Shown in pieces: positions 1-64,000 of a DNA stretch of 64,000 bases (positions within the stretch are counted from its first letter, which is position 1; each line of letters opens with the position of its first letter). The notes beneath the pieces are model-generated. The model saw nothing but the letters and a program-made list of their open reading frames with translations. It ran no database searches and had not been told where the DNA came from. The DNA comes from Candidatus Gastranaerophilales bacterium (GTDB lineage Bacteria > Cyanobacteriota > Vampirovibrionia > Gastranaerophilales > Gastranaerophilaceae): the NCBI GenBank assembly GCA_944327225.1, contig CALVGZ010000009.1, positions 1 through 64,000 on the forward strand. The letters are read 5' to 3'. Made by a program: the position numbers and the translations under genes.

Positions 1-120
1 AATAGAAGTGCAACAAACAGTTGCGGATTGATTTTTTTTGATGTGAATGGTGATAAAGAGCCTAATACCCTTGGTATTGATCAATATATAGTTCCGATTG
101 GAAAAAGCGGTGTGAAATAA
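1..120 (+). CDS. C-terminal end of a type IV prepilin-like protein (partial)
   Basis: Frame 1 is open from the first base to a TAA at 118-120 and gives 39 residues. The tail contains CGLIFFDVNGDKEPN, a Cys followed by a small Asp/Asn/Gly-rich turn. This resembles the C-terminal region of type IV pilin or pseudopilin-like proteins, where 'DxNGDxxPN' often closes the globular head. The N-terminal methylation motif lies outside the window, so the family call rests on the tail alone. It is unrelated to the ribosomal genes that follow. Confidence 0.5.
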   Translation, partial: NRSATNSCGLIFFDVNGDKEPNTLGIDQYIVPIGKSGVK

Positions 121-228
121 ATTTAAGGTTGCAAAAAAATTTGCTTATTATAAAATAATTCATGTCAGAAATCCCAACATCAAACATAAAAAATTTGGCT
201 TTTTAAATAAAGTCGTTTTTGGTGTTTT

Positions 229-257
229 TTAATTTTAGGGAATGTCGCAAATATAAT
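229..257 (+). promoter_or_regulatory. possible promoter for the rpsE-adk operon
   Basis: TATAAT at 252-257 has a poor -35 candidate (TTAATT, 229-234) 17 bases upstream. A promoter is expected here because the upstream gene is unrelated to the ribosomal operon. The ribosome-binding site AAGAAAGGT follows at 265-273. Confidence 0.35.
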
Positions 258-280
258 TCACATTAAGAAAGGTAATAAAC

Positions 281-922
281 GTGGAAGAAAACAAAGAAAT
301 CCAAGCTGAAATCCAAGAGCAAGAAACAGTTGAAGCTGTTGAAGAAGTTGTTGTTGAAGAAGCTCAGGAAGAAGTAAAAGAAGGTAAAAAACCTCAAAGA
401 AAAAGTAGAAGAAGAAAAATTGAAACAGTTGAACCGACTGAATCTGAATGGAAAGAACAAGTTGTTCAAATTCGTCGTGTAACAAAAGTTGTAAAAGGCG
501 GTAAAAAATTGTCTTTTAGAGCTATAGTCATTGTCGGAAACAAAAAAGGTAAGGTTGGAATGGGTGTTGCAAAAGCTGCTGAAGTTATTATTGCTATTCA
601 AAAAGCAGTTGCAGATGCTAGAAAAAATCTTGTTAGTGTTCCTTTATTTAATGCAACGATTCCCCATATGATTACTGGTCGTTCTGGAGCCGGTTCGGTT
701 ATTTTAAGACCTGCTTCAAAAGGTACCGGAGTTATAGCTGGCGGTGCGGTTCGTGCAGTGTTAGAACTTGCGGGCGTAGAAAATATTTTATCTAAATCTT
801 TAGGTTCTAAATCTCCATTGAACGCTGCAAATGCTACTTTAAATGCTCTAAAATCACTAAGAACATTTAAAGATGTTGCTGCTGTTCGCGGTATTAGTGT
901 AAAAGAAATGTTACAAAAATAA
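281..922 (+). CDS. rpsE: 30S ribosomal protein S5 with acidic/basic N-terminal extension
   Basis: This is ribosomal protein S5, part of the 30S body near the mRNA entry site, important for decoding fidelity. The S5 double-stranded RNA-binding domain starts around residue 57 ([19 protein letters not shown]), followed by [14 protein letters not shown] and a C-terminal domain with [18 protein letters not shown]. At 213 residues it is longer than the usual ~165. About 45 extra residues at the N-terminus are Glu-rich and then Lys/Arg-rich. The start is GTG, supported by AAGAAAGGT 8 bases upstream. It is the first gene of an S5-L30-L15-SecY-Adk operon. Confidence 0.97.
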
Positions 923-938
923 TTAAAGGTATATAAAA

Positions 939-1121
939 ATGAAGGATAAAAAAATTAAAATTAAACAAGTTAAAAGTACGATAGGTGCAAACGAAAAACA
1001 AATTAAAGTTGTTCGTGCATTGGGTTTAACAAAAAAAGATCAAGTAGTTGAACATCAAGCAAGTGCTACAATACTTGGTATGGTAAATAAAGTACCTCAC
1101 ATTGTTGAAATTGTTGAATAA
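939..1121 (+). CDS. rpmD: 50S ribosomal protein L30
   Basis: A small (60-residue) bacterial-type L30 of the large subunit. It shows the family pattern: a basic first strand (KIKIKQVKSTIGANEKQ), then VVRALGLTKKDQVVEH and a hydrophobic end with GMVNKVPHIVEIVE. It lies 16 bases after rpsE and 16 before rplO, in the canonical spc order. The ribosome-binding site AAAGGT is about 8 bases before the ATG. Confidence 0.96.
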   Translation: MKDKKIKIKQVKSTIGANEKQIKVVRALGLTKKDQVVEHQASATILGMVNKVPHIVEIVE

Positions 1122-1137
1122 GAAAGGTAAAAAATAA

Positions 1138-1581
1138 ATGTTAAGTTTAGAAGATATAAGACCGGCTGAAGGTGCCACACATACGAAAAAACGCAAGGGA
1201 AGAGGCATTGCTTCAGGTCATGGCAAAACATCTTGTCGTGGAAATAACGGCGAAGGACAAAGATCAGGTAACTCTCACAAACGTGGTTTTGAAGGTGGTC
1301 AAATGCCATCATACAGACAGATGCCCAAATTAAAAGGTTTTAAAAATAAATTTAGAGAAGAATCCTGTGCTATAAATGTTGCAAGATTAGCTGAGTTAAA
1401 TGCTGAAATCATTGATTTAGCATATTTACAAGAAAATAAGAAGGCTTCTTCTTCCGCTGTCGCTTTAAGAATACTTGGAAATGGCGAAATATCTAAGGCA
1501 ATTACTGTAAAAGCAAGTTATTTTAGCCCAAGTGCAAAAGAAAAAATTGAAAAGGCAGGCGGAAAGGCAGAATTAGTATAA
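1138..1581 (+). CDS. rplO: 50S ribosomal protein L15
   Basis: L15 of the large subunit, 147 residues, close to the usual length. The Gly/Arg-rich N-terminal extension that threads into rRNA is clear (KRKGRGIASGHGKTSCRG, then GFEGGQMPSYRQMPKLKGF). The compact C-terminal domain ends in AKEKIEKAGGKAELV. The stop overlaps the secY start by one base (TAATG), so the two are probably translationally coupled. AGAAAGGT precedes the ATG. Confidence 0.97.
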   Translation: MLSLEDIRPAEGATHTKKRKGRGIASGHGKTSCRGNNGEGQRSGNSHKRGFEGGQMPSYRQMPKLKGFKNKFREESCAINVARLAELNAEIIDLAYLQENKKASSSAVALRILGNGEISKAITVKASYFSPSAKEKIEKAGGKAELV

Positions 1582-2921
1582 TGCAACAGAATATTGATTC
1601 AGAAAAAGTTGTGCAAAATTTAATGGCAAGTTGGCAGGCAAGTGGATTAAAGCAAAAGCTTATATTCACTTTTGCCATTATTGCTTTATTTAGATTTGGA
1701 GCACAGTTACCGATTTATGGTATTAATAACGAGGTATTTTTAAATTTAGCCAGCGGTAATAATTTGATTGGCTTTTTGGATATGTTTTCGGGCGGTGCTT
1801 TGGGTAAAGTTTCTATATTTGCTCTTGGTATCGGACCTTATATTACATCTTCGATTATTATGCAATTAATGGCGGTTATTATACCAAGTTTAGAGAAAGC
1901 TCAAAAAGAAGAAGGAGAAGCGGGTCGCCGTAAAATACAACAATTAACGAGAGTTTTTACAGTGTTTTTGGCCTTGTTTCAATCAGTAATTTTTGCTCTT
2001 GCTTTGTATAAGCTTCCCGGAGCTATAATGCATGGAGTAAATCCTGTAATGTTTTTTGTGGGTTCTGCTGTTTCTCTTACGGCAGGAGCTATGATAGTTA
2101 TGTGGCTTGCTGAGTTAATAACAGAAAAAGGTGTCGGAAACGGTGCTTCTTTGTTGATTTTTGTTGGTATTATTGCAGGTATTCCTTTGTATTGTGACAG
2201 AACAGCAACACTTGTCAGTCAAGATACTATGTTACAATTAGGTTTAGTCGCATTAATTGCAATATTCCTTGCAACTATAATATTTATCATAGTTCTTCAT
2301 GAAGCTGCAAGAAAAGTTCCCATTGTTTCTGCAAGACGTCAAGTCGGAAATAAAGTATATGGCGGACAAAATACAAATATTCCGTTTAAACTTAATCCCG
2401 GTGGAGTAATGCCAATTATTTTTGCGGTTGCAATTTTGTTGTTTCCTGCAACAGTACTTGGTTTTGTTCAACAAATGCATGTTAAAAATCAGGTTTTAGC
2501 CGGAATATTTGAGAGGTTGAATTTGTTATTTAGTGCAAATTCTCTAAGTTATTATGTAATTTACTTTGTATTGATTGTAACTTTGACATTCTTTTATGCG
2601 TCAATTATTCCTTCAATGCAGCCAAAGGAAATTGCGAATAATTTAAAGAAATACGGTTCCGCTATCCCCGGAGTTAAACCCGGAAAGCCAACAGCAGATA
2701 AATTAAATGAAATTTTGACAAGAATTACTTTAATTGGTGCTTTAGCATTGGGTATAATTGCTCTAATTCCTACAATAGCAACTAAAATTACTAATATAAC
2801 AACATTTCAAGGTATTGGTGCAACAAGTTTAATCATCCTTGTCGGTGTAGCACTTGATTTTATTAATCAAATAAAAACCCACATGTTAGCTAAAAACTAT
2901 GAAAGTTTTTTACAACAATAA
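1581..2921 (+). CDS. secY: preprotein translocase subunit SecY
   Basis: SecY is the pore subunit of the SecYEG translocon in the inner membrane. At 446 residues it has normal length with about ten hydrophobic segments. Recognisable landmarks are the plug and first segments (LFRFGAQLPIYGIN, then LDMFSGGALGKVSIFALGIGPYITSSIIMQL), the TM4-TM5 region with EKGVGNGASLLIFVGI, and the cytosolic loop ARKVPIVSARRQVG. It starts inside the rplO stop codon and is followed closely by adk. Confidence 0.97.
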   Translation: MQQNIDSEKVVQNLMASWQASGLKQKLIFTFAIIALFRFGAQLPIYGINNEVFLNLASGNNLIGFLDMFSGGALGKVSIFALGIGPYITSSIIMQLMAVIIPSLEKAQKEEGEAGRRKIQQLTRVFTVFLALFQSVIFALALYKLPGAIMHGVNPVMFFVGSAVSLTAGAMIVMWLAELITEKGVGNGASLLIFVGIIAGIPLYCDRTATLVSQDTMLQLGLVALIAIFLATIIFIIVLHEAARKVPIVSARRQVGNKVYGGQNTNIPFKLNPGGVMPIIFAVAILLFPATVLGFVQQMHVKNQVLAGIFERLNLLFSANSLSYYVIYFVLIVTLTFFYASIIPSMQPKEIANNLKKYGSAIPGVKPGKPTADKLNEILTRITLIGALALGIIALIPTIATKITNITTFQGIGATSLIILVGVALDFINQIKTHMLAKNYESFLQQ

Positions 2922-2931
2922 AGGATATATA

Positions 2932-3600
2932 ATGAAGAAAGTATTTATATTTTTAGGTCCTCCGGGTTCGGGTAAAGGTACTCAGACTTCAAGATTGGCT
3001 GATAAGCTTTCAATTCCCCACGTCGACACCGGTTCACTTTTGAGAAAAAATATTCAAGATGGAACGGAATTAGGATTGATTGCAAAGGGTTATATTGATA
3101 AAGGTCAATTGGTGCCTTTAAAGGTTGTTTCGGACGTTATAAAGGACAGGCTTCAAAAAAGTGATTGTTTAAATGGTTATATTTTAGACGGTTTTCCTCG
3201 TTCTGTTGAACAAGCAGAGGCATTAAAAAATATTATGAATGAACTTAATACATTTAGTTTAAAGGAAGATGCTTTAGCTGTGTATTTTGATATTCCTACT
3301 GATGTTTTGGTTCAAAGGCTCGTTAATAGAAGAAGTTGTCCAAAATGCGGAACTATTTATAATCTTGTTTCCAATCCGCCAAAGATAATGGATTATTGTG
3401 ATATTTGCGATACTAAATTAGTTCAAAGAAAAGACGACAATGAAGAAACCGCTCGTTTAAGATTTGAAACTTATGAAAAGGAAACAGCACCTTTGTATGA
3501 TTATTTTAAACAGATGGGAATATTGAAGGAATTGGATGCAAACAAACCTATAAGTGAAATTTGGGAAAATTTAAAAAATTTGATTTTTGAAGAAAAATAG
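2932..3600 (+). CDS. adk: adenylate kinase, zinc-LID type
   Basis: Adenylate kinase converts AMP + ATP to 2 ADP in the cytosol. The P-loop is GPPGSGKGT near the N-terminus, with the AMP-binding region DTGSLLRKNI, the DGFPR motif, and a long LID carrying four cysteines (CPKCGTIYN and later CDICD), as in zinc-binding adenylate kinases. An in-frame ATG at 2899 lies inside secY. I chose the ATG at 2932 because AAGGA sits at 2921-2925 and the protein then begins MKKVFIFLGPPG, as the family does. It ends the operon before a strong terminator. Confidence 0.96.
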   Translation: MKKVFIFLGPPGSGKGTQTSRLADKLSIPHVDTGSLLRKNIQDGTELGLIAKGYIDKGQLVPLKVVSDVIKDRLQKSDCLNGYILDGFPRSVEQAEALKNIMNELNTFSLKEDALAVYFDIPTDVLVQRLVNRRSCPKCGTIYNLVSNPPKIMDYCDICDTKLVQRKDDNEETARLRFETYEKETAPLYDYFKQMGILKELDANKPISEIWENLKNLIFEEK

Positions 3601-3624
3601 CACCACTACTAAATACAATCCCAC

Positions 3625-3651
3625 AAAAAAGACCTTTAGAGGGTCTTTTTT
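3625..3651 (+). terminator. intrinsic terminator after adk
   Basis: Perfect 10-base inverted repeat AAAAAAGACC (3625-3634) / GGTCTTTTTT (3642-3651) with a 7-base loop. The T-run is in the downstream arm. It closes the rpsE-adk transcript, so the next two genes form a separate unit. Confidence 0.9.
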
Positions 3652-3791
3652 GCAATAAACCAAACAGCCTGAGCATGTTTATATATATTTAATATAAGTC
3701 CTTTATAAGGTATAATTAATTATACAATTTTTTATAATCTAGTCAAATAATACTTTTTGTTGGAATTATATTAACATTTTAAAAGGCATAT

Positions 3792-4109
3792 ATGAAGAAA
3801 AAATTAAAGCCAAGCGGCAATGGTTGGGTACTCTATTTTCAAAAATCCTTGCTTAAACTCTTAGGTTATGAAGCAAATGAGGTCAAAATTTTAATCGTTG
3901 CAAAAAATTCATGTCTTTATTTTTCACCAGTAAATTATGATGAACTTGATAAATACAAAAATAATATGGTACGCAATTTTCAAAAAAATGGTTGCGGTTA
4001 CGGAATATATTTGCCTGCAACGTTAATAGAAATTCTTAATATAGATCCTACAAACGATTATATAGACATTACGGTTAATGAAAACAAGGTTCTGATTAAA
4101 AAAGCATAA
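3792..4109 (+). CDS. tandem AbrB/MazE-like swapped-hairpin protein
   Basis: A 105-residue protein containing two copies of one short motif. Copy 1 is about residues 1-48 (KPSGNGWVLYFQKSLLKLLGY, then VKILIVAKNSCLYF). Copy 2 is about residues 58-104 (KNGCGYGIYLPATLIEILNI, then IDITVNENKVLI). Each reads as strand, Gly turn, 'P/Q-x-x-hh-hhL' helix and two strands, the AbrB/SpoVT/MazE DNA-binding swapped hairpin. Normally two chains supply the two hairpins; here one chain could make a pseudo-dimer. Likely a small transcription regulator or antitoxin-like protein; no toxin gene is adjacent. AAAAGG precedes the ATG. It lies between adk and map. Confidence 0.6.
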   Translation: MKKKLKPSGNGWVLYFQKSLLKLLGYEANEVKILIVAKNSCLYFSPVNYDELDKYKNNMVRNFQKNGCGYGIYLPATLIEILNIDPTNDYIDITVNENKVLIKKA

Positions 4110-4154
4110 ATTTATTTCTTTTGGTTGTATAATAACATTAAGACAGAGGTAAAT

Positions 4155-4904
4155 ATGATAAATAAAAAATCAAGAGAAGAAATAAAAATTATGCGTCACG
4201 CAGGTTCAATTGTTGCTTTAGTTCATCAGGAAATGGCTAAGGTTGTAGAACCGGGTATATCTACTTTCGAACTTGATAAAATAGCTTATGACATTATTAA
4301 AAAAAATAAAGCAATTCCAACTTTTCTTGGTTATGAAGGATTTCCTGCGTCTATTTGTACATCAATCAATGAGGAAGTGGTTCATGGAATTCCATCTAAA
4401 GATAGAATATTAAAAGAGGGTGATATAATATCAATTGATGTTGGTGCAACTTTTCGTGGAATGGTAGGAGATGGTGCTTGGACTTATCCTGTTGGAAAAA
4501 TCTCATCCGAGATTGAAAATTTATTAAAAGCTACTGAAAAAGCTTTGTATGCTGGGATTGAAAAAATGATTCCCGATACTTTGTTGGAAAATGTATCAGC
4601 TGCAATTGAGGATGTAGCACTCGAAAATAGGCTTGGAATTGTGAGACAATACGGTGGGCATGGTGTCGGAAGGCAAATGCATGAAGAACCTTTCTTGTTT
4701 AATTATAGGACTAATTCAAATATTGTAATTAAGAAAAATTGTGCAATTGCAATCGAACCTATGTTAAATTTAGGTTGTGATGAAGTTCATTCTTTAGTTG
4801 ACGGTTGGACAGTTGTAACAGATGATAAAAGACCGTCTGCACATTTTGAACATACTGTTATAGCAAGTGAAGACGGTCCTTTAATTATGACTGAATTATT
4901 ATAG
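4155..4904 (+). CDS. map: methionine aminopeptidase, type I
   Basis: Removes the initiator methionine from nascent proteins; a cytosolic dinuclear metalloenzyme. The metal ligands are in place: Asp in ISIDVGATF, Asp in VGDGAW, His in GGHGVGRQMHEEP, Glu in AIAIEPM and Glu in HFEHTV. An ATG at 4125 would add ten residues. The ATG at 4155 is preferred because AGAGGT lies 5 bases upstream and MINKKSREEIKIMRHAG matches the family start, giving 249 residues. Map normally follows adk in this operon; here a terminator and the AbrB-like gene intervene. It converges on the EF-hand gene one base away. Confidence 0.95.
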   Translation: MINKKSREEIKIMRHAGSIVALVHQEMAKVVEPGISTFELDKIAYDIIKKNKAIPTFLGYEGFPASICTSINEEVVHGIPSKDRILKEGDIISIDVGATFRGMVGDGAWTYPVGKISSEIENLLKATEKALYAGIEKMIPDTLLENVSAAIEDVALENRLGIVRQYGGHGVGRQMHEEPFLFNYRTNSNIVIKKNCAIAIEPMLNLGCDEVHSLVDGWTVVTDDKRPSAHFEHTVIASEDGPLIMTELL

Positions 4905-4905
4905 A

Positions 4906-5538
4906 TTATAGCTCTTGTGCATAAAGTTCCCTTAATTCGTTGTAAGTTTCTTGTGATATTAAATTATTAATTAAGAACGGTATAAATTCCGCTGCTTCAT
5001 CTATATCAAATTTTCCGTCATATTGGTTTGTTAAATATCCGTTACAGTTTTCATCTAAAGTAAATTGGTCTAAGTTTTGATAATAACTTGCAAATTCTTC
5101 AGCACTGATAGAATCTGAACCATCTGAATTTCCCAAACCTTTATCTATTATTTCATATAAAAGAGTAGCCATTGTATAAGTATCAACCACCGTATCCTTA
5201 TCATCGTTTTCATTTAAGTCTGCTGTTTCAGATACAATAAATTCTTCAAAACTTACTTGTCCATCACCGTTAGTGTCCCTTGAGATAACTTCGCCTTGTC
5301 CGAGTTCCAGAAGTCTTTCGTTGTAGGCAGTATTATCATTAGAGCTTTTATCTTCCATAAAATTAAATTCATATCCGATTTCTTCCATTTGGCTATAATA
5401 GTTTTCCATAATAGCATTTTGGCCATTTTGATCTTGTGCAGCGTTAAGTTCAATTAATGTTTTTTGAGTAAGAGCTTCGTGTTGCTGCTGCCAATTTTTC
5501 ATTTTGTCAAAAGTTTGAATATCTGTAATGTTTGTCAT
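4906..5538 (-). CDS. EF-hand calcium-binding protein
   Basis: 210 residues with at least one canonical EF-hand loop (DTNGDGQVSFEE, about residues 88-99). Two looser loops are also present (around 137-148, NSDGSDSISAEE, and around 171-182, YDGKFDIDEA). I see no signal peptide or membrane segment. The rest is acidic and helical. It probably binds Ca2+, but its partner and role are unknown. AGGAGAAG is well spaced upstream of the ATG. It is a single-gene unit facing map. Confidence 0.75.
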   Translation of the reverse strand: MTNITDIQTFDKMKNWQQQHEALTQKTLIELNAAQDQNGQNAIMENYYSQMEEIGYEFNFMEDKSSNDNTAYNERLLELGQGEVISRDTNGDGQVSFEEFIVSETADLNENDDKDTVVDTYTMATLLYEIIDKGLGNSDGSDSISAEEFASYYQNLDQFTLDENCNGYLTNQYDGKFDIDEAAEFIPFLINNLISQETYNELRELYAQEL

Positions 5539-5688
5539 TTTACTTCTCCTCTTGTTTATATAAATTAGTAAAAAAATTTATATAAAAAATATTGACATTT
5601 GTGTTAAGAAATGTAACTAAAATATATATTTTTGAAATCAAGTTTATATATTTGTTTTTATTAATATGTAGATAAAAAAGGCAAAAAT

Positions 5689-6108
5689 ATGTTAATAGAT
5701 TTATTAAATATTTTCAGTTTAGATGCAAATGAAAGTGATACAGAAAATCAAATTACATCAAATAGCATGTGTATTCGTTTGAAACAAAAACAATCATCTG
5801 CAAAAATTTCTGAAATTCGTGCAAAATATCAAGTTGAAGAAGAAAAAATAAGAAATAAAATTGATTCTCTTGATGAAGAAAATTCAAGTAAAGAATATGA
5901 AGAATTAATGACTGAATTAAAAGAATTGAGAGATATGGAAGATGACGAAGTTGAAGCAGAAGAAAATGCGGCAACCGATTATGAAACTGCTATTCAGCTT
6001 GAAAATGATAATTTGCAAACGAAATTAGAAGCAATGAAAGCAGATAAAGAATCGATAAAAGAATTGTTGCAAAAGAATATCGAAGATAGTTTTGGATATT
6101 TTCAATAA
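5689..6108 (+). CDS. hypothetical acidic coiled-coil protein
   Basis: 139 residues that I do not recognise. From about residue 35 onward it is almost entirely charged heptad-like sequence (SEIRAKYQVEEEKIRNKIDS and similar), predicting one long coiled coil. A poorly ordered start of about 30 residues precedes it. No membrane segment or signal peptide is seen. AAAAAGGC is upstream of the ATG, and a terminator follows at 6132, so it is a single-gene unit. Confidence 0.7.
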   Translation: MLIDLLNIFSLDANESDTENQITSNSMCIRLKQKQSSAKISEIRAKYQVEEEKIRNKIDSLDEENSSKEYEELMTELKELRDMEDDEVEAEENAATDYETAIQLENDNLQTKLEAMKADKESIKELLQKNIEDSFGYFQ

Positions 6109-6131
6109 TAAAAGAGAGAGATAAAAAATGT

Positions 6132-6161
6132 AAAGCCCTGCTCAAGATGAGAGGGCTTTTT
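6132..6161 (+). terminator. intrinsic terminator
   Basis: Inverted repeat AAAGCCCT (6132-6139) / AGGGCTTT (6152-6159), with a possible inner CTC/GAG extension, followed by T residues. It closes the coiled-coil gene. Confidence 0.85.
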
Positions 6162-6287
6162 GATGTAAAAAACAGAAAAGTCTGCTATTATATTGTTAAC
6201 AAAACTTAACTTAAAAATTAAAGAATTTGAAAATAATGTCGATATAAAACTGGAAGCTGTAAAATTACGGCATGCGAGGATAATATA

Positions 6288-7403
6288 GTGTTAAATGTTA
6301 AAAATGATTTATTTTTAAATAGTGTGGGGGATTTAATCAGTGCAACATCCCTTCACAACGAACATACTATCTTAATAGTGGATGATGAGATAAATAATTT
6401 ACAGCTTCTGAAAAGAACTTTTAGAGGAAAATATACTATTTTAACTGCGTCAAACGGTCTTGAGGGACTTGAAATATTAAAAAGAAATATAAATGATATT
6501 TCTTTAATAGTTTCCGATCACAAAATGCCAATTATGGAAGGGACAAAATTTTTAGAAGAAGCAAATCATATAGCTCCGGACGTCATAAAAATTCTTTTAA
6601 CAGGCTTTTCTGATGTTGAAATTATAACCGATGCCGTTAATAAATGTAATTTATTTCAATATATTTTAAAACCTTTTGATCCTGAGGAGCTTCAAGAAAT
6701 TGTAAAAAACGGTTTGGATAAATTTGATCTTGTAAGTTCTAAATCTATGATTTTAAAGGATTTGAAAGAATTATTTTATAAGACAATTAAATCTATAGCT
6801 TCAGCTTTAGATGCTAAAGACCCTTATACTCATGGACATTCAATGCGGGTTACTTTATATTCGATTATTTTAGCCAGAGAATTAAATATTCCTGAGAATC
6901 AACTGGAGCAAATCGAAACAGCAGGTTTGTTGCATGATATAGGTAAAATTGCTATTCCGCAAGCTATATTGTGCAAGCCGGGAAAATTAACTGATGATGA
7001 ATTTACAATTATGAAATCTCATCCTTCAAACTCCGAAAGATTAATTGCAAGTATTAAAAAACTTCATGAAATTTCGCCGGGTGTGAAACATCATCATGAA
7101 AGGTGGGATGGAAGAGGATATCCGGACGGTTTAAAAGGAGAAGAAATTCCTTTTGCTGCAAGAGTTATTGCTATTGCAGATACTTATGATGCAATGACTT
7201 CTACTCGTTCATATAGGGTTGCGTTGACTCATGAGACAGCAATAAATGAAATAGATAAATGTGCCGGAAGTCAATTTGATCCTCAACTTGCAAAAAAATT
7301 TGTAGAAATTCAGGATATAATAAATGCTGCAAAAGAAAATCCTGAAGAATATTATATGAAATATTCAACTTTATATAAGGAAATCAATAATAATTATGAT
7401 TAA
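6288..7403 (+). CDS. response regulator with HD-GYP c-di-GMP phosphodiesterase domain
   Basis: 371 residues. An N-terminal receiver domain (about 27-145) has the acidic pair in IVDDE, phosphoacceptor Asp77 in IVSDHKMP and Lys in ILKPF. An HD-GYP domain (about 170-340) has HGHS, HD at 216-217 (LLHDIGK), HHH at 268-270 and GYP at 277-279. HD-GYP proteins hydrolyse c-di-GMP to pGpG or GMP, so output is probably controlled by phosphorylation. No cognate kinase is adjacent. The start is GTG with GCGAGGA upstream. The last 20 bases overlap the convergent PHP gene. Confidence 0.93.
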   Translation: MLNVKNDLFLNSVGDLISATSLHNEHTILIVDDEINNLQLLKRTFRGKYTILTASNGLEGLEILKRNINDISLIVSDHKMPIMEGTKFLEEANHIAPDVIKILLTGFSDVEIITDAVNKCNLFQYILKPFDPEELQEIVKNGLDKFDLVSSKSMILKDLKELFYKTIKSIASALDAKDPYTHGHSMRVTLYSIILARELNIPENQLEQIETAGLLHDIGKIAIPQAILCKPGKLTDDEFTIMKSHPSNSERLIASIKKLHEISPGVKHHHERWDGRGYPDGLKGEEIPFAARVIAIADTYDAMTSTRSYRVALTHETAINEIDKCAGSQFDPQLAKKFVEIQDIINAAKENPEEYYMKYSTLYKEINNNYD

Positions 7404-8028
7404 ACAGGTCTTTGTGTTCATCTGATCCACCTGTTTTTATAAGATTTAATTTGTCTGCTATTTCGAAGGGTAGTTGTCTTGAGCTGAATTTAATTATGCC
7501 CCTAAATCTGTCATAGGGATAATATGTTTCAATTCCGTCTAAGCCGTAGTTTTTAAGGCATTTTGCAAAATGTTTTAAAGATATAACATTGCAACAACAG
7601 GGATGAGCTAAAACCGCAATTCCGCCTGCGTTGTGTATTATTTCAATTACTTTTTTAGGGTGTCTGGATTTGAAAAGTCTTATAAAATCATCTTTTGTTT
7701 CTTTTTCATTTTTTGCACAAATTTTATTTAAATCTTCGTTTTCAATATTTATTCCATAACCCAAAATGTGCAGAAGAGACATTCTATAGAAACAATCAAA
7801 TTCAACTCCTTTTATTAAAATAGGGTCATCTATATATTTTGAATTTTTATATCCTTTAATGGTGTTGTGGTCTGTAATTGAGATGTATTTCATTTTTAAT
7901 TTTTTAGCTTGTTCAACTAAAAAATCGAAATCCATTTTACCGTCAGAAAAATTAGAATGTATATGAAGATTTATTTTTGAATAGAAATCTTCTTTTTTAA
8001 AGCTTAAAAATAATTCTTTTATATTCAT
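7384..8028 (-). CDS. PHP-domain metal-dependent phosphoesterase
   Basis: 214 residues from the ATG at 8028 (AGGC upstream); an in-frame ATG at 8103 would reach into the divergent gene. The PHP motifs are ordered as in the family: HIH near residue 22, SITDHN, a Glu in GVEFD, LAHP and a final GGSDEH. These residues bind a metal cluster that hydrolyses phosphoesters. Similar proteins act on nucleoside phosphates or 5'-phosphorylated oligonucleotides, but substrate cannot be told here. It overlaps the end of the HD-GYP gene by 20 bases. Confidence 0.85.
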   Translation of the reverse strand: MNIKELFLSFKKEDFYSKINLHIHSNFSDGKMDFDFLVEQAKKLKMKYISITDHNTIKGYKNSKYIDDPILIKGVEFDCFYRMSLLHILGYGINIENEDLNKICAKNEKETKDDFIRLFKSRHPKKVIEIIHNAGGIAVLAHPCCCNVISLKHFAKCLKNYGLDGIETYYPYDRFRGIIKFSSRQLPFEIADKLNLIKTGGSDEHKDLFNHNYY

Positions 8029-8032
8029 TATA

Positions 8033-8062
8033 TTGCCTAAATATCTGTAAAAATAGTATAAT
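8033..8062 (+). promoter_or_regulatory. promoter candidate for the 8083 membrane-protein pair
   Basis: TTGCCT (8033-8038) lies 18 bases before a perfect TATAAT (8057-8062). Transcription would begin near 8069, leaving a short leader carrying AAGGAG (8070-8074). Confidence 0.5.
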
Positions 8063-8082
8063 TCGATTAAGGAGATTTTAAT

Positions 8083-8847
8083 ATGGTAATTAATTATTTT
8101 CAAGGTCTGTTTAATATAATAATTGAGTCTTTTAAATTTTCTTTTAAAAATTTTAGGAATTTAATGCCCCATATTTGGACAATGATTTTAATACAAATAT
8201 TGGGTTATATTGAGCTTATGTTCGCATTATTTTCATTCGGACAAGGCATATATAGTTTTGGAAGTATTTTAAGGTTTATTGCTGCTTTAGTGTTGTATTT
8301 TATTGGCTTATTTTTTATGTTTAAAAAAATGCTGTCCTTTTTATCAAATGAATTTAATGGAGAAGATTTTTCAAATATAAAGACAATAAAAGCACTTTTA
8401 ATTTTGGGGTTTTTTAATTTAATACCTTTTTTTGTTTTTATTTTGGGGTATTTCGCTTCTAAATTTTTTCCTGAATTGACATTTGTTTTGCAAAGGATTA
8501 TTAGTATTTTTTCAATTATTTTTTATATTTCTTTAAGTTTTTCATTAGTCAAAATATCTCAACAAAATAAAAACATGTTTGTTGCGGTTTTGGATTCTAT
8601 TAAACTTTTCTTTAAAAAAATTCACTATACTTTTCCTTCCATTTTAATTGTTTATTTAGTTGCTTATTTGTTGAAATTTATTATTTTAGTAATTTTTGTT
8701 TATGTATTTTCGTATTTTAAAAATTTATTTTTAATTCAAACGGTAGAATTTCTTGATTCAATATTGAGTTTGTATTCAATATATTTCTTTGCTGTTTTAT
8801 ATTTAGGTTTTCAAGTAGTTTTACTTAAAAAATTTGAAGGTGAATAA
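8083..8847 (+). CDS. polytopic membrane protein, function unknown
   Basis: 254 residues, mostly Phe/Ile/Leu, with about six hydrophobic segments (around 27-50, 60-80, 103-123, 138-155, 185-210 and 230-248). The N-terminal stretch resembles an amphipathic helix before TM1. I see no catalytic or transport motif. The layout recalls the membrane domain of DUF975/GPDPase_memb-type proteins. It abuts the next gene, which has the same size and layout, so the two probably form a complex or arose by duplication. Confidence 0.7.
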   Translation: MVINYFQGLFNIIIESFKFSFKNFRNLMPHIWTMILIQILGYIELMFALFSFGQGIYSFGSILRFIAALVLYFIGLFFMFKKMLSFLSNEFNGEDFSNIKTIKALLILGFFNLIPFFVFILGYFASKFFPELTFVLQRIISIFSIIFYISLSFSLVKISQQNKNMFVAVLDSIKLFFKKIHYTFPSILIVYLVAYLLKFIILVIFVYVFSYFKNLFLIQTVEFLDSILSLYSIYFFAVLYLGFQVVLLKKFEGE

Positions 8848-9585
8848 ATGGAAATATTATTAAAATTAAGTTTTGATTTTTTTAGAAAATATATAAAAGA
8901 ATATTTTATTTTGTTGTTAAAACCCATATTAGTTGGAATAATGGGCTTTTTTGCAATGCTTTTTATGTTTGTTAATCCTTTGTTTGCAATTTTAGGTATT
9001 TTTATCACTATTCCTTGTATTTTTTATTCTTTTTGGAGAGGCATTTTGATAACATACAGTTTAAATATTGCAGCAAATCATTTTTATAATAAAAATTCGA
9101 TTGGTTTAATAGAATGTTATAAAATAGCTAAACAGAATGAGAAAGAATTAGCTCTTTGGGTAACTTATGTTGCTTTATTTTCAATTTTGGGTTATATTCC
9201 GGCGTTTGTTTTGTGTAATATTTTTGCACCTGTGTCTTTAAATTCTTTTTTTAATTTTCCATACGGTACAATAAATTTTTTTCAAAGTCTTATGTCTTTT
9301 AAAATTCTTTTAATTTATATTATTAATACGCTTATTTTGATTCCGTTTTTTAATTATTCTCAACAAGCTTTTTATTTTAGAAAACCGCAGGAAAAATTTA
9401 TAAATTTAATTTTAAATTGTTATAAAAAAAATGGTATCAAAGGGTATTTAATAGCATTTTTTGTTGTTTTGAGCAGTTTTATTTTGACATCAAATTCTTT
9501 TTTAATTATTTTAGTTTTATTTTTTAATGTTTTTATTTACGGTTTAAATATGTTTTGGTGGATTACAAAAGAAAATCATTCATAA
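8848..9585 (+). CDS. polytopic membrane protein, likely partner or paralogue of the preceding gene
   Basis: 245 residues with about six hydrophobic segments. Its ATG follows directly on the TAA of the 8083 gene with no gap, so it is translationally coupled. It has the same general plan: an amphipathic start (LLKLSFDFFRKYIKEYF) and TM pairs with short polar loops. No motif is recognised. Its last 10 bases overlap the convergent diguanylate cyclase gene. Confidence 0.7.
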   Translation: MEILLKLSFDFFRKYIKEYFILLLKPILVGIMGFFAMLFMFVNPLFAILGIFITIPCIFYSFWRGILITYSLNIAANHFYNKNSIGLIECYKIAKQNEKELALWVTYVALFSILGYIPAFVLCNIFAPVSLNSFFNFPYGTINFFQSLMSFKILLIYIINTLILIPFFNYSQQAFYFRKPQEKFINLILNCYKKNGIKGYLIAFFVVLSSFILTSNSFLIILVLFFNVFIYGLNMFWWITKENHS

Positions 9586-10958
9586 AAAACAACTTGATTT
9601 CTGCCGTTTTCTTTTGCCTTATATAAGGCGGAGTCTGCTTTTTGATAAAGGGTTTGAGGTTCCTTATCGTTTTTATTATATTCGCTTACGCCTATTGAAA
9701 TGGTAACTGAAATTTCTTTTATATCTTGAATATTATATTCCTCAATATTTATTTTCTTTTTTTCTACTTGTTTTCTTAATCTTTCAGCAACGACAACCGC
9801 TTCTTCAAGTTTTGTATGGGGAAGTAGGAATATAAACTCTTCTCCGCCATACCTTGAGGCAATATCTTCTTCTCTTAATTCTTTTTTAATTGTTTTGGCT
9901 ACTGTTTTTAAAACACAATCTCCGACTGCATGACCGTATGTATCGTTTACCTTTTTAAAGAAATCAATATCAGACATTATACAGCAAAGCGGTTGATTTT
10001 GCCTCTTAGCTGCGGCTATTGTTTCTTTTAATCTTTTTTCAAATTGATGACGATTGTTGTATCCTGTTAAAGCGTCTATTGTTGCATATTCGAGTACTTC
10101 AATATAAGATTTTGCTTTTGATAGGGTAATTTGTGCTTGCTGTTTAATTTCTTCCAGATATTCAATTTCTTTTTTGTTTATTTTGTCAAAATGATTATAT
10201 GCAACAATTGCTCCATAAGCTTTTGAATCAACTACAAGCGGGAAAATCCCCATTTTTCCTTCTTGCTTAATCATGGTTGTTGATTTTGGTGTTATCTCTT
10301 CCAGATATTTGTATATTTTATTATCTGAACAGTTTTTTGGCCAGATTAATTTATATTCTTTTTTATTTTTATTTTTTATAAAAATATATATTAAATGTTC
10401 TGATATAAATTGGTCAATCATTTCGCCCATTATGGGAAGAATGTAGTCTAGTTCATATTGCGTTTCGGTTATTTTTGCAATATTTCTTACCGTTTGATGA
10501 AATTTTGAGCTTATTTTAATCATTTCTTTGTTTTTTAAAGTTATGGTAAGCATAGAAATTTGAGCTATTACAAGTGGAAGAATTTTAAAAAATTCATTAT
10601 TAGAATTTATTTTTTCACAAGATTTTAATTTTACAATTCCAAGTGTTTTATTTTTTTGGTAAATTGGAAAATATAATATATTTTCTTCAATTTCAAATGT
10701 ACTTTTTTGTATTAAAAAATTGTCAAATTTTTGTTTGATGTTAATGTTTTCTTCACTATGAACAAGATTTTCCCAAGGCTTTGTAAAATCTTTCAAAAGA
10801 TAGGAATATTCATCCATCATATAAATTTTTAATTCATCAATATTAAAAAATAGTCTTAATGCTTTTGAAAAATTTTCGATTAGGTCATACCTGTCTTTAG
10901 CTTCTTCAAAAGATTTAACAAGTGTATATGAAAAATTATATAAAGTTTCAAATTCCAT
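9576..10958 (-). CDS. GAF-like sensor diguanylate cyclase (GGDEF)
   Basis: 460 residues. The first ~285 look like two GAF-type sensory domains without membrane segments. The GGDEF domain (about 290-460) has a GGEEF active-site loop at 371-375, the DIDFFKKVND metal/nucleotide region and the family turn TGYNNRH. An I-site RxxD (Arg362-Asp365, REED) stands five residues before GGEEF, so product inhibition by c-di-GMP is expected. It probably makes c-di-GMP from two GTP in the cytosol. It directly follows the TPR gene (stop and start adjacent), with AGGCGA as ribosome-binding site. Confidence 0.93.
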   Translation of the reverse strand: MEFETLYNFSYTLVKSFEEAKDRYDLIENFSKALRLFFNIDELKIYMMDEYSYLLKDFTKPWENLVHSEENINIKQKFDNFLIQKSTFEIEENILYFPIYQKNKTLGIVKLKSCEKINSNNEFFKILPLVIAQISMLTITLKNKEMIKISSKFHQTVRNIAKITETQYELDYILPIMGEMIDQFISEHLIYIFIKNKNKKEYKLIWPKNCSDNKIYKYLEEITPKSTTMIKQEGKMGIFPLVVDSKAYGAIVAYNHFDKINKKEIEYLEEIKQQAQITLSKAKSYIEVLEYATIDALTGYNNRHQFEKRLKETIAAAKRQNQPLCCIMSDIDFFKKVNDTYGHAVGDCVLKTVAKTIKKELREEDIASRYGGEEFIFLLPHTKLEEAVVVAERLRKQVEKKKINIEEYNIQDIKEISVTISIGVSEYNKNDKEPQTLYQKADSALYKAKENGRNQVVFYE

Positions 10959-12020
10959 TTATATATCGCCTATAAATACTTTTCTTCCCTCACAAATTTT
11001 GAAATCTTCAATTAATTCTTCTTGTATTTTTTTATCGGTATCGTTAATTACAAGTTTTCCGGCTTTATATTTAGCGGGTGCATTTTCTTCTTGTTCTTTT
11101 ATTTTTTCAAAATATTCTTTGTCGCTAAAAATTGCGATTTTTTGATTAACTTCACTTAAAATATCAAAAATATAACGGGTTTTATCGGGATCACTTTTAA
11201 TGTTTAAAATTAAAGCTGCTTTTTTAAATTCTTCAGCTGCACCTCTATAATCTTTCATGTCTTTTAAAATTACGGCGAGATTAAAGTGTGCTTCATATTC
11301 AAAGGGTCCTATTTCCATTGCTTTGCAGTAGTAATAACCTGCTTGATTTTGATTTCTTAATAATTGATGTATAAGTCCAAGATTATAGTTAGAATTGTAT
11401 GTTTTTAGTATGCTTACTGCTTCTTCGTATGATTCACCTGCTTTTTGAAGATAATATCTGCTTGAATCTTGATTTAATCCGGCAAGAAGTGATTTCGTGC
11501 GATAAGCTAATCCCATGTTGTAATAAGCAACACCTCTATTGTGAATGTATGATTTTTTGCTGTCTACTAAAAATGGAATCCTTATAAAATGCGGTCTATT
11601 TGAGATAACTTTTTTATATTGCTTTATTGCTTCGTCTGTTTTGTATGTTTCAGATAAAATTATAGCGTAATCTATTCTTGCAACTTCATAATCGGGCTTT
11701 ACGAGAAGTGCTTTTTCATAGTTTTTTAATGCTGAATAATAGTCTTCATACACAACATATATATTTGCAAGGTTGTACATTGCTTTATAGTGTTTTGGGT
11801 GGAGCTTGATTCCTTTTTCGTAGAAATATATAGCTTTTGACAAATCGTGTTTTTTAAAAGCTTTATCACCTTTATAAATCCAGTAATATCCTTGAAATTT
11901 ATTTATTTCTCTTTTATAAAAATCAAAAAAAACAAAAATGCTTAAAGCAAAAAGTATGATAAGCACTGCACTTATCACTTTTGCTACGGTTGATTCAAAG
12001 ATTTTTTTTAATTTTTTCAT
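10959..12020 (-). CDS. membrane-anchored TPR protein
   Basis: 353 residues. A transmembrane helix near residues 14-32 (ISAVLIILFALSIFVFF) anchors the protein. It is followed by several tetratricopeptide repeats (GDKAFKKHDLSKAIYFYEKG, then AMYNLANIYVVYEDYYSALK and others) to about residue 280. TPRs bind protein partners; none can be named here. It sits between another TPR gene 21 bases upstream and the GGDEF gene immediately downstream, so the three probably form one operon. Confidence 0.82.
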   Translation of the reverse strand: MKKLKKIFESTVAKVISAVLIILFALSIFVFFDFYKREINKFQGYYWIYKGDKAFKKHDLSKAIYFYEKGIKLHPKHYKAMYNLANIYVVYEDYYSALKNYEKALLVKPDYEVARIDYAIILSETYKTDEAIKQYKKVISNRPHFIRIPFLVDSKKSYIHNRGVAYYNMGLAYRTKSLLAGLNQDSSRYYLQKAGESYEEAVSILKTYNSNYNLGLIHQLLRNQNQAGYYYCKAMEIGPFEYEAHFNLAVILKDMKDYRGAAEEFKKAALILNIKSDPDKTRYIFDILSEVNQKIAIFSDKEYFEKIKEQEENAPAKYKAGKLVINDTDKKIQEELIEDFKICEGRKVFIGDI

Positions 12021-12041
12021 TTTGGTGAAGGTTTTTATTTA

Positions 12042-13709
12042 TTAGGCTTCAAATAATTTGTATAGTCTTTCTTCTATAATTTTGTTATCAAGTTCATTTT
12101 TTTCTTTATTAAGATTCAAGGCTTTTTGATATTGTTTTGCAGCTGTTATTTTTTCATTTAGTATCTCATGACTTCTTGCCAGATTGAAATGTGCTAGCAC
12201 ATATTCAGGATTTATTTCAATAGCTGTTTTAAAGTACTCTGCTGCTCTGTTTGCATCTCCAAGACCGTCGAGAAATACAACTCCAAGATTGTTATAAGCT
12301 ATATCGTAGCTTGAATCTAATTCAATTGCCTTAGAATAGAATATAATTGCTTTTTCTATGCAATCTTTTTCCCAATATGCCATTGCGAGTCGTGAATATA
12401 TTTTAGGGTTGTCTAAATCTTCATTTAATGCTAAGTTATAGTATTCAATAGCATTATCAAGGTTTTCAATGTCATAATATATGTCTGCTATTGCTTCATG
12501 GATTTGTGATTTATTTTTAGTTAATAGTAAGCTGTTTTGAAGCATTGAAATAGCAGCTTCTGAATTTCCTTTAATTTGATGATATATTGCAGCTAAAGCT
12601 TGAGCAACAACTGATGTCCATTCATCATTCGGGTTTGCTTCAAGAGCTTTTTTGTATAATTCGATTGCACTGTCATATTGTTCTAATTGAACATAGGCGT
12701 AAGCAAGAGAATTTTGATAGTATGGATTATTTTCATCGTATTTTAAAGCCAGTTTGAATGCACTTAGGGCATTTATTTTTTCGTCTTTTTTTAGGTATAA
12801 ATGCCCTAATTCGTAGTAACATTTGGAAAGTTCGGGGTATTTATTCGCTAAAATAGTATAAAAATCAATTAATTCATCAATTTTATCATTTTGGTATTGT
12901 TCAACAAATTCAATAATATTAACAACTTTCATAGGGTCATTATCAGATAAAATGACTACGTTATTCAGACAATCAAAAGCAATATCAAAACGATTTTTCT
13001 TAATTGCGATGCGTGCCATTCTTTCATATAAACTGATTGATTTTTTTGAGTTATCAACGGCATTTAAATAAACATCGTATGCTTTTTTTTCCGAGTTTAT
13101 TTTTTCGAAAAATTCTCCTACTGCCTTATATTTTGTGAAATTTATATCGTCGGTAATATTTCTTAAAAGCATTTTAATGCTTGCTTTGTCGAACAAGCTC
13201 ATTAAAGTTCCGGTTATTCCGTAATAAAGGGCATTTGTAAAATCATTTACCGTTTTCTTTTCGGTTGAATTTTTAATTTTTTCTAAGCAGGTTAAAGCAA
13301 GGACAAGGCGAGTTCTCGAGGCAGAAGGTTTCAATTTTATTGCTATTTTAAATTCTTCTTTTGCTTTATCAAATTCTGAATTTAAAGACAAAAAATATCC
13401 CAGATACATGTGTGCATTTGCGTCATTCGGGTTGATTTTGACTGCTTTTTTGCATTGTTCAATAGCACTTTCAACCCCTATTTGTCCGTTTTTGTGCAAA
13501 AGCGTTGCAAGGCGGTAATACGCACTTGTTTGGTCGGGGTCCTCTTTTATTGTTTCGATATAGCAGTTTATAGCTGTGGTTAAATCCTCATTTGTAGCTT
13601 TAAGAAGATACCTTTGATGAGCCTCAACCGCTAATTCCAGTGTTTTTTCAGAATTTGTCATGGTTGTATCGTCTTTTCTTTGGGGAAATTTAGTTTTTTG
13701 TTTTAACAT
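12042..13709 (-). CDS. TPR-repeat protein
   Basis: 555 residues of nearly continuous tetratricopeptide repeats. Examples are AYYRLATLLHKNGQIG, ANAHMYLGYFLSLNSEFDKA, AYNNLGVVFLDG and VLAHFNLARSHEILNE. There is no signal peptide or membrane segment, so it is probably a cytosolic scaffold. AAGGACT lies seven bases before the ATG at 13709; an internal ATG 16 codons later is possible but lacks a comparable site. It heads the operon with the membrane TPR protein and the diguanylate cyclase. Confidence 0.85.
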   Translation of the reverse strand: MLKQKTKFPQRKDDTTMTNSEKTLELAVEAHQRYLLKATNEDLTTAINCYIETIKEDPDQTSAYYRLATLLHKNGQIGVESAIEQCKKAVKINPNDANAHMYLGYFLSLNSEFDKAKEEFKIAIKLKPSASRTRLVLALTCLEKIKNSTEKKTVNDFTNALYYGITGTLMSLFDKASIKMLLRNITDDINFTKYKAVGEFFEKINSEKKAYDVYLNAVDNSKKSISLYERMARIAIKKNRFDIAFDCLNNVVILSDNDPMKVVNIIEFVEQYQNDKIDELIDFYTILANKYPELSKCYYELGHLYLKKDEKINALSAFKLALKYDENNPYYQNSLAYAYVQLEQYDSAIELYKKALEANPNDEWTSVVAQALAAIYHQIKGNSEAAISMLQNSLLLTKNKSQIHEAIADIYYDIENLDNAIEYYNLALNEDLDNPKIYSRLAMAYWEKDCIEKAIIFYSKAIELDSSYDIAYNNLGVVFLDGLGDANRAAEYFKTAIEINPEYVLAHFNLARSHEILNEKITAAKQYQKALNLNKEKNELDNKIIEERLYKLFEA

Positions 13710-13815
13710 TTACAGTCCTTGCATTGATAGAAAAATATTATACTATCAAGCTATCGATTCTATATGATTATGCTTTAATATCATAAACAAAAAATCATCT
13801 ATATGTATGAAAAAT

Positions 13816-13843
13816 AAATACCACACTATAAAGTGTGGTATTT
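13816..13843 (-). terminator. intrinsic terminator downstream of pgk
   Basis: Twelve-base perfect stem AAATACCACACT (13816-13827) / AGTGTGGTATTT (13832-13843) with loop ATAA. It has T-rich flanks in both directions, so it could act bidirectionally. It lies 26 bases beyond the pgk stop. Confidence 0.9.
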
Positions 13844-13869
13844 TATGTTTAAAATATATAAATTTTAAA

Positions 13870-15069
13870 TTAATCGTCCAGTGCATCAACACCCGGAAGA
13901 ATTTTTCCTTCAATAAATTCTAAAGAAGCTCCGCCGCCTGTTGAAACATGTGTGAAATCTTCCGCTTTTGCGAATTTTTTGGCAGCAGAAACGGAATCTC
14001 CACCACCTATAACCGAAGTTGCACCTGCTTTTGTTGCTTCAACAATTGCTTTTAATACAGCTTTTGTACCTTCTGCAAATTTTGGATTTTCAAAAGCACC
14101 CACTGGGCCATTCATTAAGATTGTTTTGGATGATTTTATTACTTCGGCAAATCTTTTTTGAGTCTCGGGACCTGCGTCAACTCCTTCAAAACCATCTGGG
14201 ATGTTATTTACATCTACTACTTTGTTTTCGCCATTGCCTGAAAAATCATTTGTAACCAGAACATCTGTTGCAAGAACAAGATTAACTCCTTTTGCTTTTG
14301 CTTTTGCTTCAATTGCTTTTGCTGTTTCTAATTGGTCATCTTCACAAATTGAATTACCTATTTTTCCGCCGTTTGCTTTAACAAAGGTGTATGCCATACC
14401 GCCACCTATAATCAGATTGTCAACTTTATCGATTAAATTTTCTAAAACACCGATTTTGGTAGAAACTTTAGCACCGCCTACGATTGCCGTAAAAGGATGA
14501 GATGGATTATTTAAGGCTTCGCCTAAACATCTTAGTTCTTTTTCCATCAAAAGGCCTGATACCGCGGGTTTTAGAATGTGTGCCAATTTAGCGGTTGAAG
14601 TATGTTTTCTGTGAGCCGCCCCAAAGGCATCATTTACGTAAAAATCACCGAGCTTTGCAAGTTCTTTTGCAAAAGTCATATCGTCATCTTTTGCTTCTTC
14701 TTCTTTATAAAATCTTATGTTTTCCAATAGTGCAACTTGTCCGTCTTTTAGGTTTTCAAGTTCTTTGTCTGCACCTTTTCCGACTAAGGATTTTACAAAT
14801 AAAACATTTTGACCCAACACCTTTGATAAATGTTTTGCAACAGGTTCAAGAGAAAATTCCGGTTTTACTTCTCCTTTTGGACGTCCCAAGTGAGCCATCA
14901 AAATAACTTTTGCACCTTTATCGGTTAAATATTTAACTGTAGGTAAAATAGCTTGAATTCTTGTGTCATCTGATACATTGTTGTTTTCATCTAAAGGAAC
15001 ATTAACATCAACTCTAACAAGAGCTTTTTTTCCTCTGATGTCGCCTAAATCTTTAATTGATTTTTTCAT
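13870..15069 (-). CDS. pgk: phosphoglycerate kinase
   Basis: Catalyses 1,3-bisphosphoglycerate + ADP to 3-phosphoglycerate + ATP in glycolysis. It is full length at 399 residues. Landmarks are RVDVNVPLD near residue 18, MAHLGRPKG, the hinge region GGAKVSTKIGVLENL, NGPVGAFE, and the C-terminal nucleotide motif GGGDSVSAAKKF. No other glycolytic gene is adjacent. AAGGAG is upstream but lies in the arm of an inverted repeat (see 15080-15102). A promoter is visible at 15105-15133. Confidence 0.97.
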   Translation of the reverse strand: MKKSIKDLGDIRGKKALVRVDVNVPLDENNNVSDDTRIQAILPTVKYLTDKGAKVILMAHLGRPKGEVKPEFSLEPVAKHLSKVLGQNVLFVKSLVGKGADKELENLKDGQVALLENIRFYKEEEAKDDDMTFAKELAKLGDFYVNDAFGAAHRKHTSTAKLAHILKPAVSGLLMEKELRCLGEALNNPSHPFTAIVGGAKVSTKIGVLENLIDKVDNLIIGGGMAYTFVKANGGKIGNSICEDDQLETAKAIEAKAKAKGVNLVLATDVLVTNDFSGNGENKVVDVNNIPDGFEGVDAGPETQKRFAEVIKSSKTILMNGPVGAFENPKFAEGTKAVLKAIVEATKAGATSVIGGGDSVSAAKKFAKAEDFTHVSTGGGASLEFIEGKILPGVDALDD

Positions 15070-15079
15070 ATCTGAAACT

Positions 15080-15102
15080 CCTTATGTAATAACAACATAA
15101 GG
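15080..15102 (-). promoter_or_regulatory. inverted repeat in pgk leader overlapping the ribosome-binding site
   Basis: On the minus strand CCTTATGT (15102-15095) and ACATAAGG (15087-15080) form a perfect 8-base stem with a 7-base loop. The second arm supplies the AAGG of the pgk ribosome-binding site AAGGAG. The predicted transcription start near 15098 lies inside the first arm. Only read-through RNA would therefore carry the full hairpin; alternatively the repeat is a protein-binding operator. Confidence 0.5.
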
Positions 15103-15104
15103 TA

Positions 15105-15133
15105 ATTTTAGAATAAATATAAACAATCTTCAA
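15105..15133 (-). promoter_or_regulatory. pgk promoter
   Basis: On the minus strand TTGAAG (15133-15128) is 17 bases from TAAAAT (15110-15105). The start would be near 15098, about 28 bases before the pgk ATG. Confidence 0.55.
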
Positions 15134-15135
15134 CT

Positions 15136-15396
15136 TTATTTAGTAAAGAAATTTTTTATAGCCGTAATAAAATCTAAAACTAGATTTTTTATAATTGAAA
15201 TTAAGCTATCTTCTTCAATTATTTCTTCTTCTTGTTTTTCAAAAGTATCTTCCGGATAGTCTTTTGCAAATTCAAGAGTTTCCTCTTCATTTTCTCCACG
15301 TTGAAAATATCCGGTATTTCCTGCGCCACCACCGGTTGTTTTCGAAGAAGCTTGTACGTTAGATAAATTTCTGCTTGAATTAATATCAAATGACAT
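15136..15396 (-). CDS. small hypothetical protein with C-terminal amphipathic helix
   Basis: 86 residues, not recognised. The first half is Ser/Asn/Gly-rich (KTTGGGAGNTGYFQRG), the middle strongly acidic. The last ~22 residues form a hydrophobic-basic helix (LISIIKNLVLDFITAIKNFF) that could bind membrane. The ribosome-binding site GAGGG lies in a hairpin arm (see 15400-15441) and its own promoter lies in the hairpin loop. It is followed closely by the pgk promoter. Confidence 0.6.
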   Translation of the reverse strand: MSFDINSSRNLSNVQASSKTTGGGAGNTGYFQRGENEEETLEFAKDYPEDTFEKQEEEIIEEDSLISIIKNLVLDFITAIKNFFTK

Positions 15397-15399
15397 AAA

Positions 15400-15441
15400 A
15401 ATTACCCTCTTATACTAAGATTATAGCATAAGAGGGTAATT
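15400..15441 (-). terminator. strong hairpin: terminator of the exported-protein gene, overlapping the next gene's ribosome-binding site
   Basis: Perfect 14-base arms at 15400-15413 and 15428-15441 (AATTACCCTCTTAT and its complement) with a 14-base loop. On the minus strand the stem is followed by T residues, as an intrinsic terminator 29 bases after the 15471 gene. The downstream arm contains GAGGG, the ribosome-binding site of the 15136-15396 gene. Confidence 0.8.
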
Positions 15442-15448
15442 AGTTCAA
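15420..15448 (-). promoter_or_regulatory. promoter inside the hairpin loop
   Basis: On the minus strand TTGAAC (15448-15443), a 17-base spacer and a perfect TATAAT (15425-15420). The -10 lies in the hairpin loop. Transcription would begin near 15413, just after the loop, so the gene's own mRNA lacks the first arm and leaves the ribosome-binding site free. Confidence 0.6.
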
Positions 15449-15470
15449 TTATTTATTACAATAATCAATT

Positions 15471-16172
15471 TTATTTGACGGGTAATTTCAAATTATCTTG
15501 AAGTTCAAGTATGACTTTTTCGCCTTTTTTGGCTTTATAATGTAACCCCGGAGAAACGATACCGCTTACAAGTCCGACTCCACCACCAATAGATCCGCCA
15601 ATAATAAGACCTGTTATTGTATGACCTGCTGCAACACCTATTGCAGCACCTAATCCGGAGCCTACGCCTCCGATTGAAAGAGTGTAAGCTGCTATTTTTC
15701 CTGCTGTTTCTTTAGCACCTTCTTGAAGATATTTTTTGTTTGCCAATTCAACGCATACAGGAATATTTGTTCCGTCAGGCAGGAGTATGTGTGTAAATTC
15801 CATATATACTTTAGCATTTCTTGAGAACCATTTTGGAGATTCTATGCAAGTAATTCTTGCAATAAGAGAAGAATTGCAGGGTATTAATAAAGTTCCTTCC
15901 ATCGTTTTAACATCATTTTCAAAGACAAATTGAACGTAGTCTCCTGTTTTATAATATTTTGAATTAAAATTTTGTGCAAAGTTAACAACAAGATTATTTT
16001 CTTTTTGGATTACATTTCCGCTTGGAGTAATTTTAACAAGGTCAATTTTTGCGTCCTTAACGGTTTGTAAATGCTCAACATCAGTATCATTATAGTTATA
16101 TGCAAAAGCTTGCATTGATGTTGAGGCAATAATTGCAGACAGTAAAGTCACAGATAAAACTTTTTTAAACAT
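15471..16172 (-). CDS. exported protein with glycine-zipper segment
   Basis: 233 residues. A signal peptide occupies the first ~24 (KKVLSVTLLSAIIAS, then MQAFA). A beta-rich domain (about 60-160) includes MEGTLLIPCNSSLIARI, a pattern reminiscent of VirB10/TrbI-like C-terminal domains. A Gly/Ala/Ile-rich segment of about 45 residues with GxxxG spacing follows (GGVGSGLGAAIGVAAG, then GGSIGGGVGLV). It probably acts in the periplasm or an envelope membrane. A terminator hairpin follows it. Function unknown. Confidence 0.7.
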   Translation of the reverse strand: MFKKVLSVTLLSAIIASTSMQAFAYNYNDTDVEHLQTVKDAKIDLVKITPSGNVIQKENNLVVNFAQNFNSKYYKTGDYVQFVFENDVKTMEGTLLIPCNSSLIARITCIESPKWFSRNAKVYMEFTHILLPDGTNIPVCVELANKKYLQEGAKETAGKIAAYTLSIGGVGSGLGAAIGVAAGHTITGLIIGGSIGGGVGLVSGIVSPGLHYKAKKGEKVILELQDNLKLPVK

Positions 16173-16201
16173 AAAATATCCTCGTAAATCTCATTCAACT
16201 T

Positions 16202-18295
16202 TTATATATTACCAGAAAATTTAATATTCTTAAAGTAGTGAATTTTAATTTTTACTTTTGTAGTTTTTGATTCAAAAATTTTTGTAAAGTCTTTTTTAAA
16301 ATTTTTATTATTTAACATATAGCTATATCCAAGACAATTTCTTGATATAGATTCGTTTGGATTTGTGTTTAGTGCATTATAACAACATTGAACTTTATTT
16401 TTTTGTTTTTTAAAAATAATTTTTTCGTTTTGTATTATATAATTTATTTCCACATCTTCAGGATTAAAAACATTGTCGTCTTGAATTTCTCCTTCCAATA
16501 TAACTAAGTCGTAGTTATTGAGATTTATTTTATCTAAATTTGCTGCATTTAAAAAATCAAAATTAATTTTTGTTATATTTTTGTCTTTTAAATATAACAG
16601 AGAGGAATTTGTTGTTTTAATGATTGCCACTTTTGAAGCATTTTTATATTTCTCATCAACAGTTTTTAGTATTTCGGGTGCTAATTCAAAAACTTTTGTG
16701 ATTTTGCCTTGAAAACAATCGTCGTTAAATTTAGATAAATTAAAATGATTTTCTTTTAAATTTTTAATTACAATAAAAAAAGGTATTCTTTTTATATGTG
16801 TTGAAATTAATGTCATATAAAAAATCATAAAAAATATAAATATGGGTTTTAAGATGCTTTTTTTCCGATATGAATAAATAAGACAAATGTTTGATAAGCA
16901 AACAAAAGCAACAATAAATCTTATAGAAAAAATCATATAACCAATGCTCAAAGATAAGACAATAATATTAATCAAAAAAGTAATTGCCAAGAAAAACAAA
17001 AAAATTGTTCTTTTATTTTTATTAAAAAATATTTTAAAAATTGAAATAAAAATACAAGGTAGGAAAATCAAAAATCCTAATATTCCAAAGCCTGCAACTT
17101 GTTCGTCTGTTATTATATTTACTTTTTCCATTTCAACATTGCATCCTGTTGAAGGGCTTATATTTATTATTTGAAAAATAAGATTTTTTAGGTGAAGTAT
17201 TTTGTCGTTTAAATAATATCCCCATTTAAAACCTGTAAAATCCATTGCTTGAAAAGAAAAATGTATTAAATTAGCAATAAAACCTTTATATCCGCCCCAA
17301 AATCTATGTCCTAAATATGCAGCATGGTTTGAGAAGGGACTATGAAAATCTATAAAATTTAAAATATAGTTATATGATGAAAAAATAAAAAAGTTTATGA
17401 TAAGGAAAACTATAAATATGCTTATATTTTTAATATCTTTTTCATTTTTTATAAAGTATGAAATTGCAAAAATTAAAATTATAAAACCAAAAAGCATCAT
17501 AAAAGCAGTGCTTTTTGTACCTAAAGCAATGGCAATAGCTAATGAAGAAAAATATAGATTTTTTTTATCATTTTTTAAATAAAGTGCAGTTGCACATAAA
17601 AAAAGAGCTCCTATGGTTATATCTGTTTGCAGGCTTGGAATTTGAATTATTACAGCAGCTAATGATGATAATAAGAAAGTAGACCAGAGAGTTTTTCTGT
17701 ATGAAATTTTAAATTTTGAACAAATATGAAAATTTGAAAAAATTATAAGAATATAAGAAAAAAATGATAAAAGCCCGCATCCTTGAAAATTATTTTTTAA
17801 AGTTATCATCCACGTATAAAAAATTTCCGAGTTTATTGGCATAATTAAAGCTCTGATGTCATTTGTTTCAAAGTGTGATAAATTTTTTTGTGAAACAAAT
17901 TCAACTGCCCTCAAGAAGTGGTATGTTTGACTGTCCGGTTCCAAAGGCGGCATGACAACAGCTAAAATAAATGTTGTTAAAATTAAAATTACAAAAGAAA
18001 TTGCTAAAATAATTAATGATTTGTCAAGCAAAAAAGCGTTTTTTAATTTAGTTAAGTCCAAGTTTAGTTTCAAATTTGGGAATTTTTTGTTTTTCCAAAA
18101 GAAAAATAAAATTATTGATTCAATTGTATTTAATATGATTATATTTATTGAACTAATAGAATTGATAAGTGATAAAAATTCAATGTTTAAAATAATTAAT
18201 GCAAAGAAAGTTATAAATATAATGAGTTCGCTTCCAAATATCGAAGCAATTATATATGATGAAAAAAAGTTTAGTAAGACTCCCAAAAAAAACAT
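16202..18295 (-). CDS. polytopic glycosyltransferase-like membrane protein
   Basis: 697 residues with about a dozen hydrophobic segments, then a soluble C-terminal part from about residue 510. An acidic loop after the third or fourth segment (PPLEPDSQTYHFLRAVEF, near residue 115) resembles the D/E-containing first periplasmic loop of GT39/ArnT/PMT-type, lipid-linked-sugar-using glycosyltransferases. The substrate cannot be inferred. The exported-protein gene lies just downstream. Codon usage and A+T content match its neighbours. Confidence 0.6.
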   Translation of the reverse strand: MFFLGVLLNFFSSYIIASIFGSELIIFITFFALIILNIEFLSLINSISSINIIILNTIESIILFFFWKNKKFPNLKLNLDLTKLKNAFLLDKSLIILAISFVILILTTFILAVVMPPLEPDSQTYHFLRAVEFVSQKNLSHFETNDIRALIMPINSEIFYTWMITLKNNFQGCGLLSFFSYILIIFSNFHICSKFKISYRKTLWSTFLLSSLAAVIIQIPSLQTDITIGALFLCATALYLKNDKKNLYFSSLAIAIALGTKSTAFMMLFGFIILIFAISYFIKNEKDIKNISIFIVFLIINFFIFSSYNYILNFIDFHSPFSNHAAYLGHRFWGGYKGFIANLIHFSFQAMDFTGFKWGYYLNDKILHLKNLIFQIINISPSTGCNVEMEKVNIITDEQVAGFGILGFLIFLPCIFISIFKIFFNKNKRTIFLFFLAITFLINIIVLSLSIGYMIFSIRFIVAFVCLSNICLIYSYRKKSILKPIFIFFMIFYMTLISTHIKRIPFFIVIKNLKENHFNLSKFNDDCFQGKITKVFELAPEILKTVDEKYKNASKVAIIKTTNSSLLYLKDKNITKINFDFLNAANLDKINLNNYDLVILEGEIQDDNVFNPEDVEINYIIQNEKIIFKKQKNKVQCCYNALNTNPNESISRNCLGYSYMLNNKNFKKDFTKIFESKTTKVKIKIHYFKNIKFSGNI

Positions 18296-18322
18296 ATTTT
18301 AATTTTACAAACTATGTTTTAA

Positions 18323-18652
18323 TTAGGCAACAAGAAAACGACGTTTAATTAGTTCTCTTTTATTTTCAATAAAATCGTCTTTACTAATATATGATTTTAG
18401 CGAACCTTCTTTTAAAATTATTGAAATATATAGTAAAACTTCATTTTTTAGGTTAAAAAGTTTAAATTTATCAGTTAAAAGAAATTCGATAAATTTTTTT
18501 GAATTTATAGAAATAACATTTTTCATATCAAGTCCTATAATTTGGTGTTTTTTTGTTATTTTTGTTATTTCTTCAGTCAAATTATCGTCAATTTTATTTT
18601 TATTTATGGTTATAATTATCTTATTTTTATAAATTGTTTTGTAAAAATCCAT
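18323..18652 (-). CDS. STAS-like small protein
   Basis: 109 residues. The pattern IIGLDMKNVISINSKKFIEF resembles the STAS/anti-sigma-antagonist core (strand, Asp, then Ser at the phosphorylation position, then helix). It is followed by KLFNLKNEVLLYIS and a basic tail (KRELIKRRF). If correct, it may be a phosphorylatable antagonist in a partner-switch system; no kinase partner is adjacent. The match is by eye and moderate. It lies 27 bases upstream of the glycosyltransferase-like gene, same strand. Confidence 0.4.
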   Translation of the reverse strand: MDFYKTIYKNKIIITINKNKIDDNLTEEITKITKKHQIIGLDMKNVISINSKKFIEFLLTDKFKLFNLKNEVLLYISIILKEGSLKSYISKDDFIENKRELIKRRFLVA

Positions 18653-18797
18653 TTTTTAGAGTCATCCCAATTATTCTCTTTTATATTACAAGATTTAAAA
18701 TAAAATGTTAATTATTACAAAGAATAAGCTTACTATAACTTTCGTTTGAAAAAAAATCATGATAGTATAGTTTTAGGAAAGATTTATAGCGAAATAA

Positions 18798-19925
18798 ATG
18801 AAAATATTAGAGTATTTTAAAAGCCAAAAAGAAGAAAATAACTTCAATTTATTGCCAGACGGAATTTTTACACTAGAACAAGACGGCAAAATAATAGATG
18901 TTAATGATAAGGTTTTGGAAATATATAAAACCACAAGGTTTAATATACTGGGAAGGTACTTTTCTGATTTTGTCGAAAACGGGACTGCTATTTTAAATAA
19001 GATTGTTAGCGAAGGTTTGTCTGAACTTGTTAAGGCTTTTGTGAAAGACGAAGAAAAACCTTCATTATTACTTGAAATAACCGCCAAAAGAAATTTAGAA
19101 ACAAATAAGGTATATGTTGTTGCAAGAAATGCTACGCAACAGCATAGTGAGCATAAGGTTATAAAAGAAAAATTTTCGGTTGCACAAAAGATAATTGATG
19201 AAAAGAACGATTTTCTATTGGATTCCTCCGGAGTAATTTTATCAAATCTTGTTTCTATAAGTGGTTTTTCTCGTGCTTTATTAGATGGAATAGGTGGTGC
19301 TTTGTCTGAAAAGCAACAAAAATATTTAAATATCATAAATTTAAATTCCAGAGATTTGAGTTATGACCTTGAAAAACTTTTTACGCTTTTCAAGTTAGAA
19401 TCTAAAAAAATTCAGTATCAAAATAAATCGTTTGATTTGATTAGTCTTATAAAATCTATTAATAGGGTATATGAGAAGGATTTTAAGGATAAAAAGATTA
19501 TTTTTTCTTTGGACTATTCTACACTAACTGAAAGAGATTGTTTTTTAGATGGTGAAGCAGTGGAATATATTTTAAGATGTATAATGGAAATATTTTTAAG
19601 ATTTGCTAATTTAGGTAAATGTTCATTGAATATTGGACATCCGCCATTAGATTTTCTTAAAAACAGAGATTTTTTGGCAAATGATTCTTATGATACTAAA
19701 AAATATGTTTTATTTGAGGCAAAAATAGCTGATTTAATATTTAATAAAGATGAGCTTGATAATATTTTTGATACTTATTATAAAGGCTCGGTAAAACGTC
19801 CTATTGGGCTTAAAGCTTCTTTAAATCTTTTAAAAGTATATATAACTGATTTTAAGGGAGATATTTGGGTTTATTCAAGAGAAAATTTTGGTACAATGTT
19901 TACTTTTGTGCTACCTTTAAGATAG
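18798..19925 (+). CDS. histidine-kinase-like protein lacking catalytic residues
   Basis: 375 residues, no membrane segment. The N-terminal PAS-like domain (about 15-115, LPDGIFTLEQDGKIIDVN) is followed by a region shaped like HisKA and HATPase_c. At the H-box the usual SHELRTPL is replaced by SSGVILSNLV (about 143-152), so there is no phosphoacceptor His. In the N-box (about 254-270) the expected Asn is not seen. The G1 Asp-x-Gly motif is absent, although the F-box (NIFDTYYKG) and the final GTMFTFVLPL survive. It is probably a non-catalytic signalling protein. The MalK-type ATPase gene follows 22 bases later. Confidence 0.75.
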   Translation: MKILEYFKSQKEENNFNLLPDGIFTLEQDGKIIDVNDKVLEIYKTTRFNILGRYFSDFVENGTAILNKIVSEGLSELVKAFVKDEEKPSLLLEITAKRNLETNKVYVVARNATQQHSEHKVIKEKFSVAQKIIDEKNDFLLDSSGVILSNLVSISGFSRALLDGIGGALSEKQQKYLNIINLNSRDLSYDLEKLFTLFKLESKKIQYQNKSFDLISLIKSINRVYEKDFKDKKIIFSLDYSTLTERDCFLDGEAVEYILRCIMEIFLRFANLGKCSLNIGHPPLDFLKNRDFLANDSYDTKKYVLFEAKIADLIFNKDELDNIFDTYYKGSVKRPIGLKASLNLLKVYITDFKGDIWVYSRENFGTMFTFVLPLR

Positions 19926-19947
19926 ATGGATAAAAGAGTAAAATTTA

Positions 19948-21042
19948 ATGGCAAATGTAGTTTTAAAAAATATTTCCAAAAATTTTGGTAAAAAAGAAAT
20001 TTTAAGAGATATTAATTTTGAAATAAATGATGGGGAATTTATAGTTTTAGTCGGTGCTTCAGGTTGTGGGAAGTCTACACTTTTAAGAATGATTGCCGGC
20101 CTTGAAGTTCCGACAGAAGGCGAGATTTTTATAGATGATAAATTGGTAAATAATGTTGCACCAAAAGATAGAGATATAGCGATGGTTTTTCAAAATTATG
20201 CTCTTTATCCTCATCTTTCTGTAAAAGAAAATATTGCATTGGGTTTAAAGGTTAGAAACGTTGCAAAATGTGAAATCCAAAGAAGAATTACCAGAGCTGT
20301 TGAAATTTTAAAGCTTGAAGATTATATAAATTCTAAGCCTAAAGAGCTTTCTGGCGGTCAACGTCAGCGTGTGGCTTTAGCTCGAGCGATTGTAAGAGAG
20401 CCTAAAGTTTTTTTGATGGATGAACCATTATCTAATCTTGATGCAAAATTGAGAAGTGAAATGCGTTCAGAAATTAAAAAACTTCATAAAAAACTTAAAA
20501 CAACTTTCATTTATGTTACTCATGATCAAACAGAAGCTTTAACCATGGGAGATAGGATAGTTGTATTAAATGAGGGTGTTATTCAACAAATTGATACCCC
20601 TTTTAATATATATAATCACCCGAAAAATGTTTTTGTGGCAACATTTATGGGAGCTAATCCCATGAATATAGTTCATGCGGATATAAAAAATGAAATTATA
20701 GTTATGGGCAATATTTCTTTGAGTTTAAATTCGATGCCTGTTTCAATTAAAAATAAGAGTGAAGTTTTAATTGGTGTTCGTCCGGAAGACGTTGTTTGTG
20801 AAGGTAATCCTTTATATCCTTTTAATATAATAAAATTCAGTGCAAAAGTTATTTTTGAAGAAAATTTAGGTGCATATAAAAATATTTATTTTAAAATCGG
20901 AGAAAGTGAATTTTGTTCAACCGTAAATGCTCAAATCCCAACAGGTGCGGAAATTAACTTTTCAATCAATCCGAAAGATTTACACTTTTTTGATGTTAAA
21001 ACAAAAGAGCCGTTATATAAGGTTTCAAATTTCAGCATTTAA
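19948..21042 (+). CDS. ABC transporter ATPase, MalK/UgpC family
   Basis: 364 residues. Walker A is GASGCGKST near residue 38, the Q-loop is in [14 protein letters not shown], the signature is [14 protein letters not shown], Walker B is VFLMDEP and the H-loop is THDQTEA. A TOBE domain of ~120 residues at the C-terminus (GVRPEDVV) places it in the MalK/UgpC/MsmK group that powers oligosaccharide or glycerol-phosphate importers. No permease or binding protein is nearby, so it may serve several importers. It converges on leuA with a four-base overlap. Confidence 0.93.
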
Positions 21043-22586
21043 ACATATATTTGATTCAGTGCATTAAATATTGCCTTAACATTTGCCTGAGCCGTTGATG
21101 TATCGATTGCACGACCTATAATTTCTTTTCCGTTTTTATCAAGCATGGAAACCATGCTCATTGCTCTTGCGGATGAGCCTTCTTTGTCACTGTCAAGCGA
21201 GTATTGCTTATAATAGGATAATTTCGTTTCAAATCCCAACTTTTTTAACCCGTTTAAACAAGCGTCCATAGGGCCATTTCCTTTACCTATCACTTCTTTT
21301 CTTTCGCCTTTGAAATTAAAGAATAGGTCAAATATTCCTTTTTCTATTTCTTTTAGGGATATAAGTTCAAATGCACCCTCTATATTGCAAATTTTATTAA
21401 AATAAAGTTCAAGTATTTCTTGGTCGGATAATTCTCCTTTTGTTTCTGCGATTTTTTTTGCAATAGGAGTTAGATTAACTGATTCTTGGATTGTAATAGG
21501 ATATTTAAGAGCTTTGATGATATCGTAAATTGCAGTTTTACCCGATTGAGAAGTAAATCCGATTTTTTCATCATCATATCTGCCTATTAAATCAGGATGA
21601 ATTGGCCTGTATGCACCAAAATTCATATCCTTTGTTTTTATTGCACCGTCTTGATGTATTCCGCTTCTGTGAGCAAGTGCTTCAGGGCCTATAAGAGGAG
21701 CTTTTTCATAAATTTTTATCTTTGACATTTGGGAAATAATCAAAGCCGTTTCATATAACTTTTCAAGTTTAATTCCTGTTTCGATACCGCTATTATGCAG
21801 TGCAACTGCTACTTGTATGAAATCTGTATTTCCTGCACGTTCTCCAAGACCATTTAAACAACATTCTAATTGTCTTGCACCCCTGAAATAACTTTCAACC
21901 GTTGTTGCTGTTGCCATTCCAAGATCATTATGATTATGTACCGAAATCGTTATATCTTCAGGTAAGTTTTCTTTAACTTTTGTAACCATATCCAAAAATC
22001 TTTTTGGACGATATCTTTCAACAGTATTTGGTAAATTTATTGTTGTTGCTCCGTTTTTAACAATATCCTTTAATACATCAATTACAAAATCAAGATTTTC
22101 GAGGCAATCACCGAAATGTTCCACTGAAAATTCTATGTCTGCGTTTTTATTTTCTTTTATTAAATTTTTATATCCGTATTCGACGGCATCGATTGCAAGT
22201 GAAGCAATAGTATCGGGTTTTTTATTTAAAACGTATTTCATATGAAATGGTGATAGAGTAATAAATGTGTGCAATCTTGGTTTTTGTGCGTTTTTAACAG
22301 CTAGAATTGCCCTTTCTATATCATCTTTGTGGGCTCTTGCAAGAACTGAAACGAGCGTATTTTTTGAACGTGTTGCAAGTGCTTTACAGGATTCAAAATC
22401 CATTTGCGATGAAGCAGGAAAACCGATTTCAATTGCCGGTATGTTAAGTGAAACGATTTTATCAAATATAAATTCCTTTTCTTTGAGGCTCCAAGGGTTT
22501 TTTAATGATTGGTTACCGTCCCTTAATGTAATATCATAAAAAAACGGTTTTTCTTGTTTTTGTAGAGGTTTTGACATTCTTTGCAT
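21039..22586 (-). CDS. leuA: 2-isopropylmalate synthase
   Basis: First step of leucine synthesis: acetyl-CoA + 2-oxoisovalerate to 2-isopropylmalate. 515 residues. The catalytic TIM barrel shows TLRDGNQS near residue 20, the metal-binding HNHNDLGMA and the linker RSGIHQDG. The C-terminal LeuA regulatory domain includes [14 protein letters not shown], expected to bind leucine for feedback inhibition. The ATG at 22586 lacks a clear ribosome-binding site; a second ATG at 22577 is also possible. No other leu gene is present here. Confidence 0.95.
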
Positions 22587-22762
22587 AATCTTAATATCTG
22601 TTATAGTTTATTTTTTTATATTTTTTGTTATAATAAATTCTATTCTAAATAGACTTATATGGTCAACGGGGATTATGTAAAAAAATGTAAAATACATTAT
22701 TTTTTTTAACAAAAGTTTGTATTTACTGTTTTTAGAATATTGGTTAATTATAAAGTGATTTT

Positions 22763-23401
22763 ATGAAGGTAAACAGCGTTAACAAGCAACAAAATTTTAA
22801 AGGTTCTTTTGGTGAAAAAACCGTTGGTTTTATCACCAAACATCCTGCTTTATTGGCTACTCTTGCAGGTTCTTCGGTTATTGCTCAAAAAGTTGTTATG
22901 TCATCTTCGGAAGCAACTATCGGACCTGCTATGGATATTGCGATAGGTAAAACAATATCAAAAATTACTAACGAAAAAGACGGAAGGACAAAGCAAAGTT
23001 CAAAAGTTCAAGCAGTTAGAACATTTTCGCAAGCGGTTGGCGGAACTATTGTAGGTGTTATAATAAGAGGTATTTGTATAGCGGGGGCTACTGCTTTATG
23101 TATGAAAGCGGGTGGAAAAATAGGTGAAGAACTTGGTAAAAAATTCCCTGATAAATTTGCAAGTATTGTAAACAACGGATTAACTAAAAAAAGTAGTGAT
23201 TATGAAAAAATATCAAATGCTTCCGCGTGGGGTAAAAATATCGGCGGTGCGGTAGCTTTAATGGTTATGTTAGTTACAAACTTTTTAATTGACGCTCCTT
23301 TTATAAATTTAATTAATAAAAATGCAACAAAGGTTGTTAAAAATATTGGTGTTAAATTTAAAAAACCTCAAGAAGATAAAAATTCAAAGGAGGTTAAATA
23401 G
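22763..23401 (+). CDS. FKG-motif membrane protein A
   Basis: 212 residues, not recognised. The N-terminus is polar and carries NFKGSFG at residues 11-17, with no cleavable signal peptide. Hydrophobic, Gly/Ala-rich segments occur around 30-50, 92-118 and 158-180, and the tail is Lys-rich. The start has no ribosome-binding site; TATAAA sits at 22749-22754, so the mRNA may have little or no leader. It overlaps the next gene by one base, and the pair probably acts together in the inner membrane. Confidence 0.65.
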   Translation: MKVNSVNKQQNFKGSFGEKTVGFITKHPALLATLAGSSVIAQKVVMSSSEATIGPAMDIAIGKTISKITNEKDGRTKQSSKVQAVRTFSQAVGGTIVGVIIRGICIAGATALCMKAGGKIGEELGKKFPDKFASIVNNGLTKKSSDYEKISNASAWGKNIGGAVALMVMLVTNFLIDAPFINLINKNATKVVKNIGVKFKKPQEDKNSKEVK

Positions 23402-24144
23402 TGGCTCAAGATATTCAAAAAACAACTAATGGAATATGGAAATTATTGGAAGCTTGCACACCTAATGCTGAAAAAGCCGGTAATGCTTTGTTATATTTAA
23501 ATGCGATAGGTATGTTATTTGCTGCTGCGAGTAATACAACCGCCACTGCAATAGATAAAAACACTCGTCCCGAAGATAAGAAATTTTTAATTCCTGCAGG
23601 TGTTGCAACCGGTGTTGCAAACATTGGTATATATTTTTTAATGACAAGAAAAATAATTAAATACCTTGAAAAATCAGCACTTAGCTATGTTGATAAAATG
23701 AAAGACAACGAATTAGTGGCAAAAGCGACTGATTTTGCTAAAAGAGCTGTTAAAAAGGCAGAGAAAGGTATTTTTAAAAAACCTGAATTAGCAGTATCGA
23801 TGAAAAAAGATTTTTTTAACGGTGCGGATATTAATGGCACAATAACAGAAGCTGCTAAAAATGCTTATAAAAATAATGTAAAAGCTGCCGCAAGCGTTGC
23901 GGGTGCTTTTGCCGGTGCGGTTATAGGTTGTTCTATTTTAACACCTATTATAAGAGATGTCAGTGCATATTTTGTTCAAAAGAGGATGGAAAAAAATAAT
24001 CCGGAATTAAAGAACAAACCTCATAAACCCTATTATGATCCAACACGTGTCGGAACCGGCATTTATAACAGAAAACAGCCTTTATCCATGACAAGTTTTA
24101 TGACTTTTACAAATAAAAATTTGAATGGTAACATGAAGATTTAA
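23401..24144 (+). CDS. membrane protein B, partner of the FKG protein
   Basis: 247 residues, start GTG overlapping the TAG of the upstream gene. AAGGAGGTT at 23386-23394 is one of the strongest ribosome-binding sites in the window. Hydrophobic segments lie near residues 28-45, 60-82 and 160-185 (AAASVAGAFAGAVIGCSILT). The tail is polar with YYDPTRVGTGIY. Not recognised. The style resembles the 39785-43296 membrane proteins. Confidence 0.65.
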   Translation: MAQDIQKTTNGIWKLLEACTPNAEKAGNALLYLNAIGMLFAAASNTTATAIDKNTRPEDKKFLIPAGVATGVANIGIYFLMTRKIIKYLEKSALSYVDKMKDNELVAKATDFAKRAVKKAEKGIFKKPELAVSMKKDFFNGADINGTITEAAKNAYKNNVKAAASVAGAFAGAVIGCSILTPIIRDVSAYFVQKRMEKNNPELKNKPHKPYYDPTRVGTGIYNRKQPLSMTSFMTFTNKNLNGNMKI

Positions 24145-24181
24145 AGTTGGTTTGAGTTATGTTTTAGTGATTTGTTTGGAT

Positions 24182-26350
24182 TTAGTACATTTCACCCATA
24201 CCAAATGTGAAGAAGCCTGAACCTCTGTCGACCCCGCAAGTATTTGTAAGAGGAATACCATAATCAAGGTTAATTGGGCCTAATCCCGGTATGAATACTC
24301 TTAATCCGACACCTGCTGAAATTGCATAGCCCGGTTTATCATATATGTCTGAACCGATAGATTTATTAAACAATGTACCTGCATCAACAAAAGCAGCAAG
24401 TCTTAAATTGTTTAAGAAGGAGTTTGACGTAAGTCTGTCTATAAATGGAATCGGAACACGAACTTCGGCACTTCCCATCATATATCCGTCGCCAACGCCG
24501 ACTTCTGATATATTAAAGCCTCTTATTGTATATGGACCGCCAAGTGCAAAACCGGCAAATTCAGGCATGTCCCCATGGATTTTTCCGCCCGCTTTAGCAG
24601 TTAAGACAATTGAGGATTTTTTTCCTAACGGAGTAAATTTTCTAATCATACCATGTAATTTGCCGAAAGTTTCTCCTGAGATACCCAGATTTTCTTCAAA
24701 CATCGCTCTTGCCAGTACACCCCTTCTGGCATTAACTGCACTGTCTCTGGTATCATATATCAAAGCAGGAGTTATTTTTATAAAGAAACCCCCGTCAAGT
24801 TCTTTATCACGCATAGACCAAGGAATACCATGTGCAAGATATTTGTTCCTTATTGCACCTTCGTCTCCTTCTGATAAATTTACACTCTCAACTCCAAAGC
24901 CCAGAGAACCTGATAAATTTTTATATGTTACAAATTTTCTTGAAATGGTGGCTTCTGCACCAAATCTTTTTTCTATTGCTAAAGGTACTTGATAACTTCC
25001 GTAGTATCTTGCAAAACCTCTAATTGCTAGTGATTGATTTTCACGTTTAAACATTGGTTCTAAAAAGCTTATTTCGCCTTGCAGATTTGCTTTATTTATA
25101 ACGGAGCTGTCATTCATTAAAATACCGGTACCTGCAAGAAGGTTTAAGTTTAATTTTTGTCCGAGTCCTCTGAAATTATTTTCTCCAAAGCCTACTGAAC
25201 CAAAAAAGCCCGAAGCGGAATCAATACCGACACCGAGTGATATTCTTCCGGTTCTTTGTTCTTCAAGAGCTATATATACATCATAAAGGCCTGTTCTTTC
25301 ATCTTGTTTTAGTTCTCTTTGAACATCTTTGAATGCTTGTGTTCCCATTAATCTTAAAATGTCTGAACGCATTGTATTTTCGTTATATACGCTTCCGGGT
25401 TGCAGAAAAATATTCCTTTTAACAATAAAATCTTTGGTTTTATTATTGCCTTCAACAATAATATCTCCGATAATTCCTTCGTCTATTTCTATATTTATAT
25501 ATCCGTCAGGATCATCTGATACTTTTGTAACTCTTGCTAATATATAACCTCTTGATGAGTATAATTCCTGAATTTGATTTATGGCATTATTAAGGCTCAG
25601 TATATTTTGAGGTAAGCCTTTATATTCGTTTAAGATATTCATTATTTCAGATGTTGGTATGCTTTTATTGCCTGTGATATTAAAGCCTGCAACAGGCGGA
25701 TTTTCTTCCAGAATAATTCTTAATTTAACATTATTATCATCGATTTTAATTGGGAGTGCTCTTATATTTTGCGTAAAAAACCCTGTTCCATATAGTGATT
25801 TCAGGTCATTTGAAACTTCTGAGCGAATATATTGATATCCTTCTTTTGATTTTATTTGATCTTTTATATAGTTTGCATCAAGGAGATTATTTCCGTATAT
25901 TTCAACTTCTTTTATGTAAATTAAATCGGTGTCGTTTATGTATGTTCCTTGTTCTGTTTCATTTGATACATCAGAACTTTGTTCGATTGTCTCTTCTTCA
26001 ATTATTTCGTCTTGTTTTGTTTCTTTTTTGTTTTTGCGTTTAAAATTAAAGAAGCCTTTTTTCTTTTTTTTGCTGTTTTTGACTTGTTTTTCGTTGTTAA
26101 TTTCAGCAGGGGTGGAATTAATATCATCATCTATATCTTCGAAAGAAGAAAAAGTGGATTTATCAATGGGGACTTCTTCCAGTTTTATTTCTTTAGGGGT
26201 GTTATTTTTTTCTTTTTTGAATAAAGATTTGACATTTTTGAGTCTTTTAAATTCTTTTATATCGACTCCGGAAGCACAATATGCACTTTGTCCTAAAAAC
26301 AAAGATAAAAATATAAAAATTGTCAGAAATTTTATATAAAATTTTTTCAT
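24182..26350 (-). CDS. bamA: outer-membrane protein assembly factor, Omp85/BamA family
   Basis: 722 residues. A signal peptide (about 1-27) precedes an unusual charged, Lys-rich linker (about 28-140). Three POTRA-like repeats follow (about 143-365; IKEVEIYGNNLLD, VAGFNITGNKSIP, IGDIIVEGNNKTKDF), then a C-terminal beta-barrel ending in Tyr (FTFGMGEMY). The conserved barrel loop motif appears as GGPYTIRGF. It folds beta-barrel proteins into the outer membrane. Three POTRAs rather than five fits cyanobacterial-type Omp85. It shows the cell is diderm. Confidence 0.92.
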   Translation of the reverse strand: MKKFYIKFLTIFIFLSLFLGQSAYCASGVDIKEFKRLKNVKSLFKKEKNNTPKEIKLEEVPIDKSTFSSFEDIDDDINSTPAEINNEKQVKNSKKKKKGFFNFKRKNKKETKQDEIIEEETIEQSSDVSNETEQGTYINDTDLIYIKEVEIYGNNLLDANYIKDQIKSKEGYQYIRSEVSNDLKSLYGTGFFTQNIRALPIKIDDNNVKLRIILEENPPVAGFNITGNKSIPTSEIMNILNEYKGLPQNILSLNNAINQIQELYSSRGYILARVTKVSDDPDGYINIEIDEGIIGDIIVEGNNKTKDFIVKRNIFLQPGSVYNENTMRSDILRLMGTQAFKDVQRELKQDERTGLYDVYIALEEQRTGRISLGVGIDSASGFFGSVGFGENNFRGLGQKLNLNLLAGTGILMNDSSVINKANLQGEISFLEPMFKRENQSLAIRGFARYYGSYQVPLAIEKRFGAEATISRKFVTYKNLSGSLGFGVESVNLSEGDEGAIRNKYLAHGIPWSMRDKELDGGFFIKITPALIYDTRDSAVNARRGVLARAMFEENLGISGETFGKLHGMIRKFTPLGKKSSIVLTAKAGGKIHGDMPEFAGFALGGPYTIRGFNISEVGVGDGYMMGSAEVRVPIPFIDRLTSNSFLNNLRLAAFVDAGTLFNKSIGSDIYDKPGYAISAGVGLRVFIPGLGPINLDYGIPLTNTCGVDRGSGFFTFGMGEMY

Positions 26351-26539
26351 TTATTCCAAGTCAAATCAAGACAATATCGCTTATAGATAATATTATATAT
26401 CTAAAACAAACTAAGTCCAAAAAAAATCATAAAATCAATCATTTATCTGACAAACCTATTTATAATTGTTACAAAATTATTAAGAAAGTTTAAAAATATA
26501 ATTATTTATAATAGTATTTTATTAAAAGCTGGTTTTGAA

Positions 26540-27205
26540 ATGAAAAAAACAAATATAAACAAAGAACACAGAGCATTAATTGAATCCGTCATCAGAGAAA
26601 GCCCTAAATTTAAGGGACACGAGGAGTTGATTGATTTATTTTGTGATGCTATTTATAAAAAATCATATCTTTTAATTGATGCCATTCGTGATATGTCTCG
26701 TTTAAGGAGACATTTGGCTATGATTTGTGATTCTTGCATGGAACAGATTATAAAAGAGAAGAAGAAATTTGATGAAACTCAGTTGTACAGGCAAATTGAA
26801 CAAAACGCAAGGTTGCAGGATGATATCATAAGTGTTAAGAAGACTCCTCTTGAAGAAAAAGAAGAGCTTGAGCAGGAATTTGAGCGTCATAAAATTAAAC
26901 AAGATATAGTCAATTTGAAAGAGGAAATTCAAAGAAGTGAAAAATATGATGCGGTTGAGATGTTGATTGATCCTTTGGAATTTTGTCCGCAAAAAAGAGT
27001 ATCGGAGCACACTGTCGATAAATTAATTCATATAGTAAAAATGATTAGTGATAAATTTCCCAAAAAGCGATATTATGAAATTTTTTCTCTTAGGTATATA
27101 AAAAGATATAACCAAATGGAAATAGCAAGAGAAATGAAGATTTCTCAGGTTGAGCTTTCTAAAAGATTTGTTGAATTAATTAAATTGACACGTGAGAATA
27201 TTTAA
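26540..27205 (+). CDS. sigma-70 region-4-like HTH protein
   Basis: 221 residues. The C-terminal ~45 residues (about 177-220) resemble a sigma-70 region 4 helix-turn-helix (IFSLRYIKRYNQMEIAREMK, then SQVELSKRFVELIKL). The first ~60 residues are helical (HEELIDLFCDAIYKKSYLLI), followed by a charged coiled coil (about 85-145). The core promoter-melting region 2 is not clear, so it may be a divergent sigma factor or a transcription regulator. It overlaps the convergent pgeF by four bases. Confidence 0.5.
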   Translation: MKKTNINKEHRALIESVIRESPKFKGHEELIDLFCDAIYKKSYLLIDAIRDMSRLRRHLAMICDSCMEQIIKEKKKFDETQLYRQIEQNARLQDDIISVKKTPLEEKEELEQEFERHKIKQDIVNLKEEIQRSEKYDAVEMLIDPLEFCPQKRVSEHTVDKLIHIVKMISDKFPKKRYYEIFSLRYIKRYNQMEIAREMKISQVELSKRFVELIKLTRENI

Positions 27206-27897
27206 TTTTTTAATTTGATTACGGCACTGTGTCTTAATTTTGTTGCATTTTCTTTTCTGTATGAAAAAAATTTGTCATTATTTTCAACCGTGCAATAGGG
27301 ACATACGTCAATTTTTTCGATTCCAATTTCTCTTAATTGTCTTTCGTTTATTCCTTTTAAATTAGCATAATTATTTTTAAAAAGTCCTTTTGTATTTGAA
27401 ATTGTTTTAGATAGTTCAAAAATGGCTTCATTGGACGTTTCGAAGTGTTTAAAAGAAATACAAGGTCCAATTACTGCGATTATATTTTCGGGTTTTGAAT
27501 TATATAATTTTTGCATTTTTAAAACTGTTTTTGGGGCGATTTTTTGGGCTGTTCCTCTCCAGCCCGCGTGTGCTATTGCTCCTATATTTTGTTTTGAATC
27601 GTATAAAATTATGGGCGTGCAATCTGCAAAATTTAGGTAAATTGCAATGTTATTATCTTTAACAATTAAAGCATCAGTGTTTTTGTATTCTTTTTTATTT
27701 TCTTTTGCAATTTCTATGTTATCTTTATGCACTTGACTGGGGCAGATTAAGTTTTCAGGTTTAATATTTAAATATTTGCTAATTATATCAAGATTTTCTT
27801 TTACAATTAAATCTCTTGATGTAAAAAAATGTTCAAGATTATTTAAAAAATCTGAACAATATACATTTTTATTTTCAATTTGTTTGACATAAAACAT
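27202..27897 (-). CDS. pgeF: laccase-domain purine nucleoside phosphorylase/peptidoglycan editing factor (YfiH family)
   Basis: 231 residues, the usual length. Family motifs: SQVHKDN, FADCTPIIL with the metal-ligand Cys, AHAGWRGT, IGPCIS and the final CPYCTVENNDKFFSYRKE. Members have been described as adenosine/purine nucleoside phosphorylases and as peptidoglycan editing factors. No ribosome-binding site precedes the ATG; instead TATAAT stands six bases upstream, suggesting a leaderless mRNA. Divergent from the TSCPD gene. Confidence 0.92.
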   Translation of the reverse strand: MFYVKQIENKNVYCSDFLNNLEHFFTSRDLIVKENLDIISKYLNIKPENLICPSQVHKDNIEIAKENKKEYKNTDALIVKDNNIAIYLNFADCTPIILYDSKQNIGAIAHAGWRGTAQKIAPKTVLKMQKLYNSKPENIIAVIGPCISFKHFETSNEAIFELSKTISNTKGLFKNNYANLKGINERQLREIGIEKIDVCPYCTVENNDKFFSYRKENATKLRHSAVIKLKN

Positions 27898-27903
27898 AAA
27901 AAA

Positions 27904-27932
27904 ATTATATCATATTAAGTAGAGGATTTAAA
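27904..27932 (-). promoter_or_regulatory. promoter giving a probable leaderless pgeF mRNA
   Basis: Minus-strand TTTAAA (27932-27927), 17-base spacer, TATAAT (27909-27904), then six bases to the pgeF ATG. The start codon coincides with the expected transcription start. Confidence 0.55.
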
Positions 27933-27933
27933 A

Positions 27934-28209
27934 ATGAGTGAAAAAATAAATTATTCAACAGTCGGCACTTGTTGTAAAAGAATTGATGTAGAAATTGAAA
28001 ACGACATTATAAAGAATGTTGATTTTATTGGCGGTTGTGACGGCAACCATAAGGGAATAAAAAATCTTGTAATTGGTATGAATATAGCTGATGTAATTGC
28101 TAAATTAAGAGGAATAACTTGTGGAGCAAGGGCTACAAGTTGTCCGGATCAGCTGGCTGTTTGTCTTTTGAGTTATCTTGAAGCGAAGAAAACGGAATTG
28201 TCTGTTTAA
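27934..28209 (+). CDS. TSCPD-domain protein (TIGR03905-like)
   Basis: 91 residues. The C-terminal TSCPD motif (ARATSCPDQLA) and four or five cysteines (GTCCKRID, GGCDGNHKG, TCGARATSC) match a small family related to the terminal domain of B12-dependent ribonucleotide reductases. The cysteines may bind metal. Function unknown. AGAGGA precedes the ATG. It is divergent from pgeF across 36 bases. Confidence 0.8.
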   Translation: MSEKINYSTVGTCCKRIDVEIENDIIKNVDFIGGCDGNHKGIKNLVIGMNIADVIAKLRGITCGARATSCPDQLAVCLLSYLEAKKTELSV

Positions 28210-28228
28210 ATTATATTAAGTGTACTTA

Positions 28229-28257
28229 TTGCCTTTAATCTGTTTTTATTGTAGTAT
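28229..28257 (+). promoter_or_regulatory. promoter candidate giving a probable leaderless mRNA
   Basis: TTGCCT (28229-28234), 17-base spacer, TAGTAT (28252-28257), then six bases to the ATG at 28264, which has no convincing ribosome-binding site. Confidence 0.4.
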
Positions 28258-28263
28258 AGGCTT

Positions 28264-28950
28264 ATGAGAACATTTGCTGAAACAAAGACGCATGAAGTTA
28301 CGGTCGACGTTGTAATTTTAACAATTCATAATGATAAACTTAAGGTTTTGCTTGTAAAACGTGAAAATGAACCTTTTAGGGGTAAATGGGCAATTCCGGG
28401 TGGCTTTATAAGATTGTCTGAGAATATCGATGATGCTGCTTTGAGAGTTTTAAAAGAGAAAACGTCCGTTCAAAATATTTATCTTGAACAGTTGTATACT
28501 TTTGGCGATCCTTTGCGTTATCCTAATGCTCGTGTCATAACTTGTGCTTACTTCGCACTTTTAAGGGCGGAAGACATTAAACTTGATGTTAAAAATATTG
28601 AAGGTGTGGCAGATGTTCAATGGCATGATGTTGAAAAATTACCGCCCTTGGCTTTTGATCATAAGGAAATTATAGAATATTCTTTAAAAAGAACACGTGA
28701 AAGACTTGAACTTTGTCCTATTGCTTTTCAGCTTTTGCCTAAGAAATTTACTCTTACGGAATTACAGAAATCTTACGAATTAATTTTGAAAAAAACTTTA
28801 GATAAAAGAAATTTCAGAAAAAAAATGTTATCATCCAATATTTTGGTTGAAACAAACGAATACACAAAATCTGTTTCAAAGCGTCCTGCTGCCTTATATT
28901 CTTTTGATAATATTACTTTAAATTCAAAAAGAGGACATTTTTTCTCATAG
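28264..28950 (+). CDS. NrtR-like Nudix-domain transcription regulator
   Basis: 228 residues. A Nudix-fold domain (about 12-145; KRENEPFRGKWAIPGGFI) is followed by a winged helix with the NrtR signature FTLTELQKSYE, then LDKRNFRKKM. In the Nudix box the catalytic Arg-Glu pair is replaced (ALRVLKEKTSV), so hydrolysis is unlikely. This is the usual state of NrtR regulators, which sense ADP-ribose or NAD-related metabolites and control NAD synthesis genes. No NAD genes are adjacent. The mRNA may be leaderless. Confidence 0.85.
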   Translation: MRTFAETKTHEVTVDVVILTIHNDKLKVLLVKRENEPFRGKWAIPGGFIRLSENIDDAALRVLKEKTSVQNIYLEQLYTFGDPLRYPNARVITCAYFALLRAEDIKLDVKNIEGVADVQWHDVEKLPPLAFDHKEIIEYSLKRTRERLELCPIAFQLLPKKFTLTELQKSYELILKKTLDKRNFRKKMLSSNILVETNEYTKSVSKRPAALYSFDNITLNSKRGHFFS

Positions 28951-29008
28951 GAATGTTACGTATTTTTAAAATTCTGCCTAAATTTATAAAAAATGCTAGC
29001 CTTTCTAT

Positions 29009-29233
29009 ATGAAAAGTTTTTTTGAAGATGAATTTATAAATAAGAGGATATTGTCAAGACTGGTTAAAGAAATAAAAAAAGATCAACTTGATAAGACAAT
29101 TAATGAAATAGATTATTTTAATGAATTGCAAAGTCATGTGCTATCTAGATGTGATTTTACATCTGAACAAAATAGAGAATTGGATTTTATTAAAAAAATA
29201 AATAATGCAAAGCAAAAAAATTTACAAGCATAG
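29009..29233 (+). CDS. small hypothetical protein upstream of the DUF2344 gene
   Basis: 74 residues, charged and helical (LVKEIKKDQLDKTINEID), not recognised. The start has no ribosome-binding site; TAGCCT six bases upstream is at best a poor -10. The end overlaps the next gene by 29 bases, so it is probably co-transcribed with the DUF2344 and RNase E/G genes. Confidence 0.5.
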   Translation: MKSFFEDEFINKRILSRLVKEIKKDQLDKTINEIDYFNELQSHVLSRCDFTSEQNRELDFIKKINNAKQKNLQA

Positions 29234-29885
29234 ATTAAAGGTTACAAAAAAAGATGAATTGAGGTTTATATCTCATTTGGATTGGCAAAATCTGATTTTA
29301 AAGGTGTTCAGAAGACTGGAATTAAAATTGGTATTGTCGGAAGGCTATAGTAAAATGCCAAAAGTTTCTTATTCTCCTGCATTACCGATTTTTATAGAGT
29401 CTGAATGTGAACTTATAAATTTTCAGACTTATGAACCTTTGGCAGATAATTTTATTCAAGAATTTGAAAAATATTCTCCCAACGGAATAAAAATTGTTTC
29501 CTTGGTTGAACAGAGTGAAATTGAACCTAAGTCTCTGGAAAATTATGTTCAGTGGGCATTGTATGAAGCAAAAATAGATTTTGAAAAAAATTATATTTAC
29601 AATTTAGAAAAAATAAGATATATTATAGAAAAGTGTTTATCTTCTGATGAGTTATTAATCGAGAAGAAAACTAAAAAAGGTATAGAAAAAATTGTAAATT
29701 ATCGAAATTCCCTGAAATCATTGGAGATTAAGGACGGTTGTCTTGTTTTTGTTCTGAAAACGGGTCAAAGCGGTGAAATTTCTTCTTTGCGTGCGGATGA
29801 ATTTTTAAAAGTTTTATTTAAAGATATTTCCGTTTTTAGGATTAAACGAATAAATTTTTTCGATGCCGAAATGAGAGTTATATAA
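29205..29885 (+). CDS. DUF2344/TIGR03936 radical-SAM-linked protein
   Basis: 226 residues. The N-terminal signature is clear: KKDELRFISHLDWQNL, LVLSEGYSKMPKVSYSPALP and a Glu-rich region up to about residue 90. In many bacteria the domain is fused to or encoded beside a radical SAM protein, and it often lies directly upstream of RNase E/G, as here (18 bases). No radical SAM partner is present in the window. Function unknown; a role in RNA modification or processing is inferred from context only. Confidence 0.85.
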   Translation: MQSKKIYKHRLKVTKKDELRFISHLDWQNLILKVFRRLELKLVLSEGYSKMPKVSYSPALPIFIESECELINFQTYEPLADNFIQEFEKYSPNGIKIVSLVEQSEIEPKSLENYVQWALYEAKIDFEKNYIYNLEKIRYIIEKCLSSDELLIEKKTKKGIEKIVNYRNSLKSLEIKDGCLVFVLKTGQSGEISSLRADEFLKVLFKDISVFRIKRINFFDAEMRVI

Positions 29886-29903
29886 GTTTAAAGGAATTTA
29901 AAT

Positions 29904-31655
29904 ATGGTAAAAAAAATTATTATTTCAGAAAAAGATAATATCGCAGCTTTGATGGAAGACAGTAAAGTTTCTGAGTTTTTTGTGTCAAAAGGAGATGTTT
30001 TATTGGGGGATGTATATTTATCTCGTGTAGATAACATTCTTCCCTCTATTGAGGCAGCTTTTGTCGATGTCGGTATGAGTGACAGAATGGGTTTTATTCA
30101 TACAGATGATATTATGGGTAAAGGTTCTTTAAAAGAAAAAGTAAAACCAAATCAGAAATTGATTGTACAGGTTGTAAAAGAACCGACGGGACATAAAGGG
30201 CCGAGAGTTACAACGGCTTTATCTTTGCCGGGAAGATTTTTGGTTTTATTGCCTGATGAAAAAGGTGTAAATGTATCTAAAAAGATTACTTCTCAAAAAG
30301 AAAGGGCAAGATTAAAATCGATTGTAAGCTTGCTTAAACCTGTGGGGGTCGGTGTTATAGTAAGAACAGAAGCAGAAGGGCAAACCGACGCTGAAATCCA
30401 AGAGGATTTAGAAATTTTACTTGAAAAGTGGAATTCTATTGTTAACGCTGCTGATAGTGCTACTCCGCCTACACTTTTGTATAGAGATCAGGATTTGTTA
30501 TATCGTGTTATAAGAGAGGCATGTGATTCTAATGTTGATGAAATTATTGTAGATACCGCTTTTGCACTTCATAGAACTACTCAACTTCTTCAGCATTGGA
30601 ATATGCAAGTTAAAGTTACCATGCACAAGGGGAATGAACCTTTGCTTGTTGCAACAGGTGTTAACAAAGAAATTGTTAATTCTTTAAATACAAAGGTTAA
30701 TTTGCCTTTAGGGGGATACTTGTTTATTCAGCAAACGGAAGCTTTGACTGTTGTAGATGTTAATTCTGGTAAATTTACTAGTTCTTCAAATCAAGCAGAA
30801 ACCATTTTAAAAACTAATATTCAAGCAGCTGATGAGATTGCCCGTCAATTAAAATTAAGAAATATTGGCGGCATGGTTGTTATTGATTTTATTGATATGG
30901 CAAGTAGGATGGATAAATTGGCTCTATTGGAGCATTTTGAATTTGTACTTGAAAAAGATAAAGCTAAACCTCAAATTGGACAATTATCGGATTTAGGGCT
31001 TGTTGAATTAACAAGACACAGACAAGGTCAAAGTTTATCTGAGATATTTACGAAAAAATGTGATAAATGCCAAGGACAAGGTTTTATAATAGACGAATTA
31101 AAGTTTGCAACTCCTACTTCTGTCGGTGAAAATAGGGCTAAAATGAATAAAATTAAAGGACCTTTTGGTTCGAATTTTAGTTCAAATAATGAAGTGGCAC
31201 CGAGCCAAAATCAAAAAAATCACAAATTTGATAAAAATCAAAGACGAGATAAAAATAAAAATCGTCAAAAAGAATTGCCACAGCAAAATTTGTTTGAAAA
31301 CTCTGAAAATAAGACTGAATTGACTAAAGTTGAAGTTAGCGAACTAATCGATGATTTAATAAAAGATGTTGTAATTGATGGTGCTAAAGATGCTATTGAA
31401 GAAAGAAATCTTGTAAGTGAAAACAATGAATCATCCGATAGCGAAATAAAAGTTGCAGTTGAAGAGGCAGTGAGTGAAATTCAAAAAGAAAATATTGAAT
31501 CCGAAGCTACAGTGAAGAAACCCGAATCTAAAAAGCTTTCAAGAAAAGCTAAAAAAACAAAGAAAAAAGAGACTGAGTCTGAAGTTGAGGCTATTGTTGA
31601 AGAAAAACCCAAAAAAAGAACAAGGAGAGTAAAAAGTGCTAAAACAAGTAAATAA
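29904..31655 (+). CDS. rne: ribonuclease E/G
   Basis: 583 residues. An S1 RNA-binding domain spans about 35-120 (LLGDVYLSRVDNILPSIEAA). The catalytic domain has Mg-binding Asp285 (VVDVNSGKF) and Asp328 (VVIDFIDM), and the zinc-link CDKC at 386-389. Residues ~400-583 form a polar, Lys/Glu-rich tail, which in RNase E proteins serves as protein- and RNA-binding scaffold. It is a single-strand endonuclease for mRNA decay and rRNA/tRNA processing. AAAGGA precedes the ATG. The start of the next gene overlaps its end by 20 bases. Confidence 0.94.
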   Translation: MVKKIIISEKDNIAALMEDSKVSEFFVSKGDVLLGDVYLSRVDNILPSIEAAFVDVGMSDRMGFIHTDDIMGKGSLKEKVKPNQKLIVQVVKEPTGHKGPRVTTALSLPGRFLVLLPDEKGVNVSKKITSQKERARLKSIVSLLKPVGVGVIVRTEAEGQTDAEIQEDLEILLEKWNSIVNAADSATPPTLLYRDQDLLYRVIREACDSNVDEIIVDTAFALHRTTQLLQHWNMQVKVTMHKGNEPLLVATGVNKEIVNSLNTKVNLPLGGYLFIQQTEALTVVDVNSGKFTSSSNQAETILKTNIQAADEIARQLKLRNIGGMVVIDFIDMASRMDKLALLEHFEFVLEKDKAKPQIGQLSDLGLVELTRHRQGQSLSEIFTKKCDKCQGQGFIIDELKFATPTSVGENRAKMNKIKGPFGSNFSSNNEVAPSQNQKNHKFDKNQRRDKNKNRQKELPQQNLFENSENKTELTKVEVSELIDDLIKDVVIDGAKDAIEERNLVSENNESSDSEIKVAVEEAVSEIQKENIESEATVKKPESKKLSRKAKKTKKKETESEVEAIVEEKPKKRTRRVKSAKTSK

Positions 31656-32067
31656 AATTTTTGTTTTAAGTATATTAATTTGTAATTTGGCTTTTGTTCC
31701 CTTTGTTATGGCACAGGATGGCGGGGCTTTGGCTCTTAGTGATACGTCAAATTCTCAAATGGAGCTTATAGAAAATGATATAAGTGTTAAAGATTTAGAC
31801 ATAGATCCGATAAATACCGAGAATGTTAAAAAATCAGTTGTGCCTGATTCAAAAAAAGAAGGCAAAAAAGTAATAAGGCTTTTTTTGAAGACGATGATGG
31901 CTGTTGCTTTTTGTTCGGCCATTCTTTATGTGATTCTTCTCTTTGTTAAAAAGTTTTATGGCAGTGCTTTTGTTTCAAATGAGGATGACGAATTTGAGGC
32001 ACTTGATTTATCAACTCCTTTAAATAAAACAGATGCTCTTAAATCTTTTTTAAATAGGACAAAATAA
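31636..32067 (+). CDS. exported single-pass membrane protein (FliO-like candidate)
   Basis: 143 residues, GTG start overlapping the rne end, with AAGGAGA upstream. A signal-like segment (about 8-26) is followed by a polar stretch. One strong transmembrane helix (about 82-106, MMAVAFCSAILYVILLFV) follows, then a short cytosolic tail ending PLNKTDALKSFLNRTK. A short protein with one helix and a conserved tail recalls FliO of the flagellar export gate, but sequence support is weak and no fliPQR is adjacent. Function uncertain. Confidence 0.6.
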   Translation: MLKQVNKIFVLSILICNLAFVPFVMAQDGGALALSDTSNSQMELIENDISVKDLDIDPINTENVKKSVVPDSKKEGKKVIRLFLKTMMAVAFCSAILYVILLFVKKFYGSAFVSNEDDEFEALDLSTPLNKTDALKSFLNRTK

Positions 32068-32071
32068 TAAT

Positions 32072-32157
32072 AAAAATCCGTGGTTTATTAAATTTAGGCA
32101 ACTATGTCGTTATTTGTGTTCATAATTTCCGCTTCATTAGGTAAACCACGGGTTTTT
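32072..32157. repeat. long-loop inverted repeat between two gene ends
   Basis: Arms 32072-32087 and 32142-32157 pair over 16 bases with one mismatch, which is a G-U pair in RNA. They are separated by 54 bases and the second arm is followed by Ts. The first arm follows the FliO-like gene; the second lies in the end of the convergent Cys-rich gene. It could act as a loose terminator. Confidence 0.5.
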
Positions 32158-32360
32158 AAAAGAATATCAACAATGTGTTTCATTTGGCATTTAAAGGAGT
32201 ATTTTGCTTTTGTTATGGGACAAATCGCACAGTTGCAGTTGATTTTATAGCATTCTAATGCACTTATGGTCCAATTTTGTACGATTGAATCGGATATAAC
32301 TCCGTTTGTTTGGCAGACGAATTGTTCTTCGTCATAGTTGCACCCATAACTGTTAAACAA
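32094..32360 (-). CDS. small cysteine-rich protein
   Basis: 88 residues, not recognised. Cysteines are spaced as YGCNYDE, FVCQTNG, LECYKINCNCAICPITK and FKCQMK. The cluster CxxxxCxCxxC suggests a zinc or iron-sulphur site. The start appears to be TTG at 32360 with AAAGGGG 6 bases upstream; no in-frame ATG is nearby. The last part (HIVDILLKTRGLPNEAE) looks helical. Confidence 0.55.
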   Translation of the reverse strand: MFNSYGCNYDEEQFVCQTNGVISDSIVQNWTISALECYKINCNCAICPITKAKYSFKCQMKHIVDILLKTRGLPNEAEIMNTNNDIVA

Positions 32361-32511
32361 TATTTTCCCCTTTAGTCGTAGTAAATCTTGATATAGTTTT
32401 ATTATGCGTCATGTTCTAAAAAAATTCAAATTAATCCTATAAATGTAGTAGTTTTAAAATTAAACTTTTTGGTAATTACTTTTTTATTAAAATCAAATAT
32501 TCTTTTATATT

Positions 32512-33993
32512 ATGTTTGAATTTTTTAAAAATATTGCGGAAAAAAATGCGTGTCATTTATCGGGGGTATGCTCAGTTCATCCCAGCGTTAATTCCTTGTA
32601 TGAATTGCTTTTAAATGAAGTAAGAGAAATAGCTTTTTATTTGGTAAAATTAAATGAATTTAAAATATCAAATAAAGAAACAACAGCTTTTTTAATAGAG
32701 GTTTTATCTATTTTTTTAATAAATACAAGTTATAATCAAAAAAAATATATAGAACTTTTTAAAAGATTAAATTCATATAAAAAAGAGTCAAAAGATGTAT
32801 ATGTAAAATATTGTAGTAATAATCAGCTTCCTTGTGAAGTTATTAATTCAAATTTTGAAATAAGTGATAATATTTCAATAAATGAATTGATTGAGTATTC
32901 GCAAAATAATATTGTGGCAAGACAAAAAAATTGTGATAAAAAGAAGTTTAGATTATTTGAACTTATTACAATTTTTGCAAGACTTGCAGCTATTGATATT
33001 GTAAAAATTAAAAAATTTGAACAAAATTTTAATGATTTTGATTATGAAATTGTGAGATTTTTTGCTTTAACAAACGGATATTCGATTAGAGACGAAAAAA
33101 TTGTAAGAAGAATTATTGAATTTTCATCTTCTGCATTAAAAATTCATGAAAAACTTTTTAATATTTACAGAGAAAAATTCGGTAATAAAGAAAATGCCTC
33201 TGTTAAAATCACTCCCTCTTTAGGTAAATGTATTCTTGTTTCGGGTGATGATTTTGACGAATTAGAGAAAGTTTTGATTACTCTTGAGAATATGAAAAAT
33301 GTAGGTTTATTAGAAGATGATGTTAATGTTTATACAAATGGAGCTTTGTTTTTAGCTCATTTTTACCCGTATTTTAAAAATAATAAATTTTTAAAAGGTC
33401 ACTACGGCACTGATAATGCCGAGTATGATTTTTCTATTTTTCCAGGGTCGGTTTTAATTACTCAGAATTTTATTCAAAAAATAGACAGTTTATACAGAGG
33501 TGAAATTTATTCTAATAAAATTATTTCTTTTAACAGAGTTTTTGATATTAAAAATGATAATTATGAGCCTGTTATACAGTCTGCACTTAAACTTGAAGGT
33601 TTTTTGGATGAGGGAGAAAATAAATATATAAATGTTAGTTATGACATTAAAGACGTAAATAAAATTATTGATGAACTTGATGAAGATGAAATTGTTATAG
33701 TAACGGGCAAGGTTGATTTTGAAACTTTAAGTGAATATGAAAATAAAAAAGTTATAAATTTAAATTGTCCTTGCGAGGCGGATATTTTGCTTGAAGCCAT
33801 AAAAAAATTGAAATTGAAGAAGGTTAAAATAACATTATTTTTTGCTCAATGTAATTTGGTAAGTTTATTTTTAGCACTTTCCTTATTAAGTCAGATTGAT
33901 GAAATTTTGCTTGCAAATTGTCCGCAAGCATTAATAAATCCGCATGTAATCGAATCTTTAAAAGATGACTTTAATGTAAAAGTTATTAGTTAA
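32512..33993 (+). CDS. hybrid cluster protein (prismane)-like protein without cluster ligands
   Basis: 493 residues that align by eye to the full hybrid cluster protein/hydroxylamine reductase fold. N-terminal ACHLSGVCSVHP matches the end of the Fe4S4 motif (Cys14, Cys20 only). SGDDFDELEKVL matches GHDL, YTNGALFLAHFYP matches YTHGEMLPAH, ITQNFI matches TSNCI, VTGKVDF matches ACGKFRF, FFAQCNL matches WYEQKAV and LINPHVIESL matches LSPNVLNVL. Thus His, both Glu, Lys and most Cys ligands of the hybrid cluster are replaced; Cys421 may survive. Catalysis by a hybrid cluster is unlikely. No ribosome-binding site is seen before the ATG. Confidence 0.75.
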   Translation: MFEFFKNIAEKNACHLSGVCSVHPSVNSLYELLLNEVREIAFYLVKLNEFKISNKETTAFLIEVLSIFLINTSYNQKKYIELFKRLNSYKKESKDVYVKYCSNNQLPCEVINSNFEISDNISINELIEYSQNNIVARQKNCDKKKFRLFELITIFARLAAIDIVKIKKFEQNFNDFDYEIVRFFALTNGYSIRDEKIVRRIIEFSSSALKIHEKLFNIYREKFGNKENASVKITPSLGKCILVSGDDFDELEKVLITLENMKNVGLLEDDVNVYTNGALFLAHFYPYFKNNKFLKGHYGTDNAEYDFSIFPGSVLITQNFIQKIDSLYRGEIYSNKIISFNRVFDIKNDNYEPVIQSALKLEGFLDEGENKYINVSYDIKDVNKIIDELDEDEIVIVTGKVDFETLSEYENKKVINLNCPCEADILLEAIKKLKLKKVKITLFFAQCNLVSLFLALSLLSQIDEILLANCPQALINPHVIESLKDDFNVKVIS

Positions 33994-36900
33994 TTGTATA
34001 GACCGGCCATATATTTGGTTTTTATGTTTGTTTCTTTGGGAACATAGAAAGTTTCAACGGTTTCTGTAATAAGAATGGGGCTGCCGTCTTTAGATTGAAT
34101 ATTTCCATCTTTTACAATGTATGTTTTAGGGTCATCAACAAATTTTTGTCCTTTATATATTTTTCTTTTAAGTTCAGTTCCTTCTTCTAAAGGGCAATTA
34201 TTTGATTTATCTTTTATAGGGATGCCCGCAACATTGTATCTGCTCAAGAAATTATGAGCAGTATTTGATTGTTCTCTTCTTGTGACATTATTATTTGTTA
34301 TAACGCTTATTGTTCTGGAACCTTTTTCATCATATTTAAATATTGGCCATAAATCAACACTTTCTTTTCCCGAAGGACTGTTAGGGTTCAATTGATCAAT
34401 TATTCTTAATAATGTTGCAAAATTGTTATTTGAATTATCAATTTTTAAGTTTTGAGTTAAGAATTTTTCGTATTCTTCTTTATTTTGTGCTTTTGATTTA
34501 ATTATGTCTACTATATTGTTAAAATCTACATTTTGTGCTTGTGCATATTTTTGTATTTGTTCTCTGAAGTATAAAACCGCACCGGGATGGACATTTTCAA
34601 TTGCACTCGTATATTTAAGAGAAATTGGAAAACCGTTTCTGATTGCACTTAAGCCGGTTTCTCTGTATAGACCCGATATGGCGTTCATTTTTTTGTAATA
34701 GTCTTTGTATTCGGGTTTTTCCTTCATTTCTCTTGGTGCTTGGTTACGGTTTTGAACATGCATATTTTTTGAGCTTGATTCCCAACCTGTTTGAGCAAAA
34801 TTTGTGCCGAAATACATTGTAGGAGTTCCCATTATTGCATTCATTACTTCCCATAAATCTTCTTGTAATTTTAGGGAGTCTTTTAAAATGTAATGATGTA
34901 ATTTCCATATTTCAGCTTCATTTTCATAACCGGCATTTTTAAATAGGTCTCTGATTGAAACTTCATAAGATGTAACACCAAAGGCTTCCGCTTTTTTGAA
35001 GTTTGGTTTTGATGAGTCGTTATCTTTGCCGTTAACAAGATTTTTTAGGGAAGCTATCAGGGCATTTTTCTTGTTGTTATCATTTGAATAAAGCTCGTTA
35101 ATTGCTTTTTCCATCATTAATCCTACTGCTGCAGCTTTACCTGAGATATTTTTATAATCTTTTCTTCCGGTTAGAGCGGTAATTGCTTCTTTTTGTTTAT
35201 CGGATGAATCTTCAACGGTAGTTTTTGAAAATAATCCCATATCCAAAGGCAAAGTATGCAATAAACGCGGTTTATCGTGGTTATCTGTGAACATGTGGGA
35301 TAATATTACGGAATTAGGCTGGAAAGCTGATGCAAAGCTTTCCATTCTGTTTTTTAATTCAATTATATTTCCTGCACTATAGCTTTTATTTGTACCGTTT
35401 TCGGGATCAACTCCTATAAATGCGGATAAGTTATTAAAATATGCATCATAGTTTGAACTTGTTGTCGCCCCTATTTTGTTTAAAAATTCAACTTCTTTTA
35501 AATATGGCAGTTGATTTTCGTGAATTTTTCTTTCTTTGGGTGTCATTTCCCAAAAAGCCTTTAAAAGTTTTGGATCAAAAAGTTCTTCAGGCATATCATT
35601 GTTTTTATTGGCAAAAAACCATAAATCGGTTATTTCTGCAATTATATATGGAGCGGGATTGTATTTTTTAACGTTATTAATAAATTTAGTCCAAAAATCT
35701 TCAACACCGGGAATATTATCTGTTCCTTCCCAAATTGCTTTGTAGTCTGCTTTTTTATCTCTTACTGCATCTAAATCTCCTATATCTTTGGCTGCGTCAA
35801 ATCTCCAGTTAAGACCTGCTTTTCCTTGTATAACAATGCTTTCAGCTAATTTGAGGTCTTCTAAGCTTATATTTTGCAGTTGTTTTTGCATTTTTTGCTT
35901 AATTTCTGCGGCATTTTCTGCACTGATTCTGTGTCTTATTTTTGAGATTACTTTTCTTCTCTCTTCATCGGGAGTACTTTCTTTATTTGCTTTTAGTGAA
36001 TTAAGAGAAACATTTTTTAAAAGGTCTAGATTTATTGTTCCGTCTTTATCAATTGCTTCGGGACACATTGCACCGACTAGAATATTTTTTATTATTATAG
36101 GTGCATATAATTTGGTTACATAAGTTTTATATTCCGTATTTTGTTTGTAGTTTCCGGGTATTGCTTCATTTATTGCGTTGTTAACTATATTTAAAATATT
36201 TTCTAATGTACCTTTGGATAGAAATTCTTTATTAAATTGCGGTTGGGCAAAAATTGCACTTAAACTTGGGTCTGTTTCTATTGATTGAAGCGGAAATTCT
36301 TTGATATATTGTTCAACTGTTTTACCTTGTTCCAGTATAAATGATTTCATTGAAGAAAGTGACTGTTTAAGTTTTTCATATTCTTTTTCTGGGATATTAT
36401 TTTGTACAGCTGTATAATCTCTTTCTTTGTCCCCCATTAATGCAGTTTTTAAAATCAAATCTGATTGTATCGTTTCTGTCCAAAAACTTGCAACCCCGTA
36501 TAAATAATTTCTTGCGTCAAAAAATCCTTTGATATTGTCTTTATTATTTGTCGGGTTGGAGAGATTCATTTTAATTATGTCCCTGTTTCCGTCCCAATAG
36601 TTAGCTCCTGATGCTTTTGATTTTGTTGTAATAACAAAATTCGGAAAAGTTAAAAAGTCATTTAAAGCACCGGATTGTTCAATATCTTCAAGAAGAACGG
36701 CTTGTTTATTTTTAAATATTTTTAATTTATTTTCATCTTCAGGGTCTATTTCAAAATAATAAGGAATTATTGAATCTTGATGAGTGACTATATCATAGTG
36801 ATTATCGGGATTCTTATCGTATGATTCAATTAATTTATTTGAATTTTGTTGTTTTTTGCTTGAAAGACGACTGTCAAAAAACTGTATATATGTTGGTTTG

Positions 36901-37847
36901 TTTTTGTCGTAGTCTTTTTGACCCGGTTTGTTGACAATTTTGACACCAAGATATTGAAGCGGTTTTATTTCTTCTTCACGACTTCTATCGGGTAAAATTC
37001 CCAAGTTTGGAGTTCCGTCAATTTTTAACATGTTATAAAAAGGCGAAGCTTTACCCCATTTTAGTACGTGTTGTACCATTGGGGATTGTAATCCCTGAGA
37101 AGTGAAAGCACCATCTGCAACGTAGCTTTTTCCACGTTTATATAATTCAAAAACAAATTCTTTAAAGTCTTCCATATTGGAACATTGATATTGATTATTG
37201 GGCCAATATTTGTGGCTTGAAATTGTGTCATTTCCTATATCAGGAGTTGAAATAATGTATTTAAAACTGTTAAGTTCGTCAGTATTTCTTAGAAGGTATG
37301 TTAAACCTTTAATGCTTCCTTTGAGTTTGTTAAAATGGTTTCTGACAAAATCAGGATCATATTCTTTTAGAGTGTTTTCAGGAGTTAAGATTGCATCTGA
37401 ATCAATGAAAGTATGATACATTGTACCGGTTTTGGGGCTTATTATATAGTTACTGTTTTGTTCAATAAGATTCATTTTAGTGCCGCCACTAAGTTCAATT
37501 GTTTTAAATTCGTCAGTAACATATCTTTCACTTTGATTTTTTGTATTTGTTATTTTGTATCTGTAAGCAAAGTTTTTTGTAAGTTCTCGAACATTATCTT
37601 GGCTTAATTCCAAAGGATTGTCGGAATTAAATTCAAGTTCCATTATATCTTCAAATTTTGGTGTATAATATTCTTTTGTATCTTCATTTTGCTTTAGTGG
37701 AATAATTTGTAAGGTTACTTTCTCTTCTTTTCTGTTAAAAGGTGGAGCAATAAATTTAAAAACAGGTCTGTTATCGGCATGATATGCGCCTTTCATACCT
37801 TTAAATTTTAAGTTGTTTTCTTTTATTTTTTTAACAGATAAATCCAT
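33990..37847 (-). CDS. very large atypical GH13 (alpha-amylase-family) protein
   Basis: 1285 residues without a signal peptide. The alpha-amylase catalytic triad is recognisable: nucleophile Asp684 (WRFDAAKD), acid/base Glu738 (IIAEITDLW) and Asp858 (TDNHDKPR). A region-I-like segment is near residue 245 (VADGAFTSQG). The span between region I and the nucleophile is about 440 residues, far more than the usual ~100. The N-terminal ~120 residues form a beta-rich, CBM-like or GH13 N-domain. Residues 13-17 read LKFKG, as in the FKG membrane proteins. It is last in a four-gene operon; GGGAAAGC precedes the ATG. Confidence 0.8.
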   Translation of the reverse strand: MDLSVKKIKENNLKFKGMKGAYHADNRPVFKFIAPPFNRKEEKVTLQIIPLKQNEDTKEYYTPKFEDIMELEFNSDNPLELSQDNVRELTKNFAYRYKITNTKNQSERYVTDEFKTIELSGGTKMNLIEQNSNYIISPKTGTMYHTFIDSDAILTPENTLKEYDPDFVRNHFNKLKGSIKGLTYLLRNTDELNSFKYIISTPDIGNDTISSHKYWPNNQYQCSNMEDFKEFVFELYKRGKSYVADGAFTSQGLQSPMVQHVLKWGKASPFYNMLKIDGTPNLGILPDRSREEEIKPLQYLGVKIVNKPGQKDYDKNKPTYIQFFDSRLSSKKQQNSNKLIESYDKNPDNHYDIVTHQDSIIPYYFEIDPEDENKLKIFKNKQAVLLEDIEQSGALNDFLTFPNFVITTKSKASGANYWDGNRDIIKMNLSNPTNNKDNIKGFFDARNYLYGVASFWTETIQSDLILKTALMGDKERDYTAVQNNIPEKEYEKLKQSLSSMKSFILEQGKTVEQYIKEFPLQSIETDPSLSAIFAQPQFNKEFLSKGTLENILNIVNNAINEAIPGNYKQNTEYKTYVTKLYAPIIIKNILVGAMCPEAIDKDGTINLDLLKNVSLNSLKANKESTPDEERRKVISKIRHRISAENAAEIKQKMQKQLQNISLEDLKLAESIVIQGKAGLNWRFDAAKDIGDLDAVRDKKADYKAIWEGTDNIPGVEDFWTKFINNVKKYNPAPYIIAEITDLWFFANKNNDMPEELFDPKLLKAFWEMTPKERKIHENQLPYLKEVEFLNKIGATTSSNYDAYFNNLSAFIGVDPENGTNKSYSAGNIIELKNRMESFASAFQPNSVILSHMFTDNHDKPRLLHTLPLDMGLFSKTTVEDSSDKQKEAITALTGRKDYKNISGKAAAVGLMMEKAINELYSNDNNKKNALIASLKNLVNGKDNDSSKPNFKKAEAFGVTSYEVSIRDLFKNAGYENEAEIWKLHHYILKDSLKLQEDLWEVMNAIMGTPTMYFGTNFAQTGWESSSKNMHVQNRNQAPREMKEKPEYKDYYKKMNAISGLYRETGLSAIRNGFPISLKYTSAIENVHPGAVLYFREQIQKYAQAQNVDFNNIVDIIKSKAQNKEEYEKFLTQNLKIDNSNNNFATLLRIIDQLNPNSPSGKESVDLWPIFKYDEKGSRTISVITNNNVTRREQSNTAHNFLSRYNVAGIPIKDKSNNCPLEEGTELKRKIYKGQKFVDDPKTYIVKDGNIQSKDGSPILITETVETFYVPKETNIKTKYMAGLYN

Positions 37848-37904
37848 AGCTTTCCCTTTTATAGTCTTATAGTTCCCTTTGGTTTGTTTTTTTTAACATT
37901 TAAT

Positions 37905-39785
37905 TTAAATATTTTGCTGCATAACATTTTCCGGATTTGATAATGTTTCAATTTCAGCATCATCAATTTCAAATACGCAAGCTCTTGAGGTGCCTAATTC
38001 AACAGTTAATGTTCCGTTTTTGTTATTTTGGAATTTACATTCTTCTCCGTATTTAGGCATTAAGTTGTTAAATTTTTGCTCCGGTTTTAAACCGGGGATG
38101 GTTATTTTTCCTCCGACAGCTTTGTTTACATTTCTGTTGCCTATAAATACAAGAGTTTTACCGTCTTTATGTCTTGCAAAAGCAATTATTTCAGGGTTAT
38201 TCGTTGGAAGAATTATAAATGAACCTTTTGTTATAACATCTTTAGCATTTTGCATATTTAATTTTGTATTGGAATTTTTATTTATTTCATTGTATTTTCC
38301 ATCTCTTAAGGAAAATGCTGTTTTAACAACATTTTCAATTTCAGGGAATTTTCCTCCCGGTTTTCTTGATTTATTAAATATATCTATTTTTCCTGTATGT
38401 ACTGTACATTCATGGTTATCAGTTTGTGTATCTTTGATTTGTGCATGAGCGTAGGGATACATATAAAAATCACCTGTTTGAGTACCATCTACCATATAAG
38501 GATTTATTTGTGGCAGCATTGCTTGTAGAATAGTCGTAAACATCACCCAAGGAGCACCACCATATAGCATTGGTGACGAGTCATCATGGGTTGCAAATGA
38601 ACCTATTAGGGTTTTTGGTTTTCCTATTTCATTATTTAAATCTATGTTTTCTTTTACATAATCATATAATTGATGAGCTTGTGTCCATTCGTTAAATATG
38701 TGATATTGACCATAGTACGCGTCAAAACCAACTTCTAAAAGTTCTTTTGGTCTATCGTACGGCATATTTAGCTGAGGTGAAGCGTCTTCATGGGTATAAG
38801 TTTCTGCGAGCCAAGCAAATTCAGGGTCTTTAGCATGTGAATAGTTGATTATTACATTCCAAAATTCGACAGGTTTTGCCCTTCCTACATCTGCTCTTAT
38901 GCCGTCGAAACCGAGTTCGACACACATATCAACATATTTTTTATGTAAATCAAGAACCGAGTCGTTTAGCTCACGAGTTTCTTCGTTTTTAAACGGTTTT
39001 AGCATTCTGATATCTTGCCAGCCTTGGGGGACTTTTTCTTTGCCGTTTGCGTCTATTGCCATCATTTCAGGATGATTTTTTGCAAAATCAACACTTCCGC
39101 AAGACGGTAAATCAAGCATTGCTTTTATATTTCTTTTGTGGCACTCTTCTAAAAATAATTTGCATTGTGCTTTTGCAACATCGGGATCGTTTTTATCCAT
39201 TTTAGTTAAGTTTTTACCCGTTAGTTGAAGATAGATTTCTTCAATTCTTTTTTTGTATTGTTCAGGTGGATTTTCATCAACAATCTCGGGGTCTATTTTA
39301 AGAAAATCCAAAGGTGAGTACAACGATCCTGCTGTACCCATTGCATTTGTTTTTCCGGGCGGGTGAATCGGAAGCATGTGCAAAGTATTAAAACCTGTAT
39401 TTTTAATTTCATCAAGTCTTTCTATTGCATTTATTAAGTTTCCTGATTTTTCATCACCTTGAATTAATTCGTTTCCGTCGGTATCTTGAGCGTTCATTGT
39501 TCTGACAATTACGGCTAAAATCTGAGCTTCATTGTTTAAAAACATCGATTTTAAATTATTTTTATATTCTCCTGTTTTTTGTGTCGTTGGTGTTATTTCA
39601 GTTGTTTTTGTCGTTTGGAGAATATTTTTTGTTTGAGCTAAAACCATTTCCTTTAAAAGAGGAGAATAAGTTGTTTCATCTGGTACAAGAGTTGTTTGTA
39701 CCGTTTGCTTTTGTGCCGGTTTTGGTTGATTTGGTTTAATTTTTAATGTTTGTGCCAGTATCGGACTAATGGGTCTGTTTATCAT
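37905..39785 (-). CDS. atypical GH13 (alpha-amylase-family) protein
   Basis: 626 residues, no signal peptide. The first ~75 residues are Pro/Gln/Thr-rich. The barrel starts near residue 90 and carries MLPIHPPG, region I (AMLDLPSCG, about 222-230), nucleophile Asp299 (DGIRADV), acid/base Glu328 (WLAETY) and His400-Asp401 (ATHDD). A C-terminal beta domain follows. DTDGNELIQGDE at 101-112 resembles a Ca-binding loop. It probably acts on alpha-glucans; subfamily unclear. The ATG overlaps the stop of the 39785 membrane gene by one base. Confidence 0.88.
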   Translation of the reverse strand: MINRPISPILAQTLKIKPNQPKPAQKQTVQTTLVPDETTYSPLLKEMVLAQTKNILQTTKTTEITPTTQKTGEYKNNLKSMFLNNEAQILAVIVRTMNAQDTDGNELIQGDEKSGNLINAIERLDEIKNTGFNTLHMLPIHPPGKTNAMGTAGSLYSPLDFLKIDPEIVDENPPEQYKKRIEEIYLQLTGKNLTKMDKNDPDVAKAQCKLFLEECHKRNIKAMLDLPSCGSVDFAKNHPEMMAIDANGKEKVPQGWQDIRMLKPFKNEETRELNDSVLDLHKKYVDMCVELGFDGIRADVGRAKPVEFWNVIINYSHAKDPEFAWLAETYTHEDASPQLNMPYDRPKELLEVGFDAYYGQYHIFNEWTQAHQLYDYVKENIDLNNEIGKPKTLIGSFATHDDSSPMLYGGAPWVMFTTILQAMLPQINPYMVDGTQTGDFYMYPYAHAQIKDTQTDNHECTVHTGKIDIFNKSRKPGGKFPEIENVVKTAFSLRDGKYNEINKNSNTKLNMQNAKDVITKGSFIILPTNNPEIIAFARHKDGKTLVFIGNRNVNKAVGGKITIPGLKPEQKFNNLMPKYGEECKFQNNKNGTLTVELGTSRACVFEIDDAEIETLSNPENVMQQNI

Positions 39786-42292
39786 TATTTAGTACCTCCT
39801 GACTTTTCATTTTCGGGAAATTCTTTTTTGATTTTTCCAAAGAAGGGTTGAGCTAAAAGTGTCACTGCTACAAGCCCTATTGCCATTGGAGCAAAGATTT
39901 TCATCCATGTTTTATTATTATATATTCTTGTTATAAAGCTTTTCGTTTGATCAGCTAAGCTGTTTGCTTTTAATGTTTCCTCAGTAAAGTTTGTACCGCT
40001 TGGAATCTTTTTTAATTCTTCTATAATATTTAGTATTCCGGGCATAGCTTTTTCTTCTGTTTTAAATACTTCTTTATTAAATATTGCATTAATTAAATTT
40101 TGATATGTTTGTTTATTAGCTATGTGACCGTTATTAAATGTTGTTGAAATAGTGCCGTTGTATAGAAGATCTCTTGCTGCTTTAATTCCTTCTTCTCCAA
40201 ACGGTTCAAACATGCCTTCTTTAACTCTACGTTCAAAGTTTGCACAAATTAAGGCTTTTGCTCTTGCAAAATCTATATTTGTTTTTTTGTTCTTTAAATA
40301 TTTTGAAAGTTGATTAAATAAATGTCCTCTGCTTTCTTTTCCGCCTAATATTTCGCTGGTTATGGCTTGAGTTGTGCCATTTCCGCCTAATATTTCTGAA
40401 TATTCATTATTTGTAGGCGTTATATTAAATATTTTCATTATTGTTGATGTATCTGCAAGTTTTTGTGCAGCTTCTTTTTCGACTTGACTAAAACCGCCTA
40501 AGTTTAAAAATTCTACGGAAGTTCTTTTGGGAGCATTTGGACAACTATTACAATAGTCTTCAAATATTTGCATTAACCAAGTTTTTCTATCCGGACTTGC
40601 GTCAAGAGGTTCGATGTACCATTTGAAATCATCAAAAAATTTTTTATCTTTAAGAAGCGGGAAATCTTGTCCGAAAGCTTCCTTTAACCCTTTTTCAAAG
40701 GATTCAGAATCTTGTTTTCCGCTGTTAATAAATTTTGATGTCAGATCAACAAATTTTTGTAGTCCTTGTTCATATTCGGTATCTCTATTTATAATTTCTA
40801 TGATTTGTTTTTGTATAATACTTTGTGTAAAATCAGAGGTGTTTTGTTTGATGGATTTTAAATCTTTATAATCTTTAATTCCGAGTTTTTCAGCAAGTTC
40901 TTTCATCATTTTATTATATTGTCTTGTATCTACCGATTCGGATTTTGAACCTGCTATGGGATTTAGTAAATCAAGATATGCTTTTATTCTTCCTCTTATT
41001 TTTGAGAATACGTTGGTATTGTAGTCAACAATTGCTTTGAAGAAGTTTTCATTATTTGTTTTTAATGAGTTGAAAATTTCATTTTCTTGATTTTGTGTAA
41101 GACCGTATTCTTTTAATATTTCTTTTAGTTTTTGAGGTGTTCCATTGTCACCCATACGTGTTGCTATGTTTCTGATATTATCGTCTGATAATGCAGGGAT
41201 ATCTGATTTCGCTCCGCCCAAAGTAAGCTGAAGCGGATTTATTTTCTTTGGTTTTTTAAGTGCTTCTTCCAGATTTTCAATTGTACTTGTTTCATCGTGG
41301 AGTCTTATTAAGGTTTTTGTCAGTTCGGATGATTTTAAATCTGATAACGGAGTTTTATCATCCGGATTTTTTAATTTATCTAAGATATCATCAATTTTAA
41401 ATACTTCAACAAGTTTTGTGTAGAAATCCTCCGTTAATTCTTTATTTGAGTATTCATTAAGTAATGCTGTTAATTTTTTTGCATTACCTAAATCTTGTTG
41501 TTTTAGAAAATAAGCATTTAAAGCTTCGTCGTCGGATAAAATTTTATTTGCTTTTTTGAAATCATGTTCAATAACGGCATTTTCAACTTTTGGTTGAACA
41601 TAATTTCCGATAAGTGCTGTCATTAAAGGTGTCGAAAAACCTGCTGTTGCCATCCAAAGAGTTCTGTTTTGAAGTGCGGTTTTTTGTCTTTTTCTGAACC
41701 ATTTTTCTTCGGCATTTTTTTCGTTTGGATCAATTCCCATTCTTTTCATTTCACGTTCAATTTGTTCTTTGGAATGGATGCCTGTCGGAATAAATTGATT
41801 GTCAAGATATAAGTCTTTTTTATCACCCTGAGCACTTATATATTTTTCGCCTATCGGGAAACCATGGATTATTCTTGCAGGAAGATTTATGAATAATTTT
41901 GGCCAAAGTGCCATGGATGCAAAGAAGGTTGTGCCGCCTATGAATTGCATGATTGCTTCTGTTTTTGTTTTTGCATGTGTTGCTAAGAACGTTGCGATAA
42001 GAAGTGCCCCGGCTTTCATGCCAAGGTCATTTATTCTTCCTAAATTGTTATCGTTCATTTTACCTGTTTTAGTTGCTTTAAAGAAATTTTTTCCGTCATT
42101 ATAGTTATCTTTAATGGCTGATGTCACTTTTTGTATTGGATTTTCTTGAACCAATTTTGCCTTGGCTTCATTGGGCTTAACATCATTTGCGTGTTGTTTT
42201 AGATTTTCATATATCTTTTCATGGTGGTCGTTATTCGGTTGCCTATTGGCATTTAGTTGGTTTCTTAAAAAGGGGCTGATTGTATTTGTCAT
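39785..42292 (-). CDS. large polytopic membrane protein of the GH13 operon
   Basis: 835 residues, not recognised. Hydrophobic segments near 91-107, 112-138 and 211-230, plus a C-terminal one near 800-820, flank a large, mostly helical soluble part (about 235-795). The N-terminus is polar and begins with ISPFLRNQL at residues 5-13, similar to ISPILAQTL in the GH13 encoded next. It overlaps both neighbours by one base (TAATG), so all are translationally coupled. It is probably an inner-membrane scaffold for the GH13 proteins; this is inference. Confidence 0.7.
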   Translation of the reverse strand: MTNTISPFLRNQLNANRQPNNDHHEKIYENLKQHANDVKPNEAKAKLVQENPIQKVTSAIKDNYNDGKNFFKATKTGKMNDNNLGRINDLGMKAGALLIATFLATHAKTKTEAIMQFIGGTTFFASMALWPKLFINLPARIIHGFPIGEKYISAQGDKKDLYLDNQFIPTGIHSKEQIEREMKRMGIDPNEKNAEEKWFRKRQKTALQNRTLWMATAGFSTPLMTALIGNYVQPKVENAVIEHDFKKANKILSDDEALNAYFLKQQDLGNAKKLTALLNEYSNKELTEDFYTKLVEVFKIDDILDKLKNPDDKTPLSDLKSSELTKTLIRLHDETSTIENLEEALKKPKKINPLQLTLGGAKSDIPALSDDNIRNIATRMGDNGTPQKLKEILKEYGLTQNQENEIFNSLKTNNENFFKAIVDYNTNVFSKIRGRIKAYLDLLNPIAGSKSESVDTRQYNKMMKELAEKLGIKDYKDLKSIKQNTSDFTQSIIQKQIIEIINRDTEYEQGLQKFVDLTSKFINSGKQDSESFEKGLKEAFGQDFPLLKDKKFFDDFKWYIEPLDASPDRKTWLMQIFEDYCNSCPNAPKRTSVEFLNLGGFSQVEKEAAQKLADTSTIMKIFNITPTNNEYSEILGGNGTTQAITSEILGGKESRGHLFNQLSKYLKNKKTNIDFARAKALICANFERRVKEGMFEPFGEEGIKAARDLLYNGTISTTFNNGHIANKQTYQNLINAIFNKEVFKTEEKAMPGILNIIEELKKIPSGTNFTEETLKANSLADQTKSFITRIYNNKTWMKIFAPMAIGLVAVTLLAQPFFGKIKKEFPENEKSGGTK

Positions 42293-43296
42293 TATGCCAC
42301 CTCGAATTCTTTTTTAGTGTCAACTTTTGAAATCATAGTATTTGGTTTTAATTTAAATCCTATGGTCGGAATTAGCCAGGTTAATAAGGTTGCTAAAGCT
42401 GAACCTATAAGAAGTGCTTTTCCGTAGTGTTTAGAAATAAGGTTTCTGTTGTTACCTTTCCAAAGTTGTTCTACTCCTTCTTTAAGGGCGCTTAAAATGC
42501 TTTTTGGCTGTTTTAGTTTAATATTTTCAAATGATTTTTGAAAACCGAGTGCAACACCCGTTGCGGCAACAATATATTTACTTATGTTTTCCATTGCCGT
42601 TGCCCTTACTTTTACTTTTCTTATTAATGGCCAAGCTGTTTGGTTTGGTGCGTTTTGTTCTTTTTTATATCCTGCTTTTTTAAGAATCTTATCTTCAAAA
42701 GCGTAAATATTTCCATGTTCAAGTTCTCCCCATAATGCAGTTTTATCTTTTCTTGGAAAATCTGCAGAATCAAAGACTCCGGGGTATTGAATTCTGACTA
42801 ATCCTTTTTCTTGACCGTTTTCCGGGAGTTCATTTATTTTGTTTAAAAGCTTCCAATCCAAGTTAATTCCGGTTGAAGCATAAATACCTGTATGGGCAAT
42901 TTTTTTGGATAGCCATTTGCCAAGTCCGTAAAGTACAACTCCTGCACCCATTCTTTTAGCAAATTTACCTGCTGCACTGCCGTCTAAATTGTTAAATCCT
43001 TTATTTGCAAGACTATAGAGACCTATTAGCATGCCGCTTCCTATAATGTAAGGAACCATGCCTAATGAAAGATACTCATAAAAATTACTGTTTTTGGAAC
43101 CCGAAAATCCTTTTGGAAAGTAGGTAAAAATGTCATTTGTAAGCTTATGAACTCCTGCCTTAATGCTCATAAGAGGACCTTGTTTTGCAGGAATGTGAGC
43201 TTCCGTTTTGTAAATATTTTCCTTTTTATTTTCTTTTGAGACATAATAGCCTATTTTAGGCAGACTATCAACACTAGGATTTTGAACTTGTTGCAT
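42292..43296 (-). CDS. polytopic membrane protein, first gene of the GH13 operon
   Basis: 334 residues from the ATG at 43296, which has GGGGTAAAA just upstream; a TTG at 43311 is possible but has no ribosome-binding site. Hydrophobic segments lie near residues 80-100, 115-130, 235-252 and 295-315. A soluble loop (about 140-230) contains KGLVRIQYPG and LWGELEHGNIY. Not recognised. The polar N-terminus has no signal peptide. It leads a coupled operon of two membrane and two GH13 proteins. Confidence 0.7.
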   Translation of the reverse strand: MQQVQNPSVDSLPKIGYYVSKENKKENIYKTEAHIPAKQGPLMSIKAGVHKLTNDIFTYFPKGFSGSKNSNFYEYLSLGMVPYIIGSGMLIGLYSLANKGFNNLDGSAAGKFAKRMGAGVVLYGLGKWLSKKIAHTGIYASTGINLDWKLLNKINELPENGQEKGLVRIQYPGVFDSADFPRKDKTALWGELEHGNIYAFEDKILKKAGYKKEQNAPNQTAWPLIRKVKVRATAMENISKYIVAATGVALGFQKSFENIKLKQPKSILSALKEGVEQLWKGNNRNLISKHYGKALLIGSALATLLTWLIPTIGFKLKPNTMISKVDTKKEFEVA

Positions 43297-43478
43297 TTTT
43301 ACCCCAAACAACTAAACACACATGTATATAAACAACACTAAATTGTAAATTTTGCCTTTTGTATTTAAATATTCTTTACAATTTTTAATAATTATATAAA
43401 CCGTAAAACATACACCTAATAAGCTTTTTGGTTATGACAACTATTGTCCTTTTTTATATTATTTAAACAATTAAACTA

Positions 43479-43508
43479 TTGCAAACAATATAAAAAATTT
43501 TGTACAAT
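43479..43508 (+). promoter_or_regulatory. promoter giving a probable leaderless mRNA for the STAND-like gene
   Basis: TTGCAA (43479-43484), 18-base spacer, TACAAT (43503-43508), then six bases to the ATG at 43515. There is no ribosome-binding site. Confidence 0.55.
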
Positions 43509-43514
43509 GATATT

Positions 43515-45851
43515 ATGACTCAAGGCCTTTTTCAATTTAACAGTTCTATTATAAATGAAATTTTAAATTTTGTCATATCTACTTTTGACTTACTCTACTT
43601 GGGCGGTCCCAAAGGATCAGCAAAAAGTGAAACAATCGGAAAATTAATTCCTAAACTTAGTGAAGATAATCTTGTATTTCAGCATTTTTGTTTTGAAAAT
43701 ACTGTAATTGATGATTTTTTATTAAATTTTTATGATGCTCTCAGAAGCTTTTCTATGGCTCAAAAAATTTCTTTAAAAAAATTTACAGAAGGAGATTTTA
43801 AAGAAAAAGTAAGTCATTATTTTAAAACAATTAATGCAAATTGCGTTGTTATAGTTGAGAATTTTGAAAAAATTGAAAAAAATATAGAAATAATTGATTT
43901 TTTATCTCATCTTGCTGGATATGAAAATGTCAAAATAATAATTGTTTCAAGAAATTCCGGGGCAAATCTTTTTAGATTTAAAAAAATTAAAGTAAAAACC
44001 ATTGAAATTGAGCAGATTGATAAAAAAGAATTTCAATCAAAACTTTCCGTATTATCTGAGGTTTTGGATGAAGAAACAAAAGAAAGATTTTATGAAATTA
44101 CTGACGGGCTTGAGTTGTATTTAAAAATGGCCGTTAAATATTCAAGCATAACGGGAATAACCGTAAAAGATTTAATTAATGAATTTGAAAGAAAAAATAT
44201 GAGTCTGAGAATTGGTTTTGAAGAATTTATGGTTTTAAAGTTTGTTTCTCTGACTCCAAGTGTTTATCAAGGTCTGTTTAAAATTTTATGTACTTTGTCT
44301 CATCCCGTAAGTTTGGATTTTTTGAATTTTTATAAGTTGGGGGATGTTTCTCATATCGATTATTTATCAAAGAATTTTTTAGTAAATTTTTTTAAAAATG
44401 AAATATATGTAAAAGATTATTTTAAACAATATATAGTTAAAACTTTTTCAATACAAGAAAAAATTACATACTATAAAAAGTTAATCGAAATTTATGAAAA
44501 AGAACTTACAAAAAGTCCAAAAGATAGATTAATCAGGCTTTCAAGGGAATCTATAAGAAAAGAAATAGAACTTTTTAATTCTTTAATGCCCGCCATAAAT
44601 TCAACGGATAAATCACAAAAAACATTTTCATATTTAGGAATAGCGGCATCTAATTGGCATGATGAGAAATTGCATCAAAAAACAAAATTACAGGAAAAAT
44701 TGGAAAAAATAAAAGAAAGAAAAAAAGTTTTATCAAAAGAAGAAAACGAACTTTTAATCAAGAAAAGGTTGGAAGATTCGGGACAAAAATCTTTAACTGA
44801 TGAAAATAAAGAAAAAAACAGATTATTTATAGTGAGTTTAATAAACAGTTCCAGAGAATTTTCTAAAGAATACAGATATAATGATGCCTTATCCGAACTT
44901 AAAAGAGCTTATGATGTTGATTTTGAAGGTGAATTTAGAATAGAAATACTGTCTTTAATTGCAAAAAATCATGAATATTTAAATGAGTATAAAATTGCTG
45001 AAGAATATTATGAAACCGCTTTAGATATTGCACTTAAAACGGGTGATTCAAGAAAATGTGAGCTTGAATTTTTTATTGCAAATTGTCTGAAAAATCTATA
45101 TAAAATTGATGATGCAAAAGAAAGATTTAAGTCTATTGCAAATAATGAGAATAATTCAAAAAGTTATAGGGTCCGTTCTTATATTGAAATAGCACAAATT
45201 GATGAAGCCGACTCCAAGATGGAAAGTGCTATTAAGAATTACGAAAAAGCATTGTCATTTGCTTTGGGCAAGGATAAGGAGTTAACGGCAAAAATTTATT
45301 ATAAATTGGGTGTTTTATATGATGAAAATCAAGATTTTGAAAATGCTATTAAATATTATAGAAAAAATTATGCAATCAGTTCTGAAAAAAATGAAAACAA
45401 GTATTATTCAGCCTCTTTAACAAATCTTGCTTTGATATATATGGACTTGGAAGATTACAAGGAAGCAATAGATTATTTGAAGTTGGCTTTACTTTATGAT
45501 AGTGAAATGAGTGATTATGAAAATATGTATTTTTCACAAAAAGAACTTGCAAAATTGTATGCCGGAATTGATGAAGTATCTGCAATAGGTTATTTTAAAC
45601 AGGCTCTTTCCTCTGCCCAAAAATTAAATGATGATTTCAAAATTGCTCTTGTTTATTTTGAAGCAGGTGAGTTTTATTATGATAAGGGAAATGACGAAAA
45701 AGCATTGGTTAATTTTTTATGTTCTAAGTCTGCTTTGAAAAATAATACTAATGATGAAAATATTTTAAGAATAAATCAAAGAATTAAAGACATAAAAATG
45801 CGTCTTGATAAGATTAGTTTTAATTCAATTATGGAAAAATATGATAAATAA
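43515..45851 (+). CDS. STAND-like ATPase with TPR domain
   Basis: 778 residues from the ATG at 43515; TTG at 43500 is an alternative. The N-terminal ATPase-like domain (about 5-280) has a P-loop variant, GGPKGSAKS, with Ala where Gly usually precedes Lys. It also has a Walker-B-like VVIVENFE and a winged-helix-like end. A charged linker (about 360-425) precedes at least seven TPR-like repeats (about 440-770). The plan is that of STAND proteins such as MalT, but no DNA-binding or effector domain is present. It is divergent from the GH13 operon and overlaps rsmG. Confidence 0.7.
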   Translation: MTQGLFQFNSSIINEILNFVISTFDLLYLGGPKGSAKSETIGKLIPKLSEDNLVFQHFCFENTVIDDFLLNFYDALRSFSMAQKISLKKFTEGDFKEKVSHYFKTINANCVVIVENFEKIEKNIEIIDFLSHLAGYENVKIIIVSRNSGANLFRFKKIKVKTIEIEQIDKKEFQSKLSVLSEVLDEETKERFYEITDGLELYLKMAVKYSSITGITVKDLINEFERKNMSLRIGFEEFMVLKFVSLTPSVYQGLFKILCTLSHPVSLDFLNFYKLGDVSHIDYLSKNFLVNFFKNEIYVKDYFKQYIVKTFSIQEKITYYKKLIEIYEKELTKSPKDRLIRLSRESIRKEIELFNSLMPAINSTDKSQKTFSYLGIAASNWHDEKLHQKTKLQEKLEKIKERKKVLSKEENELLIKKRLEDSGQKSLTDENKEKNRLFIVSLINSSREFSKEYRYNDALSELKRAYDVDFEGEFRIEILSLIAKNHEYLNEYKIAEEYYETALDIALKTGDSRKCELEFFIANCLKNLYKIDDAKERFKSIANNENNSKSYRVRSYIEIAQIDEADSKMESAIKNYEKALSFALGKDKELTAKIYYKLGVLYDENQDFENAIKYYRKNYAISSEKNENKYYSASLTNLALIYMDLEDYKEAIDYLKLALLYDSEMSDYENMYFSQKELAKLYAGIDEVSAIGYFKQALSSAQKLNDDFKIALVYFEAGEFYYDKGNDEKALVNFLCSKSALKNNTNDENILRINQRIKDIKMRLDKISFNSIMEKYDK

Positions 45852-46482
45852 AGAAAAAACGGACATCATAAAAAAAGAATTTGATTTTGAATTAAATGAC
45901 GAGATAATTGAAAAATTTGAATTATGGTATAAAGCTTTTGCTCAATATAATGTACATACAAATTTAATGGGTTCAAATGATGTAAAAGTGATTTTTGAAA
46001 AGCATGTTTTTGATTCTCTTGCAGTTTTAAAATGGAGTGGTTTTAGGAATATAAAAAAAATACTAGATGTAGGTACAGGTGGTGGTTTTCCGAGTGTTAT
46101 TTTTGCAATTTGTTTTCCTCAAAAGAAAATAATTGCGAATGATTCAAGAATAAAAAAAATAAATTTTATAAAGGAAATTAAGGAAATTTTAAAGTTAGAT
46201 AATCTTGAAATTTTGTATTCAAGAATTGAAGATTCGCCTTGTTTGAATGTGGATTTGGTTGTTTCCCGTGCTGTTGGTAAAATTATAGATGTTTTCGAGC
46301 TTTCAAAAATGCACTTGAATAAAGAAGGAAGATTTTTAATTTATAAATCAAGAACAATAAATGATGAAATAAATAATTTTAAAAAGAAATATAAGAGTGC
46401 AAAATTCCAAGTTATTCCTTATAAATTACCTTTGAAAGAAAATTTTGAAAGAAATCTTGTTATTTTAGAAAGTTTATATTAA
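45841..46482 (+). CDS. rsmG: 16S rRNA (guanine527-N7)-methyltransferase
   Basis: 213 residues. The SAM-binding motif is ILDVGTGGGFPSVIFA, followed by ANDSRIKKINFIKEI and VVSRAVGKI, as in RsmG/GidB. It methylates N7 of G527 in 16S rRNA using SAM. The ATG at 45841 overlaps the end of the STAND-like gene by 11 bases; an earlier ATG at 45805 would add 12 unlikely residues. The end overlaps convergent engB by nine bases. Confidence 0.93.
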   Translation: MINKEKTDIIKKEFDFELNDEIIEKFELWYKAFAQYNVHTNLMGSNDVKVIFEKHVFDSLAVLKWSGFRNIKKILDVGTGGGFPSVIFAICFPQKKIIANDSRIKKINFIKEIKEILKLDNLEILYSRIEDSPCLNVDLVVSRAVGKIIDVFELSKMHLNKEGRFLIYKSRTINDEINNFKKKYKSAKFQVIPYKLPLKENFERNLVILESLY

Positions 46483-47052
46483 ATTTGAAATTTCATTCAG
46501 AATTCCGTCGATGTATTGTTTGTTTTTACTGCTAAACGGAACGACGTTATTTTGAAATTCTTTTTTAATTATTAAAATTTTTTTTGTAATTTCATTTCTT
46601 GAGATGTAATCACATTTGGTTAAAATATTAAAACAGGGAATATTGTTATGTTTTAACCATTCCTGCATTTGAATATCGTTTTTTTGAATATCGTGCCTTG
46701 CGTCGATAAATTGAATCGTTGAAATAATATTTTTTCTTTTTAAAAGATATTCTTCGAGGTTTTTTTGCCAAGAATCCTGTTCTTTTTTGGAAACTTTAGC
46801 AAAGCCATATCCGGGAAGGTCAGCTAGAATAAAAGGTTTAAAATCAGTTTGTATTTCAAAAAGATTAATAAGGCGAGTTTTGCCGGGGGTGTTTGATGTT
46901 TTTGCAAGCTTAGATTGGTTAACTAAGGTATTAATAAAGCTTGATTTTCCAACATTGGAGCGTCCTAAAAGAGCAAATTCAGGCATGTTTAATTCCGGAC
47001 AAAGTTTTAAATTTGGGGAACTTATTATGAATTTTGCATTTTTTATTTTCAT
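46474..47052 (-). CDS. engB: ribosome-biogenesis GTPase YsxC/EngB
   Basis: 192 residues with all G motifs: GRSNVGKSS (G1), NTPGKTR (G2), DLPGYGFA (G3) and TKCD (G4), plus PFSSK near the end as G5. The protein assists assembly of the large ribosomal subunit. It lies five bases after the 47057 gene in the same direction. Confidence 0.95.
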   Translation of the reverse strand: MKIKNAKFIISSPNLKLCPELNMPEFALLGRSNVGKSSFINTLVNQSKLAKTSNTPGKTRLINLFEIQTDFKPFILADLPGYGFAKVSKKEQDSWQKNLEEYLLKRKNIISTIQFIDARHDIQKNDIQMQEWLKHNNIPCFNILTKCDYISRNEITKKILIIKKEFQNNVVPFSSKNKQYIDGILNEISNLI

Positions 47053-47056
47053 GAAA

Positions 47057-47326
47057 TTAAACCGCAGTTTTTGTTTGTTCTTCTTTTTTTACTTGTTTTT
47101 TAAGCATTTGTCTTTTATATATTACGCTGCTTAAAAGATTATAAGCACCTTCGCTATTGATAACATTTATGTGAACTGTGTCATCCGTCAATTCGACATT
47201 AATGGATTTGCTCGACACAAAATCAGATTTAAAGCCTGTTATTTGAATTATTCTGTTCTTTAGAATTGATAAGGGTAAGGCAATAAATTCTTCAAAAGAA
47301 TCCATGATTTTGTTCTTGCTTTTCAT
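47057..47326 (-). CDS. small hypothetical protein upstream of engB
   Basis: 89 residues, not recognised. Beta-rich middle (KSINVELTDDTVHINVIN), then a helix and a Lys/Gln-rich tail. No ribosome-binding site; TATAAT lies seven bases before the ATG at 47326, suggesting a leaderless mRNA. A second ATG at 47305 is possible. Co-transcribed with engB. Confidence 0.6.
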   Translation of the reverse strand: MKSKNKIMDSFEEFIALPLSILKNRIIQITGFKSDFVSSKSINVELTDDTVHINVINSEGAYNLLSSVIYKRQMLKKQVKKEEQTKTAV

Positions 47327-47333
47327 TAAAATA

Positions 47334-47339
47334 ATTATA
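47334..47339 (-). promoter_or_regulatory. -10 element of a probable leaderless transcript
   Basis: Minus-strand TATAAT seven bases before the ATG of the small gene upstream of engB. The -35 is poor (TACAAA at 17 bases). Confidence 0.45.
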
Positions 47340-47360
47340 ACAAATACTTAATTTTTTTTG

Positions 47361-47366
47361 TATAAT
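47361..47366 (+). promoter_or_regulatory. -10 element for speE-aroA
   Basis: Perfect TATAAT; no clear -35. Transcription would begin near 47373, giving a leader of about 28 bases containing AAGGAAA before the speE ATG. Confidence 0.5.
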
Positions 47367-47401
47367 TATGAAACATGTTTAAGTTAAATAAAGGAAAAGA
47401 A

Positions 47402-48253
47402 ATGGCTGAGAAATTATATCATGAAATCACTCCTGAAGGCTTTGGAATTGCAATAGAAAATGATGAAGATTTATTTTCGGATAAGTCTCCTTATCAGACT
47501 GTTGATGTTTTTCATTCAAGAGCTTTTGGTAATGTTTTGACTTTAGACGGGCTTATGATGGTAACAGAACGTGATGAATTTTTCTATCATGAAATGATAG
47601 TTCATATTCCTATGTTAACTCATAAAAATCCTGAAAATATTTTAGTAATTGGCGGAGGAGATGGCGGTACTGTTCGTGAGTTGTTAAAGTATAATTCCGT
47701 TAAACATATTGATATGGTTGAAATAGATGGCATGGTTATAGAAGCTTCCAAGAAATTTTTTCCGACAGTTGCTTGTGGTTTAAATGATGAAAGAGTTTCG
47801 GTTCTTGTTCAGGATGCTGTTGATTTTATTAAAGACAAGGAAAATGTATATGATGTTGTGTTGATTGATTCAACTGATCCGATTGGCCCCGGGGAAGGTT
47901 TATTTAATGAAGGATTTTATAATAATGTAAAACGTGCATTAAAAAAAGGCGGAATTGTTGTCCCTCAAACTGAAGGACCTTTTGCACAAAGTGAAAATAT
48001 GAGAAAAACATATAAACTTTTAAGAAAGGTTTTTAAAAATGTTGCACCATATTGCGGGCCTATGCCGACATATCCCGGCGGATATTGGTCGTGGGGTTTT
48101 TGCAGTGATGAAGTTGAAATTCCTTTAGATTCATCAAGAATTGATAAAGTTCGTGCAAATGAAATTGCAAAAACTTGTAAAATTTATAATATAGCTCTTC
48201 ATGGTGCTGTATTTTGTGTTCCTAATTTTGTTTTAGAACTTGCAAAAGGCTAG
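47402..48253 (+). CDS. speE: spermidine synthase (polyamine aminopropyltransferase)
   Basis: 283 residues. Transfers aminopropyl from decarboxylated SAM to putrescine. Motifs: GGGDGGTVRELLKY (cofactor), MVEIDGMVIE, the active-site DSTDPIGPGEGLF and PTYPGGYWSWGF. The ATG at 47402 follows AAGGAAA and matches the family start; an ATG at 47375 lies at the probable transcription start. aroA begins one base after the stop. No S-adenosylmethionine decarboxylase gene is near. Confidence 0.95.
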   Translation: MAEKLYHEITPEGFGIAIENDEDLFSDKSPYQTVDVFHSRAFGNVLTLDGLMMVTERDEFFYHEMIVHIPMLTHKNPENILVIGGGDGGTVRELLKYNSVKHIDMVEIDGMVIEASKKFFPTVACGLNDERVSVLVQDAVDFIKDKENVYDVVLIDSTDPIGPGEGLFNEGFYNNVKRALKKGGIVVPQTEGPFAQSENMRKTYKLLRKVFKNVAPYCGPMPTYPGGYWSWGFCSDEVEIPLDSSRIDKVRANEIAKTCKIYNIALHGAVFCVPNFVLELAKG

Positions 48254-48254
48254 A

Positions 48255-49571
48255 ATGGATAAAAGTTTAAAAACAGAAAGTTTTAGAGGTTTTTTATCGG
48301 GAGAAATCGTTATTCCTCCGGATAAATCAATTTCTCACAGAAGTCTTATAATTGGGGCTGTGGCTTCAAAACAATCCGGAAATAAGATAAATATAAAAAA
48401 TTTATCTTTGGGTGAGGATTGTCTTTCTACTCTTAAAATTCTTGAAAATACAGGAGTTAAGATTAAGAGATTGTCTGATAGAGAACTTGAATTAGATGCA
48501 AAATCAGCATTTAAAAATCCCGATGAAGTTTTGGATTGCGGTAATTCAGGGACTACAGCAAGGCTTCTTTGCGGACTTTTTTCATCTTTAAATGAATTTG
48601 AGTGTGAATTTACGGGTGATGAAAGTTTGAAAAAAAGACCGATGGCAAGAGTAATTAAGCCTTTGAGTATGATGGGGGCAAAAATTTTATCAAATGATAA
48701 TAAGCTACCTTTAAAGATTGAAGGAAAAAAATTGAATGCGATAACTTATTTTTCGCCTATTGCTTCGGCTCAGGTTAAAAGTGCAGTTTTGCTTGCCGGG
48801 TTGAATGCTTTGGGGGTTACAAAAGTCATTGAACCTTATTTATCAAGAAATCATACTGAAATTATGCTTAAATATTTGGGAGCAAAGATTAAAACAGGAA
48901 AAGACGCGGACGGTTTTTGGACAACTGTTGAAGGTAACAGTATGGAGTCAAAAACATTGGAAATAGTTGGAGATATTTCTTCTGCTGCATTTTTTATGGT
49001 GGCTGCCGCTATTGTTCAAAATTCAAAAGTCCTTATTAAAAATGTTGGAATAAATCCCACAAGAACGGGAATTTTGGATGTTTTTAAACAAGCTGAAGTT
49101 CTTTTCTCAATTTTAAATGAACGAACAGTATCAGGCGAAAAAGTTGCCGATATTGAGGTTCGTTATAGTCCGAATATTAAACCTTTTAGAATAAAAGGTG
49201 ATATTATACCCAGATTAATTGATGAAATACCAATATTGACAGTTTTAGCAACGGTCGCAAATGGTGAAAGTATTATTCAAGATGCTTTTGATTTGAGAAA
49301 TAAGGAATCGGACAGAATTAAAGCAATAGTTGAAGGAATGAAGGCTTTTGGAGTGGATATAGCTGAAAAAAAAGATGGTTTTGTTGTCAGCGGTAATGGT
49401 GAAATAAGTTCTAAAGCTATTGTTGAGACACATTTAGATCATAGGCTTGCAATGAGTTATTATGTTATGTCTTTGATTAATAAAAAAGAAACGGTAATAA
49501 AGGGTTTTGATTGTGTAAATACGTCTTTTCCGGAATTTATACGATTGGCTGAAAAATTAAAGCAATTTTAA
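48255..49571 (+). CDS. aroA: 3-phosphoshikimate 1-carboxyvinyltransferase (EPSP synthase)
   Basis: 438 residues. Shikimate pathway: shikimate-3-phosphate + PEP to EPSP. Motifs: PPDKSISHRSLI, NSGTTARLL, MARVIKPL (with the preceding KKRP), AQVKSAVLLAGL, and RNKESDRI near the C-terminus with GDIIPRLIDEIP. The ATG at 48255 has AAAGG five bases before it; an upstream TTG lies in speE. It is co-transcribed with speE and followed 12 bases later by the DUF4145-like gene. Confidence 0.96.
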   Translation: MDKSLKTESFRGFLSGEIVIPPDKSISHRSLIIGAVASKQSGNKINIKNLSLGEDCLSTLKILENTGVKIKRLSDRELELDAKSAFKNPDEVLDCGNSGTTARLLCGLFSSLNEFECEFTGDESLKKRPMARVIKPLSMMGAKILSNDNKLPLKIEGKKLNAITYFSPIASAQVKSAVLLAGLNALGVTKVIEPYLSRNHTEIMLKYLGAKIKTGKDADGFWTTVEGNSMESKTLEIVGDISSAAFFMVAAAIVQNSKVLIKNVGINPTRTGILDVFKQAEVLFSILNERTVSGEKVADIEVRYSPNIKPFRIKGDIIPRLIDEIPILTVLATVANGESIIQDAFDLRNKESDRIKAIVEGMKAFGVDIAEKKDGFVVSGNGEISSKAIVETHLDHRLAMSYYVMSLINKKETVIKGFDCVNTSFPEFIRLAEKLKQF

Positions 49572-49583
49572 AAAGGAAAAATT

Positions 49584-50396
49584 GTGGCGAGTAATTTTGA
49601 TTTTTTAAAAAGTATTGATAAAGAACTTTTTTCTTTAATTATAGATAGTGAAAAATTATTTAGAGATGAATATTATAATCAATGTGCTGTTCAATTAAGG
49701 ATTTTTGCGGAAAAAACGGCAAAAAAAGTACTTGGTGAAACTAAAAAAGAAATGACTTTTGATGATGTTGTGAATTGTTTAAAAGATAAAATTCAAACTC
49801 AAGAGCAGAAAGAATTTGTTGAAGATTTGTTTTTTATAAAACGTACGGGAAATGCAGGAGCTCATGGCGAAGATGTCGCTTCAAGCGTTGTATTGGAAGC
49901 TATAAAGCGTGCTTTTGAAATAGCAATTAGTTATGCTTATTTTAAGAAAAAAGATGATAGAATAAAAAAATTACAGTTCGATAATACTCTTTTAATTACT
50001 GAAAAACCTTTAAAGGATAATAAATTAGTAGATGAATATGTGCGTCTTGCAAATGAACAAAAAGTTGAGCTTTTAAATTTAAAACAGGGTGAATTTAATT
50101 CAAATATTGAAAAAACAATTGACGGAAGAAAAGATGAAAGTTATGTAAATAAAGTAAGTCGTTATAAAAAGGCAAATAAAAAGAAAAAAGAACTTACTCC
50201 TTCTCAAAAAAGGGTAAAGGAAAAGGTTAAAGAAGCAAGAAAAACCATAAAGCAAAAAATCAATAAAACTGTCAAATCATCTAAGAAATCTAAAAAAAGA
50301 AAAAGTCAAAAAAATAAATTACTAAAACACTTAATTTTTATCATTTTTGTAACGATTTCGGTAATTTTCTTAACAAAGATGATGTTTTTTTACTGA
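49584..50396 (+). CDS. DUF4145-like protein with basic linker and C-terminal membrane anchor
   Basis: 270 residues, GTG start with AAAAAGGA. The N-terminal ~120 residues resemble DUF4145 (AVQLRIFAEKTAKKVLG, then FIKRTGNAGAHG). A very Lys-rich stretch (about 190-245) follows, then a single hydrophobic helix at the C-terminus (about 248-266). The topology suggests a tail-anchored cytosolic domain. DUF4145 domains occur in some defence and restriction proteins, but nothing around this gene supports that role. Function unknown. Confidence 0.7.
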   Translation: MASNFDFLKSIDKELFSLIIDSEKLFRDEYYNQCAVQLRIFAEKTAKKVLGETKKEMTFDDVVNCLKDKIQTQEQKEFVEDLFFIKRTGNAGAHGEDVASSVVLEAIKRAFEIAISYAYFKKKDDRIKKLQFDNTLLITEKPLKDNKLVDEYVRLANEQKVELLNLKQGEFNSNIEKTIDGRKDESYVNKVSRYKKANKKKKELTPSQKRVKEKVKEARKTIKQKINKTVKSSKKSKKRKSQKNKLLKHLIFIIFVTISVIFLTKMMFFY

Positions 50397-50448
50397 TTTT
50401 CGCAATTTTTGTCTCAAAAAATACTTTATTAAATTAGATGTTATATTG

Positions 50449-50628
50449 ATGGGTAAAAGTATGGATAAAAGAGTAAAAGACGAGCGAATTAATGAACAAT
50501 TGTCTAAAGAAATTCAGTCTTGTGAAGAATTTTTGTCTTTTGAATTTAACGATTGGCGAATAAAATCTTTGGCAGATAAAATAAAATTGAAAAAATACGG
50601 GCCTAATATAAAAATTTATAATTTATAG
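50449..50628 (+). CDS. small hypothetical protein
   Basis: 59 residues from ATG 50449 (TTG 50446 and ATG 50461 are alternatives). Charged and helical (KRVKDERINEQLSKEIQSCE), not recognised. No clear ribosome-binding site. It lies between the DUF4145-like and HAD genes. Confidence 0.4.
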   Translation: MGKSMDKRVKDERINEQLSKEIQSCEEFLSFEFNDWRIKSLADKIKLKKYGPNIKIYNL

Positions 50629-50649
50629 TTTTTATGTTATTTTATTTTT

Positions 50650-51378
50650 GTGGAAAATAAAGTACTATTTTTAGATTTTGACGGAGTCCTTTTTGACACT
50701 TTAAGAGAAGTTTATCTTGTGAACAGATGTCAATACAGGGGGATTCCGTTTTTTAGTGACGTTGATGAAAAAAATTACAGACTTTACTATAAATATAAAT
50801 TCCTTGTGTATAACATTTGGATGTTTTATTATTTTAATCCGTTAATTTTTGGCGGTACTGAGGAAGGCAATATTATTCCCGCTTTTAAAGAGGCTCTTTT
50901 GAATAGGGATAAGGTTGGTGAGGAAAAATTTTGTGAAGAATTTTTGAAAATCAGGGAAGATTTAATTAAAAATCATTATGATTTTTGGCAAACTTTAGAA
51001 AAGCCTTATGATTTCTTTTTTGAAATTAAGAAATTATATGAAAATAAAAAGATTAATGTGGTTGTTGCCTCTAAAAAAAATAAAATATCAATTATAAAAA
51101 GATTTAAGCACTACGGGTTTGATTTTGATGAAAAAAAAGTATTTGCACGAGAAATATTGAATAATTACCCCTCTAAGGCTGATTTTTTTGCGGAATATAT
51201 GCGGGAAAATAATTATACTGATGCCATTTTTGTGGATGATAATATAAATAATATTATGCCTTGTAAAAAATATAAAAATATTAAAACTATTCTTGCTCTT
51301 TGGGGAAATACTGCTCCCAAAAGTGTTGGATATACTGAAGAAGAAGCAATTTTAGAGATATTAAATTATTTTAGTTAA
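50650..51378 (+). CDS. HAD-superfamily hydrolase
   Basis: 242 residues. HAD motif I is FLDFDGVLFDT at residues 7-17, motif II the Ser in VVASKKNK, motif III the Lys in SKADFF and motif IV IFVDDN. The helical cap lies between I and II. It is probably a small-molecule phosphatase; substrate unknown. The start is GTG with no ribosome-binding site. TATTTT with an upstream TG lies six bases before it, so the mRNA may be leaderless. Confidence 0.85.
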   Translation: MENKVLFLDFDGVLFDTLREVYLVNRCQYRGIPFFSDVDEKNYRLYYKYKFLVYNIWMFYYFNPLIFGGTEEGNIIPAFKEALLNRDKVGEEKFCEEFLKIREDLIKNHYDFWQTLEKPYDFFFEIKKLYENKKINVVVASKKNKISIIKRFKHYGFDFDEKKVFAREILNNYPSKADFFAEYMRENNYTDAIFVDDNINNIMPCKKYKNIKTILALWGNTAPKSVGYTEEEAILEILNYFS

Positions 51379-51425
51379 TTTTTGGCAAAAAAAATAATTT
51401 TTGAGTTTTTTACCTTTAATTGATG

Positions 51426-51454
51426 TTGTTTTTTTGAAGAAAAAATGATATTAT
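51426..51454 (+). promoter_or_regulatory. promoter candidate for the 51482 gene
   Basis: TTGTTT (51426-51431), 17-base spacer, TATTAT (51449-51454), followed by a leader with GAGGG before the ATG at 51482. Confidence 0.4.
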
Positions 51455-51481
51455 CTATCAGACGAAAACGAGGGTAAAAAT

Positions 51482-51820
51482 ATGGTTGATAACAGAGGTA
51501 TATCTCCAATTCCAAGTTTTAATTTTAAGCAGGGCGATGCTTCCGGCATGGCAAATAAGATGTCTGAAGAAAAAATGGGGCAAGGGGGCGAATATTTTGC
51601 TCAGGAGTTGCAAGAGGAAGAATACAAAGAAGAACCGAGAACTTATCAAGACAGGTCCGCTCAATTAAGGGCATCTTTGGATAGTCTTGCTGCCGTTAAT
51701 GCGGGAGCAATGATGATTAAAAAAGTTATTGAAGAAAAAGAAGAAAAAGAACGTAAAAATAAAAAATATAACGAACAAGATGAAAAAAATCATGAAGAAG
51801 AAGCTGTCTTAGAGGATTAA
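51482..51820 (+). CDS. small hydrophilic protein with ISP/FK-type N-terminus
   Basis: 112 residues, not recognised. The N-terminus (GISPIPSFNFKQGDAS) recalls the ISPxL and FKG motifs in the GH13 operon proteins. The rest is Glu/Lys-rich helix with a short Ala-rich part (AAVNAGAMMIKKVIEE). No signal peptide or membrane segment. Ribosome-binding site GAGGGT. Confidence 0.6.
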   Translation: MVDNRGISPIPSFNFKQGDASGMANKMSEEKMGQGGEYFAQELQEEEYKEEPRTYQDRSAQLRASLDSLAAVNAGAMMIKKVIEEKEEKERKNKKYNEQDEKNHEEEAVLED

Positions 51821-51907
51821 GTTTTGTAACAAAAAAAGTTAAGTCTGAAATTAGATAATCTTTATATACTTTATATATATGTAAGCAGTAATTAAAGGAA
51901 AATAAAG

Positions 51908-52078
51908 ATGAAACTACAAATAACCGATAATTTCGATCAAAAACTTGCGGAACTTTATTCTTCTAAAGTTACTGTTAATTTGGAAGCTAAGTCAACACTT
52001 GACCCTAATCAATTTTGGAATTCAATGGAATTAATCGCAGTTAACCATAAAGCTATGATTAATTTTAAAATAAAATAA
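51908..52078 (+). CDS. small hypothetical protein (56 aa)
   Basis: ATG at 51908 preceded by AAAGGAAAA at good spacing; TAA at 52076-52078. The 56 residues begin MKLQITDNFDQKL and end INFKIK. It ends one base before the dnaX stop codon (convergent). Not recognised. The good ribosome-binding site and ordinary codon use support a real gene. Confidence 0.55.
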   Translation: MKLQITDNFDQKLAELYSSKVTVNLEAKSTLDPNQFWNSMELIAVNHKAMINFKIK

Positions 52079-52079
52079 T

Positions 52080-53825
52080 TTAATCGATAATTTTTCCGCT
52101 AAATTGTTCAATCATCTCTTGAACTTTAGGACTGTAATATTTTTTTTCGTTTTCGTTTGTTTTTTGTTCTTCTTGGTTTATCGGGTTTTCAGAATTTTCT
52201 GTTTGTTTTGAGGGAGAATTTATAGGATTTTCAGGTGGTCTTTTGGGTATATTTGGGGTGATTTTTGGCTTGATGTCGAGGGTTTTTGAATTTGCATCTA
52301 TTTTTATAAATTCATATTCAAAATCTTTATAAGTATTTTCAATAGCGGTTTTTAACTGAGGCAATTTTGAATCTGATTTTGCCTGTGTAATTAAATTTTC
52401 ATTTAAAAATCCAAGAGTTATTTTTTTATTTTCAATTTTTACAAGTTTTGCAACTCCTGAATAAAATGCTTTTGCAGGAAGTGAAGGCACCGCATTTATA
52501 ATGTTTGTCCATATTTCAGTTTCGTTGTATTTGTTTGAATTTTCTGTTTGCGTTTCTTTTTCATTGTTTTCGGTTGGTTTTTCTTCTTCTTTTATTTCAT
52601 TTATTTCTTGTTTTTTTTCTTCAATTTCGATTTTATTTATTGATGATTCTAATATAATTTGTGGTTTTGGTTTTGAAATTGAATTGTCAAAAGATATTTT
52701 TGTTAAGTTATTTGATGTTTCTTTTAATTCTGTTTTACATGCCGCAATTACGGAAAGCTCCATCCATAAATATGGATTTGTTGAAATTTTAATTTCTTTA
52801 TAATATTCAATGGTTGTATTTAATATTTTTAATATTTTATCTTTATTAAAGTTTGAATTTCTGATTTTTTCTATATCTTCATTGATTAGTGTTGTGAATT
52901 TTGTAATTGAATTGTTGTCTTGTGAGTTTAAAACAAGCACCACATTTCTTAAAAATTCAATGAAGTTTTCTGCTAAATTTCTTGGCTCGTTTCCTTTTGT
53001 GTAAATTTCATCAACATTGTATAATGAAAGTTCAATATTTCCATCATTTATATTTTTTAAAAGTTTTAATAAAACGTCGAAATTAACTTTTCCAAGTAAA
53101 TCCTCGATTAGTTCTTTTGTTATTTCTTCTTTCACGCCCAAAATACTTACCTGATCCAAAAGTGCAAGGGAGTCTCTTAAACCGCCCGATACATTTTTTG
53201 CTATTGTAAAGAGTGCCTCATCCGTAATTTTTATGTTTTCAATATCTGAAATTTGTCTTAATCGTTTTATAATATCTTCTGTTGTAATTCTTCTTAAGTC
53301 AAATCTTTGACAACGGCTGACTATTGTTTCAAGAACCTTGTGTGGTTCGGTTGTTGCAAGAATAAATATGACATTTTTCGGGGGTTCTTCAAATGTTTTT
53401 AAAAGAGCGTTAAAGGCGTCATTTGAAAGCATGTGAACTTCATCAATGATGAAGATTTTATATTTACCGTTAATTGGTGCATATTGAACTTGTGAAATTA
53501 ATTCTTTAGCATCTTGAATACCCCTGTTTGAAGCGGCGTCTATTTCAATAACGTCAAGTCCTGTTGCATTGGTTATATCAACACAACTTGCACATTTTTG
53601 ACAGGGGGTTAGTGTCGGACCATGCTCACAATTCAAAGATTTGGCAAAGATTCTTGCACTTGAGGTTTTTCCTGTTCCTCTGGGACCGCAAAAAAGATAA
53701 GCATTCGCAATTCGGTTTAATTCTATTGCATTAGACAAGGCTTTTACAAGATTTTCTTGTCCGATTATATCTTGAAAAGATTGCGGGCGGTATTTTCTAA
53801 ATAACGGCAAATAATTTTCTTCCAT
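52080..53825 (-). CDS. dnaX: DNA polymerase III subunit gamma/tau
   Basis: 581 residues, clamp-loader ATPase. Walker A GPRGTGKTS, the four-Cys zinc module (CEHGPTLTPCQKCASC, about 70-85), Walker B IIDEVHML, sensor 1 LATTEPHK and the SRCQRF arginine finger are all present. The C-terminal third is Glu/Asn/Lys-rich then has a tau-like small domain (about 440-530). No ribosome-binding site; TATAAT lies six bases before the ATG, so leaderless translation is likely. Confidence 0.96.
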   Translation of the reverse strand: MEENYLPLFRKYRPQSFQDIIGQENLVKALSNAIELNRIANAYLFCGPRGTGKTSSARIFAKSLNCEHGPTLTPCQKCASCVDITNATGLDVIEIDAASNRGIQDAKELISQVQYAPINGKYKIFIIDEVHMLSNDAFNALLKTFEEPPKNVIFILATTEPHKVLETIVSRCQRFDLRRITTEDIIKRLRQISDIENIKITDEALFTIAKNVSGGLRDSLALLDQVSILGVKEEITKELIEDLLGKVNFDVLLKLLKNINDGNIELSLYNVDEIYTKGNEPRNLAENFIEFLRNVVLVLNSQDNNSITKFTTLINEDIEKIRNSNFNKDKILKILNTTIEYYKEIKISTNPYLWMELSVIAACKTELKETSNNLTKISFDNSISKPKPQIILESSINKIEIEEKKQEINEIKEEEKPTENNEKETQTENSNKYNETEIWTNIINAVPSLPAKAFYSGVAKLVKIENKKITLGFLNENLITQAKSDSKLPQLKTAIENTYKDFEYEFIKIDANSKTLDIKPKITPNIPKRPPENPINSPSKQTENSENPINQEEQKTNENEKKYYSPKVQEMIEQFSGKIID

Positions 53826-53831
53826 AGAAGG

Positions 53832-53860
53832 ATTATAATATAAAAAAATAAAAGTTTGAA
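53832..53860 (-). promoter_or_regulatory. promoter giving a probable leaderless dnaX mRNA
   Basis: Minus-strand TTCAAA (53860-53855), 17-base spacer, TATAAT (53837-53832), six bases (CCTTCT), then the dnaX ATG. No ribosome-binding site. Confidence 0.6.
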
Positions 53861-53998
53861 ATTTATTTTTAAAAAATACTTACCCATGTGGTTAATATCC
53901 AAATTATACACCAGACTAATTAACTAAAAAGTTTGTGCAAGATAGTATTAATCCAAGAATAATTTATTAACAATACAAGACGAGAAAGGATTAAATCA

Positions 53999-54697
53999 AT
54001 GAGCCAACAAACGGTTAGTAGAAATGGCACCAAAGAGGTGCGTGTTATTATTGTGGAGGATTATAAGTTAACGAGAGTTGGTTTAAGGTATGCTTTAAAT
54101 GAAATTGAAAATATCAATGTCATTGCAGAAGCACAAAACGCTGAGGTAGGTTTAGAGTTAATTAAAAAAGAACAACCCGATGTTGTTTTGATGGATTTAG
54201 GACTTCCCGGTATTAACGGATTAGAGGCAACAGCTAAAATAAAGGTTATATCGCCTAATACAAAAGTAATTATTTTAACTTCTCATGATAGAGAAGAAGA
54301 GGTTATTGCTTCTTTAGGTTCGGGTGCAAGTGGTTATTGCCTAAAAGATATAGACCCGATAACATTATCTGGTGTAATTAAAAATGTTGCAAAAGGTGCA
54401 TGTTGGATTGATTCTAATGTTGCACATTTGGCACTTAAATTTTTCCCAAAACCCGAGAATACTGAAATAATGAGTTCTTCTCATTGTATGGATTCAAAAG
54501 CAAAACTCACCGAAAGAGAAAGTGAAGTTTTGAAATTATTGGTGCAAGGTAAATCAAATACTCAAATTGCTCAAGAATTAATTGTTTCTGTTCATACTGC
54601 AAAAGCTCATGTTTGTTCGATATTACAAAAGTTATGCGTGGATGATAGAGTTCAGGCAGCGGTCAAAGCCATTAAAGAGGGTATTGTATCGGTATAG
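53999..54697 (+). CDS. NarL/FixJ-family response regulator
   Basis: 232 residues. Receiver domain (about 14-135) with acidic residues in IIVEDYK, phosphoacceptor Asp in VVLMDLGLPG and Lys in YCLKDID. A LuxR-type helix-turn-helix follows (about 165-228; LTERESEVLKLLVQGKSNTQ, then VSVHTAKAHVCSILQKL). It is a transcription regulator activated by a histidine kinase not encoded nearby. AAAGGA precedes the ATG; a terminator follows. Confidence 0.94.
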   Translation: MSQQTVSRNGTKEVRVIIVEDYKLTRVGLRYALNEIENINVIAEAQNAEVGLELIKKEQPDVVLMDLGLPGINGLEATAKIKVISPNTKVIILTSHDREEEVIASLGSGASGYCLKDIDPITLSGVIKNVAKGACWIDSNVAHLALKFFPKPENTEIMSSSHCMDSKAKLTERESEVLKLLVQGKSNTQIAQELIVSVHTAKAHVCSILQKLCVDDRVQAAVKAIKEGIVSV

Positions 54698-54703
54698 TAT
54701 AAT

Positions 54704-54735
54704 AAAGCAGGTATTTTATAATATCTGCTTTTTAT
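54704..54735 (+). terminator. intrinsic terminator
   Basis: Stem AAAGCAGGTATT (54704-54715) / AATATCTGCTTT (54720-54731), 12 pairs with one G-U, loop TTAT, followed by Ts. Separates the response regulator from the cyclase gene. Confidence 0.85.
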
Positions 54736-54751
54736 TTTTTTAAAAATATTA

Positions 54752-54757
54752 TACAAT
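54752..54757 (+). promoter_or_regulatory. -10 element of a probable leaderless transcript
   Basis: TACAAT seven bases before the ATG at 54765; no ribosome-binding site. The -35 region is not convincing. Confidence 0.4.
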
Positions 54758-54764
54758 GTCTAAT

Positions 54765-56714
54765 ATGGATTTTAGGCAAAAAAATACTAAATTTTTATTT
54801 CCGGTTTTTGTATTTATTTTTCTTGTTATATATTCACTTACCGCCCCTTTTTTGCAATTAAAATCTTATAATATAATGAACAAATTGACGATGAGTAATA
54901 AGATTGCCTCGTCAGATGTTGTTTTAATTGTTATTGATGATAAATCATTGCATGAAATTGGAAGGTGGCCTTGGAAAAGAGAATATTATCTTGAAATTTT
55001 TGATTTTTTTGAAAATTATACAAATGCTAAACTAATTGGATATGATGGATTAATTATGGCTCCTGATAATGAATTTCCTGAGTCTGATAAGAAATTTTTT
55101 TCTAAAATAGGTAAATTTAAAAAATTAACAGCAGGGGTCGCATTTTCTTATGAAGATTTTGAAAAAGGAATTGATGCAAAAAATTATGATGAAATTTTAA
55201 AAACAAAATCAGATATCAAAATAATTGATAAACGCTCCAAAAAATTTATTAAAGAGAGTAATTTTAAGAGTTTTACAGCATTGCAAAAAGAATATTTTAA
55301 AAATATTTTATCATTGGGATTTGTCAATGTTGTTGAAGATTTTGACGGATATGTGAGAAAAGCTGCTCAGTTGGTTGATTATAAAGGAGATTTTTATCCT
55401 TCTTTGGGGCTTTTGATGTACGGTAAGTATACAAATATAAAAGAATTTATTTTAACTGATAAATATTTGTATGGTTTTTCAAATTTGAACACTTTGAAAA
55501 TTCCTGTCGAAAATAATTTGGGAATTATATCAAATTATATTTGTTACTATAAGACAAAAGATAATATATATTCTCATAAAAAATATTCCGCTTCTGATAT
55601 AATTAACTCATATAGAGCTGTAAAAAAAGGGAAAACTTCAAGTGTTAATTTAAATGAGTTTGACAATAAAATCGTGTTTATTGGTGCTAATGCTCAAGCA
55701 CAGGCCTTATTGGATATTCAAAGAACGCCTATTTCCGAGAATTTTTCAGGACTTGATATTCAAGCAACAAATTTTGATAATTTAATTACAAACAATTTTT
55801 ATAAGGCAACAAGTCCTTTGTATAATTTTTTGCTTTGTTTATTGGTTTTTGTATTGATTTTTGTTTTGGCTAATACTATGTCAATCAGTGCGGCACTTTT
55901 ATCTTCTGTTTTGGCAATGTTTTTATATTTGTTTTTTGCATTTTTTATGTATTTTAATAAAATTTCTATTAGTTTGATTTTGCCTGAATTATTTATAATT
56001 GTTGCGTTAGCTTGTGCTTATTCTTACAGATACTTGGTTGAGGATAATAAAAAAATAAAAATTCAAAAGGCAATGGGAAAATATCTTTCTTATGATGTTA
56101 TGCAAAATGTTGTAAAAAATATTGATAATATTTCTCTTGGCGGGAAAAGAGCGGATATCACAGTGTTATTTGCAGATATTAGGAATTTTACTTCAATATC
56201 CGAAAAAATGGATGCAAATTCTACTACTATGATTTTGAATGAATATTTTTCAGCGTTAGTTCCAATAATTGAAGAACATAACGGAATTTTAAATAAGTTT
56301 ATGGGAGATGCAGTTCTTGCTATTTTTGGAGAGCCTAAAAAGAATGAAAATCATGCTCTTGATGCAGTCAGGTGTGCAGACAGGATGTTAAAAAAAGTTA
56401 AGTATTTACAAGAAAAATGGCTCGATGAAGGAAAACCGAAAATTGAAATAGGTATAGGAATTTCATCAGGAGAAGCTTTTATAGGCAATATTGGCTCAAG
56501 TGAAAGATTGGAATATACGGTAATTGGTGATACGGTAAATACTGCAAGCAGAATAGAAAATTATAATAAAGTTTATAGAACAAATTTCTTAATAAGTGAA
56601 TCTACTTATCAAAGAGTTAAAGATTATGTTGATGTTATTACTATAAAAGATGTTGTAATAAGAGGAAAAATTAATAAAATAAATTTGTATGAAGTAATTA
56701 GGCTTGTAAAATAA
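54765..56714 (+). CDS. CHASE2-domain adenylate cyclase (class III)
   Basis: 649 residues from ATG 54765 (ATG 54756 is possible). TM1 near 10-30 precedes an extracytoplasmic CHASE2 sensor (about 40-310; VVLIVIDDKSLHEIGRWPW). Two or three TM helices follow (about 345-425), then a class III cyclase domain (about 462-649) with metal-binding Asp in FADIRNFTS and GDAVLAIFG. A Lys in LNKFMGD and Thr in EYTVIGDTVN suggest ATP rather than GTP as substrate. It makes cAMP in response to an envelope signal. recG follows 10 bases later. Confidence 0.9.
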   Translation: MDFRQKNTKFLFPVFVFIFLVIYSLTAPFLQLKSYNIMNKLTMSNKIASSDVVLIVIDDKSLHEIGRWPWKREYYLEIFDFFENYTNAKLIGYDGLIMAPDNEFPESDKKFFSKIGKFKKLTAGVAFSYEDFEKGIDAKNYDEILKTKSDIKIIDKRSKKFIKESNFKSFTALQKEYFKNILSLGFVNVVEDFDGYVRKAAQLVDYKGDFYPSLGLLMYGKYTNIKEFILTDKYLYGFSNLNTLKIPVENNLGIISNYICYYKTKDNIYSHKKYSASDIINSYRAVKKGKTSSVNLNEFDNKIVFIGANAQAQALLDIQRTPISENFSGLDIQATNFDNLITNNFYKATSPLYNFLLCLLVFVLIFVLANTMSISAALLSSVLAMFLYLFFAFFMYFNKISISLILPELFIIVALACAYSYRYLVEDNKKIKIQKAMGKYLSYDVMQNVVKNIDNISLGGKRADITVLFADIRNFTSISEKMDANSTTMILNEYFSALVPIIEEHNGILNKFMGDAVLAIFGEPKKNENHALDAVRCADRMLKKVKYLQEKWLDEGKPKIEIGIGISSGEAFIGNIGSSERLEYTVIGDTVNTASRIENYNKVYRTNFLISESTYQRVKDYVDVITIKDVVIRGKINKINLYEVIRLVK

Positions 56715-56724
56715 GGTTGAGATT

Positions 56725-59115
56725 TTGAATTTTGATGAAATATATGAAAAAGTAAAACGTGCTGTTACTTTGGAGATTAAGTATCAATATATAAATTTTG
56801 ACGGGAGAAAAACAAATTTTTCCAAGTTTATGACGGATGTTTTACATGAGCTTTTAAAAAGAATAAATAAAGTTGAAAAACAAAATGTAATAAGTATAAT
56901 TAATCTCTTTGATAGTTATTCGATTGATAGTGTTGCAAATAGAAAATATACAATAGATAAGACTTTGGAACTTTTTTATCGATTAAGAAAGCAAATTAAG
57001 CCCAAGGTAAAAAAAGAACAATCTGCCTCAAGAGAATTTCAAGAAGAAATAGAGGAAGTTGATGTTACCTTTGTTAAAGGTGTTGGGCCTCAGATTGCGA
57101 AGTTGTTTAATAAATTAGGTATTTTTAAAGTTAAAGATTTGATTCAATATTATCCGAGAAAATACGCAGACTATAAAGGTCAAAATAAAATTAAAGATTT
57201 AAAATTGGGTGAAAATGTAACCATATACGGAATAATATCAAAAGTTCAACATTATACGACTCCTAAAAAATTAACAATTATTACCATATACATAAAAGAT
57301 AAAACGGGCATGATTCCTATTAATTTGTTTGTCAAAACAAATAACAGAAGAATTATTGAGCATTATAAAAAAAAGTATCCGATTAATTCTTTCGTAATGG
57401 TATTGGGAACGGTTAAATTTGACGATTATAATTCAAGAACTACGTTGGATAAAGTTCAAATACAGATATTGGGTGAAGGAGCTGAAATTGATTCTGAAAA
57501 AAACAAGATTGTTCCAATTTATCCTTTAACCGAAGATTTAAATTCAAAAACATTGATTAATGCTATAAAAAATGCACTTGAGAAGTATTGGGATAAAATT
57601 TATGAACCTTTACCGACATACATTTTAGATAAGTTTTTTTTAATTAAAAAGAGAGAAGCTATATCAAATTTGCATTTCCCTTCTTCTTTTGAAGAAATTG
57701 AAAAGTCAAGATTTAGGCTTGTTTTTGAAGAATTTTTTTCTATGCAGTTAAATCTTGCACTTTTGAGAAAGGAAATTGAAAAAGATGAATCAATTAAACT
57801 TGAAATTAAAAAAGGCGGGTTGGTTGAAAAATTTATTCAAAATTTACCTTTCGAATTAACTAATGCTCAAAAAAAAGCAGTTGACGAAATTTTTAAAGAT
57901 TTAAATTCAACAAAACCTATGCAAAGGCTGCTTCAAGGTGATGTTGGATCAGGAAAAACCGTAGTTGCTTGTATAATGCTTCTTTGTGCTATTGAAAACG
58001 GTTATCAAGGGGCGATAATGGCACCGACTGAAATTTTGGCACTTCAACATTACAGAAATTTTTCTTCTTGGCTTACTCCCTTGGGACTTAGTGTCGGGCT
58101 TTTTGTAGGAAAAAATACACAAAAAGCCAAAAGAGAAGCTTATGCTAATTTGAAAAACGGTCAAATTCATATAGCAGTCGGTACTCATGCACTTATTCAA
58201 GACGGAGTTGAATTTTATAATCTTGGTGCAATTGTAATTGATGAACAACATAGATTTGGTGTGAAGCAAAGAAATGCTTTGTTAAATAAAGGAAAAATGC
58301 CACAAATGCTTAATATGACGGCAACTCCAATACCAAGAACTCTTGCTTTGACATTGCATGGCGAACTTGATATGACTGTAATGAATGAATTGCCAAAAGG
58401 CAGAAAACCTATAATAACTACTCTTGGTGGTGCAAGTGAGAGAAAGAGGATTTATGATTTAATTAAAAGGGAAATATTTTTTAAACATCAGGCATATATT
58501 GTCTATCCTTTAATTGATGAATCCGAAACAATTAGTGCAAAAGCAGCAACTGAAGAGGCTAAAAAACTTCAAGAGGGTGAATTTAAAGGTTATAAAATAG
58601 GGCTTCTACATGGAAAAATGTCAAATCTTGAAAAAGATGAAGTGATGAATGATTTTAAAAAAGGGAACTATGATATATTGGTTTCCACCACAGTAGTTGA
58701 AGTTGGAGTAGATAATCCAAATGCTACGGTTATAGTAATTGAAAATGCTGAAAGATTTGGTTTATCACAACTTCATCAATTGAGAGGGCGTGTAGGCAGA
58801 GGTGATGAGCAATCTTATTGTGCTTTAATTACCCTGAGTTCCGGTATTGATGTAAGAAAGCGTCTTAATATCATGACAAAAACAAATGATGGGTTTATAA
58901 TTTCGCAAAAAGATTTAGAATTAAGGGGTCCGGGCGAATTTTTGGGTACAAGACAATCAGGGCTTCCCGATTTTAGGCTTGCAGACATAGTGAATGATGC
59001 TGAAATCTTAAATATTGCAAGAGAATGTGCTTTTGAATTTGCCGAAAATGAAGATATTAACAATTATCCGCTTTTAAAAAATGAGGTTTTAAGCTACAAT
59101 TTATTTAGGGGCTAG
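56725..59115 (+). CDS. recG: ATP-dependent DNA helicase RecG
   Basis: 796 residues, about 100 more than E. coli RecG because of an N-terminal helical extension. The wedge/OB domain (about 115-260; FVKGVGPQIAKLFNKLGI) is followed by helicase motifs: GDVGSGKTVVA (Walker A), DEQHRFGVKQR (DEQH), MTATPIPRTLALT, and motif VI QLRGRVGRGDEQSYC. It remodels stalled replication forks and Holliday junctions. The start is TTG with AAGG upstream. The end overlaps fliN by 11 bases. Confidence 0.96.
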   Translation: MNFDEIYEKVKRAVTLEIKYQYINFDGRKTNFSKFMTDVLHELLKRINKVEKQNVISIINLFDSYSIDSVANRKYTIDKTLELFYRLRKQIKPKVKKEQSASREFQEEIEEVDVTFVKGVGPQIAKLFNKLGIFKVKDLIQYYPRKYADYKGQNKIKDLKLGENVTIYGIISKVQHYTTPKKLTIITIYIKDKTGMIPINLFVKTNNRRIIEHYKKKYPINSFVMVLGTVKFDDYNSRTTLDKVQIQILGEGAEIDSEKNKIVPIYPLTEDLNSKTLINAIKNALEKYWDKIYEPLPTYILDKFFLIKKREAISNLHFPSSFEEIEKSRFRLVFEEFFSMQLNLALLRKEIEKDESIKLEIKKGGLVEKFIQNLPFELTNAQKKAVDEIFKDLNSTKPMQRLLQGDVGSGKTVVACIMLLCAIENGYQGAIMAPTEILALQHYRNFSSWLTPLGLSVGLFVGKNTQKAKREAYANLKNGQIHIAVGTHALIQDGVEFYNLGAIVIDEQHRFGVKQRNALLNKGKMPQMLNMTATPIPRTLALTLHGELDMTVMNELPKGRKPIITTLGGASERKRIYDLIKREIFFKHQAYIVYPLIDESETISAKAATEEAKKLQEGEFKGYKIGLLHGKMSNLEKDEVMNDFKKGNYDILVSTTVVEVGVDNPNATVIVIENAERFGLSQLHQLRGRVGRGDEQSYCALITLSSGIDVRKRLNIMTKTNDGFIISQKDLELRGPGEFLGTRQSGLPDFRLADIVNDAEILNIARECAFEFAENEDINNYPLLKNEVLSYNLFRG

Positions 59116-59545
59116 AGTTTACGCCTTTTTGAAGGCTTGTACTTGTTACTCTTACTCCGAATTTGTCTTCTATTACTATTACTTCTCCTTTTGCAACAAG
59201 TTTCTCATTTACAAATATTTCGACCTGTTCGCCCGCAATTTTGTCCAGCTCAACAATCGAGCCTTTTTCCATTTCCATTACTTCTTTAATTGAAGATTTT
59301 GTTCTTCCCAGTTCAACGCTTATGTGCATTAAAACATCTTGCATTATATCTAGATTTTTCTTGATTGAACGATTTGGTGGTGAGTCTTCAAATTCTTGAA
59401 ACTTCACAGGCCTAACCGTAATCAATTCAGAAGATTGTTGCTCTGTATTTTCAATTTCATTTTCCGATGTTACTTTTTCGGTATTTTCGGATAAAGCTTC
59501 ATCGGAAATTTGTTCATTATTTAATTTTTCTTCTTTTTCTTCCAT
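59105..59545 (-). CDS. fliN: flagellar motor switch protein FliN
   Basis: 146 residues. The C-terminal SpoA domain (about 70-140) has VLMHISVELGRTKSSIKEV, GSIVELDKIAGE and VEIFVNEKLVAKGEVIVIED. The N-terminal half is acidic and disordered, typical of FliN. It is part of the C-ring switch complex under the flagellar basal body. It begins one base after fliL ends. No fliM or fliG in the window. Confidence 0.93.
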   Translation of the reverse strand: MEEKEEKLNNEQISDEALSENTEKVTSENEIENTEQQSSELITVRPVKFQEFEDSPPNRSIKKNLDIMQDVLMHISVELGRTKSSIKEVMEMEKGSIVELDKIAGEQVEIFVNEKLVAKGEVIVIEDKFGVRVTSTSLQKGVNSSP

Positions 59546-59546
59546 C

Positions 59547-60167
59547 TTATTGAATTATAAATTGTCCAAAACTAACTCTCATAACTTCTCTTTGACCTTC
59601 AAAGATGTTATTTACCATTTGTAGAATTTCCTCTTTTGCAATTTCTTTTCCTGTCGGAGTTGAAAGCTCATCAGATGTTTTATTTGAAAGAACGGAAATA
59701 ATAGCATCTCTTATTGCAGGTTTATATCTTTCCATTTCGCTTATAATTGCAGCACTTGGATCAACCGGAGTAGCTGCACCATGTCCGCCATGTCCACCTG
59801 AAGCAGCAGGAGCCTGAGCTTCAAGCATTTCTGCTTCTGTTTTGGATAATTCCATAGCTACTCCTACTTTTAAATATCTTCTGTGGGTAGTATCGGCTAA
59901 ATTTAAAATAAATTCTCCTAAATCCAGCAAAACTCCTTCTTGTCTGACATCTTCTTCTTCGTCATCTATTTGTTCATTTTCAGGAAGAAGCTTGGCTATT
60001 TTTTTGTTCATTGATGAATCAATCATAAAATACATAATTAGCATTGATACAATGACTACAATAATTAGTATGACATTATTTAAAATCATTATCATATTCG
60101 GTGTAAGCTCGAGTGCGGGTTTTTTATTCGGATTTTTATCTTCTTTATTATCAACGGGTTTTACCAT
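59547..60167 (-). CDS. fliL: flagellar basal-body-associated protein FliL
   Basis: 206 residues. TM helix about 27-47 (NNVILIIVVIVSMLIMYFM), then the periplasmic FliL domain (VLLDLGEFILNLAD, RRYLKVGVAMEL) and a C-terminal MRVSFGQFIIQ. It supports stator function. An Ala/Gly/His/Pro-rich insertion (APAASGGHGGHGAATP, about 118-133) interrupts the domain. It lies 13 bases after the exported-protein gene and 1 base before fliN. Confidence 0.9.
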   Translation of the reverse strand: MVKPVDNKEDKNPNKKPALELTPNMIMILNNVILIIVVIVSMLIMYFMIDSSMNKKIAKLLPENEQIDDEEEDVRQEGVLLDLGEFILNLADTTHRRYLKVGVAMELSKTEAEMLEAQAPAASGGHGGHGAATPVDPSAAIISEMERYKPAIRDAIISVLSNKTSDELSTPTGKEIAKEEILQMVNNIFEGQREVMRVSFGQFIIQ

Positions 60168-60180
60168 ATTTCCTCCAATT

Positions 60181-61113
60181 TTATAGCCAATTTTCTTCTT
60201 TTTTTCTAAATATTTTATTTTTTAAATTTATTATACCGTTTTTTGTTTTATTTCCAAAGTTTACAATTCCATTTTTGGTTGCATTTGTTACATCAACAAT
60301 ATTTTCTTTTGTGTCGTCTCTTAATTTATCTGTGTCCCATTTTTTTCTGTCAATTTCAGAGAGTTCTTTTTTAACTCCAATATTGTGCTTGTCTTTTGCA
60401 TATTGTTTAATATTTTCTCTTGTGATTTCTGTCGGTGGTTCGACAAAATTCGGATTTAACATTTTCATTTTAACATTATATGCAATATCGGGACTTATAT
60501 ATTTGGAGTATTCTTTTAAACGTAACATTCCTTCGTAATTATTTGAAATTGTTGTATCTAAATTTTTCATTTTATTATTTCTTATGTTTTTGGCATAAAT
60601 ACTTTCCCAAAGCACGATTTCTTTTTCAACATCAACAAAACTTACATAAACTGAAACTCTGTGAGTTGGATTTACTACATCCATTCCGGATACGTTAAAT
60701 ATGTTCCACATAGTGTTTTTTAGAAAGTCACGTTGAATATCCATTCCCATGGTGATTACAACCATTTTCTTAACACCAATTTTTTTTGCAATTTTTTTTA
60801 GAAGAGGATATTCAAGATTGTATCCTTGTTGAAGTCCTTGCAGAGATTCTAAATCATATTGTCTTAAACCTGCTTGTTTTAGTGCATTTTGTGCGGAGTC
60901 AATTGAAACAACCTGAATATTTCTTTTCATAAGGCTTGCCCTTACATCTTGAGCAAAAAATTCAGGGGTTCTGTAATATGCATTATAGTAGTTTACCGGT
61001 GTTAATAGGGTGTCTGTTATGATACCTATTTTTTCGAGTGCTAAACAATTTAAATTGCAAAAAGTAACTAATCCTATTACCAATATAGCTTTTTTTATAA
61101 GTCCCCTAATCAT
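60181..61113 (-). CDS. exported protein upstream of fliL
   Basis: 310 residues. Signal peptide about 1-26 (KKAILVIGLVTFCNLNCLA). An alpha/beta region (about 28-150) includes EFFAQDVRASLMKRNI and KKMVVITMGMD, which recalls periplasmic lipoprotein-like domains, and then HRVSVYVSFVDVEKEIVLWE. The Lys/Asn-rich C-terminus repeats KNGIVNFGNKT and KNGIINLKNKI. Not recognised. Its place ahead of fliL-fliN suggests a flagellar or envelope role. Confidence 0.6.
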   Translation of the reverse strand: MIRGLIKKAILVIGLVTFCNLNCLALEKIGIITDTLLTPVNYYNAYYRTPEFFAQDVRASLMKRNIQVVSIDSAQNALKQAGLRQYDLESLQGLQQGYNLEYPLLKKIAKKIGVKKMVVITMGMDIQRDFLKNTMWNIFNVSGMDVVNPTHRVSVYVSFVDVEKEIVLWESIYAKNIRNNKMKNLDTTISNNYEGMLRLKEYSKYISPDIAYNVKMKMLNPNFVEPPTEITRENIKQYAKDKHNIGVKKELSEIDRKKWDTDKLRDDTKENIVDVTNATKNGIVNFGNKTKNGIINLKNKIFRKKEENWL

Positions 61114-61254
61114 AGTAATAAAATTATCGACTATATGTTATTCAATTAAAATCATATATTTAGTTGATTTTTTTGACTTTAATAAAATTTTTATTAAACA
61201 TATATTGTTCTTTAGTCGTAAACGATTACAGGAAAGTATATTTATGGATAAAAA

Positions 61255-61749
61255 ATGCCTTTTTCGTACAGATTGCAAAAAATTCTTGAAATCAGAATAA
61301 GAAAAAAAGAACAACAGTTGCAAGCAGTAATAAATGCACAAAAAGAGGTTGATAGAATTGAATTACTTATAATAAAAAATCTTCAGCAGATTGATGATTT
61401 AACAAAGCAAATGAGAAAAGCAGATCCCATGATGTATGAAAGATATGATAAATTTATAAAACATTTATGGGAAGAAGATGAAAAATTAAAGCAACAAAAA
61501 CAAGAAGCAATCGAAGTGCTAAATCGGGAAAAAGAGCTTTTAAGGCTCAGGGAACAAGAGGTAAATGTACTGGAAAAACATAAAGAACACCAAAAAGACA
61601 ATTATATACAAGAACAGAAAGCACTTGAACTTAAGGAACTAAATGAAATAGGTTCGCAAAAATTCTTTATAAGAAATAGAGAAAAAAAAGAAGATGAAGA
61701 ATATCAAGAGTATTTAGAGTATTTAGAAAAAATAAAAAATGGAAATTGA
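61255..61749 (+). CDS. fliJ: FliJ-like flagellar export coiled-coil protein
   Basis: 164 residues, almost entirely charged coiled coil. The start MPFSYRLQKILEIRIRKKEQ is characteristic of FliJ. FliJ is the soluble export chaperone-escort that couples the FliI ATPase to the export gate. The ribosome-binding site is poor (GGA six bases away); a better AGGAAAG is spaced for an out-of-frame ATG at 61243. It overlaps the next gene by 11 bases and is divergent from the fliL cluster. Confidence 0.75.
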   Translation: MPFSYRLQKILEIRIRKKEQQLQAVINAQKEVDRIELLIIKNLQQIDDLTKQMRKADPMMYERYDKFIKHLWEEDEKLKQQKQEAIEVLNREKELLRLREQEVNVLEKHKEHQKDNYIQEQKALELKELNEIGSQKFFIRNREKKEDEEYQEYLEYLEKIKNGN

Positions 61750-62389
61750 AAATATTACAAAACAAGAATATAGCGAAGATTTGATTAAAACTAATTTAAG
61801 GGAAATTTTTGCACCTGAACAATATATAACTCAAAAGGAAATAAGCCCTTTTAGTAGTATAAAAACACGTTTGCAAGAAATTATTGAAAATCTTATTTCT
61901 CCAAAAGGGATTAATTTTTCTGAAGAATTAAATGCTAAGTTTTTGGAACTTGATTTTGGGTCCGAGTTTGATATTGATGCTACTAAAATTGGTATTCAGG
62001 ATGCTATATTTTTTGTAAATCTTTTAAATCAACAAAATTTAATTAATTATTCGGTTGAAGATAATGAAATTAGCTTGTCTACTTCTGAAAATAAAAAAAT
62101 TCAGGTTACAAATTCTTTGATAAATATGCTTCAAACATCTGTTACTACCAATAAGCCTATTAGGCTTGATTTTGATAGAGACGTGACTGTTATTTTAAAA
62201 CTTGATAAAGATGGTAAAGTTCAAGCTCATTTTATTCCCGGTACTGCTGAAGTTGAAAGTTATTTGAGAAATAACATTCAATGTCTTAAACAACGATTTG
62301 ATGATGAAAATATTAATTATTCTTCTTTGGGATATTCAAAATATAAAGATGATAATCAATCAAAAAGACAAAAAAGGAGCGATAAATGA
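61739..62389 (+). CDS. FliK-like hook-length control protein (short)
   Basis: 216 residues, much shorter than typical FliK. The C-terminal part (about 140-205; PIRLDFDRDVTVILKLDKDG, AEVESYLRNNIQCLKQRFDD) resembles the FliK C-terminal domain that switches export specificity. The N-terminal region is not the usual long Pro/Gln-rich ruler. It overlaps fliJ by 11 bases and the flg gene by four (ATGA), in a position where fliK commonly lies. Confidence 0.55.
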   Translation: MEIENITKQEYSEDLIKTNLREIFAPEQYITQKEISPFSSIKTRLQEIIENLISPKGINFSEELNAKFLELDFGSEFDIDATKIGIQDAIFFVNLLNQQNLINYSVEDNEISLSTSENKKIQVTNSLINMLQTSVTTNKPIRLDFDRDVTVILKLDKDGKVQAHFIPGTAEVESYLRNNIQCLKQRFDDENINYSSLGYSKYKDDNQSKRQKRSDK

Positions 62390-63219
62390 GAGATTCATAT
62401 ATTAATGCAATGAATGTTCAAAAGTCTACTGTTCATTGGATGAATGCAATATCTGAAAACCTTGTAAATATGTATACTCCAGGTTATAGAGAAAATCAGG
62501 TAACTTTTAAAACATATTTAGATGCTGCTGTACCTGATATGGTTTTAAAAAATCAAGGCCAAGGGAAGGCAATTCCAGGAACTTCAAATGAAAATGTTTT
62601 TCTCGAAGGTAACGGATTTTTTGTTTTAAGAAATGATGAAGGTAGAATTGCTTATACCAGGTTGGGTGAATTTAAGTTTGACGGAGAAGGAGTATACAGA
62701 GCCGCAGACGGTTCAAAAGTTCAAGGATATATTTTGAATGACAAGGGTGAAATAATGTCCGGAACAAAGTCATTAGATAATGATGCTTTTCAAGATACAA
62801 TCGCTCAAGGCGGAGCTTTATCGGTTCCGACTACCGAAATAAAACTTTGGATAGACCCCGATAACGGAAAATATCTTGGGAAATATGATGAATTTGAAAT
62901 TAAAGGCGATGGAATACTCTACGGAAAAGCTAATAATGGTCGAGATTCAGCTCCTTTATACAAACTTGCCGTTATGAATTTTCACAACCCTCAGGAACTT
63001 TTTGAATATAAGCAAGGTCAATATTTAGAAACCGAATATTCGGGGAAGCCCGTTATAGGTAGAGGCGAAATCAGAAGCGGCTTGATTGAATTATCAAATG
63101 TTGATTTTAAAGCCAATGCGACATATTGGCAACAAGCCCAAACACAACTTGATTTATCAGGGAAAATCATGTCTACATATAAGGATTTATTACAATCTGC
63201 TATGGATTTATTAAGTTAA
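62386..63219 (+). CDS. flagellar hook-basal body rod protein (FlgF/FlgG family)
   Basis: 277 residues. The N-terminal helix ends ENLVNMYTPGYRENQ, the divergent form of the 'NLANvnTtGfk' motif. A D1/D2 region follows (GNGFFVLRNDEGRIAYTRLG, YRAADGSKVQGY), and the C-terminal helix starts SNVDFKANATYWQQAQ. Length suits FlgF or FlgG rather than FlgE. GGAG precedes the ATG, which overlaps the FliK-like stop. The protein assembles in the rod outside the inner membrane. Confidence 0.85.
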   Translation: MRDSYINAMNVQKSTVHWMNAISENLVNMYTPGYRENQVTFKTYLDAAVPDMVLKNQGQGKAIPGTSNENVFLEGNGFFVLRNDEGRIAYTRLGEFKFDGEGVYRAADGSKVQGYILNDKGEIMSGTKSLDNDAFQDTIAQGGALSVPTTEIKLWIDPDNGKYLGKYDEFEIKGDGILYGKANNGRDSAPLYKLAVMNFHNPQELFEYKQGQYLETEYSGKPVIGRGEIRSGLIELSNVDFKANATYWQQAQTQLDLSGKIMSTYKDLLQSAMDLLS

Positions 63220-63223
63220 TATT

Positions 63224-64000
63224 ATGAATAAGTTTTTAATCTCTCTCAATTTGATAGTATTATCTTTCTTCTTCACAATAAATTTTGCTTATTGTGAAGA
63301 AGACTTTTTTCTTGATACTCCTTTTGAAAATGCTAAGAGTAAGACAAAATTAATTCAAAATGAAAAAATAGAAAACGTTAAAAATATAACTAAACAAAAA
63401 GCAAATTGGTTTTCTAAGTTTTTTAAAGATAAAATTTCAAAGAAAGAAGAAGATGAAGAAGTTAAAAAAGGTTATTGGGGGACTTTACCCGATATTGAAA
63501 AAGAATTTAGGTATAAAAGGCAAGATGCAATATCAAAAAATCAAGATGAGCTAAAGATTCCGAATGAAGAAGATTTATATGATGAAAATCTCAAAAAAGC
63601 TCCTTATGATGATGCTTTATTTTTGGATGTTATTGTTAAAAAAGAAAAATCTTCAAATTATTTAAATGATCTTCAGAGAATTAAATTTGCTTTAACAAAT
63701 TTAAAAAAATGTATAGAGGAAAACGGAGATATTCAGCGTTTTAATGCGTGTGTTAATGTAATTGATTTATACAGTAAAAATTTAAAATTAAAATATCAGG
63801 ATAAATCAGAATCTATGAAAGAAAGTTATGTTGATATTTTAACAACAAATTATCATGCAAAAGTATTGGGCAATTTATTGTATGATTCAAATTACTATGC
63901 AAGATATATCCCGACTGCACAAGGTAAATACAGTGAACAAAATATTAAAAACGAAAAAGAAAAATTACTTGTAAGGTTAAATAAAACATTATTTTTGATT
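63224..64000 (+). CDS. exported protein, C-terminus outside the window
   Basis: Open from ATG 63224 to the window edge (259 codons). Signal peptide about 1-24 (ISLNLIVLSFFFTINFAYC), then a charged, Lys/Glu-rich mature part with FFLDTPFENAK and WFSKFFKDKI. Not recognised. Four bases after the flg gene and so probably in the flagellar operon; no ribosome-binding site is evident. A terminator-like hairpin lies within the signal-peptide codons. Confidence 0.7.
   Translation, partial: MNKFLISLNLIVLSFFFTINFAYCEEDFFLDTPFENAKSKTKLIQNEKIENVKNITKQKANWFSKFFKDKISKKEEDEEVKKGYWGTLPDIEKEFRYKRQDAISKNQDELKIPNEEDLYDENLKKAPYDDALFLDVIVKKEKSSNYLNDLQRIKFALTNLKKCIEENGDIQRFNACVNVIDLYSKNLKLKYQDKSESMKESYVDILTTNYHAKVLGNLLYDSNYYARYIPTAQGKYSEQNIKNEKEKLLVRLNKTLFLI
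63267..63310 (+). terminator. terminator-like hairpin inside a signal-peptide coding region
   Basis: Perfect 15-base arms 63267-63281 and 63289-63303 (TCTTCTTCACAATAA and complement), 7-base loop, then C and six Ts (63305-63310). It starts 48 bases after the flagellar gene stop but lies in frame within codons 15-29 of the exported-protein gene. Confidence 0.7.

Follow-up and report, generated by a model that had tools for sequence, protein, structure and literature searches.

GH13 enzymes are organised at the cell envelope of gut bacteria by the Sus system (SusG). The Ruminococcus bromii amylosome also organises GH13 enzymes at the envelope of a gut bacterium (PMC9112005), and a further GH13 group, the rBAT/4F2hc heavy chains (GH13_34/GH13_35), is named in PMC11239784. 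The locus described here recalls rBAT/4F2hc by analogy only, in that a GH13-fold protein is paired with polytopic membrane partners; rBAT/4F2hc are animal proteins of amino-acid transport, whereas GH626, the enzyme of the present pairing, has no transmembrane segment and retains intact catalytic residues. In Sus and the amylosome the exported enzymes act outside the cell, whereas GH626 and the second enzyme, GH1285, have no signal peptides and the integral membrane partners are unrelated.

Among solved structures, the GH626 profile matches many GH13 enzymes, the nearest being AmyB of Thermotoga neapolitana (GH13_48, PDB 4gkl; E 4.5e-26), which shares with it the catalytic triad, a GxR preceding the nucleophile and the stretch around the HPE motif. 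Next come the Thermotoga maritima maltosyltransferase (1gju; best E 6.5e-22) and GlgE, the alpha-1,4-glucan:maltose-1-phosphate maltosyltransferase (best E about 1.6e-15), for which the best-stretch similarity spans only about 130-200 barrel residues, and the activity of GH626 is a predicted one. Unlike that of AmyB, the gene for GH626 shares its operon with those of two dedicated membrane proteins. GH1285 is nearest to the neopullulanase/cyclomaltodextrinase type (GH13_20 type; 2wc7, 2z1k; E 9.7e-21), the similarity lying in the first part of the barrel with a best stretch that spans profile positions 140-279 only, and it differs from that type in the spacing of regions I and II (Table 1), in TS for NH in region I and in being about twice as long.

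The Gastranaerophilales, a widespread and mostly uncultured group of gut bacteria related to the cyanobacteria, have a defining physiology that is poorly known. The locus was found in the genome of a Candidatus Gastranaerophilales bacterium (1.73 Mb, 29 contigs, 99.8 % complete), in a stretch of 64,000 nucleotides referred to here as the window. The operon is order-wide and uncharacterised, and joins an apparently new membrane-protein family to atypical GH13 enzymes, with a function that we infer. Features of the window are listed in Table 1.

Table 1 Features of the operon and of other genes in the window
Feature	Position	Strand	Length (aa)	Description
M334	42292..43296	-	334	Small membrane protein; first operon gene, from ATG at 43296
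M835	39785..42292	-	835	Membrane protein; N-terminal region resembling M334, mostly helical domain of ~570 aa, hydrophobic segment at the C-terminus
GH626	37905..39785	-	626	GH13-type enzyme; signal peptide absent, catalytic residues kept, atypical in conserved regions I and IV
GH1285	33990..37847	-	1285	GH13-type enzyme; no signal peptide, conserved regions I and II separated by ~430 residues
Reductase-like gene	32512-33993	+	493	Prismane/hydroxylamine reductase family protein, score well under NCBIfam cut-off
TPR protein gene	43500-45851	+	783	Divergent from operon; N-terminal P-loop-like motif, C-terminal TPRs
Hydrophobic pair, first gene	22763-23401	+	212	Overlaps the second gene by 1 base
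Hydrophobic pair, second gene	23401-24144	+	247	

The first-pass annotation had described four packed minus-strand genes, the first three joined by one-base overlaps, and both points were borne out: open reading frames of the four lengths are present, and TAATG is read in the sequence at 42292 (M334/M835) and at 39785 (M835/GH626). A gap of 57 bases separates GH626 from GH1285. The M334 frame extends past its ATG to a TTG at 43311. All four are real coding genes, with full-length relatives within the genus of the window. Promoter-like sites in the sequence were not above chance (39 found, 42.7 expected). The reductase-like gene lies on the opposite strand, and its 3' end has four bases in common with the 3' end of GH1285. 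The 783-aa protein on the other side of the operon resembles PorW/SprE through its TPRs only.

Among 58 relatives, M835 was found in 50 genomes, M334 in 49, GH626 in 52 and GH1285 in 49. Open reading frames were mapped at 20 loci, and nearly everywhere that they share a contig M334, M835 and GH626 follow one another in this order, on one strand and with almost no gap; this was seen in families f1 (the family of the window) and f3-f7, six families in all. One genome (G053) has the order GH626, M334, M835, with the three genes still clustered and co-oriented. A further 80 loci were collected by searching public genomes with the GH626 alignment, and the relatives fetched are labelled as Candidatus Gastranaerophilales, as Melainabacteria or just as gut MAGs. 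The trio is intact in 73 of these, with gaps mostly of -8 to +11 bases, and the remaining loci, several of which are short contigs, miss a recognised piece. All four genes are absent from two genomes (G046 and G051), although genomes of the same genus carry them. A reading in which there is no shared machine, the membrane pair being structural and unrelated and GH626 merely co-expressed, draws on the lack of any functional clue in the membrane proteins; the tight gaps and the order kept across six families, the clustering that survives rearrangement in G053 and the joint absence of the four genes from several lineages argue against it, and we consider it distinctly improbable.

Each of the 130 genomes sampled from the family of the window matched the M334 profile, nearly always in single copy, as did the sole other member of the order in that draw; no match was obtained in five f9 genomes or in the remaining sampled members of the phylum. 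Within the sampled genomes the trio is restricted to the Gastranaerophilales. Presence of M334 in all sampled genomes of the family, together with the order-wide trio, makes M334-M835-GH626 look like a core feature of the order. Its occurrence throughout the sampled main family and its absence from the sampled sister lineages point to a shared trait of the Gastranaerophilales.

Conservation of the whole four-gene order, which the annotation had put up for testing, held order-wide for the first three genes but not for GH1285, which is unlinked in most of the family of the window. GH1285 adjoins the trio mainly in the genus of the window and in several other families, is head-to-head with it in one genome (G049), and in most of f1 maps to another part of the genome; it was found in 113 of 117 genomes of that family. 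Among 35 diverse genomes, M334 and GH1285 occur together in 20 and are both missing from 12; M334 occurs without GH1285 in two (G031 and G053, 75 % and 88 % complete) and GH1285 without M334 in one (G050, 66 % complete). Fisher p-values for this co-occurrence (1.3e-6 for the 35 genomes and 3.8e-4 within the order) are too small because the genomes are related. In G117 and G251, M334 is likewise present and GH1285 absent. The tie of GH1285 to the trio is not strict, and is one of near-joint presence and absence.

M334 has no match in Pfam, NCBIfam or PDB sequences and M835 none in Pfam and NCBIfam, whether searched singly or as families. Whole models gave no Foldseek match in the PDB at E<0.1 (best E 0.14 for M334 and 0.28 for M835), and the best VIA-align Z scores (6.0 and 7.4, respectively) are over parts of the models and uninformative. 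The AlphaFold (AF2) model of the M334 of the window has a pLDDT of 73 and that of an M835 homologue, which is largely helical, a pLDDT of 84. The earlier view that neither membrane protein corresponds to a known transporter agrees with these searches of sequence families and by Foldseek, absence of a match not being proof, and M334 and M835 appear to constitute a new membrane-protein family. When order-wide alignments were compared by hhalign, M334 paired with ~200 residues at the N-terminus of M835 (E 7.9e-13, probability 97.8), and reversed, column-shuffled and unrelated polytopic (UppP) controls scored 0.1-0.4. With the narrower alignments of family f1 the score drops to 16.8, and the signal is thus tied to the alignments of the whole order. 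As a line of evidence independent of hhalign, the M334 profile picks up M835 in several genomes (E 6e-6 to 4e-4), and M334 and the N-terminal region of M835 are taken as paralogues on this sequence similarity.

Both proteins had been called polytopic, and hydropathy gives four peaks in each; the description must be qualified, however, in that the second M334 peak is charged (3-4 K/R on average) and M835 is mainly a helical domain of ~570 residues between its third and fourth peaks. Positive-inside charge bias gives no side for this large domain, and under a strict four-span count with a cytoplasmic N-terminus it would fall outside. Elsewhere in the window, the hydrophobic pair of 212 and 247 aa has no Pfam family above cut-off and only a very weak match to the M334 profile; the 212-aa protein starts MKVNSVNKQQNFKG, which resembles the conserved N-terminal motif of GH1285 considered below.

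Catalytic triads had been recognised in both GH13 proteins, and they are fully conserved. In GH626, R297, D299, E328, H400 and D401 are invariant in 20 order-wide sequences, and 18 of 20 family members match PF00128; the GH626 and GH1285 of the window give no PF00128 match individually. With its nucleophile, acid/base and transition-state residues, its RxD and its family similarity, GH626 is by sequence a GH13 enzyme. The absence of signal peptides reported for both proteins was also confirmed, neither having an N-terminal hydrophobic segment. GH13_48 is defined by NH ending region I, NHD ending region IV and L-[DN] ending region V, and a Cys precedes the nucleophile in 81 % of GH13_48/49, Ala being an accepted minority variant (PMC11239784). 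GH626 has order-wide DLPSC[AG]S in place of NH, a nearly invariant Ala298 (GIRAD) in place of the Cys, THDD rather than NHD in region IV, and DIRM[FL] against DVVDFD of AmyB, with no L-[DN] (region V boundary set by eye). Membership of GH13_48 was considered and GH626 was not filed there, because these features of regions I, IV and V are missing. The alignment of the 1gju maltosyltransferase also shows loss of the usual region I NH and its histidine, which may hint at glucan transfer rather than hydrolysis, as may the altered regions I and IV of GH626.

A paralogue of GH626 is encoded in the same genome (L160:5331-6878, G000:C3, minus strand); this 515-aa protein has the DLPSCGS signature too but carries a clear signal peptide. 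Second GH626-like matches are also present in other f1 genomes, and none was seen in the f3-f7 genomes examined, except for a fragment in G048.

GH1285 has invariant R682, D684, E738, N856 and D858 in 28 sequences, with H857 in 96 %; its profile matches GH13 structures, and PF00128 is found in 6 of 13 members. Its catalytic residues, RxD and family similarity likewise place it by sequence among GH13 enzymes. The otherwise variable N-terminal tail carries a motif, [ILV]xF[KSQ][GA], in 27 of the 28 GH1285 sequences and in 37 of 75 M334 sequences of family f1. As a general sorting signal this motif found no support: it occurs 6 times against 3.7 expected in 345 proteins of the same genome (280 kb of stretches, the window and a few GH13 regions), and 89 of 500 shuffles score as high.

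Dedicated export, in which M334 and M835 would translocate the signal-less enzymes or anchor them to act outside the inner membrane, gains from the secreted paralogue of GH626, whose signal peptide implies that this enzyme group can act outside, from the four-span count that would put the large M835 domain outside, and from the N-terminal motif kept in GH1285. An energising component is absent, however, the fold matches are uninformative, GH1285 is unlinked in most genomes and the motif is not significantly enriched in the genome sample, and we find this reading distinctly improbable.

The reading that we prefer, with a probability of roughly 40 %, is that the operon specifies a membrane-tethered, probably cytoplasmic complex active on alpha-glucans. 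The paralogues M334 and M835 would together form an inner-membrane scaffold, and GH626, made from the same coupled message, would be a retaining GH13 enzyme that stays cytoplasmic, its substrates being alpha-1,4-glucans or maltodextrins that the scaffold holds; GH1285 would act in the same pathway as GH626, from the same or another locus. Since both enzymes are of the GH13 type with intact catalytic residues, an alpha-glucan or a maltodextrin is the probable substrate. We infer a physical complex and its cytoplasmic side, as well as the substrate and the choice between hydrolysis and glucan transfer. If the enzymes are alpha-glucan-active, the operon would represent a mode of membrane-associated handling that resembles no described system found, and two uncharted GH13 groups would be added.

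An ability to use or to store glycogen has been reported for Gastranaerophilales (PMC4040986, PMC5877343), and the genome of the window carries GlgA and GlgX-like genes; both observations would suit an internal complex that anchors glycogen or maltodextrin at the membrane for remodelling. The distribution of GlgA speaks against this: two genomes (G040 and G045, 99 % complete) have the operon and no GlgA above cut-off, six others (G035, G041, G043, G046, G051 and G052) have GlgA without the operon, and in the loci examined none of the genes next to the operon was recognised as a glycogen gene. The operon was tried as a glycogen module, and the phylogenetic profile of GlgA gave no support. With operon and GlgA uncoupled in both directions, dedication of the operon to the cell's own glycogen is unlikely, and internal glycogen handling is accordingly judged quite unlikely. 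The membrane-organised alpha-glucan machine proposed in the first-pass annotation is thus retained as far as the conserved operon and intact GH13 residues are concerned, though probably not as one dedicated to endogenous glycogen.

Independence from GlgA and restriction to one bacterial order would also fit a role in envelope glycan assembly, in which an alpha-glucan built or trimmed by the GH13 enzymes becomes part of the envelope (a lipid-linked or surface glycan) and M334/M835 are the membrane platform. This is a live alternative because, in 65-68 of 80 family loci, the genes directly upstream on the same strand are uppP (of the BacA family), one of the 6-pyruvoyl-tetrahydropterin synthase type and a KdsC-like HAD hydrolase; a KdsD-type SIS-CBS protein lies further upstream in 57. 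The uppP/Kds-like neighbours are, however, absent upstream in the genus of the window and, as mapped, in f3-f7, so that they may be mere local synteny. The unit moreover includes neither a glycosyltransferase nor a flippase, and the KdsC/KdsD calls are based on sequence resemblance and Pfam domains only. Envelope glycan assembly is on balance unlikely.

The most far-reaching interpretation, which we regard as doubtful, would make M334 and M835 a paralogous membrane platform or compartment surface of new fold that is lineage-defining, with GH13 enzymes of unassigned subfamily carrying out an alpha-glucan reaction unlinked to ordinary glycogen synthesis. None of the four proteins matched PADLOC (anti-phage defence) or PHROGs (phage) models at E<=0.01.

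Downstream of GH626, 42 of the 80 loci encode a protein family of ~129 aa for which Pfam gives no match; its members, for example L111:3752-4141 (minus strand), have a Met/Pro-rich tail and one hydrophobic segment.
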